Assembly (NCBI GenBank): GCA_002753515.1
Contig: PEAK01000008.1
Location: 1 to 64,000, forward strand
Origin: Magnetococcales bacterium
GTDB lineage: Bacteria; Pseudomonadota; Magnetococcia; Magnetococcales; UBA8363
Direction of reading: 5' to 3'
Length of the DNA stretch: 64,000 nucleotides
The notes under the pieces are model-generated. The model was not told where the DNA came from and did not search any database. It saw nothing but the letters and a program-made list of their open reading frames with translations. A program made the translations under genes and the position numbers. Shown here piece by piece: positions 1-64,000 of the stretch. Numbering within the stretch: position 1 is the first letter of the stretch; the number at the start of each line of letters is the position of its first letter.

Positions 1-453
1 GAAGGAAAAAGTTATCGAATGAAAGAAAAAATAAAAGAATAAATGAAGAAAATGGGAAGAAAAGGCGGGAAGAACAATTTCAAACCGCTGCTTTTATGAC
101 ATTTCCAGGCCGATGTCCGCAGGGATGGTCAGAGCGCACGCTACGGCCCACATACATAGTCGTTGCGATTCAGTCTTGGATATTATTATGTCAGGCACTG
201 TTTTTCCTCCGTAACGGTTGTTACAATTCCGTCAAGGATAAGCATCGACAGTGCCATGGTTTAACTTATTAAAATATAATATAATTATTTGTATTGCGCT
301 CAATGAAACCGTGTTATTTGCCACAGTGTACTTGTGGTTTCACACACGTGATCATTGTGGAGGGACTTTGACCCGGGGGATGGTGCCCCCCAGGTCGGGA
401 TTGTGACGATACTACGGTATTCGGGAAACATGGAATGGATTGGTCAAGATTGT

Positions 454-1095
454 TCACGGCTGCAACGGACTTTCTTCCGTGATGGTTTTCCTTTGGGGAT
501 AGTAGGTGTGGAACGCCTGTTTGAATTGATGGACCAGTTGGCGGGTCCGTTTATGCTCCATCAGTTCTTCCTTGAACAAATTTTTAAATTTGCGTAATTC
601 GGCGTCATATTCCTGAACTTTGGACATCATTTCGTTATGATCGTTTTGATATTCGCTGGTTTCCCTGACTTGGTTGATCAGCAGCCGAATGCGATTCCTG
701 AGAATGACCTCGTGAACAGGTTTGGTCATAAAATCGAAGACACCCAGATCGAAGGCCCAATCGATGATGTCACAATCCTCCAGGGATGTGACCATGATGA
801 CTGGGATATGTCGGGTATTGGCATGTTGACTTAACGCTTCACACGCTGCAAAACCATCGACGTTGGGCATAAGGGCTTCAAGAATGACCAAATCGGGGGC
901 GTTTTCGCTTAGGGTTTGGTCCAGGTTTTCGCAGGTATCGCTTTCGATGACCTCAAAGCCATCGATGCTGAGAACCTTGCGTAAGCGTTGGCGAAAATCG
1001 GCATCGACATCGATCACCAAAATACGACCAGCACCTCCTGGAGCCATTTGGCATTGATCTTTTAAATCGACAATCTTGCATTGATTCCTGGGCAT
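454..1095 (-). CDS. Response regulator receiver-domain protein (CheY-like)
   Basis: 213 aa ORF; RILVIDVDADF..., DLVILEALMPNVDGF..., VIMVTS..., FMTKPV pattern typical of REC domains, followed by a coiled-coil-like tail; no output domain recognised. Confidence 0.85.
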   Translation of the reverse strand: MPRNQCKIVDLKDQCQMAPGGAGRILVIDVDADFRQRLRKVLSIDGFEVIESDTCENLDQTLSENAPDLVILEALMPNVDGFAACEALSQHANTRHIPVIMVTSLEDCDIIDWAFDLGVFDFMTKPVHEVILRNRIRLLINQVRETSEYQNDHNEMMSKVQEYDAELRKFKNLFKEELMEHKRTRQLVHQFKQAFHTYYPQRKTITEESPLQP

Positions 1096-1174
1096 GGAGA
1101 TGACCTCCTCCTATATCTGTATGAGCCGGGTTGGCTCCTAGGTTATCGGACATTTGTCTGACAACTGTCATGCT

Positions 1175-1190
1175 AGCAAGACGCATACCA
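1175..1190 (-). promoter_or_regulatory. Candidate sigma-54 (-24/-12) promoter for the response regulator gene
   Basis: Reverse complement reads TGGTATGCGTCTTGCT, GG and GC dinucleotides at correct spacing to TGGCACG-N4-TTGCW; about 80 bp upstream of the start codon. Confidence 0.5.
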
Positions 1191-1526
1191 TGATTTCATT
1201 AACGCTGTTAAAGGCAGTTCTACAGGCTGCATCGGGTCATTTTCTGTCACTATGGACGTGGTTGTACGCTGGCATGTCAGACAATTGTCAGATCAAAGTC
1301 GGATCTGTGACGCTTTATCATCCATGATGATGCCATTGTTGGCATCGTTAATGGGAAAATTCTGCCGCATGGGATGGGTCTATGCAAAATAGGTTTATAA
1401 AAACATTGAATTAGGCTGGACTGCGGGGTGTTTGCCGAAGAAGGGCGAGGATATTGGCATCTTTTTTTCAACAAAGGGATGGCTCTGATAGAACGAGCGG
1501 GATCATTCCTAGTGGAGAAACGGCTT

Positions 1527-1904
1527 ATGAAATTCCGTTGTGACGATACTTTTTCCCGGCAAGGCACCCGTCCTTGGACCATTCGTGATATTGCTGATGA
1601 TACGCGTCGATCTGTTATCCGTGCGGCAAAGCGGGAGGGGATGACTATATCTCAGTGGGTGAATCGGGTGTTGAATGAGCAGGCCAACCAAAATTTGCAT
1701 CCGGCATGTTCTGTCAAAGGTTGTTCTGCGATGCCGATGCAAATTTTGGATGAACTGCTGACTTTGAATCGCCGCATGGAGCGGGTCGAAAAACAGAAAG
1801 TGACTCCAGGTTTGGTGGATGGTCAGACGGAAGAACGGCAGGCAAAGTTGGATGGCAGGGTAGCCGACAACCCGGAAAATCCTGCCTTGAGGGGGCGGTC
1901 ATGA
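1527..1904 (+). CDS. Hypothetical protein with possible ribbon-helix-helix-like N-terminal segment
   Basis: In-frame ATG at 1527 preceded by GGAGAA; segment TIRDIADDTRRSVIRAAKREGMTISQWVNRVLNEQ resembles an RHH/Arc-type fold. Confidence 0.55.
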   Translation: MKFRCDDTFSRQGTRPWTIRDIADDTRRSVIRAAKREGMTISQWVNRVLNEQANQNLHPACSVKGCSAMPMQILDELLTLNRRMERVEKQKVTPGLVDGQTEERQAKLDGRVADNPENPALRGRS

Positions 1905-1960
1905 GTCGATATATTAAAATAAGATTTTGAAAAACATATGAAAAATTGAAATTTTAAAAT

Positions 1961-1976
1961 TGGCTGTTATTTTGCA
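1961..1976 (+). promoter_or_regulatory. Candidate sigma-54-like element TGGCTGTTATTTTGCA
   Basis: GG/GC spacing and TTGCA match the -24/-12 consensus; 130 bp upstream of the 2106 ORF. Confidence 0.35.
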
Positions 1977-2105
1977 TGGCTATAGATGTACCGTGCATTA
2001 TGCCCATTCGTGATTGCTATTTGTGTATGGATCTTAACCGGGGATGGGCTAAGGTGTCCCGGAATGGAACATGGCTTCCATCTTTACAGCCACTGGGAGT
2101 AGAAC

Positions 2106-3644
2106 ATGGTTGGTGGTCACCCAAACGACAAGATTGTCAGTCTCCAGGAACTGGGAGCGCAAGCGCAGAAGTTTCGTTCCGAGGGGTTGAAAGTTGTGCT
2201 TTGTCACGGCACCTTCGACCTGATCCATCCCGGTCACATACGGCACCTGACCAAGGCGAGCGAGTTTGGTGATCGGTTGTTGGTGACAGTTACCGCCGAC
2301 CGCTTTGTCAAGAAGGGACCGGGACGACCGGTGTTTTCGGCGGCCTTGCGTGCCGAGAGCTTGGCGGCACTGGGGGTGGTTGATGGTGTTGCCATAGTCG
2401 AAGACGCCACGGCCATACCTGCTATTCGTACGGTTCGCCCTGCGGTGTATGCCAAGGGAAGTGACTATGTTGATCCCAAGGGGGACATTACCGGCAATAT
2501 TGGCCGGGAACAGGCCGAAGTCCAAAGTGCGGGGGGGGAGATTCGTTTCACCGATGGTGTCACTTTTTCTTCCAGCCGTCTGATCAATCAATATTTGGAT
2601 GTATTTACCCCGGAAACGCAAGCCTATCTGAATGATTTCAAGGATACGCACCAAGAAAAAGAGATTCTTGAATCGATTCAAGGATTGGGGAACAAAAAAA
2701 TTTTAGTGTTCGGTGAAGCGATCATTGACGAATATTGCCTGACAACTCCTTTGGGATTGACTGGGAAAAGCAATACGATTTTGGCGTGTCGTTATATTGA
2801 AACGGAACAGTTTGCCGGGGGATCGTTGGCGGTTGCCAATCATTTGGCCGGTTTTATCCACCAGGTTGGGTTGATAACCGGGACAGGGCGCGATAAACGA
2901 CAGAACAATTTTATGAAGAAGGCGCTGGCCGATAATGTGGAGGAACATTTTTTCCATTTTGATTCGGCCCCGACCCTGGTCAAGCGTCGTTTTGTTGATT
3001 CCGACATCGTCAAGCTTTTTGAGGTTTATTATCAAGACCCCAATCCCCTGACCCCTCGGTTTGAAGCGGAAGTTTGTCAATGGATCGCCGAGAACGCCGG
3101 GGACTACGATGCCGTGATTGTCGCTGATTACGGAAATGGTTTGATTTCCCCGGCGATGGTGGAATCAATCTGCAAACATGCCCGTTTTCTGGCCGTCAAT
3201 ACGCAAATCAACAGTGGTAATCATTGTCATCATGTGATCAATCGCTATCCGCGAGCCAATTTTATTTCCCTGAACGAATGTGAAGTTCGTCTGGCGACGC
3301 ACAACCGGCATGCCCCCATGGAAAAATTGGCCAAAGACATAGCTCAGCGCCTCTCTTCTCGCTGGATTGCCATAACGCGGGGGATGAAAGGGGCGGTGTT
3401 GTTGGATCTTGAATCGGGCCGTACCTATGATGCCCCGCCACTTTCGACGCGGGTTGTGGACCGTATCGGTGCTGGCGATGCTTTTTTGGCCCTGACGGGT
3501 TTGTGCCTGGCGGGTGGGCTGGAGCCTGACGTTGCCCTGTTTGTTGGATCCACGGCGGCGGCTATCGATGTGCAAATTGTTTGTAATCGCGAATCGATTC
3601 ATCCGGTAACGTTGTACAAATACATTTCGACCCTCATGAAGTGA
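2106..3644 (+). CDS. Bifunctional cytidylyltransferase (RfaE2-like, N-terminal) / PfkB-family sugar kinase (C-terminal), HldE-like with swapped domain order
   Basis: N-term CHGTFDLIHPGHIRHL nucleotidyltransferase motif; C-term DRIGAGDAFLA PfkB signature. Confidence 0.85.
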   Translation: MVGGHPNDKIVSLQELGAQAQKFRSEGLKVVLCHGTFDLIHPGHIRHLTKASEFGDRLLVTVTADRFVKKGPGRPVFSAALRAESLAALGVVDGVAIVEDATAIPAIRTVRPAVYAKGSDYVDPKGDITGNIGREQAEVQSAGGEIRFTDGVTFSSSRLINQYLDVFTPETQAYLNDFKDTHQEKEILESIQGLGNKKILVFGEAIIDEYCLTTPLGLTGKSNTILACRYIETEQFAGGSLAVANHLAGFIHQVGLITGTGRDKRQNNFMKKALADNVEEHFFHFDSAPTLVKRRFVDSDIVKLFEVYYQDPNPLTPRFEAEVCQWIAENAGDYDAVIVADYGNGLISPAMVESICKHARFLAVNTQINSGNHCHHVINRYPRANFISLNECEVRLATHNRHAPMEKLAKDIAQRLSSRWIAITRGMKGAVLLDLESGRTYDAPPLSTRVVDRIGAGDAFLALTGLCLAGGLEPDVALFVGSTAAAIDVQIVCNRESIHPVTLYKYISTLMK

Positions 3645-3668
3645 GACTGGATGATTGGATAATAACGG

Positions 3669-4430
3669 CTAGAGCGGGTTGAAAGTATTATAGAAATCGT
3701 GTTTGAGGTCAAATTTCTCGGCCAGATGGTTTCCCAGGGCGCGCACCCCCAGTGTTTCAGTGGCGTGGTGGCCGGCGGCAATGCAATGTATTTTTTGTTC
3801 CCGGGCGAAATAATAGAGTGGCTCGTTGGCCTCGCCTGTCAGATAGAGGTCGGCTCCCTGCTCTTTGGCTTCGCGAATCAGCTCGGGCGCGCCACCGCTA
3901 CAGACCGCCACGCGTCTGATTTTGTTCGGACCATAGGGAAAGAGCTGCAAACTGGCGGGATTAAGTTTTTTTTCGACCATTTTGCGGCAGCGCTCTATGG
4001 AAATGGGTTTTGCAAAGTGACCCATAAACGAAATCGTTTGGCTGTGATAATGGCCGAAGGGAATGGGTTTTTCCGCCCCCAACAAGCGTAACAGCCCGAT
4101 GTTGTTGCCCAGTTTCGGATGGGCATCCAGGGGGAGGTGAAAGGCCATCAGGGTGAGATTGTGTTTCATGAGGAGGCGCAAACGCTGCCGTAATTGTCCT
4201 TGGATGGGTCGCGCATCTTTATCCCAAAACAATCCGTGATGTACCAAGACCAAATCGGCCTTTTGATCGATGGCGGTTTGGAAAAGTTCCGTACAAGCGG
4301 AGACCCCGGTCATCATTCGATTGATTTTTTTGCGTCCCTGGACTTGTATCCCATTGGGACAATAATCGCTGAACTGGTGGACTTGAAGCAGACGTTCCAG
4401 ATAGGTTGCTATTTTTTTCAAGGGTACCAT
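3669..4430 (-). CDS. Nif3-like dinuclear metal center hexameric protein (NIF3/YbgI family)
   Basis: NGIQVQG..., LVLVHHGLFW, LYLTGEANEP, AAGHHATETLGVRAL motifs. Confidence 0.88.
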   Translation of the reverse strand: MVPLKKIATYLERLLQVHQFSDYCPNGIQVQGRKKINRMMTGVSACTELFQTAIDQKADLVLVHHGLFWDKDARPIQGQLRQRLRLLMKHNLTLMAFHLPLDAHPKLGNNIGLLRLLGAEKPIPFGHYHSQTISFMGHFAKPISIERCRKMVEKKLNPASLQLFPYGPNKIRRVAVCSGGAPELIREAKEQGADLYLTGEANEPLYYFAREQKIHCIAAGHHATETLGVRALGNHLAEKFDLKHDFYNTFNPL

Positions 4431-4490
4431 GGGGTCACCTTTTTTGATTCCTGACGGGATCGACCAAGCTGGGCAGGATATTCTTCCCGA

Positions 4491-6488
4491 TCACCGCCTG
4501 GAGAAGCGATTGTTGTAACCATGAAATCCACCGATCCCCTGTCGCGTTGTAACCTTGAATCCTTTGATTTCCATAATTTCCTCCGGGAGTTCCCGTAAAA
4601 ATCGCGATGGCCTTGTTGGCTCGTTGCGATTGTACATGTATCGGAACTTCGCATGGGACAGATACAATTTTTCTTTGGCGCGGGTCATTCCCACATAGGT
4701 CAGTCGTCGCTCTTCTTCCAATCCCGTCTCATCGTTATCTTGAATGGCCAGTTTGTGGGGTAAAAGACCCTCTTCCATCCCCACCAGAAAAACCAGGGGA
4801 AATTCCAATCCTTTGGCGGCATGCAAGGTGGAAAGGACGACCTGTTCCGTAGCGGCTCTCGCTTCGTCCTGGGGGTCGCCATCCAGTATGACACGCTCAA
4901 AAAAACCGGTCAGATCGGTCTCTTGTTGGAGAAAGGCATGGAGTTCCAACAAGTTTTCAATTTTTTCCTCACCACGGTCCGCAATGGATAAGGTGTCCCG
5001 ATAACCACTCTCCGTCATGAGATGGTCCAACACTTCTCCAGGGGATACGCCGGCATCCAATTCGGCTGCCGCTTTTTCGATCAGGGCGAGAAACTGTGCC
5101 AAGGGTGCAGTGGTCGCCTTTCCCAGGAGGTTTTCCGCCACCACCCGTTTGGCCCCATGGAAAAGGCTGGTGTTGTCCGCCAGGGCTACGGATTGCATCG
5201 TGGCCAATGCTTTGTCACCCAATTTGCGCTTCGGGGTATTGATGATACGTTCAAAGGCCAAATCGTCGGACAAGGAGTGCGCCAGGCGCAGGTAAGCCAG
5301 GGCATCCTTGATTTCGGCCCTTTCCATGAAGCGAAAGCCACCCATCATTTGGTAAGGGATATTTTGCCGGTTCAGAGCTTCTTCCAGCACGCGGGTTTGA
5401 TGGGCTGCCCGAACCAGGATGGCGGCTTGATGCGGGCCGCTCCTGGAGGCCAGGGCACGCTTGATTTCATTGGCGACGAACCAGGCTTCATCGTTTCCAT
5501 CTTCGGCGGCGTAACGCACGATTTTCGGACCATCGGGACCATCGGTCCACAATGTTTTCCCCATGCGTCCCATATTATGATCAATAAGGTGACTGGCAGC
5601 CTTGAGGATATTGCCGGTGGAGCGATAATTTTGTTCCAAACGGATGATGCGGGTATTGGGAAAATCTTTTTCAAAGTTGAGGATATTGTCCAAACGGGCA
5701 CCGCGCCAGCTATAGATGGATTGGTCATCATCGCCCACCACGCACAAATTGCCATGATGACTGGCCAGTGCTTGCATCCATTCGTATTGCACCTTGTTGG
5801 TATCCTGATATTCGTCTACCAGGATGTGGCGAAAGCCCCTGCGGTAACGATCGAGGGTTTCGGGATACTGGCGCCATAGTTTCAGGCAATGAACCAAAAG
5901 ATCGCCAAAATCCATGCAATTGGTTTTGCGCAGTTCTGCTTGATAGCGTGTGAATAGCGTGGAAATCTTGTGCCAATCCTGGGGATGACGGAAATGTTCC
6001 TCAGTGATGTCTTCGGGTCCCAGCCCCCCATCTTTCCAGCGGGAGATGGTGGTGATCAGGCGTTTCGGCGTCCAATACGTATGGGCGAATTGTTGTTCTT
6101 CGGCCAGTTTACGGATCATGCGTTCCTGGTCGGCGGCATCCAGTATTAGAAAATTATTGGTAAAGCCAATTTGATCGGCATTCTGGCGCAACATGCGGGC
6201 ACTCATGCCATGAAAGGTTCCGATCCATAAGCGTCTGGTTGCCCCGGGGTCCAGGTGAACCCATTCCGCGATCCGCTCACGCATTTCCCTGGCAGCTTTG
6301 TTGGTAAAGGTGACGGCTAATATTTCGTACGGGGAAAGTCCTTGTTCCGTCATGAGCCAGGCAAGGCGTCGGGTCAATACCCGTGTTTTACCCGAGCCGG
6401 CTCCCGCCAGGATCATGACGGGGCCATCTCCAGCGGTAACAGCCTCTTTTTGCGGGGGATTGAGCTGATCAAGCAGATGGGTGGTCAT
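4491..6488 (-). CDS. UvrD/Rep/PcrA family ATP-dependent DNA helicase
   Basis: LNPPQKEAV, AGAGSGKTRVLTRR Walker A, VDEYQDTN, GDDDQSIYSWRGA, STLHAAKGLEFP, RLTYVGMTRA motifs. Confidence 0.94.
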   Translation of the reverse strand: MTTHLLDQLNPPQKEAVTAGDGPVMILAGAGSGKTRVLTRRLAWLMTEQGLSPYEILAVTFTNKAAREMRERIAEWVHLDPGATRRLWIGTFHGMSARMLRQNADQIGFTNNFLILDAADQERMIRKLAEEQQFAHTYWTPKRLITTISRWKDGGLGPEDITEEHFRHPQDWHKISTLFTRYQAELRKTNCMDFGDLLVHCLKLWRQYPETLDRYRRGFRHILVDEYQDTNKVQYEWMQALASHHGNLCVVGDDDQSIYSWRGARLDNILNFEKDFPNTRIIRLEQNYRSTGNILKAASHLIDHNMGRMGKTLWTDGPDGPKIVRYAAEDGNDEAWFVANEIKRALASRSGPHQAAILVRAAHQTRVLEEALNRQNIPYQMMGGFRFMERAEIKDALAYLRLAHSLSDDLAFERIINTPKRKLGDKALATMQSVALADNTSLFHGAKRVVAENLLGKATTAPLAQFLALIEKAAAELDAGVSPGEVLDHLMTESGYRDTLSIADRGEEKIENLLELHAFLQQETDLTGFFERVILDGDPQDEARAATEQVVLSTLHAAKGLEFPLVFLVGMEEGLLPHKLAIQDNDETGLEEERRLTYVGMTRAKEKLYLSHAKFRYMYNRNEPTRPSRFLRELPEEIMEIKGFKVTTRQGIGGFHGYNNRFSRR

Positions 6489-6495
6489 GAATGGA

Positions 6496-8238
6496 TCAAT
6501 CGTGAGGGTTGTTTTGGCTGAGAAGGGCCATATTATAAGCCCGAATCATATCATGATTGGAAATCAAACCGATGACCTGAGTAGGATTGTCCACGGCGAC
6601 AACGGCCAGGAGTTCTACGTTATGGGCCTCGAAAAGCAGGAAGGCATCGTACAAGGTTTCGTTGGGACGGATTGTTACCGGGGTGCGGGTGGGGATGTCT
6701 TTGATCAAGGTCCGATCACGCCCGACCCCTTCCTCGAAGGCGAACAGACGCATATCTTGAAGGGAAAGCATTTTTTGTAAACACCCGGTATCGTCGACGA
6801 CGATGAAACTTTCAAAATGGGAACTTTTTAATTTTTCAATGAACTGACGAATGGTAACGGTATCAATAATTTTCTCAAAATCTGTGTGCATGATGGATTC
6901 GACGGCGATATGACGCAACAAATTGGCTTCACGGCCTTGGCGCAAATCAATTTGTTTACGTTTGAGGGATTTGGTATAGACCGAATCGTGAAAGATCTGG
7001 TTGATCAGGAGGGTTGCAACGATGGAAGCGACCATGAGGGCCAACATGATGCGATAATCGCCGGTGAGTTCAAACAAAATCAGGATGGAAGCGATGGGAG
7101 CGCCCAAAACGGAAGCTGCCATGGCACCCATGCCAACCAGGGTATAGGCGCCGGGGCCTGCGGACAGGGAGGGGAAGATGGCATGGGCGATGGAACCAAA
7201 GGCACCGCCCACCATGGCTCCCAGGAACAGGCTGGGTGTGAAGACGCCACCGGTGAAGCCACTACCGAGGGCGATGGCAGTGGCGATAATTTTAGCAAAA
7301 ATAAGAAGAATCATGGTAAGCGTGGCCAATTCTTCCAGAAGGGCATGGTTCATGACGTCATAGCCGACGCCCATGATTTCCGGAAAGGCCAGAGCAATGA
7401 TTCCCACGGCCAGGCCGCCCAGGGCAGGCTTGAGGGTGACGGGCATTTTGATTGAGGCAAACACATCTTCACTTTTAAACAAAGTGACCATGAAGAGAAT
7501 ACCCGTCAGGCCACATACCAGTCCGAGACCGACATAAGCGGGAATTTCCCAGACGGAAACCAGGGTGTAATTGGGGACGATGAAGGCGGGGAAGTCGCCC
7601 AGATGCATACGGGCGATGACAGTGGCGATGACAGCGGAAAGGACGATGGGGGAGAAGGTGGCTAGGCCGTAATCGGCGAGGATGACTTCCAGGGAGAACA
7701 TGACGCCTGCGATGGGGGCGTTGAAGGAGGCGGCGATTCCAGCGGCGGCACCGCAACCGACGATGGTGCGCATGTGGTTATTGGACAGCGGCATGAGCGA
7801 ACCGACCCAGGAGGCGAGCGTGGCTCCCAGATGGACTACGGGTCCTTCGCGACCCACCGAGCCGCCACAGCCGATGGAGAGCGAGCAGGACAACATCTTT
7901 CCGAGTCCGTCACGAATGTCGAGTTTTCCTCCGTGCAAGGCCAGGGATTTCATGACTTCCGGTACGCCGTCGCCCCGGGAACTGGGGAAAAGGAAATGGA
8001 TGAGGGAACCAACGATGGCTCCTCCGGCGACCGGCATCGACAAGACTTGCCACCAGGGCAGCTCTTTGACGATCTCAGCAACGTTTTCGTGACCATTTTG
8101 CATGAAAATGAATTGGCAGGATTCGATCAACAGGCGAAATAAAATGGCCCCATAGCCAACCATCAAACCGATTGCAACAGCCACCATGGAAAGGATGATG
8201 TGTTCGTTGACTCCCAGTTTTTGGACCAATTTGAGCAT
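6496..8238 (-). CDS. ClC-family chloride channel/transporter with C-terminal CBS domain pair
   Basis: GCGGSVGREGPVVHLGA, GSGFTGGVFTPSLFLGA motifs, many TM segments, C-terminal CBS-like repeats. Confidence 0.92.
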   Translation of the reverse strand: MLKLVQKLGVNEHIILSMVAVAIGLMVGYGAILFRLLIESCQFIFMQNGHENVAEIVKELPWWQVLSMPVAGGAIVGSLIHFLFPSSRGDGVPEVMKSLALHGGKLDIRDGLGKMLSCSLSIGCGGSVGREGPVVHLGATLASWVGSLMPLSNNHMRTIVGCGAAAGIAASFNAPIAGVMFSLEVILADYGLATFSPIVLSAVIATVIARMHLGDFPAFIVPNYTLVSVWEIPAYVGLGLVCGLTGILFMVTLFKSEDVFASIKMPVTLKPALGGLAVGIIALAFPEIMGVGYDVMNHALLEELATLTMILLIFAKIIATAIALGSGFTGGVFTPSLFLGAMVGGAFGSIAHAIFPSLSAGPGAYTLVGMGAMAASVLGAPIASILILFELTGDYRIMLALMVASIVATLLINQIFHDSVYTKSLKRKQIDLRQGREANLLRHIAVESIMHTDFEKIIDTVTIRQFIEKLKSSHFESFIVVDDTGCLQKMLSLQDMRLFAFEEGVGRDRTLIKDIPTRTPVTIRPNETLYDAFLLFEAHNVELLAVVAVDNPTQVIGLISNHDMIRAYNMALLSQNNPHD

Positions 8239-8369
8239 GAACGTTTCAAGCTTTATGGGATGGCTGTCGATAAGGGTTCTATTGCATTGAAATGAGGATA
8301 CTAGACCCGTTAGGCCCTTCCTACAAGCGAACGTATGAGTTTGGTGGGTCTTTTTAAGCGGGCGAATTC

Positions 8370-8762
8370 TTGAATGGGAGGGTTGCCATGGTGATTGAGG
8401 GTGCGGGACAGGTTGGCTTGCTGTCCTACTTTGAAGCTATAAAAATTTCAGAGACTTCCGGCTTGAGTTCGGCTGATCAGGTCTCATCGGCGGGTGGTCC
8501 GGCGGTATCTGTGGATATATCCCGGGTAGCCCTGGCCCAGTCCAAGGGGATCCAGACGGGGGTTGCTTTTCCACCCCTTCTGGTCACGGAAGATGTGGTG
8601 CGTTGGAATTTGACCCGTATTTTCATGGAAACCCTTTTCGGGAAAAAAGATCAAAACGCCCACAAGGCGGAAATGGGATTGGTGGAGGGTGTGATCGATG
8701 AAGCTTCGTATGAAGCCCAGTTGGAAGCAGCCAAGAGAGAGAAAGGGAATGGACAACCCTGA
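8370..8762 (+). CDS. Hypothetical protein
   Basis: 130 aa ORF on the coding side of a gap between confident genes; possible start at 8388; no family recognised. Confidence 0.5.
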   Translation: MNGRVAMVIEGAGQVGLLSYFEAIKISETSGLSSADQVSSAGGPAVSVDISRVALAQSKGIQTGVAFPPLLVTEDVVRWNLTRIFMETLFGKKDQNAHKAEMGLVEGVIDEASYEAQLEAAKREKGNGQP

Positions 8763-8792
8763 CGGTGAAAGAGGCGTCAGGAGTATGTTCAG

Positions 8793-9641
8793 ATGGCGAA
8801 TGCGATCATGACCTCCACCAAAAAAAATCTATTGATAACAGGTTGTTCTTCGGGTATTGGCTACCATGCCGCCCGAATCCTCAAGGATCGTGGTTGGCGG
8901 GTGTTCGCCACGGCTCGGCGTCACGATGACGTGGAGCGGTTGCGCGGCGAGGGCCTGGAATCATTTTTGTTGGATTTGGATCAATCGGACTCCATCCACA
9001 TGGCTTTGGATCATATCCTGTCGTTAACCCAAGGTCGGTTGGATGCTTTGTTTAACAATGGGGCCTATGGTCAGCCGGGGGCGATGGAAGATTTGTCCCG
9101 GGAGGCCCTGCGCCAGCAGTTCGAGACCAATCTTTTCGGCACGCACGAGCTGACCCGACTGGTGTTACCGATCATGCGACGCCAGGGTGGCGGACGGGTT
9201 GTGCAAAACAGTTCCATCCTGGGTTTTGTTGCTTTGCCGTATCGTGGTGCCTACGTTGCCTCCAAGTTTGCCCTGGAAGGGATGACCCAGGCCATGCGCA
9301 TGGAAATGCAGGGCACTGGCATTCACTTCAGCCTGATCGAACCCGGCTCCATCAACACGCCGTTTCGCAAGAATGCGCGCACAGCTTTTCTAAAAAACAT
9401 CCCGGTTGCAACCAGTTGCCATAGGGAAAATTATGGTCGATGGTTGCAGGAGGGGGAAAAAAACCTTTCGGAGGGGCTGTTTTCATTACCCCCAGAGGCT
9501 GTGGTGGACAAGGTGATCCATGCCTTGGAAAGTTCCAGGCCGAGGTTGCGCTATGGTGTCACTGTCACGACCCATGTAGCGGCGGTATTGCGCAGGGTAT
9601 TGCCTTTCAGGATGTTGGATTACCTGCTGGCCAGGGGCTGA
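8793..9641 (+). CDS. SDR-family NAD(P)-dependent oxidoreductase
   Basis: LLITGCSSGIGYHAAR Rossmann motif, FNNGAYGQPG, YxxxK (YVASKFALEG). Confidence 0.93.
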   Translation: MANAIMTSTKKNLLITGCSSGIGYHAARILKDRGWRVFATARRHDDVERLRGEGLESFLLDLDQSDSIHMALDHILSLTQGRLDALFNNGAYGQPGAMEDLSREALRQQFETNLFGTHELTRLVLPIMRRQGGGRVVQNSSILGFVALPYRGAYVASKFALEGMTQAMRMEMQGTGIHFSLIEPGSINTPFRKNARTAFLKNIPVATSCHRENYGRWLQEGEKNLSEGLFSLPPEAVVDKVIHALESSRPRLRYGVTVTTHVAAVLRRVLPFRMLDYLLARG

Positions 9642-9683
9642 ACGCAACCCCCGACCAAGGTTTGAATCAAGAATGGGACGGCC

Positions 9684-10418
9684 TCAAGTGAGCAGTTGCT
9701 CTTTTTTGGCCAATCGTTCTCCGAGCCTTTGCATATTACCCATGGAGAGCAGATGGGCATAAACCCAGCTCAGTTCTCCCGAGCGGAACAACTCCAGCGC
9801 CTTGGTTTTTTCCAGCTGTAACAGTTTGTTTTCGTCGATACCCAACAAGCCGCCCATTTGCAGGTTTTGGCCGTTGGGGAGCTGGATTTGCGCTTTGATC
9901 TCGGTAAACAGATCCAAATCTTTAATCCGGTTGACAAAAATCTCAGTTCGTTGGTATTGCGCCTGATAATCCTGCAAAAATTTGATGGCACCGTTTAAAA
10001 ATTCGCTGGGTTCACCATTGGCTTCAAAGAGGCGCCGTCCTTCTTTGCCAAAGCCGATGAAGGATTCGTCGATGCAGACGGTTTTTTTGTCTTTTTCCTG
10101 ATCGGTTTCCGCCAAAATGAACGGGTAGCGGCGAACAAAGGCGGGGACGTAGTGTGCGTCCCAACGGTTGTCGCCGTCGACGAACAGGTTTTCATCGTTA
10201 CGCAGTCCCAACAGAACCACGGGCATGATCAATTCGCCTGCTTTGGTAAAGACGATGCAATATTCTTTGGCGGCATGGGCGAATTCAACCCCCGCCAGCA
10301 GCACCGAATTGGTGATGCGACTAAAGCCATAAAGGTTGTCGGCGGCCTTGATGCACCAATCTTTATGGACATCCTTGTTGAGGGGAACCGGTTTTTCGTA
10401 GAAAATGATTTGCGCCAT
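9684..10418 (-). CDS. SapC family protein
   Basis: YGFSRITNSVLLAGVEFAHAAKEYCIVF, PAFVRRYPFILAE, FGKEGRRLFEANGEPSEFL typical of SapC-like proteins. Confidence 0.82.
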   Translation of the reverse strand: MAQIIFYEKPVPLNKDVHKDWCIKAADNLYGFSRITNSVLLAGVEFAHAAKEYCIVFTKAGELIMPVVLLGLRNDENLFVDGDNRWDAHYVPAFVRRYPFILAETDQEKDKKTVCIDESFIGFGKEGRRLFEANGEPSEFLNGAIKFLQDYQAQYQRTEIFVNRIKDLDLFTEIKAQIQLPNGQNLQMGGLLGIDENKLLQLEKTKALELFRSGELSWVYAHLLSMGNMQRLGERLAKKEQLLT

Positions 10419-10436
10419 GTATTGACCTCCAGGTTT

Positions 10437-11369
10437 CTATTTTAATTTAGAAACATTTTCGGAATTAATGATCGCGGGAGTTTTATCCAGCAAGTCTTTG
10501 AGAAACTGAGCCCGCAAGGTATCCAGTCGTTGTTTTTTCAAACCGGCGATCAAGACGGGTTTGGCCTCTTCCAGGGAGCGGACGGAAGCGGCTTTGCTTT
10601 CGATGAGTTTTACGATATGGAGACCTTGGGGGCTGTGAAAAGGCCCTTTGATATCGCCGGCTTTCATGGTTGCCACTTCTTTGGCAATTTCCGGGAGCAA
10701 TTGGTTGACGGGAATCCAGCCCATATCGCCACCATTGGCGGCACTTTCAACATGTTTGGAGTGTTCCTTGGCCAAACTGGCGAAATCGGCATTTTTGGTT
10801 TTGGCTTTTTTGGCCAAGTCTGCCATTTGTTCGGTGGTGACTTTCTTGGCCTTATCATCGCCTTCCAGGGGGAGGAAGATCTGTGCGACGTGAACTTGGT
10901 GGGGGATATCGAAATTTTTTATATTTTGTTGGTAAGCTTCTTTGACCATGGCTTCCGAGGGGAACGAATCCTCTGGTTTGGCCTTTGAGTTGACATAGAG
11001 TTCGAGCAAGATGTTATCCCCGGCACGGGACATGGCCCATTGTACTGCGGCTTGCTTGTCATAACCGCTGGAAGTTGCTTGTTGAACGATGAATTTTTTT
11101 AGCAACTCTTCGCGAATGGTCTGTTCCAACAGTTTGGGATTGGTTAGAACCCGGGTTCTGGCTTTGGGGTCGCTATTGGCAAACAATTTGTTCAACTCTT
11201 CGGAATAGAGTTTGACATCGCCCATGGTGGCAATGACCGTATCCGTTGTTTCTGTCGCCGGTTTTTTGCCAACCTCATCTTTGGCTGCCACCCCATGGGG
11301 TGCTGTGAGAAGCAGATTAAGGCAGACGATCCAACCAACAGTGGATTTTTTTTCAAAGCGAAACGGCAT
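10437..11369 (-). CDS. Parvulin-type (PpiC) peptidyl-prolyl cis-trans isomerase, probably exported
   Basis: N-terminal hydrophobic signal-like stretch; HVAQIFLP...ANGGDMGWIPVNQLLPEIAKEV...GPFHSPQGLHIVKL rotamase core. Confidence 0.9.
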   Translation of the reverse strand: MPFRFEKKSTVGWIVCLNLLLTAPHGVAAKDEVGKKPATETTDTVIATMGDVKLYSEELNKLFANSDPKARTRVLTNPKLLEQTIREELLKKFIVQQATSSGYDKQAAVQWAMSRAGDNILLELYVNSKAKPEDSFPSEAMVKEAYQQNIKNFDIPHQVHVAQIFLPLEGDDKAKKVTTEQMADLAKKAKTKNADFASLAKEHSKHVESAANGGDMGWIPVNQLLPEIAKEVATMKAGDIKGPFHSPQGLHIVKLIESKAASVRSLEEAKPVLIAGLKKQRLDTLRAQFLKDLLDKTPAIINSENVSKLK

Positions 11370-11509
11370 GGCCGCAACTCCTTTTCCTTGGGCTAACCAA
11401 GTATCTTAATGAAATCCGACGAACCTCATAGACGCTGAGATTCTCTAACGTACAATGGTTTCTGGGTTTAAGGCAATTTTCCATTCTGCCCGGGTGGTCG
11501 AAAGCTTGC

Positions 11510-12493
11510 CTAATTCAGGCTAGCCAGGTTGGTATAGCGTTGGCTGAACAGGGCCAGACCATCGGGGTGCATGACGATGGGATTGGTTTCTCTCCAGCGC
11601 TCCAGGTTTTTTTGCAAATTTTCCTGGGCTTGTTGTTGTCTGAGATGCACCGCCAATGTTGGGGCGATTTCGCCAAATCCTGGAGTCGGCTTGGAATGTT
11701 CGGTCAGTTTTTGCAGGATATGGTATCCCTTATCGTCCTCAACCGGGCCGATGATGGCCCCATCGTCCGCCTCTTTCAGGGCTTCCTGAAATGAGGCTGG
11801 CAACGAGGTCAAAGCGATGACGCCCATATCCCCCCCTTGGGGGGCCGTGGCCGGGTCCATCGACAGTTTGCGTGCCAGGGTGGCGAAATCGGCCTGAGAT
11901 TTTTTCGTCATGGCCAGCAGCGCTTGACATTTGACTTGGGCGGCGACGCGATTGTCATTATATGGGACAAAGATGTGACGCAGATGAACCTGTGTGGCGT
12001 TATCGGACCTTTCCAGCATTTCCTGATAGCGGCGTTTGAGGGTGGCCTGGTCGGGGTAGCTGGGCTGTGGGGCGGTGATCGCGGCGAGGTAACGACTGCG
12101 TAACACCTCTTCTTCCGCCAATTTCTTTTTGCGCAGTGCGTTGACGTGCGAACTGTCTTCATCACCGAATGCCTGCATGACCAGATATTTTCTGACCATT
12201 TCGCGCTGTATCCGCATTTCCAGTGCTTCGGGATCGGCGAGCAGACGATTTTTGACTTGTGCTGGCAGGCGGTTCAGGTAGTCCTGGAATTCGGTGATAT
12301 CGAGTTGTACCTCGCCCATGGAGGCGATGGCTTGGGGTGTCGGTTCCATGACACGACTTCGGGGTGGGTCTTCGGATACGGGGGGGGTGGGGGATTGAGG
12401 CGGATTCATTGTGGGTGCTGTTGCACATCCAAACAGTAAGGGTGGGATCAGTATGGCGAAAACTTTCAAACCACAACAATGATGGGCAATCAT
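11510..12493 (-). CDS. Parvulin-type (PpiC) peptidyl-prolyl isomerase, predicted lipoprotein
   Basis: Probable start at internal Met (12493) gives signal peptide with lipobox LLFGC; HLRHIFVPY...PQGGDMGVIAL...GPVEDDKGYHILQ rotamase core. Confidence 0.85.
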   Translation of the reverse strand: MIAHHCCGLKVFAILIPPLLFGCATAPTMNPPQSPTPPVSEDPPRSRVMEPTPQAIASMGEVQLDITEFQDYLNRLPAQVKNRLLADPEALEMRIQREMVRKYLVMQAFGDEDSSHVNALRKKKLAEEEVLRSRYLAAITAPQPSYPDQATLKRRYQEMLERSDNATQVHLRHIFVPYNDNRVAAQVKCQALLAMTKKSQADFATLARKLSMDPATAPQGGDMGVIALTSLPASFQEALKEADDGAIIGPVEDDKGYHILQKLTEHSKPTPGFGEIAPTLAVHLRQQQAQENLQKNLERWRETNPIVMHPDGLALFSQRYTNLASLN

Positions 12494-12710
12494 GGACGGG
12501 TACCTCACGGGGTCGCTGTTTTCTTCAAACAAATAGAATGAATAAACACAAATATTTTCCAAAATAAGTCCCAGAGAACCTGGATTACTTAAACCAGGGA
12601 TCGACACGGGTTTGGGAACAACAAGCAATAAGACTGCCGAATTGGAACAGGGGGAAAAAAAGGGAAACGTGATCGCGAGGACGTTATCTGACCAAACTTA
12701 CCAAAGACGA

Positions 12711-13283
12711 TTAGTGCAATTTCCAACCGCTGGTGTGCGGGGGACCGCTGGTGATAGCCCCATGACTTGTGGATGGTGTCAGTTGCAGCTTTAAATCCCA
12801 ATCGGTATGGGGGACGGAATCCTGAATAAGTTTGCACAGGGCGTGCAACAAGGTTGGATCCAGGGCCAACTCAATGCCCGGACCCGTTTCGGGGTACAGG
12901 GCGAAGATGACAACGTCTGGTTGTACGGGGGTTACCTGGGCCTTGGCGACTAGAATGGGTTCTGGCCCCAAAGGGGTGGTCTGAACCTGATTTTCAAACT
13001 GGGTACTGAAATCGGCTTGGGAAACGGCGGATTCATGCATCATTTCCATGACTGCCGCACGGGCCTGGGGGCTGTGTGTAGCTTCCGGGCGCACTTGTTG
13101 GGCCACATTTTGAGTCAAGACAGGCCACAATCTTTTTATGAAGCGCCGCGATAACCAGAAACGAAACTCCTGTCGATCCAGGGTGTTGATACGCAGCATC
13201 ATCCGGTCGGCAACCTGGGAATAAACGATTTGCATCTGGTGAAGGCGTTGTGGGGTCGTCATGGCGTCCTCGAGAAACAGCAC
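12711..13283 (-). CDS. Hypothetical protein
   Basis: 190 aa ORF between confident genes; no recognised family. Confidence 0.5.
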   Translation of the reverse strand: MLFLEDAMTTPQRLHQMQIVYSQVADRMMLRINTLDRQEFRFWLSRRFIKRLWPVLTQNVAQQVRPEATHSPQARAAVMEMMHESAVSQADFSTQFENQVQTTPLGPEPILVAKAQVTPVQPDVVIFALYPETGPGIELALDPTLLHALCKLIQDSVPHTDWDLKLQLTPSTSHGAITSGPPHTSGWKLH

Positions 13284-13397
13284 TCTATTGACTTGGCGTT
13301 ACTGGCACTGGATATAGTCATATCAGAAGTACCGCGTGACGACAATTGAGAGAGATGATCACTGCGACCTCGATGTGGTTATGGAAGGAGCTGGTAG

Positions 13398-14591
13398 ATG
13401 ACGGATGAAGAATTGAAAACATTGTTGGATGATCTGGAATCAGACCGGGTTGAACGCAAGGAATCAGGAAAGGGTGTGGAGAAAATCTGTCAGGCCATAT
13501 GCGCTTTTGCCAACGACATGTCTGATTATCGATTGCCAGGAGTGGTATTCATAGGTGTCAAGGATAACGGAACTTTGGCAAATTTGGAGATCACGGATCA
13601 ACTGTTACAGAACCTGTCGGCACTGCGTTCGGACGGCAATATTGTCCCCCTTCCGGCCATGACGGTACAAAAGCGGAAGATACAAGGGGTGGATTTGGCG
13701 GTAATCATCGTGCAACCAAGCGATAGCCCGCCGGTCAGGTTTAAAGGGACGATATGGATTCGTGTGGGGCCGCGTCGAGCTTTTGCCAATGTGGATGAAG
13801 AACGCCGTTTGTCGGAAAAAAGACGCTATAAAGACTTACCCCAGGATATACGTCCCATCCATTCGGCACCTATGGAAGGATTGGACGAATATTTATTTCT
13901 CCGTAAATACCTCCCAACGGCCGTTTCTGCCCATATTTTGGATCAAAATCATCGCAGTGTTGAAGAGCAATTGATCGCGACCAAGCTTGCTCATCCTGGT
14001 CCACCTGTTTGTCCCACGGTCCTTGGCGAGTTGACAGTTGGAAAAGACCCGACTTATTGGATTCCCGGGGCCTTTGTCCAATTGATCAGGATTGACGGGT
14101 ATGAACTGGGAGATCCAGTCCAGTCCTCTCAGGAGCTACGATCGGCGATGCCGGACCTGCTTCGAGAAATAGACCAATTATTAAAGATTAACATCCATGC
14201 TTCCGTTGATATGACAACGGGTTCCACAGAACGCAGACAACCGGATTATCCCCTTGTGGCTTTGCAACAAATTGTTCGCAATGCCATATTACATCGATCT
14301 TACGAACACTCAAATGCCCCGGTGCGGATCTATTGGTTCAAGGATCGTGTGGAAATTTTTAATCCTGGTGGTCCCTACGGGCAGGTGAACAAACAAAATT
14401 TTGGACAACCCGGTGCGTATAGTTATCGCAATCCGAATTTAGCTACCGTACTTAAAGATCTTGGGTATGTTCAGCAGTTTGGCATGGGTATCAGTCTGGC
14501 CAGGAAAGAGATGGGGGCGAATGGTAATCCATTGCCAGAATTTCAGGTCGAAGATACTCACTTGGCAGTCATCATGAGGAAACGTCCATGA
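13398..14591 (+). CDS. AlbA_2 (Schlafen-like) domain ATP-binding protein with C-terminal HATPase_c_4-like region
   Basis: ERKESGKGVEKICQAICAFAND...VVFIGVKDNG...IWIRVGPRRAFANVDEERRLSEKRR (AlbA_2); QQIVRNAILHRSYEHSNAPVRIYWFKDRVEIFNPGG (GHKL-like). Confidence 0.85.
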   Translation: MTDEELKTLLDDLESDRVERKESGKGVEKICQAICAFANDMSDYRLPGVVFIGVKDNGTLANLEITDQLLQNLSALRSDGNIVPLPAMTVQKRKIQGVDLAVIIVQPSDSPPVRFKGTIWIRVGPRRAFANVDEERRLSEKRRYKDLPQDIRPIHSAPMEGLDEYLFLRKYLPTAVSAHILDQNHRSVEEQLIATKLAHPGPPVCPTVLGELTVGKDPTYWIPGAFVQLIRIDGYELGDPVQSSQELRSAMPDLLREIDQLLKINIHASVDMTTGSTERRQPDYPLVALQQIVRNAILHRSYEHSNAPVRIYWFKDRVEIFNPGGPYGQVNKQNFGQPGAYSYRNPNLATVLKDLGYVQQFGMGISLARKEMGANGNPLPEFQVEDTHLAVIMRKRP

Positions 14592-15592
14592 GTGTCCCCG
14601 TCATCGCGTTTTTTAACAACAAGGGCGGAGTAGGTAAGACATCTTTGGTCTATCATATTGCGTGGATGATGTCGGAATTGGGTTTGCGCGTTTTGGCAGC
14701 GGATCTGGATCCCCAGTGCAACCTGACGACAGCCTTTTTGGAAGAAGAGCAACTGGAATCCTTGTGGTTGGAAGACAAACGTGAAGCCTCCATTTTTGGT
14801 GCTATTCGCCCCATAAAGGAGGGTGAAGGCGATGTTGTCAGACCCATGCTTTGGAGAATCAAGGAGCGTCTGCACCTGATTCCGGGAGATATGGAATTGT
14901 CCCGATTTGAGGATGACTTATCGGAAACTTGGCCCAAATGTCTTGAGGGAGATGGGCGAGCCTTCCGGGTGACTTCGGCGTTTTGGCGGGTATTACAACT
15001 TGGGACAAAAGAGTGTGGGGCGGATGTTGTATTGGTAGATCTGGGGCCCAATCTTGGTGCCATAAACCGGTCTGCCATCATTGCTTCGGACTATCTGGTT
15101 ATTCCCCTGGGGCCTGACCTTTATTCATTGCAGGGTTTGCATAACCTTGGACCAACCTTAAATGATTGGCGTGTGGCTTGGGAAAAGCGGTTAAAAGAAA
15201 ATAAAAATAAGAAACTGATCCTTCCACCCGGACATATGAAACCCCTTGGTTATATCGTCATGCAGCATTCGGAGCGTTTGAATCGTCCGGTCAAGTCATA
15301 CGATAAATGGGTAGAACGTATGCCGGGAAGTTATAGAAAATTTATTTTGGGCCAAGCCTCTGCGGAGGACGTTGAAGTTTCCAAGGATCCGCATTGTTTT
15401 GTACTTCTCAAACATTATCGAAGCCTGATGCCCATGGCCCAGGAAGCACGCAAACCCATTTTTCATCTGAAACCTGCCGATGGTGCCATGGGTTCGCATA
15501 TGTATGCGGTTCACAGTGCTTACCAGGATTTTGAAAAACTGTCGCACGAGATTGCCAAACGCGCTGGGATTTTCATTTCATACCCTGACTGA
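14588..15592 (+). CDS. ParA-family AAA ATPase
   Basis: FFNNKGGVGKTSLVYHIAWMM deviant Walker A, LAADLDPQCNLT, VLVDLGPNLGAINRSAI; ATGA overlap with the upstream gene. Confidence 0.9.
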   Translation: MSVPVIAFFNNKGGVGKTSLVYHIAWMMSELGLRVLAADLDPQCNLTTAFLEEEQLESLWLEDKREASIFGAIRPIKEGEGDVVRPMLWRIKERLHLIPGDMELSRFEDDLSETWPKCLEGDGRAFRVTSAFWRVLQLGTKECGADVVLVDLGPNLGAINRSAIIASDYLVIPLGPDLYSLQGLHNLGPTLNDWRVAWEKRLKENKNKKLILPPGHMKPLGYIVMQHSERLNRPVKSYDKWVERMPGSYRKFILGQASAEDVEVSKDPHCFVLLKHYRSLMPMAQEARKPIFHLKPADGAMGSHMYAVHSAYQDFEKLSHEIAKRAGIFISYPD

Positions 15593-15623
15593 TATTCCCC
15601 GTGGACCAAGACTTAAGGATAGT

Positions 15624-16583
15624 TCAGGCTACCAACGTGCCGGAACACGAGGAACCACGCCCGGCGGTACAGGCAAAGCAATGATCGTCGATGACGATGG
15701 GGCGTTTGCTCAAGATGGCCGGGTCAAGACCCGTGATGTGGGGCGGGACTGGCAGTTGGACGGGTCTTCGCAGTGCCAAATTAAAATCACAATCGAACAG
15801 GGTTCCATCCCAAGCGATGCTGACTTGGTTCAAGCACATCAGACCATGCAACGTATCCGGGTTGAAGGATTCCAACAAGAGTTGTCGATAGGATGCTTCC
15901 TGGCTGTGACGGGACAGATGGGCACGAAATCGACCAACCGGCATGTTGGTGATGGCCAGCAGTCGGGAAAACACGATTCCGTAACGTTCTTTCAATTCCC
16001 TTCGGTAGTCGGCTTCCAGCCGGCAGGGATCGGGGGGGAGTTGTGGTCCCATGGGATTGTAAACCAGGTTGAGTAGCAAATCGGGATCGTGGCCATATCC
16101 CAGGTCATTGAATCGTTGCAGGGTGGCGATAGCCTTTTGAAAGGTACCGGAACCCCGTTGTTGATCGACATTGCTTTCCAGGTAACAGGGGAGGGAGGCT
16201 GCCAAGACCACGCGACGGTCACGAAAGAACGAGGCCATGTTTTCCAGCCCCGGCTCCTGATGGACCGACAGGTTGGTGCGCACCTGGATGGGAATTTTTT
16301 TCGTGTGCAGGGCAGCGATGAAATCGTTGAGGTGGGGATTGAATTCCGGGGCTCCCCCGGTGATATCAACGAGCTTGCAGCGGCTTTGTTCCGCCAGACG
16401 CAGGACTTCCTGCATGACAGGCCAAGTCATGAGTTCGGTGCGTTTTGGCGAAGCTGCGACATGGCAATGTTGACAACTTAAATTACATCGCAATCCCACA
16501 TTGACCTGAATGGTCTCCAGGTGTCCCCGGGTGAGTTCATTCCGACCGGTGAAACGATGCAGGGTGTCTTTAAAAATGGTCAT
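15624..16583 (-). CDS. arsS: Radical SAM protein of the ArsS type (arsenosugar/selenosugar biosynthesis-like)
   Basis: VGLRCNLSCQHCHV CX3CX2C motif, DITGGAPEFNPH, C-terminal CFACTAGRGSSCSGTLV. Confidence 0.82.
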   Translation of the reverse strand: MTIFKDTLHRFTGRNELTRGHLETIQVNVGLRCNLSCQHCHVAASPKRTELMTWPVMQEVLRLAEQSRCKLVDITGGAPEFNPHLNDFIAALHTKKIPIQVRTNLSVHQEPGLENMASFFRDRRVVLAASLPCYLESNVDQQRGSGTFQKAIATLQRFNDLGYGHDPDLLLNLVYNPMGPQLPPDPCRLEADYRRELKERYGIVFSRLLAITNMPVGRFRAHLSRHSQEASYRQLLLESFNPDTLHGLMCLNQVSIAWDGTLFDCDFNLALRRPVQLPVPPHITGLDPAILSKRPIVIDDHCFACTAGRGSSCSGTLVA

Positions 16584-16592
16584 GGGAATGTT

Positions 16593-16958
16593 TTAATATT
16601 CATTATATTTCAATGATTTTCCGTAAACTTGAGCGGCAGGATATTTGTTGGCGTTGATGGCCATCTTGGCCCAGGCAGCGTCCTGAGGGTCGATGTTGAA
16701 CTGTGCCGCCAGCATGGTCAGGTAGATCATGACATCCCCAATTTCCTCTGCCAATGCCTGGCGTTTGTCTGCGGCGAGGTCGCGACTCGCATGACCGTCA
16801 GTCCACTGGAAAATCTCCAGAATTTCGGAGACTTCCACACTTAATGCCATGGCCAGGTTTTTGGGAGTGTGAAACGTTTGCCAACCGCGTTCCTGGGCGA
16901 AGAGGGTCAGGGCCTGGGCGAGGGTTTTGCCATCCATGGCATCTTGCGGGAGACTCAT
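16593..16958 (-). CDS. MazG-like nucleotide pyrophosphohydrolase (RS21-C6/dCTPase-like)
   Basis: Internal start MSLPQDAMDG; FHTPKNLAMALSVEVSEILEIFQW...LAEEIGDVMIYLTMLA. Confidence 0.87.
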   Translation of the reverse strand: MSLPQDAMDGKTLAQALTLFAQERGWQTFHTPKNLAMALSVEVSEILEIFQWTDGHASRDLAADKRQALAEEIGDVMIYLTMLAAQFNIDPQDAAWAKMAINANKYPAAQVYGKSLKYNEY

Positions 16959-17026
16959 GATGTTTGTGTTGGCTACAGAAGGTGGATTGTCATGGGTATG
17001 CGATCCCCGACACGGTGGGGATGATC

Positions 17027-18385
17027 TTAATGCATTGGTTTCCCGGTGGCGGAAGGCTGCGTTGAGAAAATGCGTACCATCGATTCCAGGCTTTCCTCCA
17101 TGGAGCATCCTTGACGCACTGACTGTTTCAGAAAGGCGCGGATGGGTTCGACCAACTGGATGGCGCGATCAATGCGGGGATTGCTTCCTGCGACGTAAGC
17201 ACCGATGTTGATCATATCTTCGGCGCGGACGTAGGCGGCCAGGGATTCGCGCACCTGCGCCGCCCAGCGAATTTGTTCATCGCTAACCAGATCGACCATG
17301 AGACGAGAGATTGAGGCCAGGATATCCAAGGCGGGGTAATGGTTGGCTGCGGCCAAATCCCGGGATAAAACGAAGTGTCCGTCCAAGATACCTCGGACGG
17401 CGTCAACGATGGGATCCTGGAGGTCATCCCCCTCCATCAACACGGTGTACAGACCCGTGATACTGCCGCTACCTTGGTCGCGTCCGGCCCGTTCCAATAA
17501 TTTTGGCAGCAACATGAAGGTTGATGGGGGATAACCGCGACTGGTTGGTGGTTCCCCTCTGGCCAATCCGACTTCGCGCTGTGCCATGGCGAAACGGGTG
17601 ACCGAGTCCATGAGCAACAACACGTGTTTTTCCTTGCTGCGGAAATATTCGGCAATGGCGGTTGCCAGGAAGGCGGCACGCAACCGGAGTAACGGTGGTT
17701 GATCGGAGGTGGCAACGACAACGATGGATCGTGTCATCCCTTCCGGTCCCAAATCTTTTTCCAAGAACTCCACCACTTCGCGTCCGCGTTCGCCAACCAG
17801 TGCGATGACATTGACATCGGCCTCGGTATAGCGGGCCATCATGCCCAACAAGGTACTTTTACCGACGCCGGAGCCGGAAAAGATACCAATACGTTGTCCG
17901 CGCCCCAGGGTTAACAGGGCGTTGATGGCACGGATACCGATATCCAGGGGTTGGTCAATACGGCGACGTAGCATGGGATTGATGGGATCGGCATACAACG
18001 GGACCGATTCCGGGGTATGGATGGGGGGGCCATTATCGATGGGTTGGCCCAAGGGACCGAGGACGCGTCCGAGGAGTTCCTGTCCCACGCCCACTTTTTC
18101 CGAGCGATTTTCGGAAACGATGATACTTCCGGGGTGGATGCCTTTGAGGGAACCCAACGGCATCAACAGCAAGGCATTGTTACGGAAACCGACCACTTCG
18201 GCTTTGAGAGGTTCGGCATCGCCATCGGGAATAACTTCGCACAGATCGCCGATGGATGCGGCTGGTCCCGAACCTTCGATGAGCAGGCCGACCACTTGGG
18301 AAACCCGACCCACACGGCGCAATCCCAAGGCCGACCGGGCGAGGGTGCCATACTGATCCCAGGGGAGTTGCACAGTGGTAGTCAT
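17027..18385 (-). CDS. fliI: Flagellar protein export ATPase FliI
   Basis: GIFSGSGVGKSTLLGMMARY, LVGERGREVVEFL, MDSVTRFAMAQREVGLARGEPPTSRGYPPS; follows fliH with ATGA overlap. Confidence 0.96.
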   Translation of the reverse strand: MTTTVQLPWDQYGTLARSALGLRRVGRVSQVVGLLIEGSGPAASIGDLCEVIPDGDAEPLKAEVVGFRNNALLLMPLGSLKGIHPGSIIVSENRSEKVGVGQELLGRVLGPLGQPIDNGPPIHTPESVPLYADPINPMLRRRIDQPLDIGIRAINALLTLGRGQRIGIFSGSGVGKSTLLGMMARYTEADVNVIALVGERGREVVEFLEKDLGPEGMTRSIVVVATSDQPPLLRLRAAFLATAIAEYFRSKEKHVLLLMDSVTRFAMAQREVGLARGEPPTSRGYPPSTFMLLPKLLERAGRDQGSGSITGLYTVLMEGDDLQDPIVDAVRGILDGHFVLSRDLAAANHYPALDILASISRLMVDLVSDEQIRWAAQVRESLAAYVRAEDMINIGAYVAGSNPRIDRAIQLVEPIRAFLKQSVRQGCSMEESLESMVRIFSTQPSATGKPMH

Positions 18386-19290
18386 GACGGATTCTCTTCC
18401 TCCAAAGTACTACTGTCCGGGTTGGAATCATCCCGGGTTCGCACCGCTTCCATCATGGCCTGCATGGCCTGGAGTCCTTGAGTGGCCAAGGGGGGACGTT
18501 CCATCTCCAGGGAGCGGATGGCCCGGGTGGCTGCGGCATCGAACAGGTCGATATGAGGTCCATGACTCAAACGTTCTTGTAAAAACTGACGGATTTGCAG
18601 TTCCACTTCCTGCATTTGTTCCTCGATGAGATCCTCCAACCCGCCAAAATCGCTGTCCATGATTACCGATCCAGGTTTGACGCCGGGATCCGCTTGCAGC
18701 TCCAGGCCTTCCAATTCTTTGAGATTTTGGACAATATCGTAGACTTCCGGGGCGATGCGCAAAACAATTTTGCGTCGTCCCGCCGCATGTTTCAAAACGC
18801 GTTGAATGCGATGGATGATCCCTTCGGGGTGCATGCTCAACTCGTGGGCCAGCAGCTCCCGGGTCAGTGTGAGGCAGGTCTCGACGAGAAATCTTTCCGA
18901 AGCGGCGAACACGCGTTCTGGAAGGCCGTCGAGTTCACGGAGCAGGGTTTCCAGTTGTGGCAGGACCCGATTGATTTCCTGCTGCATTTTTTGTTCGCCG
19001 ATCTCCAAGCCCGCTTTTTCCGCTTCGGCGTAAACTTTTTGATAGAGTTCGCGTTCCACTTCCTCCATGCGCCGGCGTTGGATTTCTTCCGGGGGTATCG
19101 GCGGGATTTCCACCTGGCGTTTGATTTCGGGCAAGCGTCCGTTGGGCAGGTAGCGAATGAAAACTTCCCCTTCATCCGCCGCCGACTTTTGCTGGGCCAG
19201 CAAATCGCTATAGAGCAAACGACGCAGGGCCTCACCCTGACCCTCCTCGTTGCGGATCAACTCCCCACCCGGTGCAGCCGCCATAATCAA
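18382..19290 (-). CDS. fliH: Flagellar assembly protein FliH
   Basis: FliH-like helical protein between fliG and fliI; C-term MHPEGIIHRIQRVLKHAAG... LEADPGVKPGSVIMDSDFGGLEDLIEEQ. Confidence 0.85.
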   Translation of the reverse strand: MIMAAAPGGELIRNEEGQGEALRRLLYSDLLAQQKSAADEGEVFIRYLPNGRLPEIKRQVEIPPIPPEEIQRRRMEEVERELYQKVYAEAEKAGLEIGEQKMQQEINRVLPQLETLLRELDGLPERVFAASERFLVETCLTLTRELLAHELSMHPEGIIHRIQRVLKHAAGRRKIVLRIAPEVYDIVQNLKELEGLELQADPGVKPGSVIMDSDFGGLEDLIEEQMQEVELQIRQFLQERLSHGPHIDLFDAAATRAIRSLEMERPPLATQGLQAMQAMMEAVRTRDDSNPDSSTLEEENPS

Positions 19291-19317
19291 CCTCCCATCC
19301 GCCCCAACACCAACTGA

Positions 19318-20391
19318 TTACAACACCACGTCGTCGGAACCTTTGCCCATGATGACAATAGCGCCTTCCGACTCCAATTTTCTGGCAACTTTGAGGATAC
19401 CTTGTTGCGCAGCCTCGACATCGGAGACCTTGACGGGTCCCATCATCTCCAAATCCTCGCGCAACATTTCTGCGGCCCGTTCCGACATATTGAGGAAAAA
19501 CTTTTCTTTGAGGCGGTCGTCGGCACCCTTGAGTGCTGAGAGCAACTCGTCGTTGGAAATTTCCCGGAGCAATGTTTGGAAGCTCTTGTCGTCCATGAGC
19601 AGCAAATCTTCGAACAGGAACATTTCCTTACGCACTTCTTCAGCGAGCGGGTTATCCTCCTCGTCCAGATAGGCCAGGAGTTTGTCGGAAATTTCCCGAC
19701 TCATCATATTGAGGAGTTCGGCCACCTTCTTGACACCACCACCGCCCTCCTGGGCATAACTGCCACGCGTTGCCCCGAGGGCATTGAGTTCGGTGAGCAA
19801 GGATTCTTCGATATCCAGCAACGCCCCCGGAGGTAGATTTCCCAGGCGTGCCATGCGATAGATGACTTCCTGTTGCGTGTCGTGGGCGAGGAAGTCAATG
19901 ACGAACGAAGCCTGTTCCAGTTGCAGTTGCGACAGGATCAGGGCGATGCTTTGCGGATGTTCGTTGGCCAGGAAGGTGGCCACCAGGGTTGGTTCCATGG
20001 CATTGAGGATTTCCCATGGGGTATTTTTGGGTCCTTGTTGCAATTCTTTGAGCAATTGCCGGCCCTTTTCCTTGCCCAGGGCCTTCATGACCAAATCCTT
20101 GACCTTGTTCATGCCGCCACGGACATCGAACTGCTGCAATTCAAATTTGTCGAGGAATTCCTGGCGTACGGCCTGAACCACGTCCTGGGGCATGACACCG
20201 ATCCGGGCGATGGTTCGGGATATTTCCCGTATTTCGTCCTCTTGCAGACCCTCCATGATTTTTTTGGAATCGGGATCCGGCAGCGACAAAAGAAAGATTG
20301 CCGCCTTTTCCTTTCCGGATAAACGAACCCGGCGGGTACTGGTTTTTTTCGAGTCGGATGCCGCTCCCGGCCAAACCTGTGTCTCACCCAT
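19318..20391 (-). CDS. fliG: Flagellar motor switch protein FliG
   Basis: LSGKEKAAIFLLSL, NEHPQSIALILSQL, MFLFEDLLLMDDKSFQTLLREI, RAAEMLREDLEMMGPVKVSDVEAAQQ. Confidence 0.96.
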   Translation of the reverse strand: MGETQVWPGAASDSKKTSTRRVRLSGKEKAAIFLLSLPDPDSKKIMEGLQEDEIREISRTIARIGVMPQDVVQAVRQEFLDKFELQQFDVRGGMNKVKDLVMKALGKEKGRQLLKELQQGPKNTPWEILNAMEPTLVATFLANEHPQSIALILSQLQLEQASFVIDFLAHDTQQEVIYRMARLGNLPPGALLDIEESLLTELNALGATRGSYAQEGGGGVKKVAELLNMMSREISDKLLAYLDEEDNPLAEEVRKEMFLFEDLLLMDDKSFQTLLREISNDELLSALKGADDRLKEKFFLNMSERAAEMLREDLEMMGPVKVSDVEAAQQGILKVARKLESEGAIVIMGKGSDDVVL

Positions 20392-20520
20392 GACAATATC
20401 TCTGCCTTCTTAAGGGATTGTGCTTATGACGCTCACTTTTTAAGGTAGAAGGTTTTCGGCCCTGTTTTTTTCAAGAATATTACCTACAACCAGCCGGTAC
20501 ACCATTCCCTTGATGTTTGT

Positions 20521-22170
20521 TCAGTTATCCAAAGCCAGCCAGGAGCGGATAATTTCCCTGGCATCTTCGACGTGTTCGTTGATCATTTGCGATGTCAGTT
20601 TAATGTTACGATCGGGCACCCGCATCCGAATGGGTTGTTCCGTGGGCAGCGTACCAATGCCCTCGTTGAGCAATTGTTCCTCCAGTTCGGCGACGGCGGC
20701 CGGAACGCCACTGGTATCGGCAGTCAATTCGTTCTCCATCAATTTTTGCACCATGGGTCTCAGGACCACGAAGAGAACCAGGAGAATGATCGCACCGAAG
20801 CCCACCTGCAACCAGAATGTAGGATTTTTCCAGAATGGTGTACCTTCTTCTTCAGCGGACACCAGGGGTGCGAAGGGTGATTCAGACACTTCGATGGTGT
20901 CGCCGCGGTCTGAACGGAAACCGACAGCTTGCTCCACGATTTTTTTCAAATTTTTCAGCTCATCATCGGTGCGTTTGACGTATTGGAGCGGGCCGTCACC
21001 TTTTTCTGGTTTTTCCATCTTGGCATCCACCAGGACAGCGATGGACAAGCGTTTGATGGTACCCACGGGCAGCAGGGTTTTTTCCACTTTTTTGGAAATT
21101 TCATAATTGATGGTTTCCCGTTCCACGTTGCGTGTCTGATTGGAACCGGAAGAGCCTGAGCCGGCCTTGTCGTTGGCATCGTTGGGTCTGACCCCCGGGG
21201 TGCCGCTGGACCCGAATTCCCCTTTGGAGTTTTCGCTGGTGACCTGCTCACTACGGGCAACCTGACCATCCGGGTTGAAGATTTCCTCCTGACGTTCGAC
21301 CCGTGACAAATCCAGGTCGGCGGTAATGCGTACAATGCTGCGACTGATACCGCTGGCATTGATGCCGATGATTTTATCGAGCATGGCCTGGGCACGTGTT
21401 TCCAGGGATTTTTCGACCTGTTTTTGCATGTCCATGGACTCATCGGCTCCCATACGCCCATCTTTGGAAACCTCTTTGCCGCCGGCGACGATATTACCCT
21501 TATGATCCAACAAGGTGACCTGGGATTCTTCCAATCCTTCCACTGCTGCCGCCACGAGATGGACGATGCCTTCAGCCTGTTTGGCATTGAGTGGATGTTT
21601 CAATTCCATGACAACCGAAGCAGTGGCTTTACGTTCTTCGGTGACAAATAGCGATTGTTTGGGCAGGACCAGATGGACACGGGCCTTACTGATGGCTTCG
21701 ATGCTTTCGATGGTCCGGGCCAGTTCTCCCTGTAACGCCCTTTGGTAATTCATCCTTTGCATGAAATCGGTCATTCCGACCAGGTTGCCCTGATCAAACA
21801 ATTCAAATCCGACCCCGGTGCCTTTTTTGGGCAGACCCATAGTTGCCATTTCCAGGCGCAAGTTATAAACCCTGTCTGCCGGGACTTCGATGGAGGTGCC
21901 CCCCAGGCCGATCTGGTAGGGAACGTTCAATTTGTTCAGTTCTTCGACAACCCGTCCCGCCTCGGCTTCCGGCAAGCTGGAAAAAAGCACTTTGTAGGAG
22001 GGGCGGGTGACAAACCAGATGACGGCCGTCAATGCAATGACAGTGGCGATAATGGCCACTATCAAGCCGTTGCGTCCTCCCAACGGAAGGTTTTCCAGAA
22101 ACCGCGTAAAGGCTTCCGCCGGGGTTTCATTCTTTCCAGTGGAGGATGCGGAGGTCGCGGATTCAGCCAT
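20521..22170 (-). CDS. fliF: Flagellar M-ring protein FliF
   Basis: YKVLFSSLPEAEAGRVVEELNKLNVPYQI, ELARTIESIEAISKARVHLVLPKQSLF, TM segments at both ends. Confidence 0.96.
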   Translation of the reverse strand: MAESATSASSTGKNETPAEAFTRFLENLPLGGRNGLIVAIIATVIALTAVIWFVTRPSYKVLFSSLPEAEAGRVVEELNKLNVPYQIGLGGTSIEVPADRVYNLRLEMATMGLPKKGTGVGFELFDQGNLVGMTDFMQRMNYQRALQGELARTIESIEAISKARVHLVLPKQSLFVTEERKATASVVMELKHPLNAKQAEGIVHLVAAAVEGLEESQVTLLDHKGNIVAGGKEVSKDGRMGADESMDMQKQVEKSLETRAQAMLDKIIGINASGISRSIVRITADLDLSRVERQEEIFNPDGQVARSEQVTSENSKGEFGSSGTPGVRPNDANDKAGSGSSGSNQTRNVERETINYEISKKVEKTLLPVGTIKRLSIAVLVDAKMEKPEKGDGPLQYVKRTDDELKNLKKIVEQAVGFRSDRGDTIEVSESPFAPLVSAEEEGTPFWKNPTFWLQVGFGAIILLVLFVVLRPMVQKLMENELTADTSGVPAAVAELEEQLLNEGIGTLPTEQPIRMRVPDRNIKLTSQMINEHVEDAREIIRSWLALDN

Positions 22171-22264
22171 GGTTTGTCCTCTTTGTGATCTGACTTGGTT
22201 GGTCTCGACCGTTTTGAACGATAGTTGGTTGATGGTCAGGGTTTAATGACAGCACCTACCATCC

Positions 22265-22570
22265 TCAGGCCGGCATACTCATGACTTCTCGATAGACATC
22301 CAGAGCTTTGTTACGTACCTGGATCAATAATTTGAGATGCAGTTCGGCTTCGGACGAGGCGACCTGGGCCTCATGGATGCTGACGCCCGCATTGCCCAGG
22401 AGTGCGCGATCACCCAATTCCTTGGCCCGTTTCTCCATACGATCCGTTTCTTTGATCTGTTTGCCCAGCATATCCGAGAACTCCTCCCAGGCATCCCCTT
22501 TTTCTGCCCCGGTAGCGTACAGAGTGGATATGTTGGAACTGGTCAAATTGGCGACGGGTTGAATACTCAT
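22265..22570 (-). CDS. fliE: Flagellar hook-basal body complex protein FliE
   Basis: 101 aa; ASSEAELHLKLLIQVRNKALDVYREVMSMPA C-terminus. Confidence 0.92.
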   Translation of the reverse strand: MSIQPVANLTSSNISTLYATGAEKGDAWEEFSDMLGKQIKETDRMEKRAKELGDRALLGNAGVSIHEAQVASSEAELHLKLLIQVRNKALDVYREVMSMPA

Positions 22571-22588
22571 GGCGAATGGGAATCCTTA

Positions 22589-23014
22589 TTATTTACCAAT
22601 TTCCAGGGCTTTCATGGCCATGGCTTTGGAGGCGTTGAGAACGGTTACATTGGATTCGTAAGAACGGCTGGCCGACATCATGTTGACCATTTCGGTGACC
22701 ATATCGATATTGGGCATGGCCACATAACCATCGGCATTGGCATCGGGATGGTTGGGATCGTATTGCATGCGTGCGGGCCGTTCGTCCACATGGATGCGTT
22801 CCACGGAGACCCCGGTGGATCCCGCGATGGCCTCCTGGCTGAGCATTTCGTTGAAAGGTTTAGCGGCAAAGATGGGATCTTTGCGTTTGTAAGGTCCCCC
22901 CTCGGGTGTACGGGTGGTCTGGGCATTGGCGACGTTTTCAGAGATGACGTTCATCCGCAAACGTTGCGCTGCCAGACCTGAGGAGGTCACTTTGAATGAT
23001 GTGAGAAAATCCAT
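22589..23014 (-). CDS. flgC: Flagellar basal-body rod protein FlgC
   Basis: SGLAAQRLRMNVISENVANAQTTRTPEGGPYKRK; VNMMSASRSYESNVTVLNASKAMAMKALEIGK. Confidence 0.95.
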   Translation of the reverse strand: MDFLTSFKVTSSGLAAQRLRMNVISENVANAQTTRTPEGGPYKRKDPIFAAKPFNEMLSQEAIAGSTGVSVERIHVDERPARMQYDPNHPDANADGYVAMPNIDMVTEMVNMMSASRSYESNVTVLNASKAMAMKALEIGK

Positions 23015-23042
23015 GGATCAAAGACTCCTTGGTGCCGTGTGA

Positions 23043-23450
23043 TTATTGGCCGGCTATCGCCATGCGCACACTGGAAATCTGCGAACTCAATGATTGAACG
23101 GCATAGTTGTAGAGCAACTGGTTGGCCGATTGCATGGCCATTTCCTGTTCCATATCGACGCTGTTCAAGTCACCCCTGGGGATGGGTATTTCCACCGCCT
23201 GTAATTCTCCGGCAACGGGACCTTCGTAAGGGACGGGCATGTGCTTGCCACTGGTCCGTGTCATGGCCATGGAGCCGGGTGGCGGCATGGCTTTGGCCAT
23301 TTCATCTTCAAATTCCAGACGCATGGACTTGTAGCCAGGGGTATCCACATTGGCAATATTGGCGGCGATCAATTCTTGACGCTGTTGTCTCAGATTCAGA
23401 AGATTGGTCTTGAAAGCCCCTGCTGGACCCAGCAAACCTAATCCGGCCAT
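23043..23450 (-). CDS. flgB: Flagellar basal-body rod protein FlgB
   Basis: LLNLRQQRQELIAANIANVDTPGYKSMRLEFEDEM; start at internal Met likely. Confidence 0.9.
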   Translation of the reverse strand: MAGLGLLGPAGAFKTNLLNLRQQRQELIAANIANVDTPGYKSMRLEFEDEMAKAMPPPGSMAMTRTSGKHMPVPYEGPVAGELQAVEIPIPRGDLNSVDMEQEMAMQSANQLLYNYAVQSLSSQISSVRMAIAGQ

Positions 23451-23515
23451 GTTTTTTCTCCATGTCAAATCGTTGGCGAAAAGCTTGGAAAAGCCCTTTG
23501 CGCAACAAATAACGA

Positions 23516-23531
23516 AGCATGGAACATGCCA
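23516..23531 (-). promoter_or_regulatory. Candidate sigma-54 (-24/-12) promoter for the flgB operon
   Basis: Reverse complement TGGCATGTTCCATGCT; GG/GC spacing matches TGGCACG-N4-TTGCW; about 50-65 bp upstream of flgB. Confidence 0.6.
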
Positions 23532-23568
23532 AAAATGGTTATTGAATTTGAACCGGGTGGGTCAATGC

Positions 23569-24867
23569 CTAAGGAACGGTCAGTGTAAAGGCCACCTGTT
23601 GAGCGGCATCGAGCGTGGCATCGATGATTGCATCATCATGGGCGATGGAGAGGAATCCCGCTTCAAATTGGCTGGGAGCCAAAAAAATGCCTTGCTGCAA
23701 CATGCCATGAAACCAACGATTGAAGCGAATGCGATCACTGGTGTTGGCTTCATCAAAATTTTTCACGGTTTTATTGTTGGTGAAAAACAGCCCGAACATG
23801 GAGCCGACCCGGGTAGCGACATGGGGGATGGCATTGGATTCCAGGATGGAGCTGATTCCGGCGCACAGCCGTTGGCAGCGCCATTCCAGGGTTTCATAGA
23901 ATCCTGGTTGTGAAAGGATATTCAAGGTGGCCAAACCGGCGGCTGTGGCCAGGGGATTGCCCGAGAGGGTACCTGCCTGATAGACCGGACCCGAGGGGGC
24001 GATTTGTTGCATCAAATCGCGTCGACCGCCGTAGGCTCCCACGGGCAAGCCGCCGCCAATGATTTTGCCCAAGGTTGTCAGGTCGGGGGTGACGCCGTAC
24101 AGCTCCTGGGCACCGCCCCGGGCGACACGAAACCCGGTCATGACCTCGTCAAAAATCAACAAGGTGCCGTGACGGCGGCAGATGGTCGCGAGGCCTTGAA
24201 GAAAGCCGGGTTCAGGTGGCACGCACCCCATGTTACCCGCCACCGGTTCGACGATGACGGCGGCGATGCCGGCGTCATGGCGGGCGAACAGGTCGTTGAC
24301 GGCTTGAAGATTGTTGTAGGGCAGGGTCAAGGTTTGTTGCACTGTTGCCTGTGGTACTCCGGGAGAGGAGGGGACACCGAAGGTTGCCAGCCCCGACCCC
24401 GCTTTGGCTAGAAAGGCATCGCCATGGCCGTGGTAACACCCTTCAAACATGAGCAAACTGTCACGACCGGTAGCGGCCCGGGCCAGACGCACGGCGCTCA
24501 TGGTTGCTTCAGTGCCGGAGTTGACCAGGCGAACCATTTCGATGGATGGCACCAGGTTGATGATGGTTTCCGCCAGTTGCACCTCTTTTTCCGTGGGAGC
24601 GCCGAACGAGGCCCCCCGGCTCATGGCTTTCTGAACGGCTTCGACCACTTCCGGGTGGGCGTGGCCGCAAATCATGGGTCCCCAGGAACCGATGTAATCG
24701 ATGTAGTGTCGGTTATCCACGTCCACCACCCGGGCACCCTGGGCGCTTTGGATGAAGGGGGGTGTTCCGCCGACAGCTTTGAAGGCTCGTACCGGAGAAT
24801 TGACGCCACCGGGAATGCTGTGTTGCGCCCTTTGAAAAAGAGTATCGGATTGTGTCATCGGATTCAT
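23569..24867 (-). CDS. hemL: Glutamate-1-semialdehyde 2,1-aminomutase
   Basis: [77 protein letters not shown]. Confidence 0.97.
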
Positions 24868-24999
24868 GGCACCAAGAGTAAAGGGTGTATCGGCACGGCC
24901 TGGATTGATATACTATCGACGGGGTGATGTTGGCAGGCCCAGCGCTTAGGGACAAGGTATAACGTCAGGCCGATGAATTTTTTTTCGAGGAGGTGACTC

Positions 25000-25752
25000 T
25001 TGGCCGATCAAGACATGGAGGGGTGGGATCCATCGCCGGTATTGGCACTGTTGGAAAATGGCGGAGATCTAAACGTTCACGATTCGGAAGGTTGGACGCC
25101 TCTGCACCGGGCGGTCCAAGAAGGGCTGGAAGATTTGGTGTTGCGTTTGCTGAAGGCCAAGGCGGACGTTCAGGCTATCGACAACTACCGCTGGACGCCT
25201 TTGCATTGGGCGGCGGTGCGGGGTAACAGCACCTTGGCCCGCATCCTGCTGGAACATGGTGCCGATGTGACGGCAACCGATCTTGATTTGGAAACCCCGC
25301 TCCATTGGGCTTCTTCATGGAACCATGTAGATGTTGCCAAACTGTTGTTGGAACATGGTTCCGAGTTGGAAGCGGCGGATCGGTATGGGGAGACGCCGTT
25401 GTACCAGGCTTGTCAGGAGGGTAACCAAGAGGTGGCGGAGCTGTTGTTGCGCTATGGTGCCCGTGCCGATGTTCGCAATCTGGAGGGTAATCAGCCGTTA
25501 CATTGCTCCATTTTTTTTGGTCACGAAGAGGTGGTGGCGCTGTTGCTGGCGCATGGTGTTGATGTCAACAGCCGTACCCCGAAACAACGAACACCATTGC
25601 ATCTGGCGGTAGGCCGCCACAGCTTGCCGATGATAACCAACCTGTTACAAGCGGGAGCCGACCCTGGTTTAAAGGATGACGATGGTCAGGATTCTCGGGC
25701 TTTGGCGGAACAACAGGGTGATGTGGCGCTTGCCCAACGATTGCAGAAATAG
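25000..25752 (+). CDS. Ankyrin-repeat protein
   Basis: TTG start with GAGGAGGTG RBS; roughly seven ~33-aa repeats (e.g. TPLHWAAVRGNSTLARILLEHGADVTATD). Confidence 0.92.
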   Translation: MADQDMEGWDPSPVLALLENGGDLNVHDSEGWTPLHRAVQEGLEDLVLRLLKAKADVQAIDNYRWTPLHWAAVRGNSTLARILLEHGADVTATDLDLETPLHWASSWNHVDVAKLLLEHGSELEAADRYGETPLYQACQEGNQEVAELLLRYGARADVRNLEGNQPLHCSIFFGHEEVVALLLAHGVDVNSRTPKQRTPLHLAVGRHSLPMITNLLQAGADPGLKDDDGQDSRALAEQQGDVALAQRLQK

Positions 25753-25765
25753 GGGAGCCGATATT

Positions 25766-26683
25766 TTGGGACGGGGAATAGCCTTCGTATTTTTTCTTCT
25801 ATCGGTGTTGGGTGCGGGGAGCGTGGCAGGGGCTGCCATGGTCACCTCTGCGCAGCCCGGGAAGGCGGTTTTTTTTGCCCTGGGGGATCATGGGGTGGGT
25901 AACAAAAATCAACGACGTGTCGCTCATGCCATGGAACGGGTGGCAAGCCAAACGGGTGGAGTGGATTGGGTGTTGTTGTTGGGGGACAATTTTTATCCCA
26001 AGGGCGTTGTTTCCGACAAGGATCCGAAATGGCGATCTCATTTTGAATCCATCTATGATGGTCCCATTTTGGCAAACACTCCTTTTTATGCCGTATTGGG
26101 TAATCATGATGCCGGGTCCAGTCTGGATGCCCAGGTGGACTACGGGCGCAACAAAATGGGAAGCGGTCGTTGGCGGATGGAGGGGCGTCAATACGTGGTG
26201 GATCACGGCCAGACAACATCGGGGCAACCGTTGCTGCGCATGGTTATGCTGGATGGTCAGCAGGATGTTGAAATCCAGAAAAATTTTGTCCGTCAGGCCT
26301 TTTCTCAACCATCAAATCAACCCATGTGGCGCATGGTGGCCAGTCATTACCCGCTGCATTCCAGCGGCCTGCATGGTGATACCAATCGCTTGTTGAATGA
26401 ATTATTGCCAATCCTGCAAGCTGAAAAAATTGACGTTTATTTATGTGGTCATGATCACGACCTGGAGATGATTGCGCCACCTAGTGAGCCGGTACAAATT
26501 ATTTCTGGTGCGGGTGGGGCTGATTTGTATGCACTACGTGAAAAAAATCCTTGGTCGCAGTTCTTCGCCAAACGTTTTGGTTTTGTCCAATGGGTGGTTT
26601 CGGAACAAAATCTGGATGTAACGTTCTTTGAGGATCAGGGGAATGTGTTGTATAACAAACAGATTGCACGTCGGGGCAGATAA
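25766..26683 (+). CDS. Metallophosphoesterase (purple/tartrate-resistant acid phosphatase-like), secreted
   Basis: Probable TTG start at 25766 giving a signal peptide; GDHG...LLLGDNFYPKGV...AVLGNHDAG...VASHYPLHSSG...LCGHDHDLE. ORF track extends to 25676. Confidence 0.86.
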   Translation: MGRGIAFVFFLLSVLGAGSVAGAAMVTSAQPGKAVFFALGDHGVGNKNQRRVAHAMERVASQTGGVDWVLLLGDNFYPKGVVSDKDPKWRSHFESIYDGPILANTPFYAVLGNHDAGSSLDAQVDYGRNKMGSGRWRMEGRQYVVDHGQTTSGQPLLRMVMLDGQQDVEIQKNFVRQAFSQPSNQPMWRMVASHYPLHSSGLHGDTNRLLNELLPILQAEKIDVYLCGHDHDLEMIAPPSEPVQIISGAGGADLYALREKNPWSQFFAKRFGFVQWVVSEQNLDVTFFEDQGNVLYNKQIARRGR

Positions 26684-26737
26684 TCGGATGTAATAATGAT
26701 TTTGTGTTTCATTCATCAATCATAAAGGGGGAACTTT

Positions 26738-28738
26738 ATGGTGTGGAAAAATTTAAGTATTGGAAAAAAAATCATGGTTGGAACAGGGAGTGTGCTGATC
26801 ATGCTCCTTGGCGTGAGCGGCTGGTCGCTACGCGGGATTGACAAGATGATTGCCAATGGTCTGGAAGTGGTTGGTGGCAACCAATTACGCAGTGAAATTT
26901 TACAGCGTGAAGTGGACCATCTGACCTGGGTCAACCGGGTGAGTACGTTTATCAACGATGAAAAAAGCACTGAAATTGGCGTGCAGTTGGATCACACCCA
27001 GTGTGCTTTTGGCAAATGGTTTTATGGAGAGGGACGGCAACACGCCGAGGCCCTGGTTCCGTCGTTGCAGGCGACACTCAAGGAGATTGAGGAGCCGCAT
27101 AAGTTGCTCCATGCATCGGCGGCCAAGATCCAAAAGGTTTTCAAACGGGCTGATCCCAACCTGCCCGAATTTTTGGCGCAAAAGGAGACCGATCATCTGG
27201 CTTGGTCGGAAAAGATGCAATCAGCGATTTTGGCAGGTGACAAGGATTTAACCGTGCAGTTGGACCCCACGCAATGTGGCATGGGAAAGTTTATTTATGG
27301 TGAGGGGGGCAAGAAGATGGTGGCCACCGATAGCCAGCAGGCCAAACTCATGGAGGAAATGGAACCGGCGCATCGTCGGTTGCATGCGACCGGGGAGAAG
27401 GTGCGTGATGCTTTGCGCCGTGGGGATGTGGAGGGGGCCAAGCAATTATATCGGACGGTAGTGCAGACGGAACTGACGGCTGTACGAGGGGTACTGAAAA
27501 AAATGCAGGATACCGCCCGGGCGGCGCTGCAAGGCAAGAAAGAGGCCGAGCAAATTTTTGCCACCGAAACGCAACCCAATATGGCCACTTTGAAAAAATT
27601 ATTTGGCACTTTGGAAAAAACCACGAAAGAAAATGTTCTGAGTGAAGACCAGATGGTCAGCCAGGCTGGCCATATTCAGAAAATATTGATCATGGTGGCG
27701 CTGATTGCCATTGTGCTGGCCGTATTCATGTCGATGATCATTCCCCGGATCATTACACGCCCGATTGTTGCGGTTTTGGGATTTGCCGAAGAGGTGGCCA
27801 GGGGTAATTTGTGTAGCGAGTTGCAGTCGGATCAGCACGATGAAATGGGGCGAATGACCCAGGCTTTGAGCAGTATGGCCGAACGACTTAGGCAAGTGGT
27901 GGAAGAAGTCAGCAATACGGCCAGCAACGTGACCAACGGCAGTCAAGAATTGTCGGATAATGCCCAAAATATGTCTCAGCGGGCCAGCGAGCAGGCCGCC
28001 TCCATCGAGGAGACATCGGCGGCTATGGAGCAAATGGCCGCAAGCATTCAGAAAAATACCGATAATGCGGAGATTACCGCTACCATTTCCCAAAAAGCCT
28101 CCAAAGATGCCGAGGTCAGTGGTCAGGCGGTGGGAGAGGCGGTTACGGCCATGAAGGAGATTGCTTCCAAGATTTCCATCATTGAGGAAATCGCCAGGCA
28201 AACCAATTTGTTGGCGCTCAATGCCGCCATTGAAGCGGCACGGGCTGGCGAGCATGGCAAAGGTTTTGCGGTTGTTGCCGCCGAGGTGCGCAAATTGGCC
28301 GAACGCAGCCAGAATGCGGCGGGGGAGATTACACAATTGTCGGCCAGCACGGTCGATGTGGCCGAACGGGCCGGGGCCATGTTGCGCCAATTGGTGCCGG
28401 ACATTCAAAAGACTGCGGAACTGATCCAGGAAATATCCACGTCCAGTCATGAACAAAACCAGGGTGCGTCGCAGATCAATCTGGCGATCCAACAGTTGGA
28501 TCAGGTGATCCAAAAAAATGCCGGGGCTTCCGAGGAAATGGCCGCTACCTCCGAGGAATTGTCGGCGCAGGCGGATGTTTTGACCCGGGTTATAAGTTTC
28601 TTCAACATCGATAAAAACAATATACCACCTTGTGTCACAGAGAAACGGAGAACAGTGGCCGCGGCTCTGCCAGTTCCGGCCAGTAAAAGTGGGGCGGACC
28701 TGGATCTTGGAGCGGATGATGGTTTTCACAAATTTTGA
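26738..28738 (+). CDS. Methyl-accepting chemotaxis protein with two tandem periplasmic CZB domains
   Basis: TM1, CZB-like repeats (DHLTW...TQCAFGKW...HKLLH and DHLAW...TQCGMGKF...HRRLH), TM2, HAMP, signalling hairpin [42 protein letters not shown]. Confidence 0.95.
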
Positions 28739-28772
28739 CCGTTATCCTCCTGTAAACGATACGGTTTGAGAA

Positions 28773-30365
28773 ATGACGAATGATTTCGTCCCGCATCCGC
28801 AGCGCTTTTGGTCAGAAATTGTAGCGTTGAACGGGCAGGGGTATTATGCCGCCGCGTTAGCCAGGATGGATCCGATCTTTGCCGTGGGTGATCCCGGGCT
28901 TGCGGGATGGAAATTGCGGGGTCAGGCGTTGTATGGCCTGGGGCGATTTGTCGAGGCGCTGGAGGCTTTTGCCAGGGTGGTGGGGCTGGACCCCCATGGT
29001 ACAGAGGGGTACGAACATTTGGCAACGGCCTTCTTGGCGTTGCAGCAGTTGGATCGGGCATTGTTGACGGTTGGGCGCGGACTGGAAATCGATCCAGAAA
29101 ATAAGGGATTGCTGCGTCTTAAGTTTATCCTTGGCTGGCGCATAGGAAACAAGGATGACGCTTTAACGTTGGCGGCACAACACCTGCGTCGTTTTCCCGA
29201 TGACGGCCCCATGTGGCATGAGCGGGGCATATGTTATTTGGAGGCTGGTGCCGATGCGTGGGCTCTGGCTGATTTTGAGGTAGCCTGTTCCCTCATGCCG
29301 GAACATTCCATTGCTTTTGGCAATCGGGGCACGGCGTTTTGGCGTCTTGGGCGTTATGCGGAAAGCCTGGAATCTTTCAATCAGGCGATTAGGTTGGATA
29401 CCAACAATGCCAGTGCGCAACACCACCGGGCTTTGTTGTTGCTGTTTTTGGGGGATTGGGTTGCCGGTTTTTCGGCGTACGAATGGCGGTGGCGGGATCC
29501 GGCCCATTTGGCGTGCAAACCTTCCTGGGCGCATTCGCCCTGGCAGGGGGAGGTGTTGCCGCATGCCACCCTGATGGTTTACCCCGAACAGGGGTATGGT
29601 GATACCATTCAATTTATCCGATTTCTCCCCATGGCCAGACACCGTGTGGCGCGGGTGGTCTTTTATTGCACTGGCCCCTTGGTGCCTTTGCTGCGATATG
29701 CCCCCGGTATGGATTGTTTGTGGGAGGGGGCGTTGCCCGGACCACCTTTTGATGTGTCCGTCCCGTTGATGTCGTTACCGGGTTTGTTGCATCACTCGGG
29801 TGATGACACGAGGGAAACTTCCAGCTATTTACCGGCGTTGGCTTGGAAGCGACCGGCACACGATCCCCGGCATCCGTCCTATCGGATTGGCTTTGTATGG
29901 CGTGGACGTCCCACCCACAAAAACGATCACAATCGCAGCCTAACGTTATCCTGGTTTTTGCCTTTTTTGGATTGGCCCCGGGTATCCTGGGTTTCTCTGC
30001 AAGAGGGGGGGGCGGGGGCTATTCAGGAACATGACCTTTTTAAAGATCGGATTGAAGTTCCAGAGCTTACCGATTTTGCCGCAACGGCGCGGGTGATGGC
30101 AACTTTGGACTTGGTGATCAGTGTGGATACGGCTGTTGCGCACCTTGCCGGGGCGCTGGGGTGTCCGGTATGGCTGTTGCTGCCATTTGTCCCCGATTGG
30201 CGCTGGGGAAAAGACGGGGATGGCACGGTTTGGTACCCATCCATGACCTTGTTTCGCCAGGAAAAACCGGGTGATTGGTTGGGGGTAGGGCACCAAGTAT
30301 CTCGGGCGCTGAAGGCCCGACTGCAAGAAGGAAAAGGTTTTTATCCGACTGCCGGACCGGACTAG
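28773..30365 (+). CDS. TPR-repeat protein with C-terminal glycosyltransferase-9-like domain
   Basis: Multiple TPR-like helices; YPEQGYGDTIQFIRFLP...LVISVDTAVAHLAGALGCPVWLLLPFVPDWRWG. Confidence 0.85.
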   Translation: MTNDFVPHPQRFWSEIVALNGQGYYAAALARMDPIFAVGDPGLAGWKLRGQALYGLGRFVEALEAFARVVGLDPHGTEGYEHLATAFLALQQLDRALLTVGRGLEIDPENKGLLRLKFILGWRIGNKDDALTLAAQHLRRFPDDGPMWHERGICYLEAGADAWALADFEVACSLMPEHSIAFGNRGTAFWRLGRYAESLESFNQAIRLDTNNASAQHHRALLLLFLGDWVAGFSAYEWRWRDPAHLACKPSWAHSPWQGEVLPHATLMVYPEQGYGDTIQFIRFLPMARHRVARVVFYCTGPLVPLLRYAPGMDCLWEGALPGPPFDVSVPLMSLPGLLHHSGDDTRETSSYLPALAWKRPAHDPRHPSYRIGFVWRGRPTHKNDHNRSLTLSWFLPFLDWPRVSWVSLQEGGAGAIQEHDLFKDRIEVPELTDFAATARVMATLDLVISVDTAVAHLAGALGCPVWLLLPFVPDWRWGKDGDGTVWYPSMTLFRQEKPGDWLGVGHQVSRALKARLQEGKGFYPTAGPD

Positions 30366-31996
30366 CGATTGGGGATGATGGCCAGGAAAAAATAAAAGGC
30401 AGCCAACATGAGGGGTGGACCGAACCAGGCGATGGGCAGATTGGAACTGGCCATGATTGATCCTCCCATGAACAAGCCCGCCCCGGTCACTGCCATACTG
30501 AGCCGTTTCATTCCGGTGGAAAGACGTCTTTCCATTCTGTCCAACGCTTCGCCGTAGACTTCGACGGCCAATTTGTCGTTGGCCAGCTTTTCCACACTGC
30601 GCATCGCCAGTTCGGGTAATTGGAATGCGGCGGTAGAAAAGGTGCGGAAGCGTTCCCGGGCCGAGCGCAATTTGCCCTTGGGACCCATGTTTTCCATCAT
30701 CCAATCGCGGATCAAGGGTTCGGCCAAGAGCCACATGTTCAGGCCCGGATTGATTTCGCGACCGACCCCTTCCAGTGTCAACATGGTTTTTTGCAACAGC
30801 AACAATTGCGGTTGCACCGCCATGTCGAAGCGTTCGGTAACCTTGAAGAGTTGGGCCAACAAGCGGGCGATGGAAATATCTTTGAGGGGTTGACCAAAGA
30901 TGGGTTCGGCGATTTGCCGGCAGGCATCTTCAAATTCGTCCATATTGGTATTACGGGGGACGTAGCCGGCGGCCAGATGGACTTCGGCAACCTTGCGATA
31001 ATCGCGAATGATGAATCCCTGCAACAGTTCCGCCAGCCAGATGCGTTCCTGAACCGAGATGTGGCCGACGATACCGAAGTCGAAGATGGCGACGGTACCG
31101 TTTTTCAGGACAAAGATATTGCCAGGATGCTGATCGGCATGGAAAAAGCCGTCGCGAAATACCTGTTTGAAGAAACTGATAATTAAATTTTTGGAAACTT
31201 CGGTAGGGTCGAGGTCGGGATGGGACTGGCGCGAGAGTTCATCGATGGGAATGCCATCGATCCATTCCATGGTTAATACCCGCGTGGTTGTCAATTCCCA
31301 GATGACCGTGGGGACATGCAGTTCGCGATCCAGATGGAAATTTTCGCGAAACTTGTGGGCGCGGGAGCCTTCGACCTGAAAATTCATTTCATTACGGATT
31401 GATGCGGCAAATTCCTCCACAACCCGGCGAATGCGAAATCGTTTCCAATCGGGGATGTGGGCTTCAATCTGGTTGGCCAGGGTAAAAAGGAGGTGAATAT
31501 CGGTTTCGACGATTTCGGCGACATTGGGGCGCAAGACTTTGACGGCCACATCACGTCCCCCCTGGGTCGTGGCGCGATGGACCTGGGCGATGGAGGCGGA
31601 GGCTTCGGGAACGGGATCAAAATGAATAAAAAACTTGGAAAGGGGGCCTCCCAGATCGGTTTCAACGATTTTGGTGACGATGTCGAAGGAGAATGGGGGA
31701 ACATCATCTTGAAGTTTCTTCATTTCCACGCCGACATTTTCCGGCAGGACATCCATGCGGGTGGAGAGGGCTTGACCAAATTTAATAAAGGTGGGTCCCA
31801 ATTCTTCCAACGCAGAGCGCAACCGGGCCGGGGCGCTTAATTCACGGCGCATGCGGTTGGTTCCTGGCTTAAAGCTGGCCATCCAGGCGACAAACCTGAA
31901 AAACAGGAACCGCTCATTCAAGAACTCGATACGGTATCGAGCCAGAATCCAGATGATGCGCAGCAACCGTTTGATGGTGCGGTAATGGTTCAGCAT
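30362..31996 (-). CDS. ubiB: ABC1/AarF (UbiB) family protein kinase-like ubiquinone biosynthesis factor
   Basis: LGPTFIKFGQALSTRMDVLP, ASIAQVHRA, FFHADQHPGNIFVLKNGTVAIFDFGIVG; adjacent to ubiJ/ubiE. Confidence 0.94.
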   Translation of the reverse strand: MLNHYRTIKRLLRIIWILARYRIEFLNERFLFFRFVAWMASFKPGTNRMRRELSAPARLRSALEELGPTFIKFGQALSTRMDVLPENVGVEMKKLQDDVPPFSFDIVTKIVETDLGGPLSKFFIHFDPVPEASASIAQVHRATTQGGRDVAVKVLRPNVAEIVETDIHLLFTLANQIEAHIPDWKRFRIRRVVEEFAASIRNEMNFQVEGSRAHKFRENFHLDRELHVPTVIWELTTTRVLTMEWIDGIPIDELSRQSHPDLDPTEVSKNLIISFFKQVFRDGFFHADQHPGNIFVLKNGTVAIFDFGIVGHISVQERIWLAELLQGFIIRDYRKVAEVHLAAGYVPRNTNMDEFEDACRQIAEPIFGQPLKDISIARLLAQLFKVTERFDMAVQPQLLLLQKTMLTLEGVGREINPGLNMWLLAEPLIRDWMMENMGPKGKLRSARERFRTFSTAAFQLPELAMRSVEKLANDKLAVEVYGEALDRMERRLSTGMKRLSMAVTGAGLFMGGSIMASSNLPIAWFGPPLMLAAFYFFLAIIPNR

Positions 31997-32002
31997 GGTT
32001 TT

Positions 32003-32710
32003 TTAGGTTGGGGTGCGGTTGGTATCGGTTTTCATTTCTTTGCCGGATGCCGTCATGCTGTTGGCCACGGCGCGTTTTTTTGCCAGGCGGCTTATGCTTT
32101 TTTCCAATTTTTCAAGACGTTCCTGCAAACTTGTCACGTCTTGAGAAAAACCTTGCAGTTGGTTGCGTGCGGGAAAACCATAATCTTGCAACCAGTTTTC
32201 AACTTCCGCTTCAATGATTTCCTTGCTGCGTTGCCCGGTTTGTTTGGTTGATCTGGCCATGTTCATGAGGGCTTTGGCTGCTGTCCGTCCCACCAGGGAG
32301 CCCAATTCCCGTTCCCAGTCCAGTTCCACATTGTCGAGCAAATTTTTAAAGCGCAGCCCGGTATCCGTTTCCCCGGAAAGGTTTAACTGTCGGGAGAAAA
32401 ACAGCGAATCGGGATCAGAGGTATGAAACAGCAGGGAGAGGAAGGCCGCTGCTTTGCCGGTCATAGTGACGTGAGGGATGTTGTCGGAATAGGTGTGAAT
32501 GCTGACACCTCCCGTTTCATCGACGGACATATAGAGCGACTCACCCATGTCTTCGATTTCAAATTGGAAGACCTTGCCCTCCAGTTCCTTGAGTCGTTCC
32601 TTCAATTCGGGGTACCGGATGAAAAACAGGTTGAGGATGATGCTCAGGGAAACCGCTGTAACTGGTTGCGGAATCATTTTCAAGGGTGCAGACAGCAAGG
32701 ACATGATCAT
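32003..32710 (-). CDS. ubiJ: UbiJ-like SCP2-domain ubiquinone biosynthesis accessory factor
   Basis: SCP2-like N-terminus, C-terminal coiled coil; position between ubiE and ubiB. Confidence 0.78.
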   Translation of the reverse strand: MIMSLLSAPLKMIPQPVTAVSLSIILNLFFIRYPELKERLKELEGKVFQFEIEDMGESLYMSVDETGGVSIHTYSDNIPHVTMTGKAAAFLSLLFHTSDPDSLFFSRQLNLSGETDTGLRFKNLLDNVELDWERELGSLVGRTAAKALMNMARSTKQTGQRSKEIIEAEVENWLQDYGFPARNQLQGFSQDVTSLQERLEKLEKSISRLAKKRAVANSMTASGKEMKTDTNRTPT

Positions 32711-32713
32711 GAT

Positions 32714-33457
32714 TTAGGCCTTCCATCCATGATGAACGGCGGCGATGCCACCGGAAAGATTATGAAAGCGCACCCCTGACAGGCCGTTATCCTGTAGCAA
32801 GGTGGCAAAGGTTTGTTGATCGGGGAAGCGGCGAATGGATTCTACCAGGTATTGGTAGCTGTCGCGATCTTTGGCGACCCAATTCCCCAGTTCTGGCAAA
32901 ACTTTGAATGAGTAGGCATCGTACAGGGGTTGCAGCGGGGTGACGGCCATTTTGGAAAATTCCAAACACAGGAATTCCCCCCCTGGTTTCAGGACGCGGA
33001 CCATTTCGCGGATAGCTGTTTCGATTTGGGTACAATTGCGGATACCGAAGCCGATGGTGGCGATATGGAAAGTATTATTGGCGAAGGGTAATTCTTCGGC
33101 GTTACCCTGGATCCATTCGACGCCTTGGACAACGCCCCGATCCATGAGTCGGGATCGTCCAAGGGCGAGCATGTTGTCGTTGAGGTCGTAGACGACGATA
33201 CGGCCATTTCCCTGCAAGCGGGGGTGCATGAGTCGGGTCAGGTCGCCGGTACCTCCGGCAACGTCGAGGATTTGCTGTCCGGGGCGGATACGCAGACGGC
33301 GTATCGCATAGCGTTTCCACAATCGATGGATTCCCAGGGACATCAGGTCGTTCATCAAGTCGTATTTGTCGACGACCGAGTCAAAGACTTGGCGGACGCG
33401 GGTGATTTTTTCGTGTACGGGAATTTCGCTGAATCCAAAGTGGGTCGTCGGGTTCAT
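32714..33457 (-). CDS. ubiE: Ubiquinone/menaquinone biosynthesis C-methyltransferase UbiE
   Basis: Start MNPTTHFGFSEIPVHEK; VFDSVVDKYDLMNDLMSLGIHRLWKR, ILDVAGGTGDLTRLM, FGIRNCTQIETAIREMVRVLKPGGEFLCLEFS. Confidence 0.96.
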   Translation of the reverse strand: MNPTTHFGFSEIPVHEKITRVRQVFDSVVDKYDLMNDLMSLGIHRLWKRYAIRRLRIRPGQQILDVAGGTGDLTRLMHPRLQGNGRIVVYDLNDNMLALGRSRLMDRGVVQGVEWIQGNAEELPFANNTFHIATIGFGIRNCTQIETAIREMVRVLKPGGEFLCLEFSKMAVTPLQPLYDAYSFKVLPELGNWVAKDRDSYQYLVESIRRFPDQQTFATLLQDNGLSGVRFHNLSGGIAAVHHGWKA

Positions 33458-33650
33458 GGTCTTGGCTCCTGCACGCTTGCATTCCTTAAAGACAAACATC
33501 ACATGATAGCACAGCAGGCGGGGGGTTGGGGAATGTCCCTCAAGATAAAACAAAAAAGAATTGCTTGCCGACTTGTGGTGGATCATGCTGTTTGGCGGAT
33601 GAAAAGGGATGCAAGTATCTGTTGGCCATGGTTGGACAGGAGGGACATGC

Positions 33651-35486
33651 ATGTCCAGGGCGTTTGCCGACCTTCGGGAATTTTTGGATTTTTTGCAGAG
33701 CCACGGGGAGCTGGTCCATGTTGCCGTGGAGGTGGATCCGCATTTGGAGATTGTCGAGATCAGTCGGCGGGTGTTGCTCCAAGGGGGGCCGGCGCTTGTG
33801 TTTGACCGGGTAAAGGGTTCGGACATGAAGGTGGTGACCAACCTGTTTGCCAGTGAGCGTCGCATTGCCTTGGCATTGGGGCGTTCGCCGGAGGCGTTGG
33901 AAGCGTTGGGGGCTGAGTTGGCTCGTTTGAAGCAGCCGCAGGCACCCCAGGGATTTTCTGACCTAGTGCAATTGGCGCGCTTGTTCGCCAAGGGACGGTT
34001 CATGCCGGTGCGCACGGTTTTTAATCCCCCATGTCGCGAGGTGGTGTGGCGCGGCGATCAGGTTGATTTGGGTCGGTTGCCGATTTTGACGTGTTGGCCG
34101 GGGGATGCGGGTCGGTTGATCACCTGGCCTTTGGTGATCACCCGGGGACGTCCCCATGGTCACATCTCAGGTCCGGTCAACATTGGCGTGTACCGCATGC
34201 AGGTTCTGGGAAAAAATCGTTTGATCGTGCGCTGGCTTAAAACCCGCGGGGGGGCGCTGCACGCCGGGGAATATGATGGCAAAATGCCGGTTGCCGTGGC
34301 CATAGGTTGTGACCCGGCGACGATTCTGGCGGCGGTAACGCCGGTCCCGGAAACGTTGTCGGAGTATGCTTTCGCCGGTCTCCTTCGGGAAAAACGCGTC
34401 CAGACGACGCGTGGGTTGTATCCGGGTCTTCCGGTTCCCGCTACGGCGGAAATCGTCCTTGAAGGAACTGTGGATGTGACCGATTTGGCACCGGAGGGAC
34501 CATTTGCGGACCATACGGGCTATTATAATGAAGTCGAACGCTTTCCCGTGATGACCGTTGAACGGGTGACCATGCGTCGGGATCCTTTGTATCTGGCAAC
34601 GTATACGTCACGTCCCCCCGACGAACCGGCCATATTGGCCGTGGCATTGAATCGTATTTTTACGCCACTGTTGCGGCAACAGTTTCCCGAAATAACCGAT
34701 TTTCATCTTTCCATGGCGGCGGCGTCCTATCGTGTGGCAATTGTCGGCTTGAAAAAAGCTTATCCCGGACATGCTTTTCGTGTCATGGCGGCTGTTTGGG
34801 GGTTTTTACGGCAATTTCTCTTGACCAAGTATGTGATTGTCGTTGACGACGATGTGACGTTGGCGGATCCGCACCAGGTTATGGAGGCGGTGGCGCGGCA
34901 TTGCCATGGGGGGCGTGATTTGCTGCGCCTGCATTATACGCCCATCGATTATTTGGATTTTGCATCGTGCCGCAGTGGACTGGGTGGCAAATTGGGGATG
35001 GATGCCACGAAAAAAATCGGGGTGGAACTGGAGATAGCCGGAACGACGACCGGGGTATCGATGGCGCCTTCGGGTTCCTGGGTAGCCGATATGGTGGCCA
35101 CCCATGGTTTTATTGTGGATGTTCATCTGTGGTTTGAAGGGGTGGTGGCGGTGGTGCGGGTGGACGGGCATACCCGGGATCGAGGGATTATGGCGATACG
35201 GGCTTTGCTGGATACGGTGGATATTCGGACCGGTCCCCGGCAATTCTGGATTGTCGATGATGATGTTCGCGCCGATTCCTGGGATGATTTGCTGTGGTCG
35301 CTGGCAACCCGGACCGACCCGGGGCGTGATTTGCAGGTGGATACGCAAACGGGTCGTTTTGCCATGGACGCCACCCGGAGAACCCTGGCGCAAACGGGTC
35401 GCAATTGGGGAAAACCTTTGTTGCCCGACCCGCAAACCGTGGCCCGGGTATCACAACGGTGGAAGGATTATGGCTTTGTATCGTGA
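33651..35486 (+). CDS. ubiD: UbiD family decarboxylase
   Basis: FADLREFLDFLQSHGELVHVAVEVDPHLEI..., GPFADHTGYYNEVERFPVMTVERVTMRRDPLYL..., KYVIVVDDDVTLADPHQVMEAV. Confidence 0.9.
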   Translation: MSRAFADLREFLDFLQSHGELVHVAVEVDPHLEIVEISRRVLLQGGPALVFDRVKGSDMKVVTNLFASERRIALALGRSPEALEALGAELARLKQPQAPQGFSDLVQLARLFAKGRFMPVRTVFNPPCREVVWRGDQVDLGRLPILTCWPGDAGRLITWPLVITRGRPHGHISGPVNIGVYRMQVLGKNRLIVRWLKTRGGALHAGEYDGKMPVAVAIGCDPATILAAVTPVPETLSEYAFAGLLREKRVQTTRGLYPGLPVPATAEIVLEGTVDVTDLAPEGPFADHTGYYNEVERFPVMTVERVTMRRDPLYLATYTSRPPDEPAILAVALNRIFTPLLRQQFPEITDFHLSMAAASYRVAIVGLKKAYPGHAFRVMAAVWGFLRQFLLTKYVIVVDDDVTLADPHQVMEAVARHCHGGRDLLRLHYTPIDYLDFASCRSGLGGKLGMDATKKIGVELEIAGTTTGVSMAPSGSWVADMVATHGFIVDVHLWFEGVVAVVRVDGHTRDRGIMAIRALLDTVDIRTGPRQFWIVDDDVRADSWDDLLWSLATRTDPGRDLQVDTQTGRFAMDATRRTLAQTGRNWGKPLLPDPQTVARVSQRWKDYGFVS

Positions 35487-35629
35487 GTTTGGCCGCATTC
35501 GTTTGCTTCCCTGGTTAAAAATTCGTGAATTTATACTGGCAGTCACCGGGGGAAATGGTTTACAATAGACTTGGTGAATGGGTCGCGCCAGATCATAGAA
35601 TGCCATAATGAACCCATAACCAATGATAA

Positions 35630-35938
35630 GTGGGGGAGAGTGTGGGCAAGGTTTTTGTGGGCAATCTGCCCTTTGAGGCTACCGAAGTTGAGTTGCATGA
35701 TTTTTTTTCAACCGGAATGCCGATCGGGGTGGTCAAGGTGGTACGGGATCGGGAGACGGGGCGCTCCCGTGGGTTCGCTTTCGTTGAGGTTGACGATCCG
35801 GTCATGATGGTCAACCTGTTCAATGGACGGGAACTTGAAGGGCGCCAGTTGAAGGTTGATGTTGCCAGGGAACGACCTGAGCGAGCCAATACATCGAACA
35901 GGGGTGCGGGTGTACGTTTGTTCCGCAGGGTACGTTGA
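35630..35938 (+). CDS. RRM-domain RNA-binding protein
   Basis: KVFVGNLPFEATEVELHDFF (RNP2) and RSRGFAFVEVDD (RNP1). True start may be a GTG at ~35642. Confidence 0.9.
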   Translation: MGESVGKVFVGNLPFEATEVELHDFFSTGMPIGVVKVVRDRETGRSRGFAFVEVDDPVMMVNLFNGRELEGRQLKVDVARERPERANTSNRGAGVRLFRRVR

Positions 35939-36138
35939 TTGGATTGAGACGGGAGGTGCCTATCTGAACAATAGAATATTTTGTATTTTTTATTGCCCCT
36001 GATAATAACAACAATAGTGTCTTGATCATGCTTCCAGTGGTGTTGTGGCTATTTTCTAACCGCCATTATTGCAGAACGTTGGTTAATCGGCGTTCGGGGG
36101 GAGGGCAATGAGGCTACCGGGTTTTCCAGGTAAAGCTT

Positions 36139-37080
36139 ATGCGCTCCAATAAAAATGCGTTGCACAAAATTGATCTGAACCTTTTGGTGGCATTTGATGT
36201 TTTGATGACCGAACGTAGTGTTACCCAGGCGGGTCGTGTCCTGGGGATTACGCAAGCGGCCATGAGTAATACTTTAAAACGACTGCGACAAACATTTAAC
36301 GACCCCCTCTTTGCCAAACATGGCCATTCCATGGCTCCAACTGCGCAAGCGTTGAAGCTTTCCGAGCCGATTACCAGGGCGCTGAACCATGCCCAAATGG
36401 TTCTCAAAAGAGAGAAATTCGATCCGGCAACGGCCCATCGTCTGTTCCGCGTTGGCATCTCCGACTGTGTTTCCTCCACCCTGGTCCCGGCATTACTGGC
36501 CAGTTTGAAGAAAACAGCTCCCAATATTTCTCTGGATATCTGCGAACCGAGCGGCGTCAAGCAGGCGAAAATTTTGGAGCGGGGAGAAGTTGATCTTCTG
36601 GTCTCCTGGTTTCAATGGGTCACCTCCGACAGACTGCAATTGCATCGGTTGCTGGAGATGAATTGCGTCTGTGTTGCTCGTCCGGGCAATCCCCATGTTG
36701 GGGAGAAGTTGACACTGGATGGTTTTCTGGCGGCCGAACATGTGCAATTTTTACCACCGGATCTGACAGTGACTCCGGTGGATGAAGCCCTTCAGCAGCT
36801 GGGACACACGCGAAAGGTTGTGGGTCGCTTCAATGGTTCCGGTATTGTTTCGCACTTGGTGGCTTCAAGCGATGTACTGACTGTTTTGCCGGATCGTCAG
36901 GCGCATTTTCTGGCCAGGGGGATGAACCTGAAGGTCCACCCGCTACCGTTTGAGGTTGTGCCCTTACGCATTGCCATGGCGTGGCATGCCCGCAGCGAGG
37001 AGAGCCCTCCGGATCAGTGGTTGCGTCGTGTCATCATCGATTTATTCAACCAGATCGAGCCATTGCCCAAGCAATCATGA
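36139..37080 (+). CDS. LysR-family transcriptional regulator
   Basis: DLNLLVAFDVLMTERSVTQAGRVLGITQAAMSNTLKRLRQTFNDPLF HTH. Confidence 0.94.
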   Translation: MRSNKNALHKIDLNLLVAFDVLMTERSVTQAGRVLGITQAAMSNTLKRLRQTFNDPLFAKHGHSMAPTAQALKLSEPITRALNHAQMVLKREKFDPATAHRLFRVGISDCVSSTLVPALLASLKKTAPNISLDICEPSGVKQAKILERGEVDLLVSWFQWVTSDRLQLHRLLEMNCVCVARPGNPHVGEKLTLDGFLAAEHVQFLPPDLTVTPVDEALQQLGHTRKVVGRFNGSGIVSHLVASSDVLTVLPDRQAHFLARGMNLKVHPLPFEVVPLRIAMAWHARSEESPPDQWLRRVIIDLFNQIEPLPKQS

Positions 37081-37170
37081 CGTTGGGTGTTCCGGGGGTG
37101 GTTGGGGGTGGGCCGACAGGAAACAAGCTCAGAGGGGGGGGGGGAGGCCTGAATCCCGTCAGCCCGTTGA

Positions 37171-37190
37171 TGAAAAGCCGAAGCTTTTCA
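37171..37190. repeat. Perfect inverted repeat TGAAAAGC-CGAA-GCTTTTCA
   Basis: 8-bp stem, 4-nt loop in the intergenic gap between two LysR genes; no T-tract. Confidence 0.6.
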
Positions 37191-37378
37191 CCAATGCCAT
37201 GCTGTTGCAGAGTATGTCCACCGTGCAATTGCTCGATTGGGAATATCGAGGGGCCAACCGGCACCGTTGGATTTTTTGATGCGAACTATCAGTCCCATTT
37301 GATATTTATATATTTAACTGTAGGGGAATGCAATTTTTTTGTTCCAATCGGTCATGTTTTTTTCACTGGAGGGTGTCA

Positions 37379-38302
37379 ATGAGGACGGAGTTACAAAATT
37401 TTGATCTCAATTTATTATTGGCGTTTGAGACTCTTTTCATTGAACGGGGTGTAACCCGGGCGGGGAATGTTTTAGGAATTACGCAGGCGGCGATGAGCAA
37501 TACGTTACGTCGTTTGCGTACGATATTTAATGATCCTTTGTTTATCAAGGAGGGCAACCGGATGGAACCGACTGCGCTGGCGCTGGAGTTGTCGGGTCCC
37601 ATTGGTGATGCCCTGAAGGAGATGCGACAAATTTTGGAGGTGGAAAGTTTCAATCCCAAAAAATCGCGAACCATTTTCAGGATTGGCTTGGTCGATTATT
37701 CGGCGGCGATCCTGTTGCCGCCATTACTGGAACGTTTGAAGGTTACGGGTCCGCATATTTCTTTGGATTTGGTGGATATTGGTGGGGAGGATGAGGCTCG
37801 TTTCCTGGAGAGTGGGGAAGTTGATTTGATTTTTAGCCGATTTCAAGATGTGACCCACAAGGAATCTCTGATACGGTTGTACGAGATGCGTTATGTGTGT
37901 CTGTATCGCCCGGGCCATCCCTTGATTGTCAATGGCGAATTGACCTTGGATACCTTTTTGAAGGCGGATCATGTTCATTATTATCCCCAGGGCATGGTGA
38001 CCACGGTCGTTGACGAAGCGTTGGCCCAGGTCGGCAAATCCAGGCGAATTGTCGCACGCTTGTTTTCCTTGAGTTTGGTTCCATTTATTGTGAATGGGTC
38101 GGATATGTTGGCGATTGTTCCCGATGGTGTGGCCCAATGTGTGGCGGGGCCACTTCATTTGTCGATTGCTCCCGTTCCCGTTGAAACGCCATTGTTACGT
38201 TTGGCAGTGGCTTGGCATGCGCGTACGGAGAACAGTGCGGGACATGTTTGGTTGCGTCAACAGGTTTTGTCGGTATTGGGACAGGGGAAGGATGACCAAT
38301 AG
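37379..38302 (+). CDS. LysR-family transcriptional regulator (paralogue of the 36139 gene)
   Basis: DLNLLLAFETLFIERGVTRAGNVLGITQAAMSNTLRRLRTIFNDPLF HTH; start at MRTELQ likely. Confidence 0.94.
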   Translation: MRTELQNFDLNLLLAFETLFIERGVTRAGNVLGITQAAMSNTLRRLRTIFNDPLFIKEGNRMEPTALALELSGPIGDALKEMRQILEVESFNPKKSRTIFRIGLVDYSAAILLPPLLERLKVTGPHISLDLVDIGGEDEARFLESGEVDLIFSRFQDVTHKESLIRLYEMRYVCLYRPGHPLIVNGELTLDTFLKADHVHYYPQGMVTTVVDEALAQVGKSRRIVARLFSLSLVPFIVNGSDMLAIVPDGVAQCVAGPLHLSIAPVPVETPLLRLAVAWHARTENSAGHVWLRQQVLSVLGQGKDDQ

Positions 38303-38405
38303 TCCAGGGAAAAATTGCTGCAAGGGTTCATGTTGAACTTGAATACCGATCAAGGTAGTATGTTGACCTGAGGGGCATCCGATTGCGCAAAAGAAAGGAA
38401 CTGAA

Positions 38406-38675
38406 ATGCGGATGCACATACAACAAAAATCAAATCAAGTTATGAATGATACCCTGACGTTTCCTGATCCGTGGACGCCGGAACATCTCTCGCCGTTGGA
38501 ATTGGCTCAGGTGGTGGAGGATTGCCTTTTTGCCTATATCAGTGCCCAAAGCCTGCATTCCCGGGAGATGATGTGGCCCATGCTCGTCGAAGCGGTAGAG
38601 GCTTTGATTGCCGATTCCAGGCAGAGGTTCACTGCTGCTGAACCTGCGGTCAATGGGACTAATGGGTTGGATTAA
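38406..38675 (+). CDS. Hypothetical protein
   Basis: 89 aa ORF with good context; no family recognised. Confidence 0.5.
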   Translation: MRMHIQQKSNQVMNDTLTFPDPWTPEHLSPLELAQVVEDCLFAYISAQSLHSREMMWPMLVEAVEALIADSRQRFTAAEPAVNGTNGLD

Positions 38676-38782
38676 TCGTTTGGCGGTGGCGCACGGTCCA
38701 CGTTATTTCCTTCCGGGGGGTGGGTTCACCCCCTGGATCGGATTGGGGCGCTCGCACTGTGGGGGAGTGCGGAGGCAGGGGA

Positions 38783-38971
38783 CTACAACAATATGAATTT
38801 GCGGTGGAAATAATCGAGTATGCCGTCGATGCGCCTGCGTTTGACATCGTCCTGGATATCATTTTCCGTGAGTCCTTCCACATTCAGTCTGGTGATGAGT
38901 TTGCTGTAAACACCAGGCATGCTTTTGAGCAGGTTGAATTTCAATCGGGTCAGATCGGAACTGACAAACAT
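38783..38971 (-). CDS. Hypothetical small protein
   Basis: 62-73 aa ORF, start MFVSSDL likely; no family recognised. Confidence 0.45.
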   Translation of the reverse strand: MFVSSDLTRLKFNLLKSMPGVYSKLITRLNVEGLTENDIQDDVKRRRIDGILDYFHRKFILL

Positions 38972-39105
38972 CGTTTTCTCCTCGCGGATAGACTGTGAAA
39001 TCAAGATGACCGGCCATCCAGCAACCTTTGTGCCGCAGAAAAATTAATCTTGCAAGAACAGGGTATTGCTCCGACCGGCCCGCACAAGGGATCACAAACG
39101 GATTG

Positions 39106-40749
39106 TCATGGTGTTGACGATGTTTCCGTGTCGTGCCGTATCAACCATTGGGTGACGAACAGCCGCGCTTTGGAATCTTGGAACATGGCTTGAAGGAGGT
39201 GATGGGGACTGGAAGCGGTTTTCACCAGTTGCTGATGCCCATCGGGGTTAAAGGCATGGTGCGCGGTGAGCAGGCGGCGGTCCCACTGTTGTAAAGCTCG
39301 GATCAAGGGGTCTTGGCGGAAGCGGGCGAACACGCGTTCCCCTTCGCGATAAAAATTGCCCATCCACAAGGTGATGGCGCCAAAAAGGGTGACGTGACCA
39401 TTGACCCATAGCATGGGATCGGTATCGAAGGGGTCGCATTCCGGGATGGGTGACGACCCATCGAGCCAATCCCGGAGCAGGAGCGTTTCCCGGACATATT
39501 CCGCCGGGTCCAGCAGTTGGGCGCGTCCGAGGGCGTCGATGCAAGAGCTCATGAAGAAAAATGATGTGGAATCCGAGGGACCCCGCAATGAAACATGGGC
39601 TTCGCGAATTACCCCGCCATTCTGTTGGGGATTGACCGGATGTTCCTTGAAGCGGGGGGATGTTTGCCAACGGATATCGCGTATGTGCCATCCGTGTGTG
39701 GCGAGTTCGGCGCTCAGTCGTGCAAAAATTCCCGTTTCAAACAATCGTGTGGAAAAATTAAGGCTGTGTTGTTTGTGAATCAGGGCGACCTGACAGTCGG
39801 AATACCGGGCACTGGCGATCAGGATGTGGGCGATGTGGGATACCGGGATCCGTTCTTTCAATTCTCCCCGATGGTTGGCGAGGATTTCCTGGTGGTATTC
39901 GTCAAAACTGATTTGCAGGACAACCCTGGCCTTGGCAACCCGTGCGGGACGTTGCTGAAGGGCATGATTGGCTCGGGCGAACAGGGATTCGGCCGCTTCC
40001 CGGGAGTGGGCGAGGTCGGCGTTCAGCAGAATGGCGAAGGTGGTGATGTGCCCCAAAGTGGCGATGGCGTGATGAAACAGATCGAGATCGGGTGACAGAT
40101 CGCCACCGGTGAACAGCAGATTCGTGGTTGATTGATTGATCCATTGCAGCAAAGGTTCTGGATCGGGGGTGTTTTTCAGGGGGTGGCGCCAGATGAACAA
40201 GCAGTGGCGGCAGGATTGGGGGCAGCTCATGCGTACGATCAGGGCGATTTTGTCCCAGGGTGGTGGTGGTGGGTGATCCTTTGCCAGGCTATCGACCAAT
40301 GCGACCCGCAGCTGATCATTGTCGCCCCCGAGGTCATTCAGTATGGCTTTTTCTTGCCGACCGATCCGGCGTACCGACTCTTTGTAGGGGGACGTGAACA
40401 GACGCAAATCTTGCCAAGTGGTGAGGACTTCCCGGGGGGATGGTTTGTGATGGGTAATTGTTTCAAGTTTTTCCAAGATATGATGGATGAAAGGGACGTC
40501 ATCCCGGTTTTCCGTTTGCAACAACAGGGTTGATGCCATGGGATGGAGAAAGTGGGGATGGTCCAAAACTTTGGCGACCTGATGGCGATAAACGGGGTGA
40601 ACTTCTCGTTTAAGCCAATGATGGGCGAATAAAAAACCGAGAATGGTCCGGACCGGTTCCGGATGGTTACGTTGAAAGCGTTGTAATACCTGCGAAAGCC
40701 GCAGGCTGTGCCACCGGATGTAATGGGTTTGCAACGGCGTTAGCGACAC
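39106..40749 (-). CDS. Radical SAM-like protein, uncharacterised
   Basis: IVRMSCPQSCRHCLFIW (CX3CX2C) followed by LLFTGGDLSPD (GGE-like); 547 aa; start overlaps the stop of the upstream glycosyltransferase. Confidence 0.75.
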   Translation of the reverse strand: MSLTPLQTHYIRWHSLRLSQVLQRFQRNHPEPVRTILGFLFAHHWLKREVHPVYRHQVAKVLDHPHFLHPMASTLLLQTENRDDVPFIHHILEKLETITHHKPSPREVLTTWQDLRLFTSPYKESVRRIGRQEKAILNDLGGDNDQLRVALVDSLAKDHPPPPPWDKIALIVRMSCPQSCRHCLFIWRHPLKNTPDPEPLLQWINQSTTNLLFTGGDLSPDLDLFHHAIATLGHITTFAILLNADLAHSREAAESLFARANHALQQRPARVAKARVVLQISFDEYHQEILANHRGELKERIPVSHIAHILIASARYSDCQVALIHKQHSLNFSTRLFETGIFARLSAELATHGWHIRDIRWQTSPRFKEHPVNPQQNGGVIREAHVSLRGPSDSTSFFFMSSCIDALGRAQLLDPAEYVRETLLLRDWLDGSSPIPECDPFDTDPMLWVNGHVTLFGAITLWMGNFYREGERVFARFRQDPLIRALQQWDRRLLTAHHAFNPDGHQQLVKTASSPHHLLQAMFQDSKARLFVTQWLIRHDTETSSTP

Positions 40750-41780
40750 CCTTCACTCCATAGGAAATAAAGACGCAAACCATGAAATACCAGTCTGGCG
40801 CCTGTGCTGGCCAATAAGTCGGGGCACCACCGGGGTGACCAGGGTTCCAGATGTTTGCGATAAAAATGATAACAGGCGAAGCGACAGCGAACTTTTCCGA
40901 CCGAGGATAGCACATCCAACAAAAAAAAGAGTTGCCAGAAAGCGTGCCGCAACGAAACTCCGGCTGCCCGCCAATAGGCTTGGCGTCGGTCTGGGGGCAT
41001 GGCTTGGATCAGGCTTTGGAGCAGATGAAAAAAAGGGGTCATTTTGAGCCGGTCGCTGGCATGTGACTGCCGGTACAGGTCCGGGGCATGCTGTAAAAAT
41101 TCGTAATGGCCGATCTCGTAAGATACCATGATCAGGGCGTTGAGGAGCGTTCGCCGTACCATTGTTTCACGATCAAAGCGTCGGGTTGACGTGCCGAGGT
41201 GCCCCGGAAGCAAAATCCACTGACCCAATCGGGTCACTTCTTGGGCTACACGCCGTTCTTCAAGAAAAGGGTAGGTGGTATCAAAACCGCCGATTTCTGT
41301 AAAAAAGTGGCGGGTGATCCATAATCCTTGGTCGCCATGGATGCATTCGGCACGATTCAAGAGGGTTTTTTTCTCCCAGAATGGCCAATACCAGCGTTTT
41401 TTCGCCATGGAATCGCAAAAATGGAGGGAAAAATGCCCTGCGGAACGCGGATGATTGGCCAAGGTTTGGGCCATGACATGCCAAGCTTCGGCCAAAAATT
41501 GCGGGTGGGGGAGGGTGGAATCGGCATGAAGGAACAGCCAATGTTCCCCTTGCGCCACCTGTGCCGCAGCATTCATCTGCCGTCCTCGTCCCGGTTCGGA
41601 AGTGACAACGTGGGCCCCGGCATTTTGTGCGACAGCCACGGAGTCATCGGTTGACCCGCCATCGGCAACCAGTACTTCCAATCCCGGTAATGTTTGCTGT
41701 GCCAATTGTTCCAGCAAGCGCTTGAGTTCCCGGGCATCGTTTAAAACTGGAATGATTATTGAGAGTTTAATCGCGGTCAT
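40740..41780 (-). CDS. Family 2 glycosyltransferase (TIGR04283-like, rSAM/arsenosugar-associated) with C-terminal extension
   Basis: LSIIIPVLNDARELKRLLEQL, VLVADGGSTDDSVAVAQNAGAHVVTSEPGRGRQMNAAAQVAQGEHWLFLHADSTLP. Confidence 0.85.
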   Translation of the reverse strand: MTAIKLSIIIPVLNDARELKRLLEQLAQQTLPGLEVLVADGGSTDDSVAVAQNAGAHVVTSEPGRGRQMNAAAQVAQGEHWLFLHADSTLPHPQFLAEAWHVMAQTLANHPRSAGHFSLHFCDSMAKKRWYWPFWEKKTLLNRAECIHGDQGLWITRHFFTEIGGFDTTYPFLEERRVAQEVTRLGQWILLPGHLGTSTRRFDRETMVRRTLLNALIMVSYEIGHYEFLQHAPDLYRQSHASDRLKMTPFFHLLQSLIQAMPPDRRQAYWRAAGVSLRHAFWQLFFLLDVLSSVGKVRCRFACYHFYRKHLEPWSPRWCPDLLASTGARLVFHGLRLYFLWSEGCR

Positions 41781-41803
41781 GATAAGGTGGACAGCGGGGG
41801 ATT

Positions 41804-42229
41804 ATGAAGTGTGTGCAATGGGAGGAGCATTGGTTGATGCCCTTGGGTCTGGTTCGGACAGTGAAATGGTTGGGACTGGTTTGCGCCATGCTGGTGTTTG
41901 CCTTTCCGGCATTTCCGGGGGAGCTTCCCAGTGGGCGGTTGCTCTTTGTGACCCGAGAGGGTTGTCCCTACTGCCGTGCTTTCAAGGAGTCGGTGGGTCA
42001 GTTTTATCATAAAACGCAAATTGGCAAACAGTTTCCCCTGACCGAGGTTGACAGGGATGCCCCGGCAGCTGAATTCATGGACCTGGTGTGGGAAGTCACT
42101 TTTTTTCCGACATTTGTGGTTTATGGTCGGGATGGAAAGGAAATTGCACGGTTTCGGGGGTATCGGGGAGATGAAGCTTTTTGGGCCGATATGGAAAAGG
42201 TGATTCAGGTGGGGAACACAGCCCGATAG
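41804..42229 (+). CDS. Thioredoxin-fold protein with CPYC motif, probably exported
   Basis: Signal-like N-terminus; LLFVTREGCPYCRAFKESV ... VTFFPTFVVYGRDGKEIARFRGY. Confidence 0.85.
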   Translation: MKCVQWEEHWLMPLGLVRTVKWLGLVCAMLVFAFPAFPGELPSGRLLFVTREGCPYCRAFKESVGQFYHKTQIGKQFPLTEVDRDAPAAEFMDLVWEVTFFPTFVVYGRDGKEIARFRGYRGDEAFWADMEKVIQVGNTAR

Positions 42230-42250
42230 ATCGAGGGAGGATTGGCTTCG

Positions 42251-43156
42251 ATGTTGTTGATTGAGCGGATGAAGGTTGGTCTGACGAAGACCCGGGAACG
42301 TTTTTCCCAAGGATTGGACGACTTGTTCCGGGGGGGGCGGAACGAAGAGGCGCTGTTTGAGGATTTGGAAGGTTTGTTGATCACCTCTGATTTTGGGCTG
42401 GAAACCAGTGTTGCCATTATCGAAGAGGTTCGCAGACGGCAAATGCGGGAGAAGGTCAAACAGCCCGAAGCGTTGCGCATGTTGTTGCGCCAGGTTGTCC
42501 TGGAGTATGTGGCACCATCGCAGGTACCTGTTCGCGACTGGTCGGAAAAGCCGACCGTTATTTTGGTGGTGGGTGTCAATGGGGTGGGAAAAACCACCAC
42601 CATTGGCAAACTGGCCCATTTTTATCGCCAGCAGGGCCGCTCGGTCATGTTGGCGGCGGGCGATACCTTTCGGGCTGCGGCGGTGGAACAGTTGCGTTTG
42701 TGGGGAGAGCGTTGCGATTGTCCCGTCATTGCGCAGCAGCACGGTGCCGACAGTGCTTCGGTCATTTTTGATGCGCACAATGCTGCTATCGCACGCGGTT
42801 TTGATCTGTTGATCGCCGATACGGCGGGGCGGTTGCATACCAAGGTTAACTTGATGGAAGAATTGAAAAAGGTCAAACGGGTATTGGGGCGTCAAGGGGT
42901 TGCGGCCCCCCACGAGGTATGGTTGGTACTGGATGCCACCACCGGGCAAAATGCCCATGCCCAGGTCAAAAGGTTTCACGATGATTTGGGGGTCAGTGGC
43001 TTGATCATCACCAAACTCGATGGAACGGCCAAGGGGGGCGTTGTTGTCGGCTTGGCACAAACATTTGGCTTGCCGGTACACTTTGTCGGTGTTGGAGAAA
43101 CCTTGGAGGATTTGCGTCCCTTTGATGCCGAACAATTTGTTGCGGCCCTTTTTTAA
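42251..43156 (+). CDS. ftsY: Signal recognition particle receptor FtsY
   Basis: ILVVGVNGVGKTTTIGKLA, DTFRAAAVEQL, IADTAGRLHTKVNLMEEL, ITKLDGTAKGGV. Track start at 42242. Confidence 0.96.
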   Translation: MLLIERMKVGLTKTRERFSQGLDDLFRGGRNEEALFEDLEGLLITSDFGLETSVAIIEEVRRRQMREKVKQPEALRMLLRQVVLEYVAPSQVPVRDWSEKPTVILVVGVNGVGKTTTIGKLAHFYRQQGRSVMLAAGDTFRAAAVEQLRLWGERCDCPVIAQQHGADSASVIFDAHNAAIARGFDLLIADTAGRLHTKVNLMEELKKVKRVLGRQGVAAPHEVWLVLDATTGQNAHAQVKRFHDDLGVSGLIITKLDGTAKGGVVVGLAQTFGLPVHFVGVGETLEDLRPFDAEQFVAALF

Positions 43157-43172
43157 GTTGAGACCATTTTGG

Positions 43173-45182
43173 ATGATTGCGTTCATGCACACTAAATTAT
43201 CTTCATTGATGCGAAAGTTATCCCGGATTGGGACTTTCGTATGGGCGGGGTGGCTGGTTGTATTTTGCGGTCTGTTCATTCCAGATCCCGGCGCGGCTTC
43301 CACGTTGTCCGAGCAGGAACTCGGCGTTTTTCGCCATTACTTTGACGTATTGGAAGGGGGGGGACCTGTCGATGAGTTGTTGGATCGCAGTCGTTGGCCC
43401 AACAATGATGATTTGGCGTCCTATGTTGAACTGGAACTTTTATTTCATCACCGATATGGTGCCACATTGCCGCGTTTGTTGAATTTTTTAAAGCGTTGGC
43501 CCAATCATGCCCATAAAAAGCGCCTGGAAAAAATGGTTGAGGTGCGTATTGCCCACGCGGCCAGTGAGAACGATGTATTGGCGTGGTACGATCATCATCC
43601 CCCGGTTACCAAAGCGGCAAAAGTTTATTATACGCAGCTTCTCCTGGATAGAAAGCGCGTTGCCGAAGCGCAATCCATTTGGGTGAATCTATATCTGGAT
43701 GGTGTTTCTTTTCCGTCCGAATTGCTCAAGGGTGCGGCCCGTTTTGACAAACTGTTCACTCCGGCTGAACAAGAAAAACGTGCCCGGAATTTGATTCTCA
43801 AGGGGAATCATAAAACCTTGGCTCGCTTCGTCGAAAGCCTGCCCGCAGATCGGCGTGATTATTTTCTCGCCTTGGACGCGGCGACATCCGGGGATGCCAG
43901 GCAGTTTTCCAAATACCATCCGCGTTTGGAAAAGAAAGACGCCAATTCCCCTGAAATGTGGTACGCCCGCATGGAGTGGATGCGCAACAATGGATCCTTG
44001 TCCAAACTCCACACCATGTTATTGGGGCGGGAAGGTCGGTATTTGAACAGCGATGATCGTTGCACATTGCGTTTTCGCTTGGCGCGGGTTTTCTACAATG
44101 GTGATCGCCTGGACGATGCCTATGAGTTGTTGAACATGAATGTTTTGGAAAAAGGGGCGCAGTTGGAAGATTCCCTGTGGATGGCGGCTTGGTCGGCCTA
44201 CCGTTTGAACCATAAGAATCGCGCTTTGGAATTGTTCAAATTACTGGGCTCGGAGGGCAAAACCGATCAACGTCGGTCGCAGGGGGCCTGGTGGGCGGCG
44301 GAACTGTCGGTTTCCCCGGAAGAAAAACGCCTGTGGATCAATCAAGCGGCGCAGTTTCCTGACAGCTTTTACGGCTTGTTGGCTTTGGAGACCCGTGATG
44401 GGCGTTTGCCCGAGCTGCATGATCCCCAGCTCGATTGCAGCATTGTCAAAGATCCTGGCGTGCAGGGGGAGGTGCAGCGGATGCATTGGCTGCGTGAGAT
44501 TGGACGCAATTTTTATAATGGTTTGGAAATTGAAAACTTGGCGGGTCGGCGTCACCTGAGTTCTGAGGAACGATTGTGTCTGGCGACCCATACCGGTGCC
44601 TACGATTATGCCCTTAAATTGGCGCAGGAGTTAAAAGGGGGTGGCAAGCAATATTATTGGAGTGGTCTGTATCCGCTGCCGCATTGGAAACCCAGTAGCG
44701 GGTGGGAGTTGGATCCTGCGTTGATCTGGGGGACCGTACGCCAGGAGAGTACGTTTTTGCCACGTGCCCAGTCGGGGGTCCATGCCCGGGGATTGATGCA
44801 ACTCATGCCGACGACAGCCGATGAAGTGGCCAGGAAGGGATTGTTCCCCCAGGCGACACCATTTCGCTTGCATGACCCGGCATACAATCTGGCGTTGGGG
44901 CAGGCCTATTTGAAACGCATGTTGCAGGGATTTGATGGTGATCTGGTACTGGCTCTGAGCAGTTACAATGCCGGTCCCGGGCGCGGCAGGAGTTGGAGTG
45001 AGCGCCGGCGCATGGAATCGGCACTAACCTTCATAGAAAATATTCCATTCAACGAAACCCGCAACTATGTCAAATTGGTCATCAACGGGGTCGCACACTA
45101 CCAGTTGCGTCTCTACGGGAAAGGTTCCATCTGGTCCCTTGTCAACCCGGGGGCACCTGGACCTGGCAAGCTCATGATGTGA
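43173..45182 (+). CDS. Soluble lytic murein transglycosylase
   Basis: Start MIAFMHTKL gives signal peptide; IWGTVRQESTFLPRAQSGVHARGLMQLMPTTADEVA ... LSSYNAGPGRGRSW. Confidence 0.93.
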   Translation: MIAFMHTKLSSLMRKLSRIGTFVWAGWLVVFCGLFIPDPGAASTLSEQELGVFRHYFDVLEGGGPVDELLDRSRWPNNDDLASYVELELLFHHRYGATLPRLLNFLKRWPNHAHKKRLEKMVEVRIAHAASENDVLAWYDHHPPVTKAAKVYYTQLLLDRKRVAEAQSIWVNLYLDGVSFPSELLKGAARFDKLFTPAEQEKRARNLILKGNHKTLARFVESLPADRRDYFLALDAATSGDARQFSKYHPRLEKKDANSPEMWYARMEWMRNNGSLSKLHTMLLGREGRYLNSDDRCTLRFRLARVFYNGDRLDDAYELLNMNVLEKGAQLEDSLWMAAWSAYRLNHKNRALELFKLLGSEGKTDQRRSQGAWWAAELSVSPEEKRLWINQAAQFPDSFYGLLALETRDGRLPELHDPQLDCSIVKDPGVQGEVQRMHWLREIGRNFYNGLEIENLAGRRHLSSEERLCLATHTGAYDYALKLAQELKGGGKQYYWSGLYPLPHWKPSSGWELDPALIWGTVRQESTFLPRAQSGVHARGLMQLMPTTADEVARKGLFPQATPFRLHDPAYNLALGQAYLKRMLQGFDGDLVLALSSYNAGPGRGRSWSERRRMESALTFIENIPFNETRNYVKLVINGVAHYQLRLYGKGSIWSLVNPGAPGPGKLMM

Positions 45183-45233
45183 AGAAAAGGGGATGAAGAG
45201 GGTGGGTTCTGAATGTTTCTTTGGAGATCCGCT

Positions 45234-45500
45234 TTATTCCCCCTCCTGAGCCAAGGCGCGTTCCGCGTGTTCTGCATACACCTGCCAGGCTTGTAGTGGC
45301 AGATTCATGATTGCCTCCTCTTCGATATCCCGTAGTCGTTCTGGATTGAGCAAATCGGCGGTCATGGCGCCACTGCCATCCAGCGCTGCTGTGAAACGGA
45401 TGGCAAGCCCCGTTGGCCGGTGCGTTGCTGTTTTGCTGAACAGGTCGATGTGCCAATCGTTTTCATCTACGAGGATCTGTTCTGGCATGGGTTTTCTCAT
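45234..45500 (-). CDS. Hypothetical small protein, translationally coupled to the MCP
   Basis: 88 aa ORF; ATGA overlap with MCP stop at 45497-45499. Confidence 0.7.
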
Positions 45501-48262
45501 GAAACCCCCTTTTCTTTCAAGAATGGGGCATAGGCCATGTCGACTTTACAAATATGATGGTTGAGCCAAGCTTTTACAAAAAATAACAAATCGACCGCAG
45601 AAGAAAAATCACCCTTTTCAAACTCTCCAACAATCGATGTAAGTTGAGACACGAGATTGCGGTGTTCGCTGATATGCGCGGCTGTCTGCGGATAGCGATG
45701 TTGCTCGAAGAGTTGTTCTTCGCGATTGAAATGAAATTCGGTGTAGTGGAAAAGTTCCGTCAATAGATCACGGATGGCTTGTTTGCTTTGCCCTTGGGAC
45801 ATGGCGGCGTGAAGTTTGTTGGCCATCTCGACCAGGGTTCGATGATCCTTGTCGATATCGCGTAATCCCACGATTAAACGATTACTCCATGCGAAGAAGG
45901 GATCGATAACGGCATCTTCGCCATCTTTCTGGAGGTACAAGGAATCCACCAAAGCAAATATTTCTTTTTGTTTCTCCATGAAAGGGGGGATTTCGGCCAT
46001 GGCGGCATTTTGATCCATAGCGGCGATTTGCCCCGCCTGGGCATACCATTGTGTATGCGAGGTGGCCAGATTTTGGAAGAGGGGTTGCTGAGCCAGACGG
46101 CCATGGATGTTTTGTTGCAGCCATTTTCCCAGGGTGGTTGTTTCGGGTTCGGGAAGGTGTGTGTCCTCCCGGGAGATACGTCCTGCAATAATCCCATCCA
46201 GAGATCCAACGAGAGCTAGGCATTCCCTTTTGATGGAACGGACATTGAAAAGGGGTTCGCCAAAGTCAAGTTTTGCCTGGGCGGCATAGAGGGAATTGGT
46301 CATTTCCTGCAACACCGTACCCAAGCGGTCAAACTGTTCGGCGGACAATTTCATGGAATTGGCGGTATTTTTGGCTTGACCCAGGCTTTCATTGACGGTC
46401 AGGGCCACCTGCTCGGTGGCGTTCATGGATTCCAGGATGGAATGGGCGTGATCCAAGGCTGCATTGCTGTCATCTGCTGCGGCGGCTGCGGCTGAAGCAA
46501 CCCCTTGAGCGGCACTGGCGACTTCGGAAGTTCCGATAGCGGCCTCTGAGGCGGCACGGGCGACATCCTGGGCGGCGACATTGAGTTCCTGGGCGTTGCG
46601 TGTCACTTCGGCGGCGGCATCCGAGACCTGATTGATGGCATCGGAGATGGACTGGACGACACTGGCTTGTTCATCGACCGACAGGTTGATCTCCATGTTG
46701 GTTCGGTTGATCCGTTCCATGGCGGAAACGATTTCCGTGTTGGCTTTGGTCACGTTTTTCGTGTGGCTCTGGATCGTTTTATTTTGACTGTGAATCATTC
46801 GGGTCGCTTCGGCGGTTTGTCGCGCCAGTTCTTTGACCTCGTTGGCGACTACTGCAAAACCTTTTCCCGCATCCCCTGCCCCGGCGGCTTCGATGGAGGC
46901 GTTGAGGGCCAGCATGTTGGTTTGTTCGGCGATATCGGTGATGACTTCGACGATATGGCTGATTTGCCGCGCCGATTGCGCCAGTTGGTCCATGACCTCC
47001 TGCGTACTTTTGGCATGATTGAATGCCTGCTGCGATTCTTTGCTGGCCCGCTGGCAGCGAATACGGACATCGTTGAGAGCCTCGGTGACCTCCTTGACCG
47101 ACACACTGACGTTACGGACGGCGCCGTCCACACTGGCCAGATTTTGGTTGACGCCGCCAATATTGGCGGTAATTTCTTCGGCGGCTGCCGCCATGGTGGA
47201 AATATTAACGCTGGTTTGTTCCACACCGGCAGCGATATTCGACACATTTTCCGACACCTGATGGGTGGCAATGGAGATATTGCCAATATTTTCCGTAGCC
47301 TGGGAAATGGCTCCCTTCACCTCGGATATTTCCCGGAATAAAACGTCATTTTGAGCGGACACCGTACCGACGACATCATGGGAGGAGTTGGCGTCGGTAT
47401 TGATGATATGTCGCACATTCAGCAGTTCGGCGGCACCTGCGGTGATGCTGCTGGAGTTGAGGGCGATCAGTCCCATCAAGCGGGTTGTGGCAGAGACCAT
47501 GGCATTGATTTTTCGACCGATGTCACTGATTTCATCTTTCATGCCTTCGACGTTAACGCGTGCGGACATGTCGCCGCTTTCCAGGGCTTCCACGACGGGT
47601 GCGATGCGTTTCAGGGAGCGTTCCAGCGAGCGTACCAGTACCCAGCCCAGGAGAACGACCAGGATGCACGCCAAGGTCATGGCGATGGTGATACCATTAC
47701 GAAAATTGGCAAAACTCGTTTCAACGTCTTTCTGGAGCTGCGTGACCAATTCCAGGCGATTGCTGACGAAAGGGGCGAGAATTTTTTGCAGGGCGTCCGA
47801 TTCCCGGTCGAATTCGGGCATGAGTGGATTGCCTTTTTCTGGACCGCCGGCAACATAGGCTTTGGCCATTGTTTGGCCTTGGGAATAATAACTGGCGAAG
47901 CGGGTGGTGAGTAGGTCCAGGGTTGTGTGCAGCTCGGGATCGGTTTCCTTGGGGATGCGTTGGCGGATTTCCTGGATGGCGTCTGCGAACTGTTTGGCAC
48001 TTTTTTCCGCCTCATTAAAACCGTCATTCAACCCGTTCAAACCGCGTGTGGCGGAGATGTCGGATAAGAATTGTTGGACATTGACCATGCTTTTTTCCAT
48101 GGTTTTGGCCAAAAAAGCGGGTGCGATCCCCTGTTCCTGTATTTTGGTCGTGGCCGAGGTTACCTTTTGACTGGCAATGATGGACCAGACGGTAATTCCC
48201 AGCAGGAACAACACGGGCACTGCCAGGGAAAGGATGATTTTTTGCTTGAAAGTGCTATTCAT
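45497..48262 (-). CDS. Methyl-accepting chemotaxis protein with C-terminal degenerate CZB-like segment and hemerythrin domain
   Basis: [49 protein letters not shown] signalling hairpin; DKDHRTL...[14 protein letters not shown]...HISEHRNL...[13 protein letters not shown] hemerythrin ligand pattern. Confidence 0.95.
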
Positions 48263-48342
48263 GGTCTGGGTAACCTGATTTTTCAGCTATTTTGTTTGAC
48301 TATGGTGCCGTCCTTAGGCCGTGACGAAACCGATGGTTGCTG

Positions 48343-49050
48343 TTATCCATCCCGCCTGCCGAACAAGGAACTGCCGATTCGCACCAGGGTTGCCCCTTCT
48401 TCGATGGCTACTTCAAAATCGTGACTCATTCCCATGGAGAGGGTATCCATGGAGACTCCAGGAATGGCCATGGCGTGGGTGCTACGCGCCAATTCGGCCA
48501 GGGTTTGGAAAAAGGGTCGGGATTGTTGGGGGTCTTCGGTGAAGGGGGGAACAGTCATCAAACCTTGTAGCGACAGGTGTGGCAACTGGGCTACTTCCCT
48601 TGCGACCTTTGGCAGATCCACGGGATGCAATCCCGACTTTTGTTTTTCACCGCCGACATTGACCTGGAGCAACACCGGCATGATCCGATCTTCCGGCATG
48701 CGGCGATTGATCTCTTGGGCCAGTTCCACGGAATCGACGCTCTGGATCATCTGAAACAGTTGCACGGCCCATTTCACCTTGTTGCGCTGCAAGGGTCCGA
48801 TCAGGTGCCATTGCAGGCCGGGTTGTTGAACCCGGGCCATTTTTTCGCGGGCTTCCTGGACCCGGTTTTCGCCGAACAACGAATGTCCCGCTATGGCGAC
48901 CTGATCGACCATTTCGGCAGGGTGGGTTTTGGATACGGCGACGAGTTGTACCGAACCGGGGTCGCGTCCAACGTTAAGACAGGCTTGCCGCATGGCTTGT
49001 CGGATTGCGAGGAGGGGGGATACAAAACGATTCACTTTAAACTGCCCCAC
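48343..49050 (-). CDS. YggS-family PLP-binding protein (PLPBP)
   Basis: VQLVAVSKTHPAEMV, GENRVQEAREKM, LQWHLIGPLQRNKVKWAV, LSMGMSHDFEVAIEEGATLVRIGSSLFG. Confidence 0.95.
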   Translation of the reverse strand: MGQFKVNRFVSPLLAIRQAMRQACLNVGRDPGSVQLVAVSKTHPAEMVDQVAIAGHSLFGENRVQEAREKMARVQQPGLQWHLIGPLQRNKVKWAVQLFQMIQSVDSVELAQEINRRMPEDRIMPVLLQVNVGGEKQKSGLHPVDLPKVAREVAQLPHLSLQGLMTVPPFTEDPQQSRPFFQTLAELARSTHAMAIPGVSMDTLSMGMSHDFEVAIEEGATLVRIGSSLFGRRDG

Positions 49051-49287
49051 ATTTGCCTGAAAGGTACCGCTTCGCGATCAAGTTTGCTTGGTCGATCGGG
49101 ATGTCGTCAAGCATTTGTACTTGAAGCTTTGTCAATTTCGATTGAACTGTGGCAAAAGTGCTGCTACTATCAACAGTTCTTAAGAGTATGTTAACGTTTA
49201 ATCTTTAGACGCTTTCTTTGTTCCATCAAGAACCCACGTCAAATGTATTTTAAACGAAATCAGAAGGATCTACAAGGAGTTGCCATC

Positions 49288-49980
49288 ATGAACGAAGACC
49301 GTAAATTTCCAATTCCCATGGGTTCCCAAACGAACGCTCAGGTACAGCACGGTGATTTGGCTGTGGACCAGAGCGTGGTGACCTACATCAAGCAGGTTTA
49401 CGCCCTGTTGGCCGCCAGTCTCGTTGTGGCTGTCGCTGCCGGTTACGTGGGCATGACGCTGCCGTTTCCCCGGGAACACCCCTATATCCTCATGGCCATC
49501 GCGTTGGGTGCCCTGTTTTTGGCTATGGCGGTGAAAAATGCAGCGACGCTGTTTCTTTTCACCGGTATCTCCGGACTCAGTATCGGACCCATCATCGCCA
49601 TCTACGTTGGTGCCGGGCTTTCCCATATCGTCGGACAAGCCATGTTCCTCACCGGTGCCATCTTTTTCAGCCTCACCTTTTATGCCATGACCACCAAAAA
49701 AGATTTATCCGTTCTGAGTGGCATGGCCTTCGCTGGGCTCATTGTCATTCTGGTCGGTGGTCTCATCAACCTGTTTTTGCACTCCTCGGCGGTGGGCTTT
49801 GCCCTTTCCGCCGTTGGCGCTCTGGTGTTCTCTGGCTATATCCTGTTTGAAACCCAGGGCTTGAAGCGGGAACCGTGGGTGGTTGCGCCATCGGTGGCCG
49901 CATTGCAAATGTATCTCAATGTCGTCAATCTTTTCTTGTCACTGCTGCGTCTTCTGGGTGCCATCGAAGGCAAGGATTGA
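49288..49980 (+). CDS. Bax inhibitor-1/YccA family membrane protein
   Basis: Multiple TM segments; YVGAGLSHIVGQAMFLTGAIFFSLTFYAMTTKKDLS; LYLNVVNLFLSLLRLLG C-terminus. Confidence 0.92.
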   Translation: MNEDRKFPIPMGSQTNAQVQHGDLAVDQSVVTYIKQVYALLAASLVVAVAAGYVGMTLPFPREHPYILMAIALGALFLAMAVKNAATLFLFTGISGLSIGPIIAIYVGAGLSHIVGQAMFLTGAIFFSLTFYAMTTKKDLSVLSGMAFAGLIVILVGGLINLFLHSSAVGFALSAVGALVFSGYILFETQGLKREPWVVAPSVAALQMYLNVVNLFLSLLRLLGAIEGKD

Positions 49981-50055
49981 TCCTCATTCCAAGGGGGAGG
50001 GGTGTTTCCCTTCCCCCATTCGTACCGGTACGGCAGGATTGATCGTCGGTGAACC

Positions 50056-50616
50056 ATGGCCTCTTTTGAGTTGACTACGGATAGTGCCCAAAGGCTTCAG
50101 TACGCAACTGCCTTGCTCCAGAAACACGGTTGGAGTCCGCAACAGGGTCCGGCTTTGGTGGTCCTCGGGGCGGAACAACGGATGTTTGGCTTGGGTGGGG
50201 CATTTCCCCCGGAAGGTTGGCCCATCTCTACCGGGGAGGCCGGATTCGGCAATGTGGTGGACAGTGGTCGGACACCCACCGGCCTGCATCGTATTTGCGC
50301 CTGCATCGGCGATGGGGCACCCATTGGCATGGTGTTTAAAAGCCGGGAGCCCACTGGGGAGATCGTCTCGCCCGCCGGGGCGTTGGACGGCGATTTCATC
50401 ACGACACGTATCCTTTGGCTAGAGGGGATGGAGGAGGGTGTCAACCGTGGTCCGGGCGTGGATAGCCGGGAGCGCTACATCTACATCCATGGCACGCCGC
50501 ATGTCCATCAACTTGGTCAGCCCGTTTCCAAGGGGTGCGTCCGCATGGATGACCGGGATGTGATGACCCTGTATCCTTTGGTTTCTCTGCATACGCCGGT
50601 TCTCATCCTGGCCTGA
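50056..50616 (+). CDS. L,D-transpeptidase (YkuD)
   Basis: YIYIHGTPHVHQLGQPVSKGCVRMDDRDVMTLY catalytic HGT/SxGCVRM motif. Confidence 0.93.
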   Translation: MASFELTTDSAQRLQYATALLQKHGWSPQQGPALVVLGAEQRMFGLGGAFPPEGWPISTGEAGFGNVVDSGRTPTGLHRICACIGDGAPIGMVFKSREPTGEIVSPAGALDGDFITTRILWLEGMEEGVNRGPGVDSRERYIYIHGTPHVHQLGQPVSKGCVRMDDRDVMTLYPLVSLHTPVLILA

Positions 50617-50672
50617 TGAGCCGGGTGGTGGTACGCGACCCCCTCCTTGCCAAATGAACGGATTGGTTGCTC

Positions 50673-51737
50673 ATGTCCGAGCTTTTCGACACGATTGTAC
50701 ATCGTTTGGGTAATCCCCAAATCAGCGGTTTGATCCTGGCCATGCTTCTGGCTGTGGGCGGGGTTTCCTTTTTCGGGCAATCGCTGGCCCCCTATTTGAC
50801 CGCCATGATCCTGGCCTACCTGCTGGAGGGGGTGATTCGTTTGTTGATCAGGATTCACCTGCCACGCATGCTGGCCGTTATTATCGTGTTCAGCCTGTTT
50901 TTCTTTCTTCTCAATATGATGTTGTTCGTGGTCTTTCCCACCCTGGTGCGCGAATTAATGCGCATCTCCCAGGAAATCCCTCATATTACGCAAACCGTCA
51001 AGACGTTGATGATCAAATTTGGGGAATCGCTGTCCGGTTGGGTGGATCCCTCTTTTACGGAAAATATTCTTCTCAATCTGGTGGAACGGTCCCAACAATT
51101 GGTCGGTTATTCCATCACCTTTCTGCTCCAGGGATTGCCCGGGGTCATTTCAGTACTCATTTATTTGGTATTGGTTCCGTTTTTGGTGTTCTTTTTCATG
51201 AAGGACAAAGAATTGCTCCTCCAATCGTTTATCCGCTACATGCCGAAAAATCGCGACCTGATCAATCGCGTCCTGGTCGATGTGGATACGGCGGTGGGGG
51301 GCTATGTTCGTGGCAAGGTGTGGGAATTGTTTTTAATTGGCGGAACCGCCTATGCCGCTTTCCTGATTATTGGTTTTAAATATTCGTTTCTCGTCGGATT
51401 TTTGACCGGAATTTCCGTATTGATCCCCATACTTGGAATGGTGGTGGTCGCCTTGCCGGTGATTGTCCTGGGCGTATTTCAGTGGGGGCTGACCCTGGAT
51501 GCCATCCAGCCGTTGGTTATTTATTCGGTGATCCAACTGGTCGATGGCAATATTTTGGGTCCGATGATCTTGGGGGAGACCGTCAAGGTTCATCCGACGA
51601 CCATCATGTTGGCGGTGTTGTTTTTTGGATCCATCTGGGGGCTTTCCGGTGTTTTTTTTGCGGTTCCCTTGTGGGTGCTTCTGAAAAGCGTATTGGACGC
51701 CATTTTGTTTTCTGAAGAAAGTGGCGGACTTGCCTGA
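50673..51737 (+). CDS. AI-2E family transporter
   Basis: Multi-TM protein; VPFLVFFFMKDKE, GGTAYAAFLIIGFKYSFLVGFLTGISVLIPILGMV, DGNILGPMILGETVKVHP. Confidence 0.92.
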   Translation: MSELFDTIVHRLGNPQISGLILAMLLAVGGVSFFGQSLAPYLTAMILAYLLEGVIRLLIRIHLPRMLAVIIVFSLFFFLLNMMLFVVFPTLVRELMRISQEIPHITQTVKTLMIKFGESLSGWVDPSFTENILLNLVERSQQLVGYSITFLLQGLPGVISVLIYLVLVPFLVFFFMKDKELLLQSFIRYMPKNRDLINRVLVDVDTAVGGYVRGKVWELFLIGGTAYAAFLIIGFKYSFLVGFLTGISVLIPILGMVVVALPVIVLGVFQWGLTLDAIQPLVIYSVIQLVDGNILGPMILGETVKVHPTTIMLAVLFFGSIWGLSGVFFAVPLWVLLKSVLDAILFSEESGGLA

Positions 51738-53031
51738 TCATTCGGCCATCATTCCGGGAACGGGGGAGAGGGAGATCGCCGTGGCGGGCCAACTCCTGGA
51801 ACGCGTGTTTTCCTCGCGTCAGGCGGCGGATCGCATCCTTGATCACCATTTTCGTGCCGAACACACGGGCCAGCTTGAGCGTCGGCGCTTGGGGGCCCTG
51901 GTGTATGGGGTGTTGCGTCATCGGAGTTTGTTGCAGGCGGAATGCGAGCATTATTTCCCCGAGGTGCCCCCCGGGTCTGCTGTTTTGGCTGCCATGGCAT
52001 TGGTCATGTTGGCACGGGGGTCCGGCGTTGTTCTGGATCCGCCGTGGCCACCGCCGCTGGCCAAACTGGCCCAAGTGGAAGATCCTTGGCCGCAGGATCT
52101 CTTGCCGCCATGGATCAAGGTTTCTTTACCCCAGTGGATTTGGCAACATTGGTCGGCCAGGTTTGGTGGCAGCGAAACCGAAGCGCTGATGCAATGCATG
52201 AATACAGCGGCTACGGTCGATGTGCGCGTCAACATCGGCAAAACAACACGGGATGCGGTGTTGGAACAGTTGCGTTCTTTGGGTGTGCGAGCCGAACCCA
52301 CCCCTTTTTCACCCGATGGTTGCCGCCTGGAAGGGCATCCCGCCTTGGTGGATCACCCCTCTTGGCGTCAGGGATTCCTGGAGGTCCAGGATGAGGGGAG
52401 TCAGATCATCAGTCACTTGGTCGCGCCCAAGCCGGGTATGACGGTGGTTGATTTTTGTGCCGGAGCCGGGGGTAAAACGTTGCATATGGCGGCGTTGATG
52501 CGGGATCGTGGGCGGATCTGGGCGGTGGATACCGAGGTGGAACGGATCCGTCGCATGCAGCCCAGGATCAAACGTGGCGGCATCCGTTCGATCCGTACCC
52601 TGGTGGTACGTCACGAAGGGGATGCGGGATTAAAAAAATTGTTCCAGGGGGCCGAGCGCGTTTTGGTCGATGTTCCCTGTAGCGCCACGGGTACGTTACG
52701 GCGCAATCCCGAGATCAAATGGCGTTTGACCCCGGATCAATTGGAAACCTATCATTTGCGTCAGTGTGCCATTATACAGGCCGCTTCCCGTCTGGTTGCC
52801 CCGCGAGGACGTTTGATCTACGCCACCTGTTCCCTCATGGAGCGGGAGAATGAAGCCGTGGTCCAGGGGTTTTTAGCGGAGAATCGCAATTTCCGCCCCG
52901 TGTCTCCGCAAACTATTTCCACCCTGGGGGCTTTGCAAAGGTTGCTACCGCCTTCGCCTTTTTTTACTCTTCTACCCCATCGCACCGGGACGGACGGTTT
53001 TTTTGCCGCCATCCTCGAACGTCAATCTTGA
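51721..53031 (+). CDS. rsmB: 16S rRNA (cytosine(967)-C(5))-methyltransferase RsmB-like (NusB + Nop2/Sun domains)
   Basis: VVDFCAGAGGKTLHMAALM, VDVPCSATGTLRRNPEIKWR, LIYATCSLMERENEAVV. Confidence 0.92.
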   Translation: MADLPDHSAIIPGTGEREIAVAGQLLERVFSSRQAADRILDHHFRAEHTGQLERRRLGALVYGVLRHRSLLQAECEHYFPEVPPGSAVLAAMALVMLARGSGVVLDPPWPPPLAKLAQVEDPWPQDLLPPWIKVSLPQWIWQHWSARFGGSETEALMQCMNTAATVDVRVNIGKTTRDAVLEQLRSLGVRAEPTPFSPDGCRLEGHPALVDHPSWRQGFLEVQDEGSQIISHLVAPKPGMTVVDFCAGAGGKTLHMAALMRDRGRIWAVDTEVERIRRMQPRIKRGGIRSIRTLVVRHEGDAGLKKLFQGAERVLVDVPCSATGTLRRNPEIKWRLTPDQLETYHLRQCAIIQAASRLVAPRGRLIYATCSLMERENEAVVQGFLAENRNFRPVSPQTISTLGALQRLLPPSPFFTLLPHRTGTDGFFAAILERQS

Positions 53032-53047
53032 TTGGGAATTGCCATCC

Positions 53048-54664
53048 ATGCCGAAAATTTGCCAAGCACTCATCAGCGTTACCGATAAAAACGGCCTGGA
53101 CCGTTTTGCCCGGGGGCTTGTTACCCTGGGTGTTCGCATCCTCTCCACGGGTGGAACGGCCCGATACCTCAAGGATCACGGCATTGCCGTGACCGATGTA
53201 TCCGACTATACCGGATTTCCCGAGATGTTGGATGGCCGGGTCAAGACGCTGCATCCGAAAATTCACGGGGGTCTTTTGGGTATTCGTGGCAATGCGGACC
53301 ACGAAGCTCAGATGGCGAGCCATGGCATTGCCGCCATCGACATGGTGGTGGTCAATTTGTACCCGTTTGTGCAGACGGTGGCGGCCCCGGATTGCACATT
53401 GGCGCATGCCATTGAGAACATCGACATCGGTGGTCCCGCTATGTTGCGTTCGGCGGCCAAAAATCATGCCGGGGTGACGGTGATTTGCGACCCGGGCGAC
53501 TATGACGCCATTTTGAATGAAATGCATCAGCATGCCGGGTCGGTGCATCCGCAGACCAACTTTAAGTTGGCCATGAAAGTGTTTGCCCAGACGGCGGCGT
53601 ATGATGCGGCCATTTCCAACTGGCTTTCCTCGTTGGATGAGAAGCAGCAACCCACGCAATTTCCGGCGGTGATGACCATGCAGTTTCACAAGCGTCAAGA
53701 GATGCGTTATGGGGAAAACCCGCACCAATTGGCGGCGTTTTATGAAGAGCGACCGATTATTGACATGGCGACTGTTGCCCAGGCCAAACCGTTGCAGGGC
53801 AAGGAGCTTTCATTCAACAATATTCACGATGCCAACGGTGCTTTTGAACTGGTCAAGGAGTTCGCCCAGGCGGCGGTGGTGGTGGTGAAGCATACCAACC
53901 CGTGTGGTGTGGCGTTGGATGATGACCTTCTGGCCGCCTATTGTCGGGCACGGGATACCGATCCGGTTTCCGCCTTTGGAGGCATCATTGCCTGCAATCG
54001 ACCGGTGACGGCTCCTTTGGCGCAGGAAATTGCCAAAACGTTTGTCGAAGCGGTCATAGCCCCGGGTTTTGACGCTGAGGCGCGTGCCATTTTGGCGACC
54101 AAGGCCAATCTTCGCTTGTTGGAGACGCCGCCCCTCGGGCCGACCACCATGGCGAAGCCCCCCTTGTATCACCCGGGATTCTTAGACATGAAACGTGTTC
54201 GCGGGGGGGTGTTGCTCCAGGAGGGGGACCATCATGTGTTGCGCAGAGAGGATTTGAAAATTGTCACCCATCGCCCCCCGAATGAACGGGAATTTGGCGA
54301 TTTGCTGTTTGCCTGGACGATAGCCAAGCATGTGAAGTCCAATGCCATTGTTTATGCCCGGAATGTGACGACGGTTGGCGTTGGCGCGGGACAGATGAGC
54401 CGGGTGGATGCCTCGCGCATTGCGGTTTGGAAAGCCAGGGAGGCGCAGCAAACCATGAAACGTCAGGAGGATTGGTTGGTTGGTTCGGTCATGGCGTCGG
54501 ACGCCTTTTTTCCCTTCCGGGATGGCATTGATGCCGCTGCGCAAGCCGGGGCATCGGCGGTCATTCAGCCCGGGGGATCTATTCGTGACCAGGAGGTGAT
54601 CGATGCCGCCAATGAGGCGGGTATGGCCATGGTCTTTACCGGGGTGCGGCATTTTAAACATTAG
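53048..54664 (+). CDS. purH: Bifunctional AICAR formyltransferase/IMP cyclohydrolase PurH
   Basis: ALISVTDKNGLDRFARGL, GRVKTLHPKIHGGLLGIR, MRYGENPHQLAAFY, VVVKHTNPCGVA, SDAFFPFRDGIDAAAQAG. Confidence 0.97.
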   Translation: MPKICQALISVTDKNGLDRFARGLVTLGVRILSTGGTARYLKDHGIAVTDVSDYTGFPEMLDGRVKTLHPKIHGGLLGIRGNADHEAQMASHGIAAIDMVVVNLYPFVQTVAAPDCTLAHAIENIDIGGPAMLRSAAKNHAGVTVICDPGDYDAILNEMHQHAGSVHPQTNFKLAMKVFAQTAAYDAAISNWLSSLDEKQQPTQFPAVMTMQFHKRQEMRYGENPHQLAAFYEERPIIDMATVAQAKPLQGKELSFNNIHDANGAFELVKEFAQAAVVVVKHTNPCGVALDDDLLAAYCRARDTDPVSAFGGIIACNRPVTAPLAQEIAKTFVEAVIAPGFDAEARAILATKANLRLLETPPLGPTTMAKPPLYHPGFLDMKRVRGGVLLQEGDHHVLRREDLKIVTHRPPNEREFGDLLFAWTIAKHVKSNAIVYARNVTTVGVGAGQMSRVDASRIAVWKAREAQQTMKRQEDWLVGSVMASDAFFPFRDGIDAAAQAGASAVIQPGGSIRDQEVIDAANEAGMAMVFTGVRHFKH

Positions 54665-54844
54665 GGGCGTGGGACGGTCGGATTGATTCGCGACCATTTC
54701 GGTTGTAGGCATCGTTATTGCATTTAACGGACATTGGCAGTGCGCTGTAAGGATGTGGGATACGGCGTGTAACTGGCCATCGTGACCTTCACGCCTTGAG
54801 AACGGGCAGGAGGGTGTTGCGACCAGCCAAAAATGGAGGGAAAC

Positions 54845-55144
54845 ATGTCAGAAATGCAACGCGTGCATCATTCCGCTGCGGAAGCGGTCCACACCCCGGA
54901 AATTCCTGGTGAGGAGTTACGGGTGTACATCGAACGCATTGAACGGTTGGAAGAGGAGAAAACGGGGTTGAGCCAGGATATTCGTGACCTTTATCTGGAG
55001 GCCAAGGGTAACGGATTTGATCCCAAGGTGATGAAGGAGATTATCAAACTGCGGAAAAAAGACCCGGAGGAAGTGGATGAAGAGGATGCTGTATTGCACC
55101 TGTACAAGCAGGCGTTGGGGATGATGCAGCCGACCATTCAATAG
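54845..55144 (+). CDS. DUF2312/GapR-family DNA-binding protein
   Basis: GEELRVYIERIERLEEEKTGLSQDIRDLYLEAKGNGFDPKVMKEIIKLRKKD. Confidence 0.92.
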   Translation: MSEMQRVHHSAAEAVHTPEIPGEELRVYIERIERLEEEKTGLSQDIRDLYLEAKGNGFDPKVMKEIIKLRKKDPEEVDEEDAVLHLYKQALGMMQPTIQ

Positions 55145-55168
55145 CCCTGGAGCCCGGGACTTTGGGAT

Positions 55169-55202
55169 GAAGGGGGGGGGATGCTGATTCCCCCCTTTTT
55201 AA
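55169..55202 (+). terminator. Rho-independent terminator downstream of the gapR-like gene
   Basis: GAAGGGGGGGGG-ATGCTGATT-CCCCCCTTTTTAA: GC-rich stem followed by T-tract. Confidence 0.75.
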
Positions 55203-55244
55203 TTTGGCATGGGAGATGGCAATCATGACGGGAATCACGATGGC

Positions 55245-57740
55245 ATGACCGTCATAAAGCGATTTGTGACCGATCTTGACCGGCGTAGCGGCTCTTTATT
55301 CCATATCCACGATCCCGAGACCGGGGCCATGGTGGGGTATGGGTGTCAAGAATTTTATCGTTGGACCATGGCTTGGGCGGAAAGGTTACGCTTGGGTCCA
55401 GACCAAGTGGTCCTGGTTTTTGGCCGCACCACCCCGATGATGATGGCGGCCTGGTTGGGGGCGATCGTGGCGGGTCGGTTGCCGGCTTTTTTGTCTTATC
55501 CCAGCCCGAAAACCTCCCCCGAGGCCTTTGCGGAAAAGTTGGCCAATTATCGGAACCGATTTCAAAGCACGATGTTCGTCGGCGAACTGGAAGACCGGCA
55601 AACCTGGCCGGACCTGCTGTCCCCGGAATCGCTGCCAAGTGTCGATTCCTTTGAAAATAGATCCGATCCCGAAGGCGCAGGGGATCCCCCCCTGTTTCTG
55701 CAATGCTCCTCCGGCACCACGGGTTTGCAAAAGGCGGTTCTCATCCGGGAATCCCAGCTTGTTGCCCAGATTGACAGGTATCGTGCGGCATTGAACCTCG
55801 ATGCGCACACCGACCGCATCGTCAGTTGGTTGCCGCTGTATCACGATATGGGCTTGGTCGCGACCTTTCTGTTGCCTTTGCTGACCCGAACACCGGTTTA
55901 TTATCTGGATCCCTTTCAATGGGCGGCGACGCCCGGTTTGTTGCTGGCAACACTGGAACGGTATCGGGGGACGCTGACCTGGTTGCCCAATTTTGCTTTT
56001 TCATTTTTGTGTAAAGAGAAGCATCGTTACCGCCTGGACCATGTTCGTGGGTTCATCAATTGTTCCGAGCCGGTCAGTTTGGGTGGTTTTCAACGCTTCA
56101 TGGCAACGCATGGCGTTCTTCCGGGGCAATTGTCCGTCTGTTACGCCCTGGCGGAAAATGTGTTCGCTGCCAGCCAGAGTCCCATGGGGCACACCCCCCG
56201 ATGGCTTTCGTTGGATGCGTCCGCTTTGCTCCGGCATCAGGTTGTTGTTCAGGGTGGTGACCGGGCACTGGATGGAGCGTCGCAGCCCCAGGCCGGTCAG
56301 CGCGCCATCATCAGTTGCGGTCCGCCGCTGTCGGGGGTGGAGGTGCGTATTCAACCGCGAGCGGGGGCGGACGTGGGGGCCATTTTTTTGCGCGGTCCGT
56401 GTGCGGTCCGTGGCTATTATCAGGCACCTGCCATGGATGACGATGGATGGTTTCCCACCGGGGATCTGGGCTTCATGCATGCGGGGGAATTGTATGTGTG
56501 TGGTCGGCAGAAAGAGGTGATCATCCAGAATGGCAAGAACATCTATCCCCAGGATGTGGAAGCGATTCTCCATAGTCATCCTGCGGTTCACCCCGGGCGG
56601 GTGGCGGTTGTGGGGATGGAGGATCCCGAGTTGGATACCCAACGTACTTTCGCCCTGGTGGAACCAGAGCGTGCCATGACTCTTGATCAAAGGGTGTTGG
56701 TGGGTCAGGAATTGCAATCCCGTCTCGCTTGGCACCTGGATATTGCGGTTCAGGTGGCCGTTGTCCCTCGGGGATGGTTGCGCAAAACCTCCAGCGGCAA
56801 AATGGCTCGGGAGCAGAATTTACAGCGCTATCTGACGGGTTTGAAGGATCAGGTGCATGTGTGTGGCGATTCCCATGTGCGTATCTTTTGGACGGGCAAA
56901 ACGTCGCATCGCAACCTGTTCAAGGCGATTCATGCCCACTGGGTCGGCTTGTTGTGGTCCGACAATTGGCACAAGACGACCGCTTTTTTCAGCCAACTGG
57001 TGGCTCATCTACAACCTCGGGATTGTTTGGTGATTCAGGCGGGGGAGCCGGAGTGTCGCAGTATTTTTCCCGCCAGTCCCGATCCCGAGGCCCGGATTCG
57101 TCAGGCGGTTGCCGGGTATCGTGACTTTTTTCTTTTTTTAAAAAAGTTGTGGCCGGGGCGGTTGGCCTATATGACGGGCATTCCGACGGCACCCCGGGAT
57201 GGTGATAATGGGGATCCCCGTTGGCCGGTATGCGGTACGGCCACGGAGCGTTACCGGTATCAGCAGCTTTTTTATGGTGCCATGCAAGCCTTGTGTGCCG
57301 AGCTGTTGATTCATTTCATAGATGCCTGTACCCCCTTCCTGGCGGCGGACGGCATGATTGCCGCCGATGATTTGTTGGATGGGACGCATCTGATACCTTC
57401 CCGGGTGTCGGTTTATGTGGATTTGTTGGAAAAAAATTTCGGTGTCATCAATTGGGAAGCCAATGATATTCCTGAAGATATGCGTGCCTGGGATGGCAGT
57501 TATGCCCATTTCGCCCAATTGGTGCAAAACAAGGTGCGGGATCACCATCCTTTGGTGAGCAACCCCTCCTGGGAACGGATGGTTTCTTCGGGATTGTTGG
57601 ATTCATTGGATATTGTCGAATTGGTGACCATGCTCAACCAAGTCTGTGGTTTGAATATTGAGCCGGGTGGGGTTTATTGGAAAGATTTTGAATCGATTGA
57701 TGGCCTGTATAAAAAATTTGTGCTAGGATCAAATCTTTAA
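55245..57740 (+). CDS. Fatty acyl-AMP ligase (FAAL)-like / SGNH-hydrolase-like / acyl-carrier-protein multidomain protein
   Basis: LQCSSGTTGLQKAVLI, WLPLYHDMGLVATFLLPLL (FAAL); VCGDSHVRIFW ... GEPECR ... DGTHLIPS (SGNH blocks); SSGLLDSLDIVELV (ACP phosphopantetheine site). Confidence 0.87.
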   Translation: MTVIKRFVTDLDRRSGSLFHIHDPETGAMVGYGCQEFYRWTMAWAERLRLGPDQVVLVFGRTTPMMMAAWLGAIVAGRLPAFLSYPSPKTSPEAFAEKLANYRNRFQSTMFVGELEDRQTWPDLLSPESLPSVDSFENRSDPEGAGDPPLFLQCSSGTTGLQKAVLIRESQLVAQIDRYRAALNLDAHTDRIVSWLPLYHDMGLVATFLLPLLTRTPVYYLDPFQWAATPGLLLATLERYRGTLTWLPNFAFSFLCKEKHRYRLDHVRGFINCSEPVSLGGFQRFMATHGVLPGQLSVCYALAENVFAASQSPMGHTPRWLSLDASALLRHQVVVQGGDRALDGASQPQAGQRAIISCGPPLSGVEVRIQPRAGADVGAIFLRGPCAVRGYYQAPAMDDDGWFPTGDLGFMHAGELYVCGRQKEVIIQNGKNIYPQDVEAILHSHPAVHPGRVAVVGMEDPELDTQRTFALVEPERAMTLDQRVLVGQELQSRLAWHLDIAVQVAVVPRGWLRKTSSGKMAREQNLQRYLTGLKDQVHVCGDSHVRIFWTGKTSHRNLFKAIHAHWVGLLWSDNWHKTTAFFSQLVAHLQPRDCLVIQAGEPECRSIFPASPDPEARIRQAVAGYRDFFLFLKKLWPGRLAYMTGIPTAPRDGDNGDPRWPVCGTATERYRYQQLFYGAMQALCAELLIHFIDACTPFLAADGMIAADDLLDGTHLIPSRVSVYVDLLEKNFGVINWEANDIPEDMRAWDGSYAHFAQLVQNKVRDHHPLVSNPSWERMVSSGLLDSLDIVELVTMLNQVCGLNIEPGGVYWKDFESIDGLYKKFVLGSNL

Positions 57741-57768
57741 AGATTTATGAATAACCTGGGAATGGCTA

Positions 57769-58275
57769 ATGATGCGCGCAATGTTTTTGAATCGGTTGAG
57801 TTTCATTATATTGATTGCCCTGTTCATTCAAGGGTTCATACCGGTTCCACTCCGGGCTGCCGAACAATGGGAGGGGGTGGTGGTGTATGTGTTGGATGGG
57901 GACAGCATCAAGGTGAAAGTGGATGGTCGGGTGAAGGTCGTTCGCTTGAAGGGGATTGATGCCCCGGAAAAGGGTCAGCCCCATGCGGAGGAGGCATCGC
58001 TCTTCGTCCGGCACCTGACACTGCACCAGCCCGTTACCCTGAAAGTTTTTGGTTTGGACAAATATGAGCGCGTACTGGCCGAGGTCACCATGAAAGATGG
58101 CCTCAATCTGAATCAGGAGATCGTGCGCCGGGGATTGGCCTGGCAACACATTGCCTATTCCAAGGATAAAACGCTACGAAGCCTGGAACGGGAAGCCCGG
58201 GATGCGCGGCTCGGGCTTTGGGCCGAGGCCAATCCGGAGCCGCCTTGGGTCTGGAAGCGGCGGCACGGGAAATAA
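57769..58275 (+). CDS. Thermonuclease (SNase-like) family protein, exported
   Basis: Signal-like N-terminus; VLDGDSIKVKVDGRVKVVRLKGIDAPEKGQPHAEEA. Confidence 0.92.
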   Translation: MMRAMFLNRLSFIILIALFIQGFIPVPLRAAEQWEGVVVYVLDGDSIKVKVDGRVKVVRLKGIDAPEKGQPHAEEASLFVRHLTLHQPVTLKVFGLDKYERVLAEVTMKDGLNLNQEIVRRGLAWQHIAYSKDKTLRSLEREARDARLGLWAEANPEPPWVWKRRHGK

Positions 58276-58285
58276 GGGCTTAGGA

Positions 58286-58957
58286 TCACAGGGAATCGTA
58301 AGAGCCGCGACGTTTTTTGGCCATGATGGATCCGGCAAACATTCCCAAACCCAATACAGCGGCCCCGGCAATAAAAAAAGAGGTGTCCGACTGGCGTTCC
58401 AGGGATTTTTTCTCATCCGTGATTCGCTTGAGTTCGCTGCTGAGTTGGTTGATCTTGGTTTTGAAATGTTTGTTTTCCTCATCGATCTTCAAAGTATTGT
58501 GCATCAACCCCTGCAAGCGTTCCAATTCGACCTGGCTTTGATTGAGCGTTTGGTTTATTTGTTTGACCTCGTTAAATCTTTTTTCAAGAACACTATGTTC
58601 GTTTCGCAAGGTTTCCAGATTTTGTTCCAAATCGGTCACGCGCAATGATGCCGGGACTTTGTCGGTGAGGTAGCGGTCAAGAATCCATCCATCCTTGTCA
58701 TTTTCATCGCGGACGCGACTCCAGCCATTGGCGTTTTTTTCCAGAACGCGTAATTTCATGCCACTCTTAAGCATGCGCACGATGCGATAATTGGTTTCTG
58801 GTCCACTGCGCATTGAAATATCGACGCTGTCGGCGACATAGTATGGGGCATCGACAGGGTTTGCACAGAGGGCTGGCTCGGGGGAGAAAAGCAGGCATCC
58901 CCCTATCGGGATGAGCCAGATCATGGTTTTTTGGATGGTTTTGGAAGTGTGGGACAT
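58286..58957 (-). CDS. TIGR04211-type SH3 domain protein (YgiM-like)
   Basis: YYVADSVDISMRSGPETNYRIVRMLKSGMKLRVLEKNANGWSRVRD bacterial SH3, coiled coil, C-terminal TM with basic tail. Confidence 0.88.
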   Translation of the reverse strand: MSHTSKTIQKTMIWLIPIGGCLLFSPEPALCANPVDAPYYVADSVDISMRSGPETNYRIVRMLKSGMKLRVLEKNANGWSRVRDENDKDGWILDRYLTDKVPASLRVTDLEQNLETLRNEHSVLEKRFNEVKQINQTLNQSQVELERLQGLMHNTLKIDEENKHFKTKINQLSSELKRITDEKKSLERQSDTSFFIAGAAVLGLGMFAGSIMAKKRRGSYDSL

Positions 58958-59043
58958 CGTGGACCAATAGTGGTTTGTAGTTTGCGTCAAGAAGGTTATT
59001 CTTGACCTGGATTAAAGCAACTCCCAAGCGAAAGGAGATGGCT

Positions 59044-59928
59044 ATGCCCGTCGAAGATCAAATCGGTAAAGCGCGAATTCTCATTGAGTCACTGCCTTAT
59101 ATGCGTCGTTTTGAGGGTAAGACCTTCGTCATCAAATACGGCGGGCACGCCATGGTTGAAGAATCATTAAAGGTATCCTTTGTCAAGGATGTCATCCTCA
59201 TGCGCCAAGTGGGTATCAAGCCCGTAGTGGTTCACGGTGGCGGCCCGCAGATCGGCCAAACCATGACCCGCATGGGACTCAAGCCGCAATTTGTGGACGG
59301 GCTGCGGGTCACGGACCAGGATACCATCAATGTAGTGGAGATGGTGCTGGCAGGCAAGGTAAACAAGGATATTGTGAGTTTAATCAATCTGAATGGTGGT
59401 CGGGCGGTGGGGTTGTCGGGCAAGGATGGGCACACCATCCAAGCGCGCAAACGTCAGCATGTGCGTCAGGGACCCGAATTGCAGTCACCGGAAATCATCG
59501 ATTTGGGCTGGGTCGGCGATGTGGAAAAAATCGATACCACCTTGCTGGATCTGTTATCCCAATCTACCCTGATTCCCGTGGTGGCCCCGGTGGGTGTTGG
59601 GGAGAGCGGTGAAACCTACAATATCAACGCCGATTCGGTTGCGGGTGCGCTGGCGGTGGCATTGCGGGCGGAAAAACTGATCCTCTTGACCGATGTTATT
59701 GGTGTCAAAGATAAAAATGGTCAGTTGATCAGCGAATTGAACCAGGAACAGGTACGCCGGTTGATGCAGCAGGAGGTGATAACCGGGGGGATGATTCCCA
59801 AGGTGGAAACCTGCATCAACGCCCGCAAGGGGGGGGTCGATTCCACCCATATCATTGACGGTCGTATCGAACACGCCCTGCTGTTGGAGGTGTTTACCGA
59901 CCAGGGGGTCGGCACGTGTGTTCGCTAA
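59044..59928 (+). CDS. argB: Acetylglutamate kinase
   Basis: [74 protein letters not shown]. Confidence 0.97.
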
Positions 59929-59969
59929 AATATTTGGCTAAACAATAAATAAGAGAAGTGTTCTTGACC

Positions 59970-61364
59970 ATGCCGCCAAAAAACAAAACAATGCCGCCAC
60001 CCGTGGAATCCAAGGATGAGCTGATCGCCTGGTTTCACGAGGGCAACAAGCCGCGCCAGGAATGGCGCGTTGGTACGGAACATGAAAAATTTGGATTCAG
60101 AAAGAAAGATTTGACCCCCATACCCTACGAAGGGGAAAGGGGGATTCATGCGCTCCTGCTGACCATGGGGGAAAAGTTTGCCTGGGAGATGGTCCTGGAA
60201 GCGGGTTTGCCGATTGCCCTGGTCAAGGGGGCGGCGGGGATCACCCTGGAGCCGGGGGGGCAATTGGAGTTGTCGGGCGCTCCCTTGAAAACCATTCATG
60301 AAACTCAGGATGAAATCAACGAGCATTTGCAACAGTTGGGGGCGGTGTGTCGTGATCTTGACATTGCCTTTCTTGGCATCGGTGCCCAACCCAAGTGGCC
60401 GTTTGCAAAAATTCCCTGGATGCCCAAAGGGCGCTATCGGGTGATGCGGGAGTATTTACCACAACGCGGACGGTTGAGTTTGGACATGATGGCCCGGACG
60501 GCGACGGTTCAGGCCAATCTGGATTATGCCGATGAAGCGGACATGGTCCGTAAATTTCGCCTGGCACTGGCGATTCAGCCGGTGGTGACGGCCTTGTTCG
60601 CCAATTCCCCGTTCATCGACGGCAAACCCAATGATTACCGCTCCTACCGGGCGCATATCTGGCATCATACCGACCCGGATCGATGCGGCATGTTGCCCTT
60701 TGTCTTTGAGGATGCGTTTGGCTTTGAACGCTACATGGAGTATGCCCTCAGTGTACCCATGCTGTTTTATTATCGACACGGTGTGTACCACCCGGCGGGT
60801 GGGGTGCCATTCGCTGAATTTTTTGCCGGTCGCTTACCGGCGTTGCCCGGGGAACGACCGACCATCGACGACTGGGCCATGCATCTCTCGACCCTGTTTC
60901 CCGATGTCCGCTTGAAGCGTTATCTGGAAACCCGGGGGGCGGATGCCGGCAATTCGGCAACCTTATGCGCATTGCCCGCCCTGTGGAAAGGATTGTTGTA
61001 TGACGACGATGCCCTGGAAGGGGCTTGGGAACGGGTGGCGGCCTGGTCGATGGAAGAAAGGGTGCAATTGCATCGTGATGTGCCGCGTTGGGGACTCGGT
61101 ACCCCGATTCCCGGCGGCGGAACGGTACGGCAGTTGGCCTTGGAACTCCTGGATTTGGCGCGGGACGGCTTGCAAACCCACAATGCCAGAAACGCCAACG
61201 GTTGCGATGAATCCATCTACTTGAAGGTGCTGTATCAATGGGCCGAGTCGGGTTTGTCGCCGGCGGATCGCTTGCTGAAGGCGTTTCACGAACGTTGGGG
61301 TGGTCGTGTCGATTCGGTGTTTTTGGAAGAAGAGTTTGAATCTTTTTACGGAGTCTGTAGCTGA
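59970..61364 (+). CDS. gshA: Glutamate-cysteine ligase (plant/alphaproteobacterial type)
   Basis: WRVGTEHEKFGF, AGITLEPGGQLELSGAPL, YRVMREYLPQRGRLSLDMMARTATVQANLDYADEADM. Confidence 0.95.
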   Translation: MPPKNKTMPPPVESKDELIAWFHEGNKPRQEWRVGTEHEKFGFRKKDLTPIPYEGERGIHALLLTMGEKFAWEMVLEAGLPIALVKGAAGITLEPGGQLELSGAPLKTIHETQDEINEHLQQLGAVCRDLDIAFLGIGAQPKWPFAKIPWMPKGRYRVMREYLPQRGRLSLDMMARTATVQANLDYADEADMVRKFRLALAIQPVVTALFANSPFIDGKPNDYRSYRAHIWHHTDPDRCGMLPFVFEDAFGFERYMEYALSVPMLFYYRHGVYHPAGGVPFAEFFAGRLPALPGERPTIDDWAMHLSTLFPDVRLKRYLETRGADAGNSATLCALPALWKGLLYDDDALEGAWERVAAWSMEERVQLHRDVPRWGLGTPIPGGGTVRQLALELLDLARDGLQTHNARNANGCDESIYLKVLYQWAESGLSPADRLLKAFHERWGGRVDSVFLEEEFESFYGVCS

Positions 61365-62179
61365 TGTTGGCGTCTGGGGTGATCTCTTTGTTTTTTGGTG
61401 CCGCCTTGGCCACCGGACTGGCAGCCGGGATCATCGCCGGAATGTTCGGAGTGGGTGGGGGGATCATCGTTGTTCCGGCATTGTTATTTTTGTTCGCCAA
61501 CATGGATGTCAACCAGGATGTTATCATGCATCTGGCGGTGGGAACTTCCCTGGCCACGATTGTGGTAACCAACAGTTCCGTAACCTTCAATCATCATCGG
61601 CGCGGTTCCGTGGATTGGCGCTTGGTTCTACTTTTCACTCCGAGTACCCTTTTGGGTGCTTGGTTGGGGTCGCATTTGGCGGCTACCATCAATGGGGCGG
61701 CGTTACGTCTGTTGTTTGGTTGCTTTGAAATTTTTGTCGGCTTGCAAATGCTGCGCGGTCAGAAGGGGGATGGGACAGGCAAACCCGTGTTGACGGGGAA
61801 ATTTGACCCGTTACTCGGGTTGGTGATCGGATCCATTTCCAGTTTATTCGGCATCGGTGGCGGGACTTTGGCGGTGCCAACGTTGAATTTGTTACGCGGT
61901 GTACCCATGCTCAAAGCTGTTGGTTCCGCATCGGCCATGGGTATCTTTTTGGCGTGTGCCGGTGCCCTTGGCTATATCCAATCCGGGTGGGGGCATGCCA
62001 GTTTGCCGCCCGGTTCTTTTGGGTTTGTCTTGCCAGAAGCTTTTTTGGGTATTGTTTGTGGTTCCTTGTTAACGACTTCCATAGGGGTACGGATGGCGCA
62101 CTCCCTGCCGCAAAAACTGTTAAAACGCGGATTTGGCGTTTTTCTGATCCTGGTCGGAATCAAACTGATTCTCAAGTGA
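61364..62179 (+). CDS. TauE/SafE family sulfite exporter-like permease
   Basis: AGIIAGMFGVGGGIIVVPALLFLF and repeat SSLFGIGGGTLAVPTLNLL; multiple TM segments. Confidence 0.93.
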   Translation: MLASGVISLFFGAALATGLAAGIIAGMFGVGGGIIVVPALLFLFANMDVNQDVIMHLAVGTSLATIVVTNSSVTFNHHRRGSVDWRLVLLFTPSTLLGAWLGSHLAATINGAALRLLFGCFEIFVGLQMLRGQKGDGTGKPVLTGKFDPLLGLVIGSISSLFGIGGGTLAVPTLNLLRGVPMLKAVGSASAMGIFLACAGALGYIQSGWGHASLPPGSFGFVLPEAFLGIVCGSLLTTSIGVRMAHSLPQKLLKRGFGVFLILVGIKLILK

Positions 62180-62201
62180 GTGGCGCAGCGGGATCGGGTT
62201 A

Positions 62202-63419
62202 TTAGACCACAGCAATACGGGCGAATTTGCGTTTGCCCGCTCGTATGAGGTAACTCTGACCCGATTTGAGCATCGTTTTGTTGTCGTTTGTTTTCTGGTT
62301 ATCGACGCTGACGGCGTTTTGTTGGATCAGGCGCATACCTTCACCATTGGAAGCGACCAACCCTGCGAGACGCATGGCCGTAGCCAATCCCAGTTGACCA
62401 CCTTCGCTCGCCAGGGTGACGGAAGCGATATCTTCCGGTATTTCCCCGTGTTTAAAGACCGACTCGAAGGATTCACGCGCTTTGCGGGCTGCGGCTTCGT
62501 CATGAAAGCGTGCGGTTAATTCCATGGCCAATTGTTTCTTGACCTCCATGGGGTGTTGCCGACCTTCCGCCACATCGTGTTTGGCGGTCTGGATCTCTGC
62601 CAGGGATTGGGCCGACAACAATTCAAAATAACGCCACATGAGGGTATCGGAGAGTGACATCACCTTGCCGAAAATTTCCCCCGGGGGGTCGAGTATGGCA
62701 ATGGTGTTGTTCAAGGATTTGGACATTTTATGGACTCCGTCCAATCCTTCCAGGATGGGCATGGTGAGGATGCATTGCGGCTCCTGGCCATACTCCCGTT
62801 GCAGCTCCCGTCCCATCAGCAGGTTGAATGTTTGATCGGTTCCACCCAGTTCCACATCCGCTTTGAGGGCCACCGAATCGTAGCCTTGCACCAAAGGATA
62901 GAGAAATTCATGGATGGCAATGGGTTTGTTGTCGCGATAACGTTTGGCGAAGTCATCGCGTTCCAGCATCCTGGCGACGGTTTGGCGCGAAGCCAGTTGG
63001 ATCATTTCGGCAGCACTGAAAGAGTTCATCCAGGTACTGTTGAAAACAACGCGTGTGGCTTGGGGATCCAGTATGCGAAAGGCCTGGGTTTTGTAAGTCT
63101 CGGCGTTAACGGCGATTTGTTGTGGCGTTAACGGTTTACGGGTTTCACTTTTACCGGTGGGGTCGCCGATCAGGCCGGTGAAATCACCGATCAGGAACAG
63201 GATTTCATGACCCAATTGTTGAAACTGGCGCATTTTTTGGATCAGCACGGTATGTCCCAGATGCAGGTCCGGGGCGGTGGGATCGAACCCGGCCTTGATG
63301 CGTAATGGTTGGCCGGTTTTTAATGAGCGGTTGAGTTTTTCTTCGAGGGCTTGTTCCTGAATGATGGAGACAGCGCCACGACGGATCAGATCCATTTGTT
63401 CAGCGACCGGTTTAAACAT
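62202..63419 (-). CDS. tyrS: Tyrosyl-tRNA synthetase
   Basis: [50 protein letters not shown] (KMSKS), C-terminal S4-like domain. Confidence 0.96.
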
Positions 63420-63492
63420 GATGCCCTTGACCATAATCGTTACGGGTTGACCAGAGAAGCGCTCACCTTAACACAAACAAAGGCTTTAAAAC

Positions 63493-64000
63493 ATGGGGAC
63501 AATCTTTCGGGCGGTGGGACTGATATCGGGTACCTCGGCGGATGGTGTGGATGCGGTGTTGCTGGATACCGATGGTGAGACGGTACCCCGGGTGATCGCC
63601 CGTGTGGCCAATCCCTATCCCGACGCGTTGCGCCGTCGGGTCATGGCGCTGTACGAACCGGGGGACAATGAGTTGGATCGCATGGGGGCGTTGGATCGCG
63701 ACCTGGGTGACTTTTTTGCGGAAGCGGCCATTGCGGTGTGTCGGGCGGCGGGGTGTGAGCCCTCCGCAATCGATGTGGTGGGGAGTCATGGGCAAACCGT
63801 GCGCCACCGCCCCCCTGGTTTTTCGACGCAAATCGCCAGCCCATTCGTGATCAGCCACCGTTTGCGTGTGCTGACGGTGGCCGATTTCCGCATGGCGGAT
63901 ATGGTGCGGGGCGGGGAGGGGGCCCCCCTGGTGCCGTTGTATCACCGGGTATTGTTTGGCGGTGATGAGGCGGTGGCGGTCATCAATCTGGGGGGCATTG
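63493..64000 (+). CDS. anmK: Anhydro-N-acetylmuramic acid kinase, 3'-truncated by window edge
   Basis: Hand translation from ATG 63493: MGTIFRAVGLISGTSADGVDAVLLDTDG...VVGSHGQTVRHRPPG...ADFRMADMVRGGEGAPLVPLYHRVLF...; open to the end of the window. Confidence 0.93.
   Translation, partial: MGTIFRAVGLISGTSADGVDAVLLDTDGETVPRVIARVANPYPDALRRRVMALYEPGDNELDRMGALDRDLGDFFAEAAIAVCRAAGCEPSAIDVVGSHGQTVRHRPPGFSTQIASPFVISHRLRVLTVADFRMADMVRGGEGAPLVPLYHRVLFGGDEAVAVINLGGI

Follow-up and report, generated by a model that had tools for sequence, protein, structure and literature searches.

We show that two overlapping genes in a 64,000-nucleotide stretch of a Magnetococcales bacterium contig (PEAK01000008.1; hereafter the window) form a conserved, co-diverging and horizontally mobile unit, in which a protein with a Schlafen (AlbA_2) domain and conserved motifs is coupled to an ATPase from a ParA clade that has exchanged its effector partners. 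The pair is probably a self-contained toxin-type defence module, either an abortive-infection or a toxin–antitoxin system, in which a putative RNase would be governed by a ParA-type antitoxin or sensor, would respond to a trigger and would protect against phage. A defence or nucleic-acid-sensing role had been proposed in the initial annotation and is favoured by mobility, patchy distribution, the known defence loci to which a minority of copies are linked and, most of all, a ParA clade whose other partners are SIR2, RelA/SpoT and HEPN proteins; against this, most copies lie outside defence islands and the concept is already partly known.

The initial annotation described reading frames of 397 and 334 aa joined by an ATGA overlap, and the window sequence bears out both frames, their positions and the overlap. 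The first gene (13398..14591, plus strand) encodes the predicted RNase effector (hereafter AlbA), whose SLFN_AlbA_2 domain (13437..13775, plus strand; residues 14-126; Pfam, 8e-15) scores 55.8 bits with PF04326 against a curated cut-off of 25.3. A GHKL-type ATPase domain (HATPase_c_4; 14316..14576, plus strand; residues 307-393; Pfam, 3e-19), with N295, G362 and G364 invariant among homologues, forms the end of this protein, and a C-terminal wHTH is absent from it by both Pfam and the structural model. The start/stop overlap (14588..14591, plus strand), which predicts translational coupling and is kept in homologues, leads into the second gene (14588..15592, plus strand), whose 334-aa product is a ParA-like SIMIBI ATPase of an effector-linked clade and the predicted antitoxin or sensor. 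This ATPase has AAA_31/CbiA matches in Pfam, a deviant Walker A motif, KGGVGKT (14621..14641, plus strand), and a C-terminal signature, SLMPMAQEARKPIF (15422..15463, plus strand), that is common to SIR2-linked ParAs and looser in HEPN-linked ParAs. Neither protein had a Pfam match to HEPN, the RNase domain marked by Rx4-6H.

The reading of AlbA as an RNase effector derives from three conserved acidic residues, their SLFN13-like spacing and structural matches. Among 65 AlbA sequences, E14, E19 and D56 are conserved in 98%, 100% and 91%, respectively, D56 being missing in six, while K21 is replaced by T in 16/65. The spacing of this triad (5 and 37) agrees within one residue with that of SLFN13 (5 and 38), in which tRNA cleavage requires E205, E210 and D248 (PMC5862951); E14, E19 and D56 appear to correspond to these residues, as judged by motif and fold rather than by residue-level superposition. 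An AlphaFold2 model of AlbA (pLDDT 90) had as its best Foldseek match DIP2311 of Corynebacterium diphtheriae (3lmm), followed by SLFN11/12/13/14 and the SAMD9 tRNase domain, with multi-domain TM-scores that are low because single domains alone align. The ParA model (pLDDT 94) was closest to DIP2308 of the same species (3pg5) and then to Soj/ParA proteins; the locus-tag numbers of DIP2308 and DIP2311 are close. The ParA catalytic residues D39, D41 and D151 are invariant across 81 sequences.

Association of the two genes extends far beyond the window. Using the ParA as query against contigs of GTDB genomes, we kept 80 loci of 118 relatives, spanning Planctomycetota, Cyanobacteria, Chloroflexota, Proteobacteria, Acidobacteria, Actinobacteria, other phyla and methanogenic archaea. 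An AlbA gene lies directly upstream of ParA in 73 of these 80 loci (one being a 36-aa remnant), and the exact 4-nt overlap was found at 60 of 67 measurable junctions (52 ATGA, 8 GTGA). Sampling from the AlbA side, within the order and the phylum, gave the same ParA beside AlbA at every locus examined; co-occurrence of homologues of both proteins was seen from either direction. The two proteins also co-diverge in their pairwise identities (Mantel r 0.81, 0/2000 permutations). The association is more than chance, and the pair is obligate and coupled. Solitary ParAs occur in some Acidimicrobiia and phages, and there are distant AlbA_2-GHKL proteins without ParA, one of which (L220) has a C-terminal wHTH instead, suggesting that ParA may take the place of the wHTH in paired Schlafen-GHKL proteins.

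The pair is horizontally mobile. Comparison with six congeners (G002-G007) reveals a clean insertion of ~2.35 kb, since in each of these the radical-SAM gene adjoins orf12711 with a gap of ~13 nt. The entire inserted segment (13263..15623, boundaries +/- ~15 nt) consists of the two genes, preceded by ~110 nt and followed by ~30 nt, in antisense orientation relative to the genes of the host. Flanking minus-strand genes had been noted previously, and their strand is correct, although they belong to a single minus-strand row of genes, which the pair splits in two. One congener, G002, is empty at the window site and has its own pair at a different site, while the window genome has no second AlbA and the examined stretch matching the pair site of G002 holds no pair. 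The empty sites and the different site in G002 indicate that the moved unit was these two genes alone. Around the insert we found no transposase, convincing terminal repeats or target duplication, and no sigma-70-type promoter or clear terminator. Distribution of the pair is patchy across 80 relatives, with presence in 15 genomes and broken copies in G003, G006, G008 and G011. The radical SAM gene beside the insert (15624-16583) scores above the cut-off of TIGR04167, the model for ArsS (arsenosugar biosynthesis).

The strongest argument for ParA as a constant switch of toxic effectors comes from its relatives. Full-length ParA relatives without ParB, on plasmids and in phages, are coupled to other enzymes, mostly via short overlaps, or are in some cases solitary. 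The partner is a SIR2 protein on plasmids of Salmonella, Vibrio, Spirosoma, Neorhizobium, Photobacterium and Burkholderia and on 20 viral contigs, a RelA/SpoT-like synthetase on 18 viral contigs, and a HEPN RNase in Burkholderia glumae, phage Pf1 and one viral contig. When the ParA tree is rooted on the ParB-linked sequences, every effector class falls on a clade of its own (SLFN, 24/24, support 0.78; SIR2, 26 plus 2 unlabelled, 1.0; RelA, 18 plus 4 unlabelled, 1.0; HEPN, 3, 0.99); the SLFN and RelA subclades are sisters (0.99) and the ParB-linked ParAs fall outside. There is, then, an effector-swapping ParA clade distinct from partition ParAs, which accounts for the occurrence of a ParA in the window without a ParB partner. 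We see an even chance that this one non-partition clade provides the invariant switch for a widespread defence or toxin–antitoxin class, with Schlafen RNases, SIR2 NADases, RelA/SpoT alarmone synthetases and HEPN RNases as interchangeable effectors, and that the window holds the Schlafen form, with ParA in the role that the wHTH has in Schlafen-GHKL proteins that stand alone. If so, there would be a reason for the ParB-less ParA-like ATPases of many bacteria, plasmids and phages (filamentous Pf1, P22-like), a Schlafen-type nuclease, the domain of the animal antiviral proteins SLFN11/13, would be under a ParA switch, and a small two-gene unit would be available for studying how a ParA ATPase might gate a toxic enzyme and which signal it reads.

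Several ParA-linked loci were noted alongside. RelA/SpoT-domain partners of ~220 aa occur on the viral contigs L158, L162, L164, L165, L169-L174, L178, L180, L182, L184, L185, L189, L190 and L194; none of four such loci tested had a PADLOC match, and the ParA + RelA/SpoT unit is a possible undescribed toxSAS-type system. In filamentous phage Pf1 the ParA-HEPN pair occupies L136:3489-5040, with a HEPN gene (4513-5040) that is unannotated in the record. The genome of the window also carries another ParA of this type, now decayed (L003, G000:C38:40992-44177, at 343-1690), whose frame is broken after ~50 aa; the 381-aa ORF directly 5' of it matches TPD weakly, may encode a PD-(D/E)XK-type nuclease and could be another effector form. 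In Symploca (L017:6350-8305), a protein with a caspase domain and pentapeptide repeats, weakly similar to the middle/GHKL part of AlbA, is encoded near a ParA whose AlbA is a remnant.

The mechanism we propose is that AlbA, a Schlafen nuclease domain on a GHKL ATPase module, would cut RNA, with tRNA or rRNA as predicted targets by likeness to SLFN11/13 and SAMD9, and that the dedicated ParA-type ATPase, as antitoxin or activating sensor, would hold or trigger it. The effector would be kept inactive by ParA in the resting cell, and a change in the ATP or DNA-bound state of ParA would lead to its release and to translation arrest; the trigger would most plausibly be phage or other foreign DNA, or loss of ParA. 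Decay of the pair has some bearing on this scheme. Walker A damage in ParA is commoner when AlbA is lost or broken (4/9 vs 5/67, p = 0.009, in a comparison that leaves out Acidimicrobiia; p = 0.034 with the Acidimicrobiia solos), and in G006 an AlbA with an internal deletion accompanies a ParA whose Walker A reads KGGVGTT. Intact AlbA with a broken ParA frame was seen at no locus, although numbers are small; this is the expectation if ParA restrains AlbA, yet five ParAs with an altered Walker A have an AlbA partner of intact length.

Genomic context gives a mixed picture, and raises the alternative that the pair serves DNA repair or restriction systems as an accessory and has no autonomous function. 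Most of the 80 kept loci lie among housekeeping or unrelated genes, whereas a minority of pairs sit within Hma/BREX-like or type III R-M loci, in part as tight operons that would suit an accessory. HmaB/DUF1156 lies directly downstream with a 4-nt overlap at L013 and L016 (the latter also with HmaC/DUF499), a DUF1156 fragment and an SNF2-type helicase are near the pair at L053, PglZ at L024 and viral L145, a NERD-kinase at L043, MTases with ResIII at L069 and an MTase with AAA_15 at L066. DUF1156 was found within 10 kb of three pairs against 0.20 expected (P ~0.001, two of the three cases being known before the test), and PglZ alone showed no clear enrichment near pairs. We rejected a place in defence islands as the usual situation of the pair, since the majority of copies are solitary among unrelated genes. 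L053 also has a second, wHTH-type Schlafen-GHKL protein directly 3' of ParA, from ~5448. A repair accessory might likewise be read from uvrA, which lies upstream of the pair in 13 cyanobacterial loci (L015, L019-L021, L023, with ParA only, L025, L026, L031, L032, L056, L077, L080 and L083; at ~50 nt or less in several Nostocales) and one gammaproteobacterial locus, but the cyanobacterial linkage probably goes back to a single inherited site. The window copy came in by itself: it has neither uvrA nor the BREX/Hma core genes (PglZ, DUF499, DUF1156/HmaB, HmaC) beside it, and the same is true of most other copies. We consider an accessory role improbable.

Somewhat less improbable, although still unlikely, is a two-protein regulator, in which AlbA would bind nucleic acid and control transcription or RNA processing while the ATP-dependent DNA binding of ParA replaced the wHTH. 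Annotations as transcription regulators or as RecG-related are widespread among AlbA_2-GHKL relatives, which counts against the effector reading, and DNA-binding annotation is frequent for AlbA_2 proteins. A regulator would also fit the distribution of the C-terminal wHTH, which is found in the stand-alone relative and in many BREX-linked ones (PMC12839542) and is missing from the ParA-paired proteins. The nuclease triad is kept, however, the flanks vary with no conserved target genes, and the other partners of this ParA clade (SIR2, RelA/SpoT and HEPN) are enzymes and not regulators. Descent from a plasmid or chromosome partition system would explain the ParA fold and motifs, but the partner conserved beside this ParA is Schlafen-like, and the absence of a nearby ParB reported in the initial annotation extends to the whole draft genome, in which a family search for ParB_N (PF02195) was empty. 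With the position of ParB-linked ParAs in the tree, this led us to reject a partition role, and a relic of such a system is very improbable.

A mobile toxin-type defence module is the reading we prefer, and its relation to described systems is one of partial overlap. The initial annotation could not name the pair as a characterised system, which agrees with our searches: PADLOC has no such system, none of its systems matched both genes strongly over their full length, and the literature that we searched held no description of a Schlafen-ParA system, of SIR2-ParA with HEPN or of ParA with toxSAS, nor was a four-effector ParA clade described in the literature searched. PADLOC matches to pAgo/SIR2-APAZ systems were set aside as shared Schlafen/GHKL domains, given that SIR2-Schlafen fusions are reported near pAgos, and Argonaute kinship was not adopted. 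The concept is nevertheless partly known, because a dyad of a HEPN protein (MAE_18760 family) and a ParA/Soj-like ATPase was predicted to be a toxin–antitoxin system in 2013 (Anantharaman et al. 2013, PMC3710099), and bacterial Schlafens are reported to be anti-phage in the preprint of Taboada et al. 2025, as summarized where PMC12839542 cites it.

Like ParABS, the window pair has a ParA with the corresponding fold and motifs, but it is without ParB and its ParA belongs to a distinct clade. With the tRNase domains of the animal antiviral RNases SLFN11/13 and SAMD9 it shares the domain fold and the spacing of the acidic triad, whereas AlbA is bacterial, sits on a GHKL module and is linked to ParA. 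COG2865-type AlbA_2-GHKL-wHTH regulators differ from AlbA in their C-terminal wHTH. The anti-phage bacterial Schlafens and the BREX-linked Schlafen-minimal histidine kinase-wHTH RNases (PMC12839542) have the same AlbA_2 nuclease domain and GHKL module, but the window pair lacks the wHTH and has an obligate separate ParA, and pairs of this kind lie mostly outside BREX loci. Closest in organization is the HEPN-ParA dyad, also a coupled two-gene unit that joins a predicted RNase to a ParA/Soj-type ATPase, with HEPN-linked ParAs in the same broader ParA group of the tree; the window pair differs in having a Schlafen/AlbA_2-GHKL effector, an effector gene that comes first and a separate ParA subclade.
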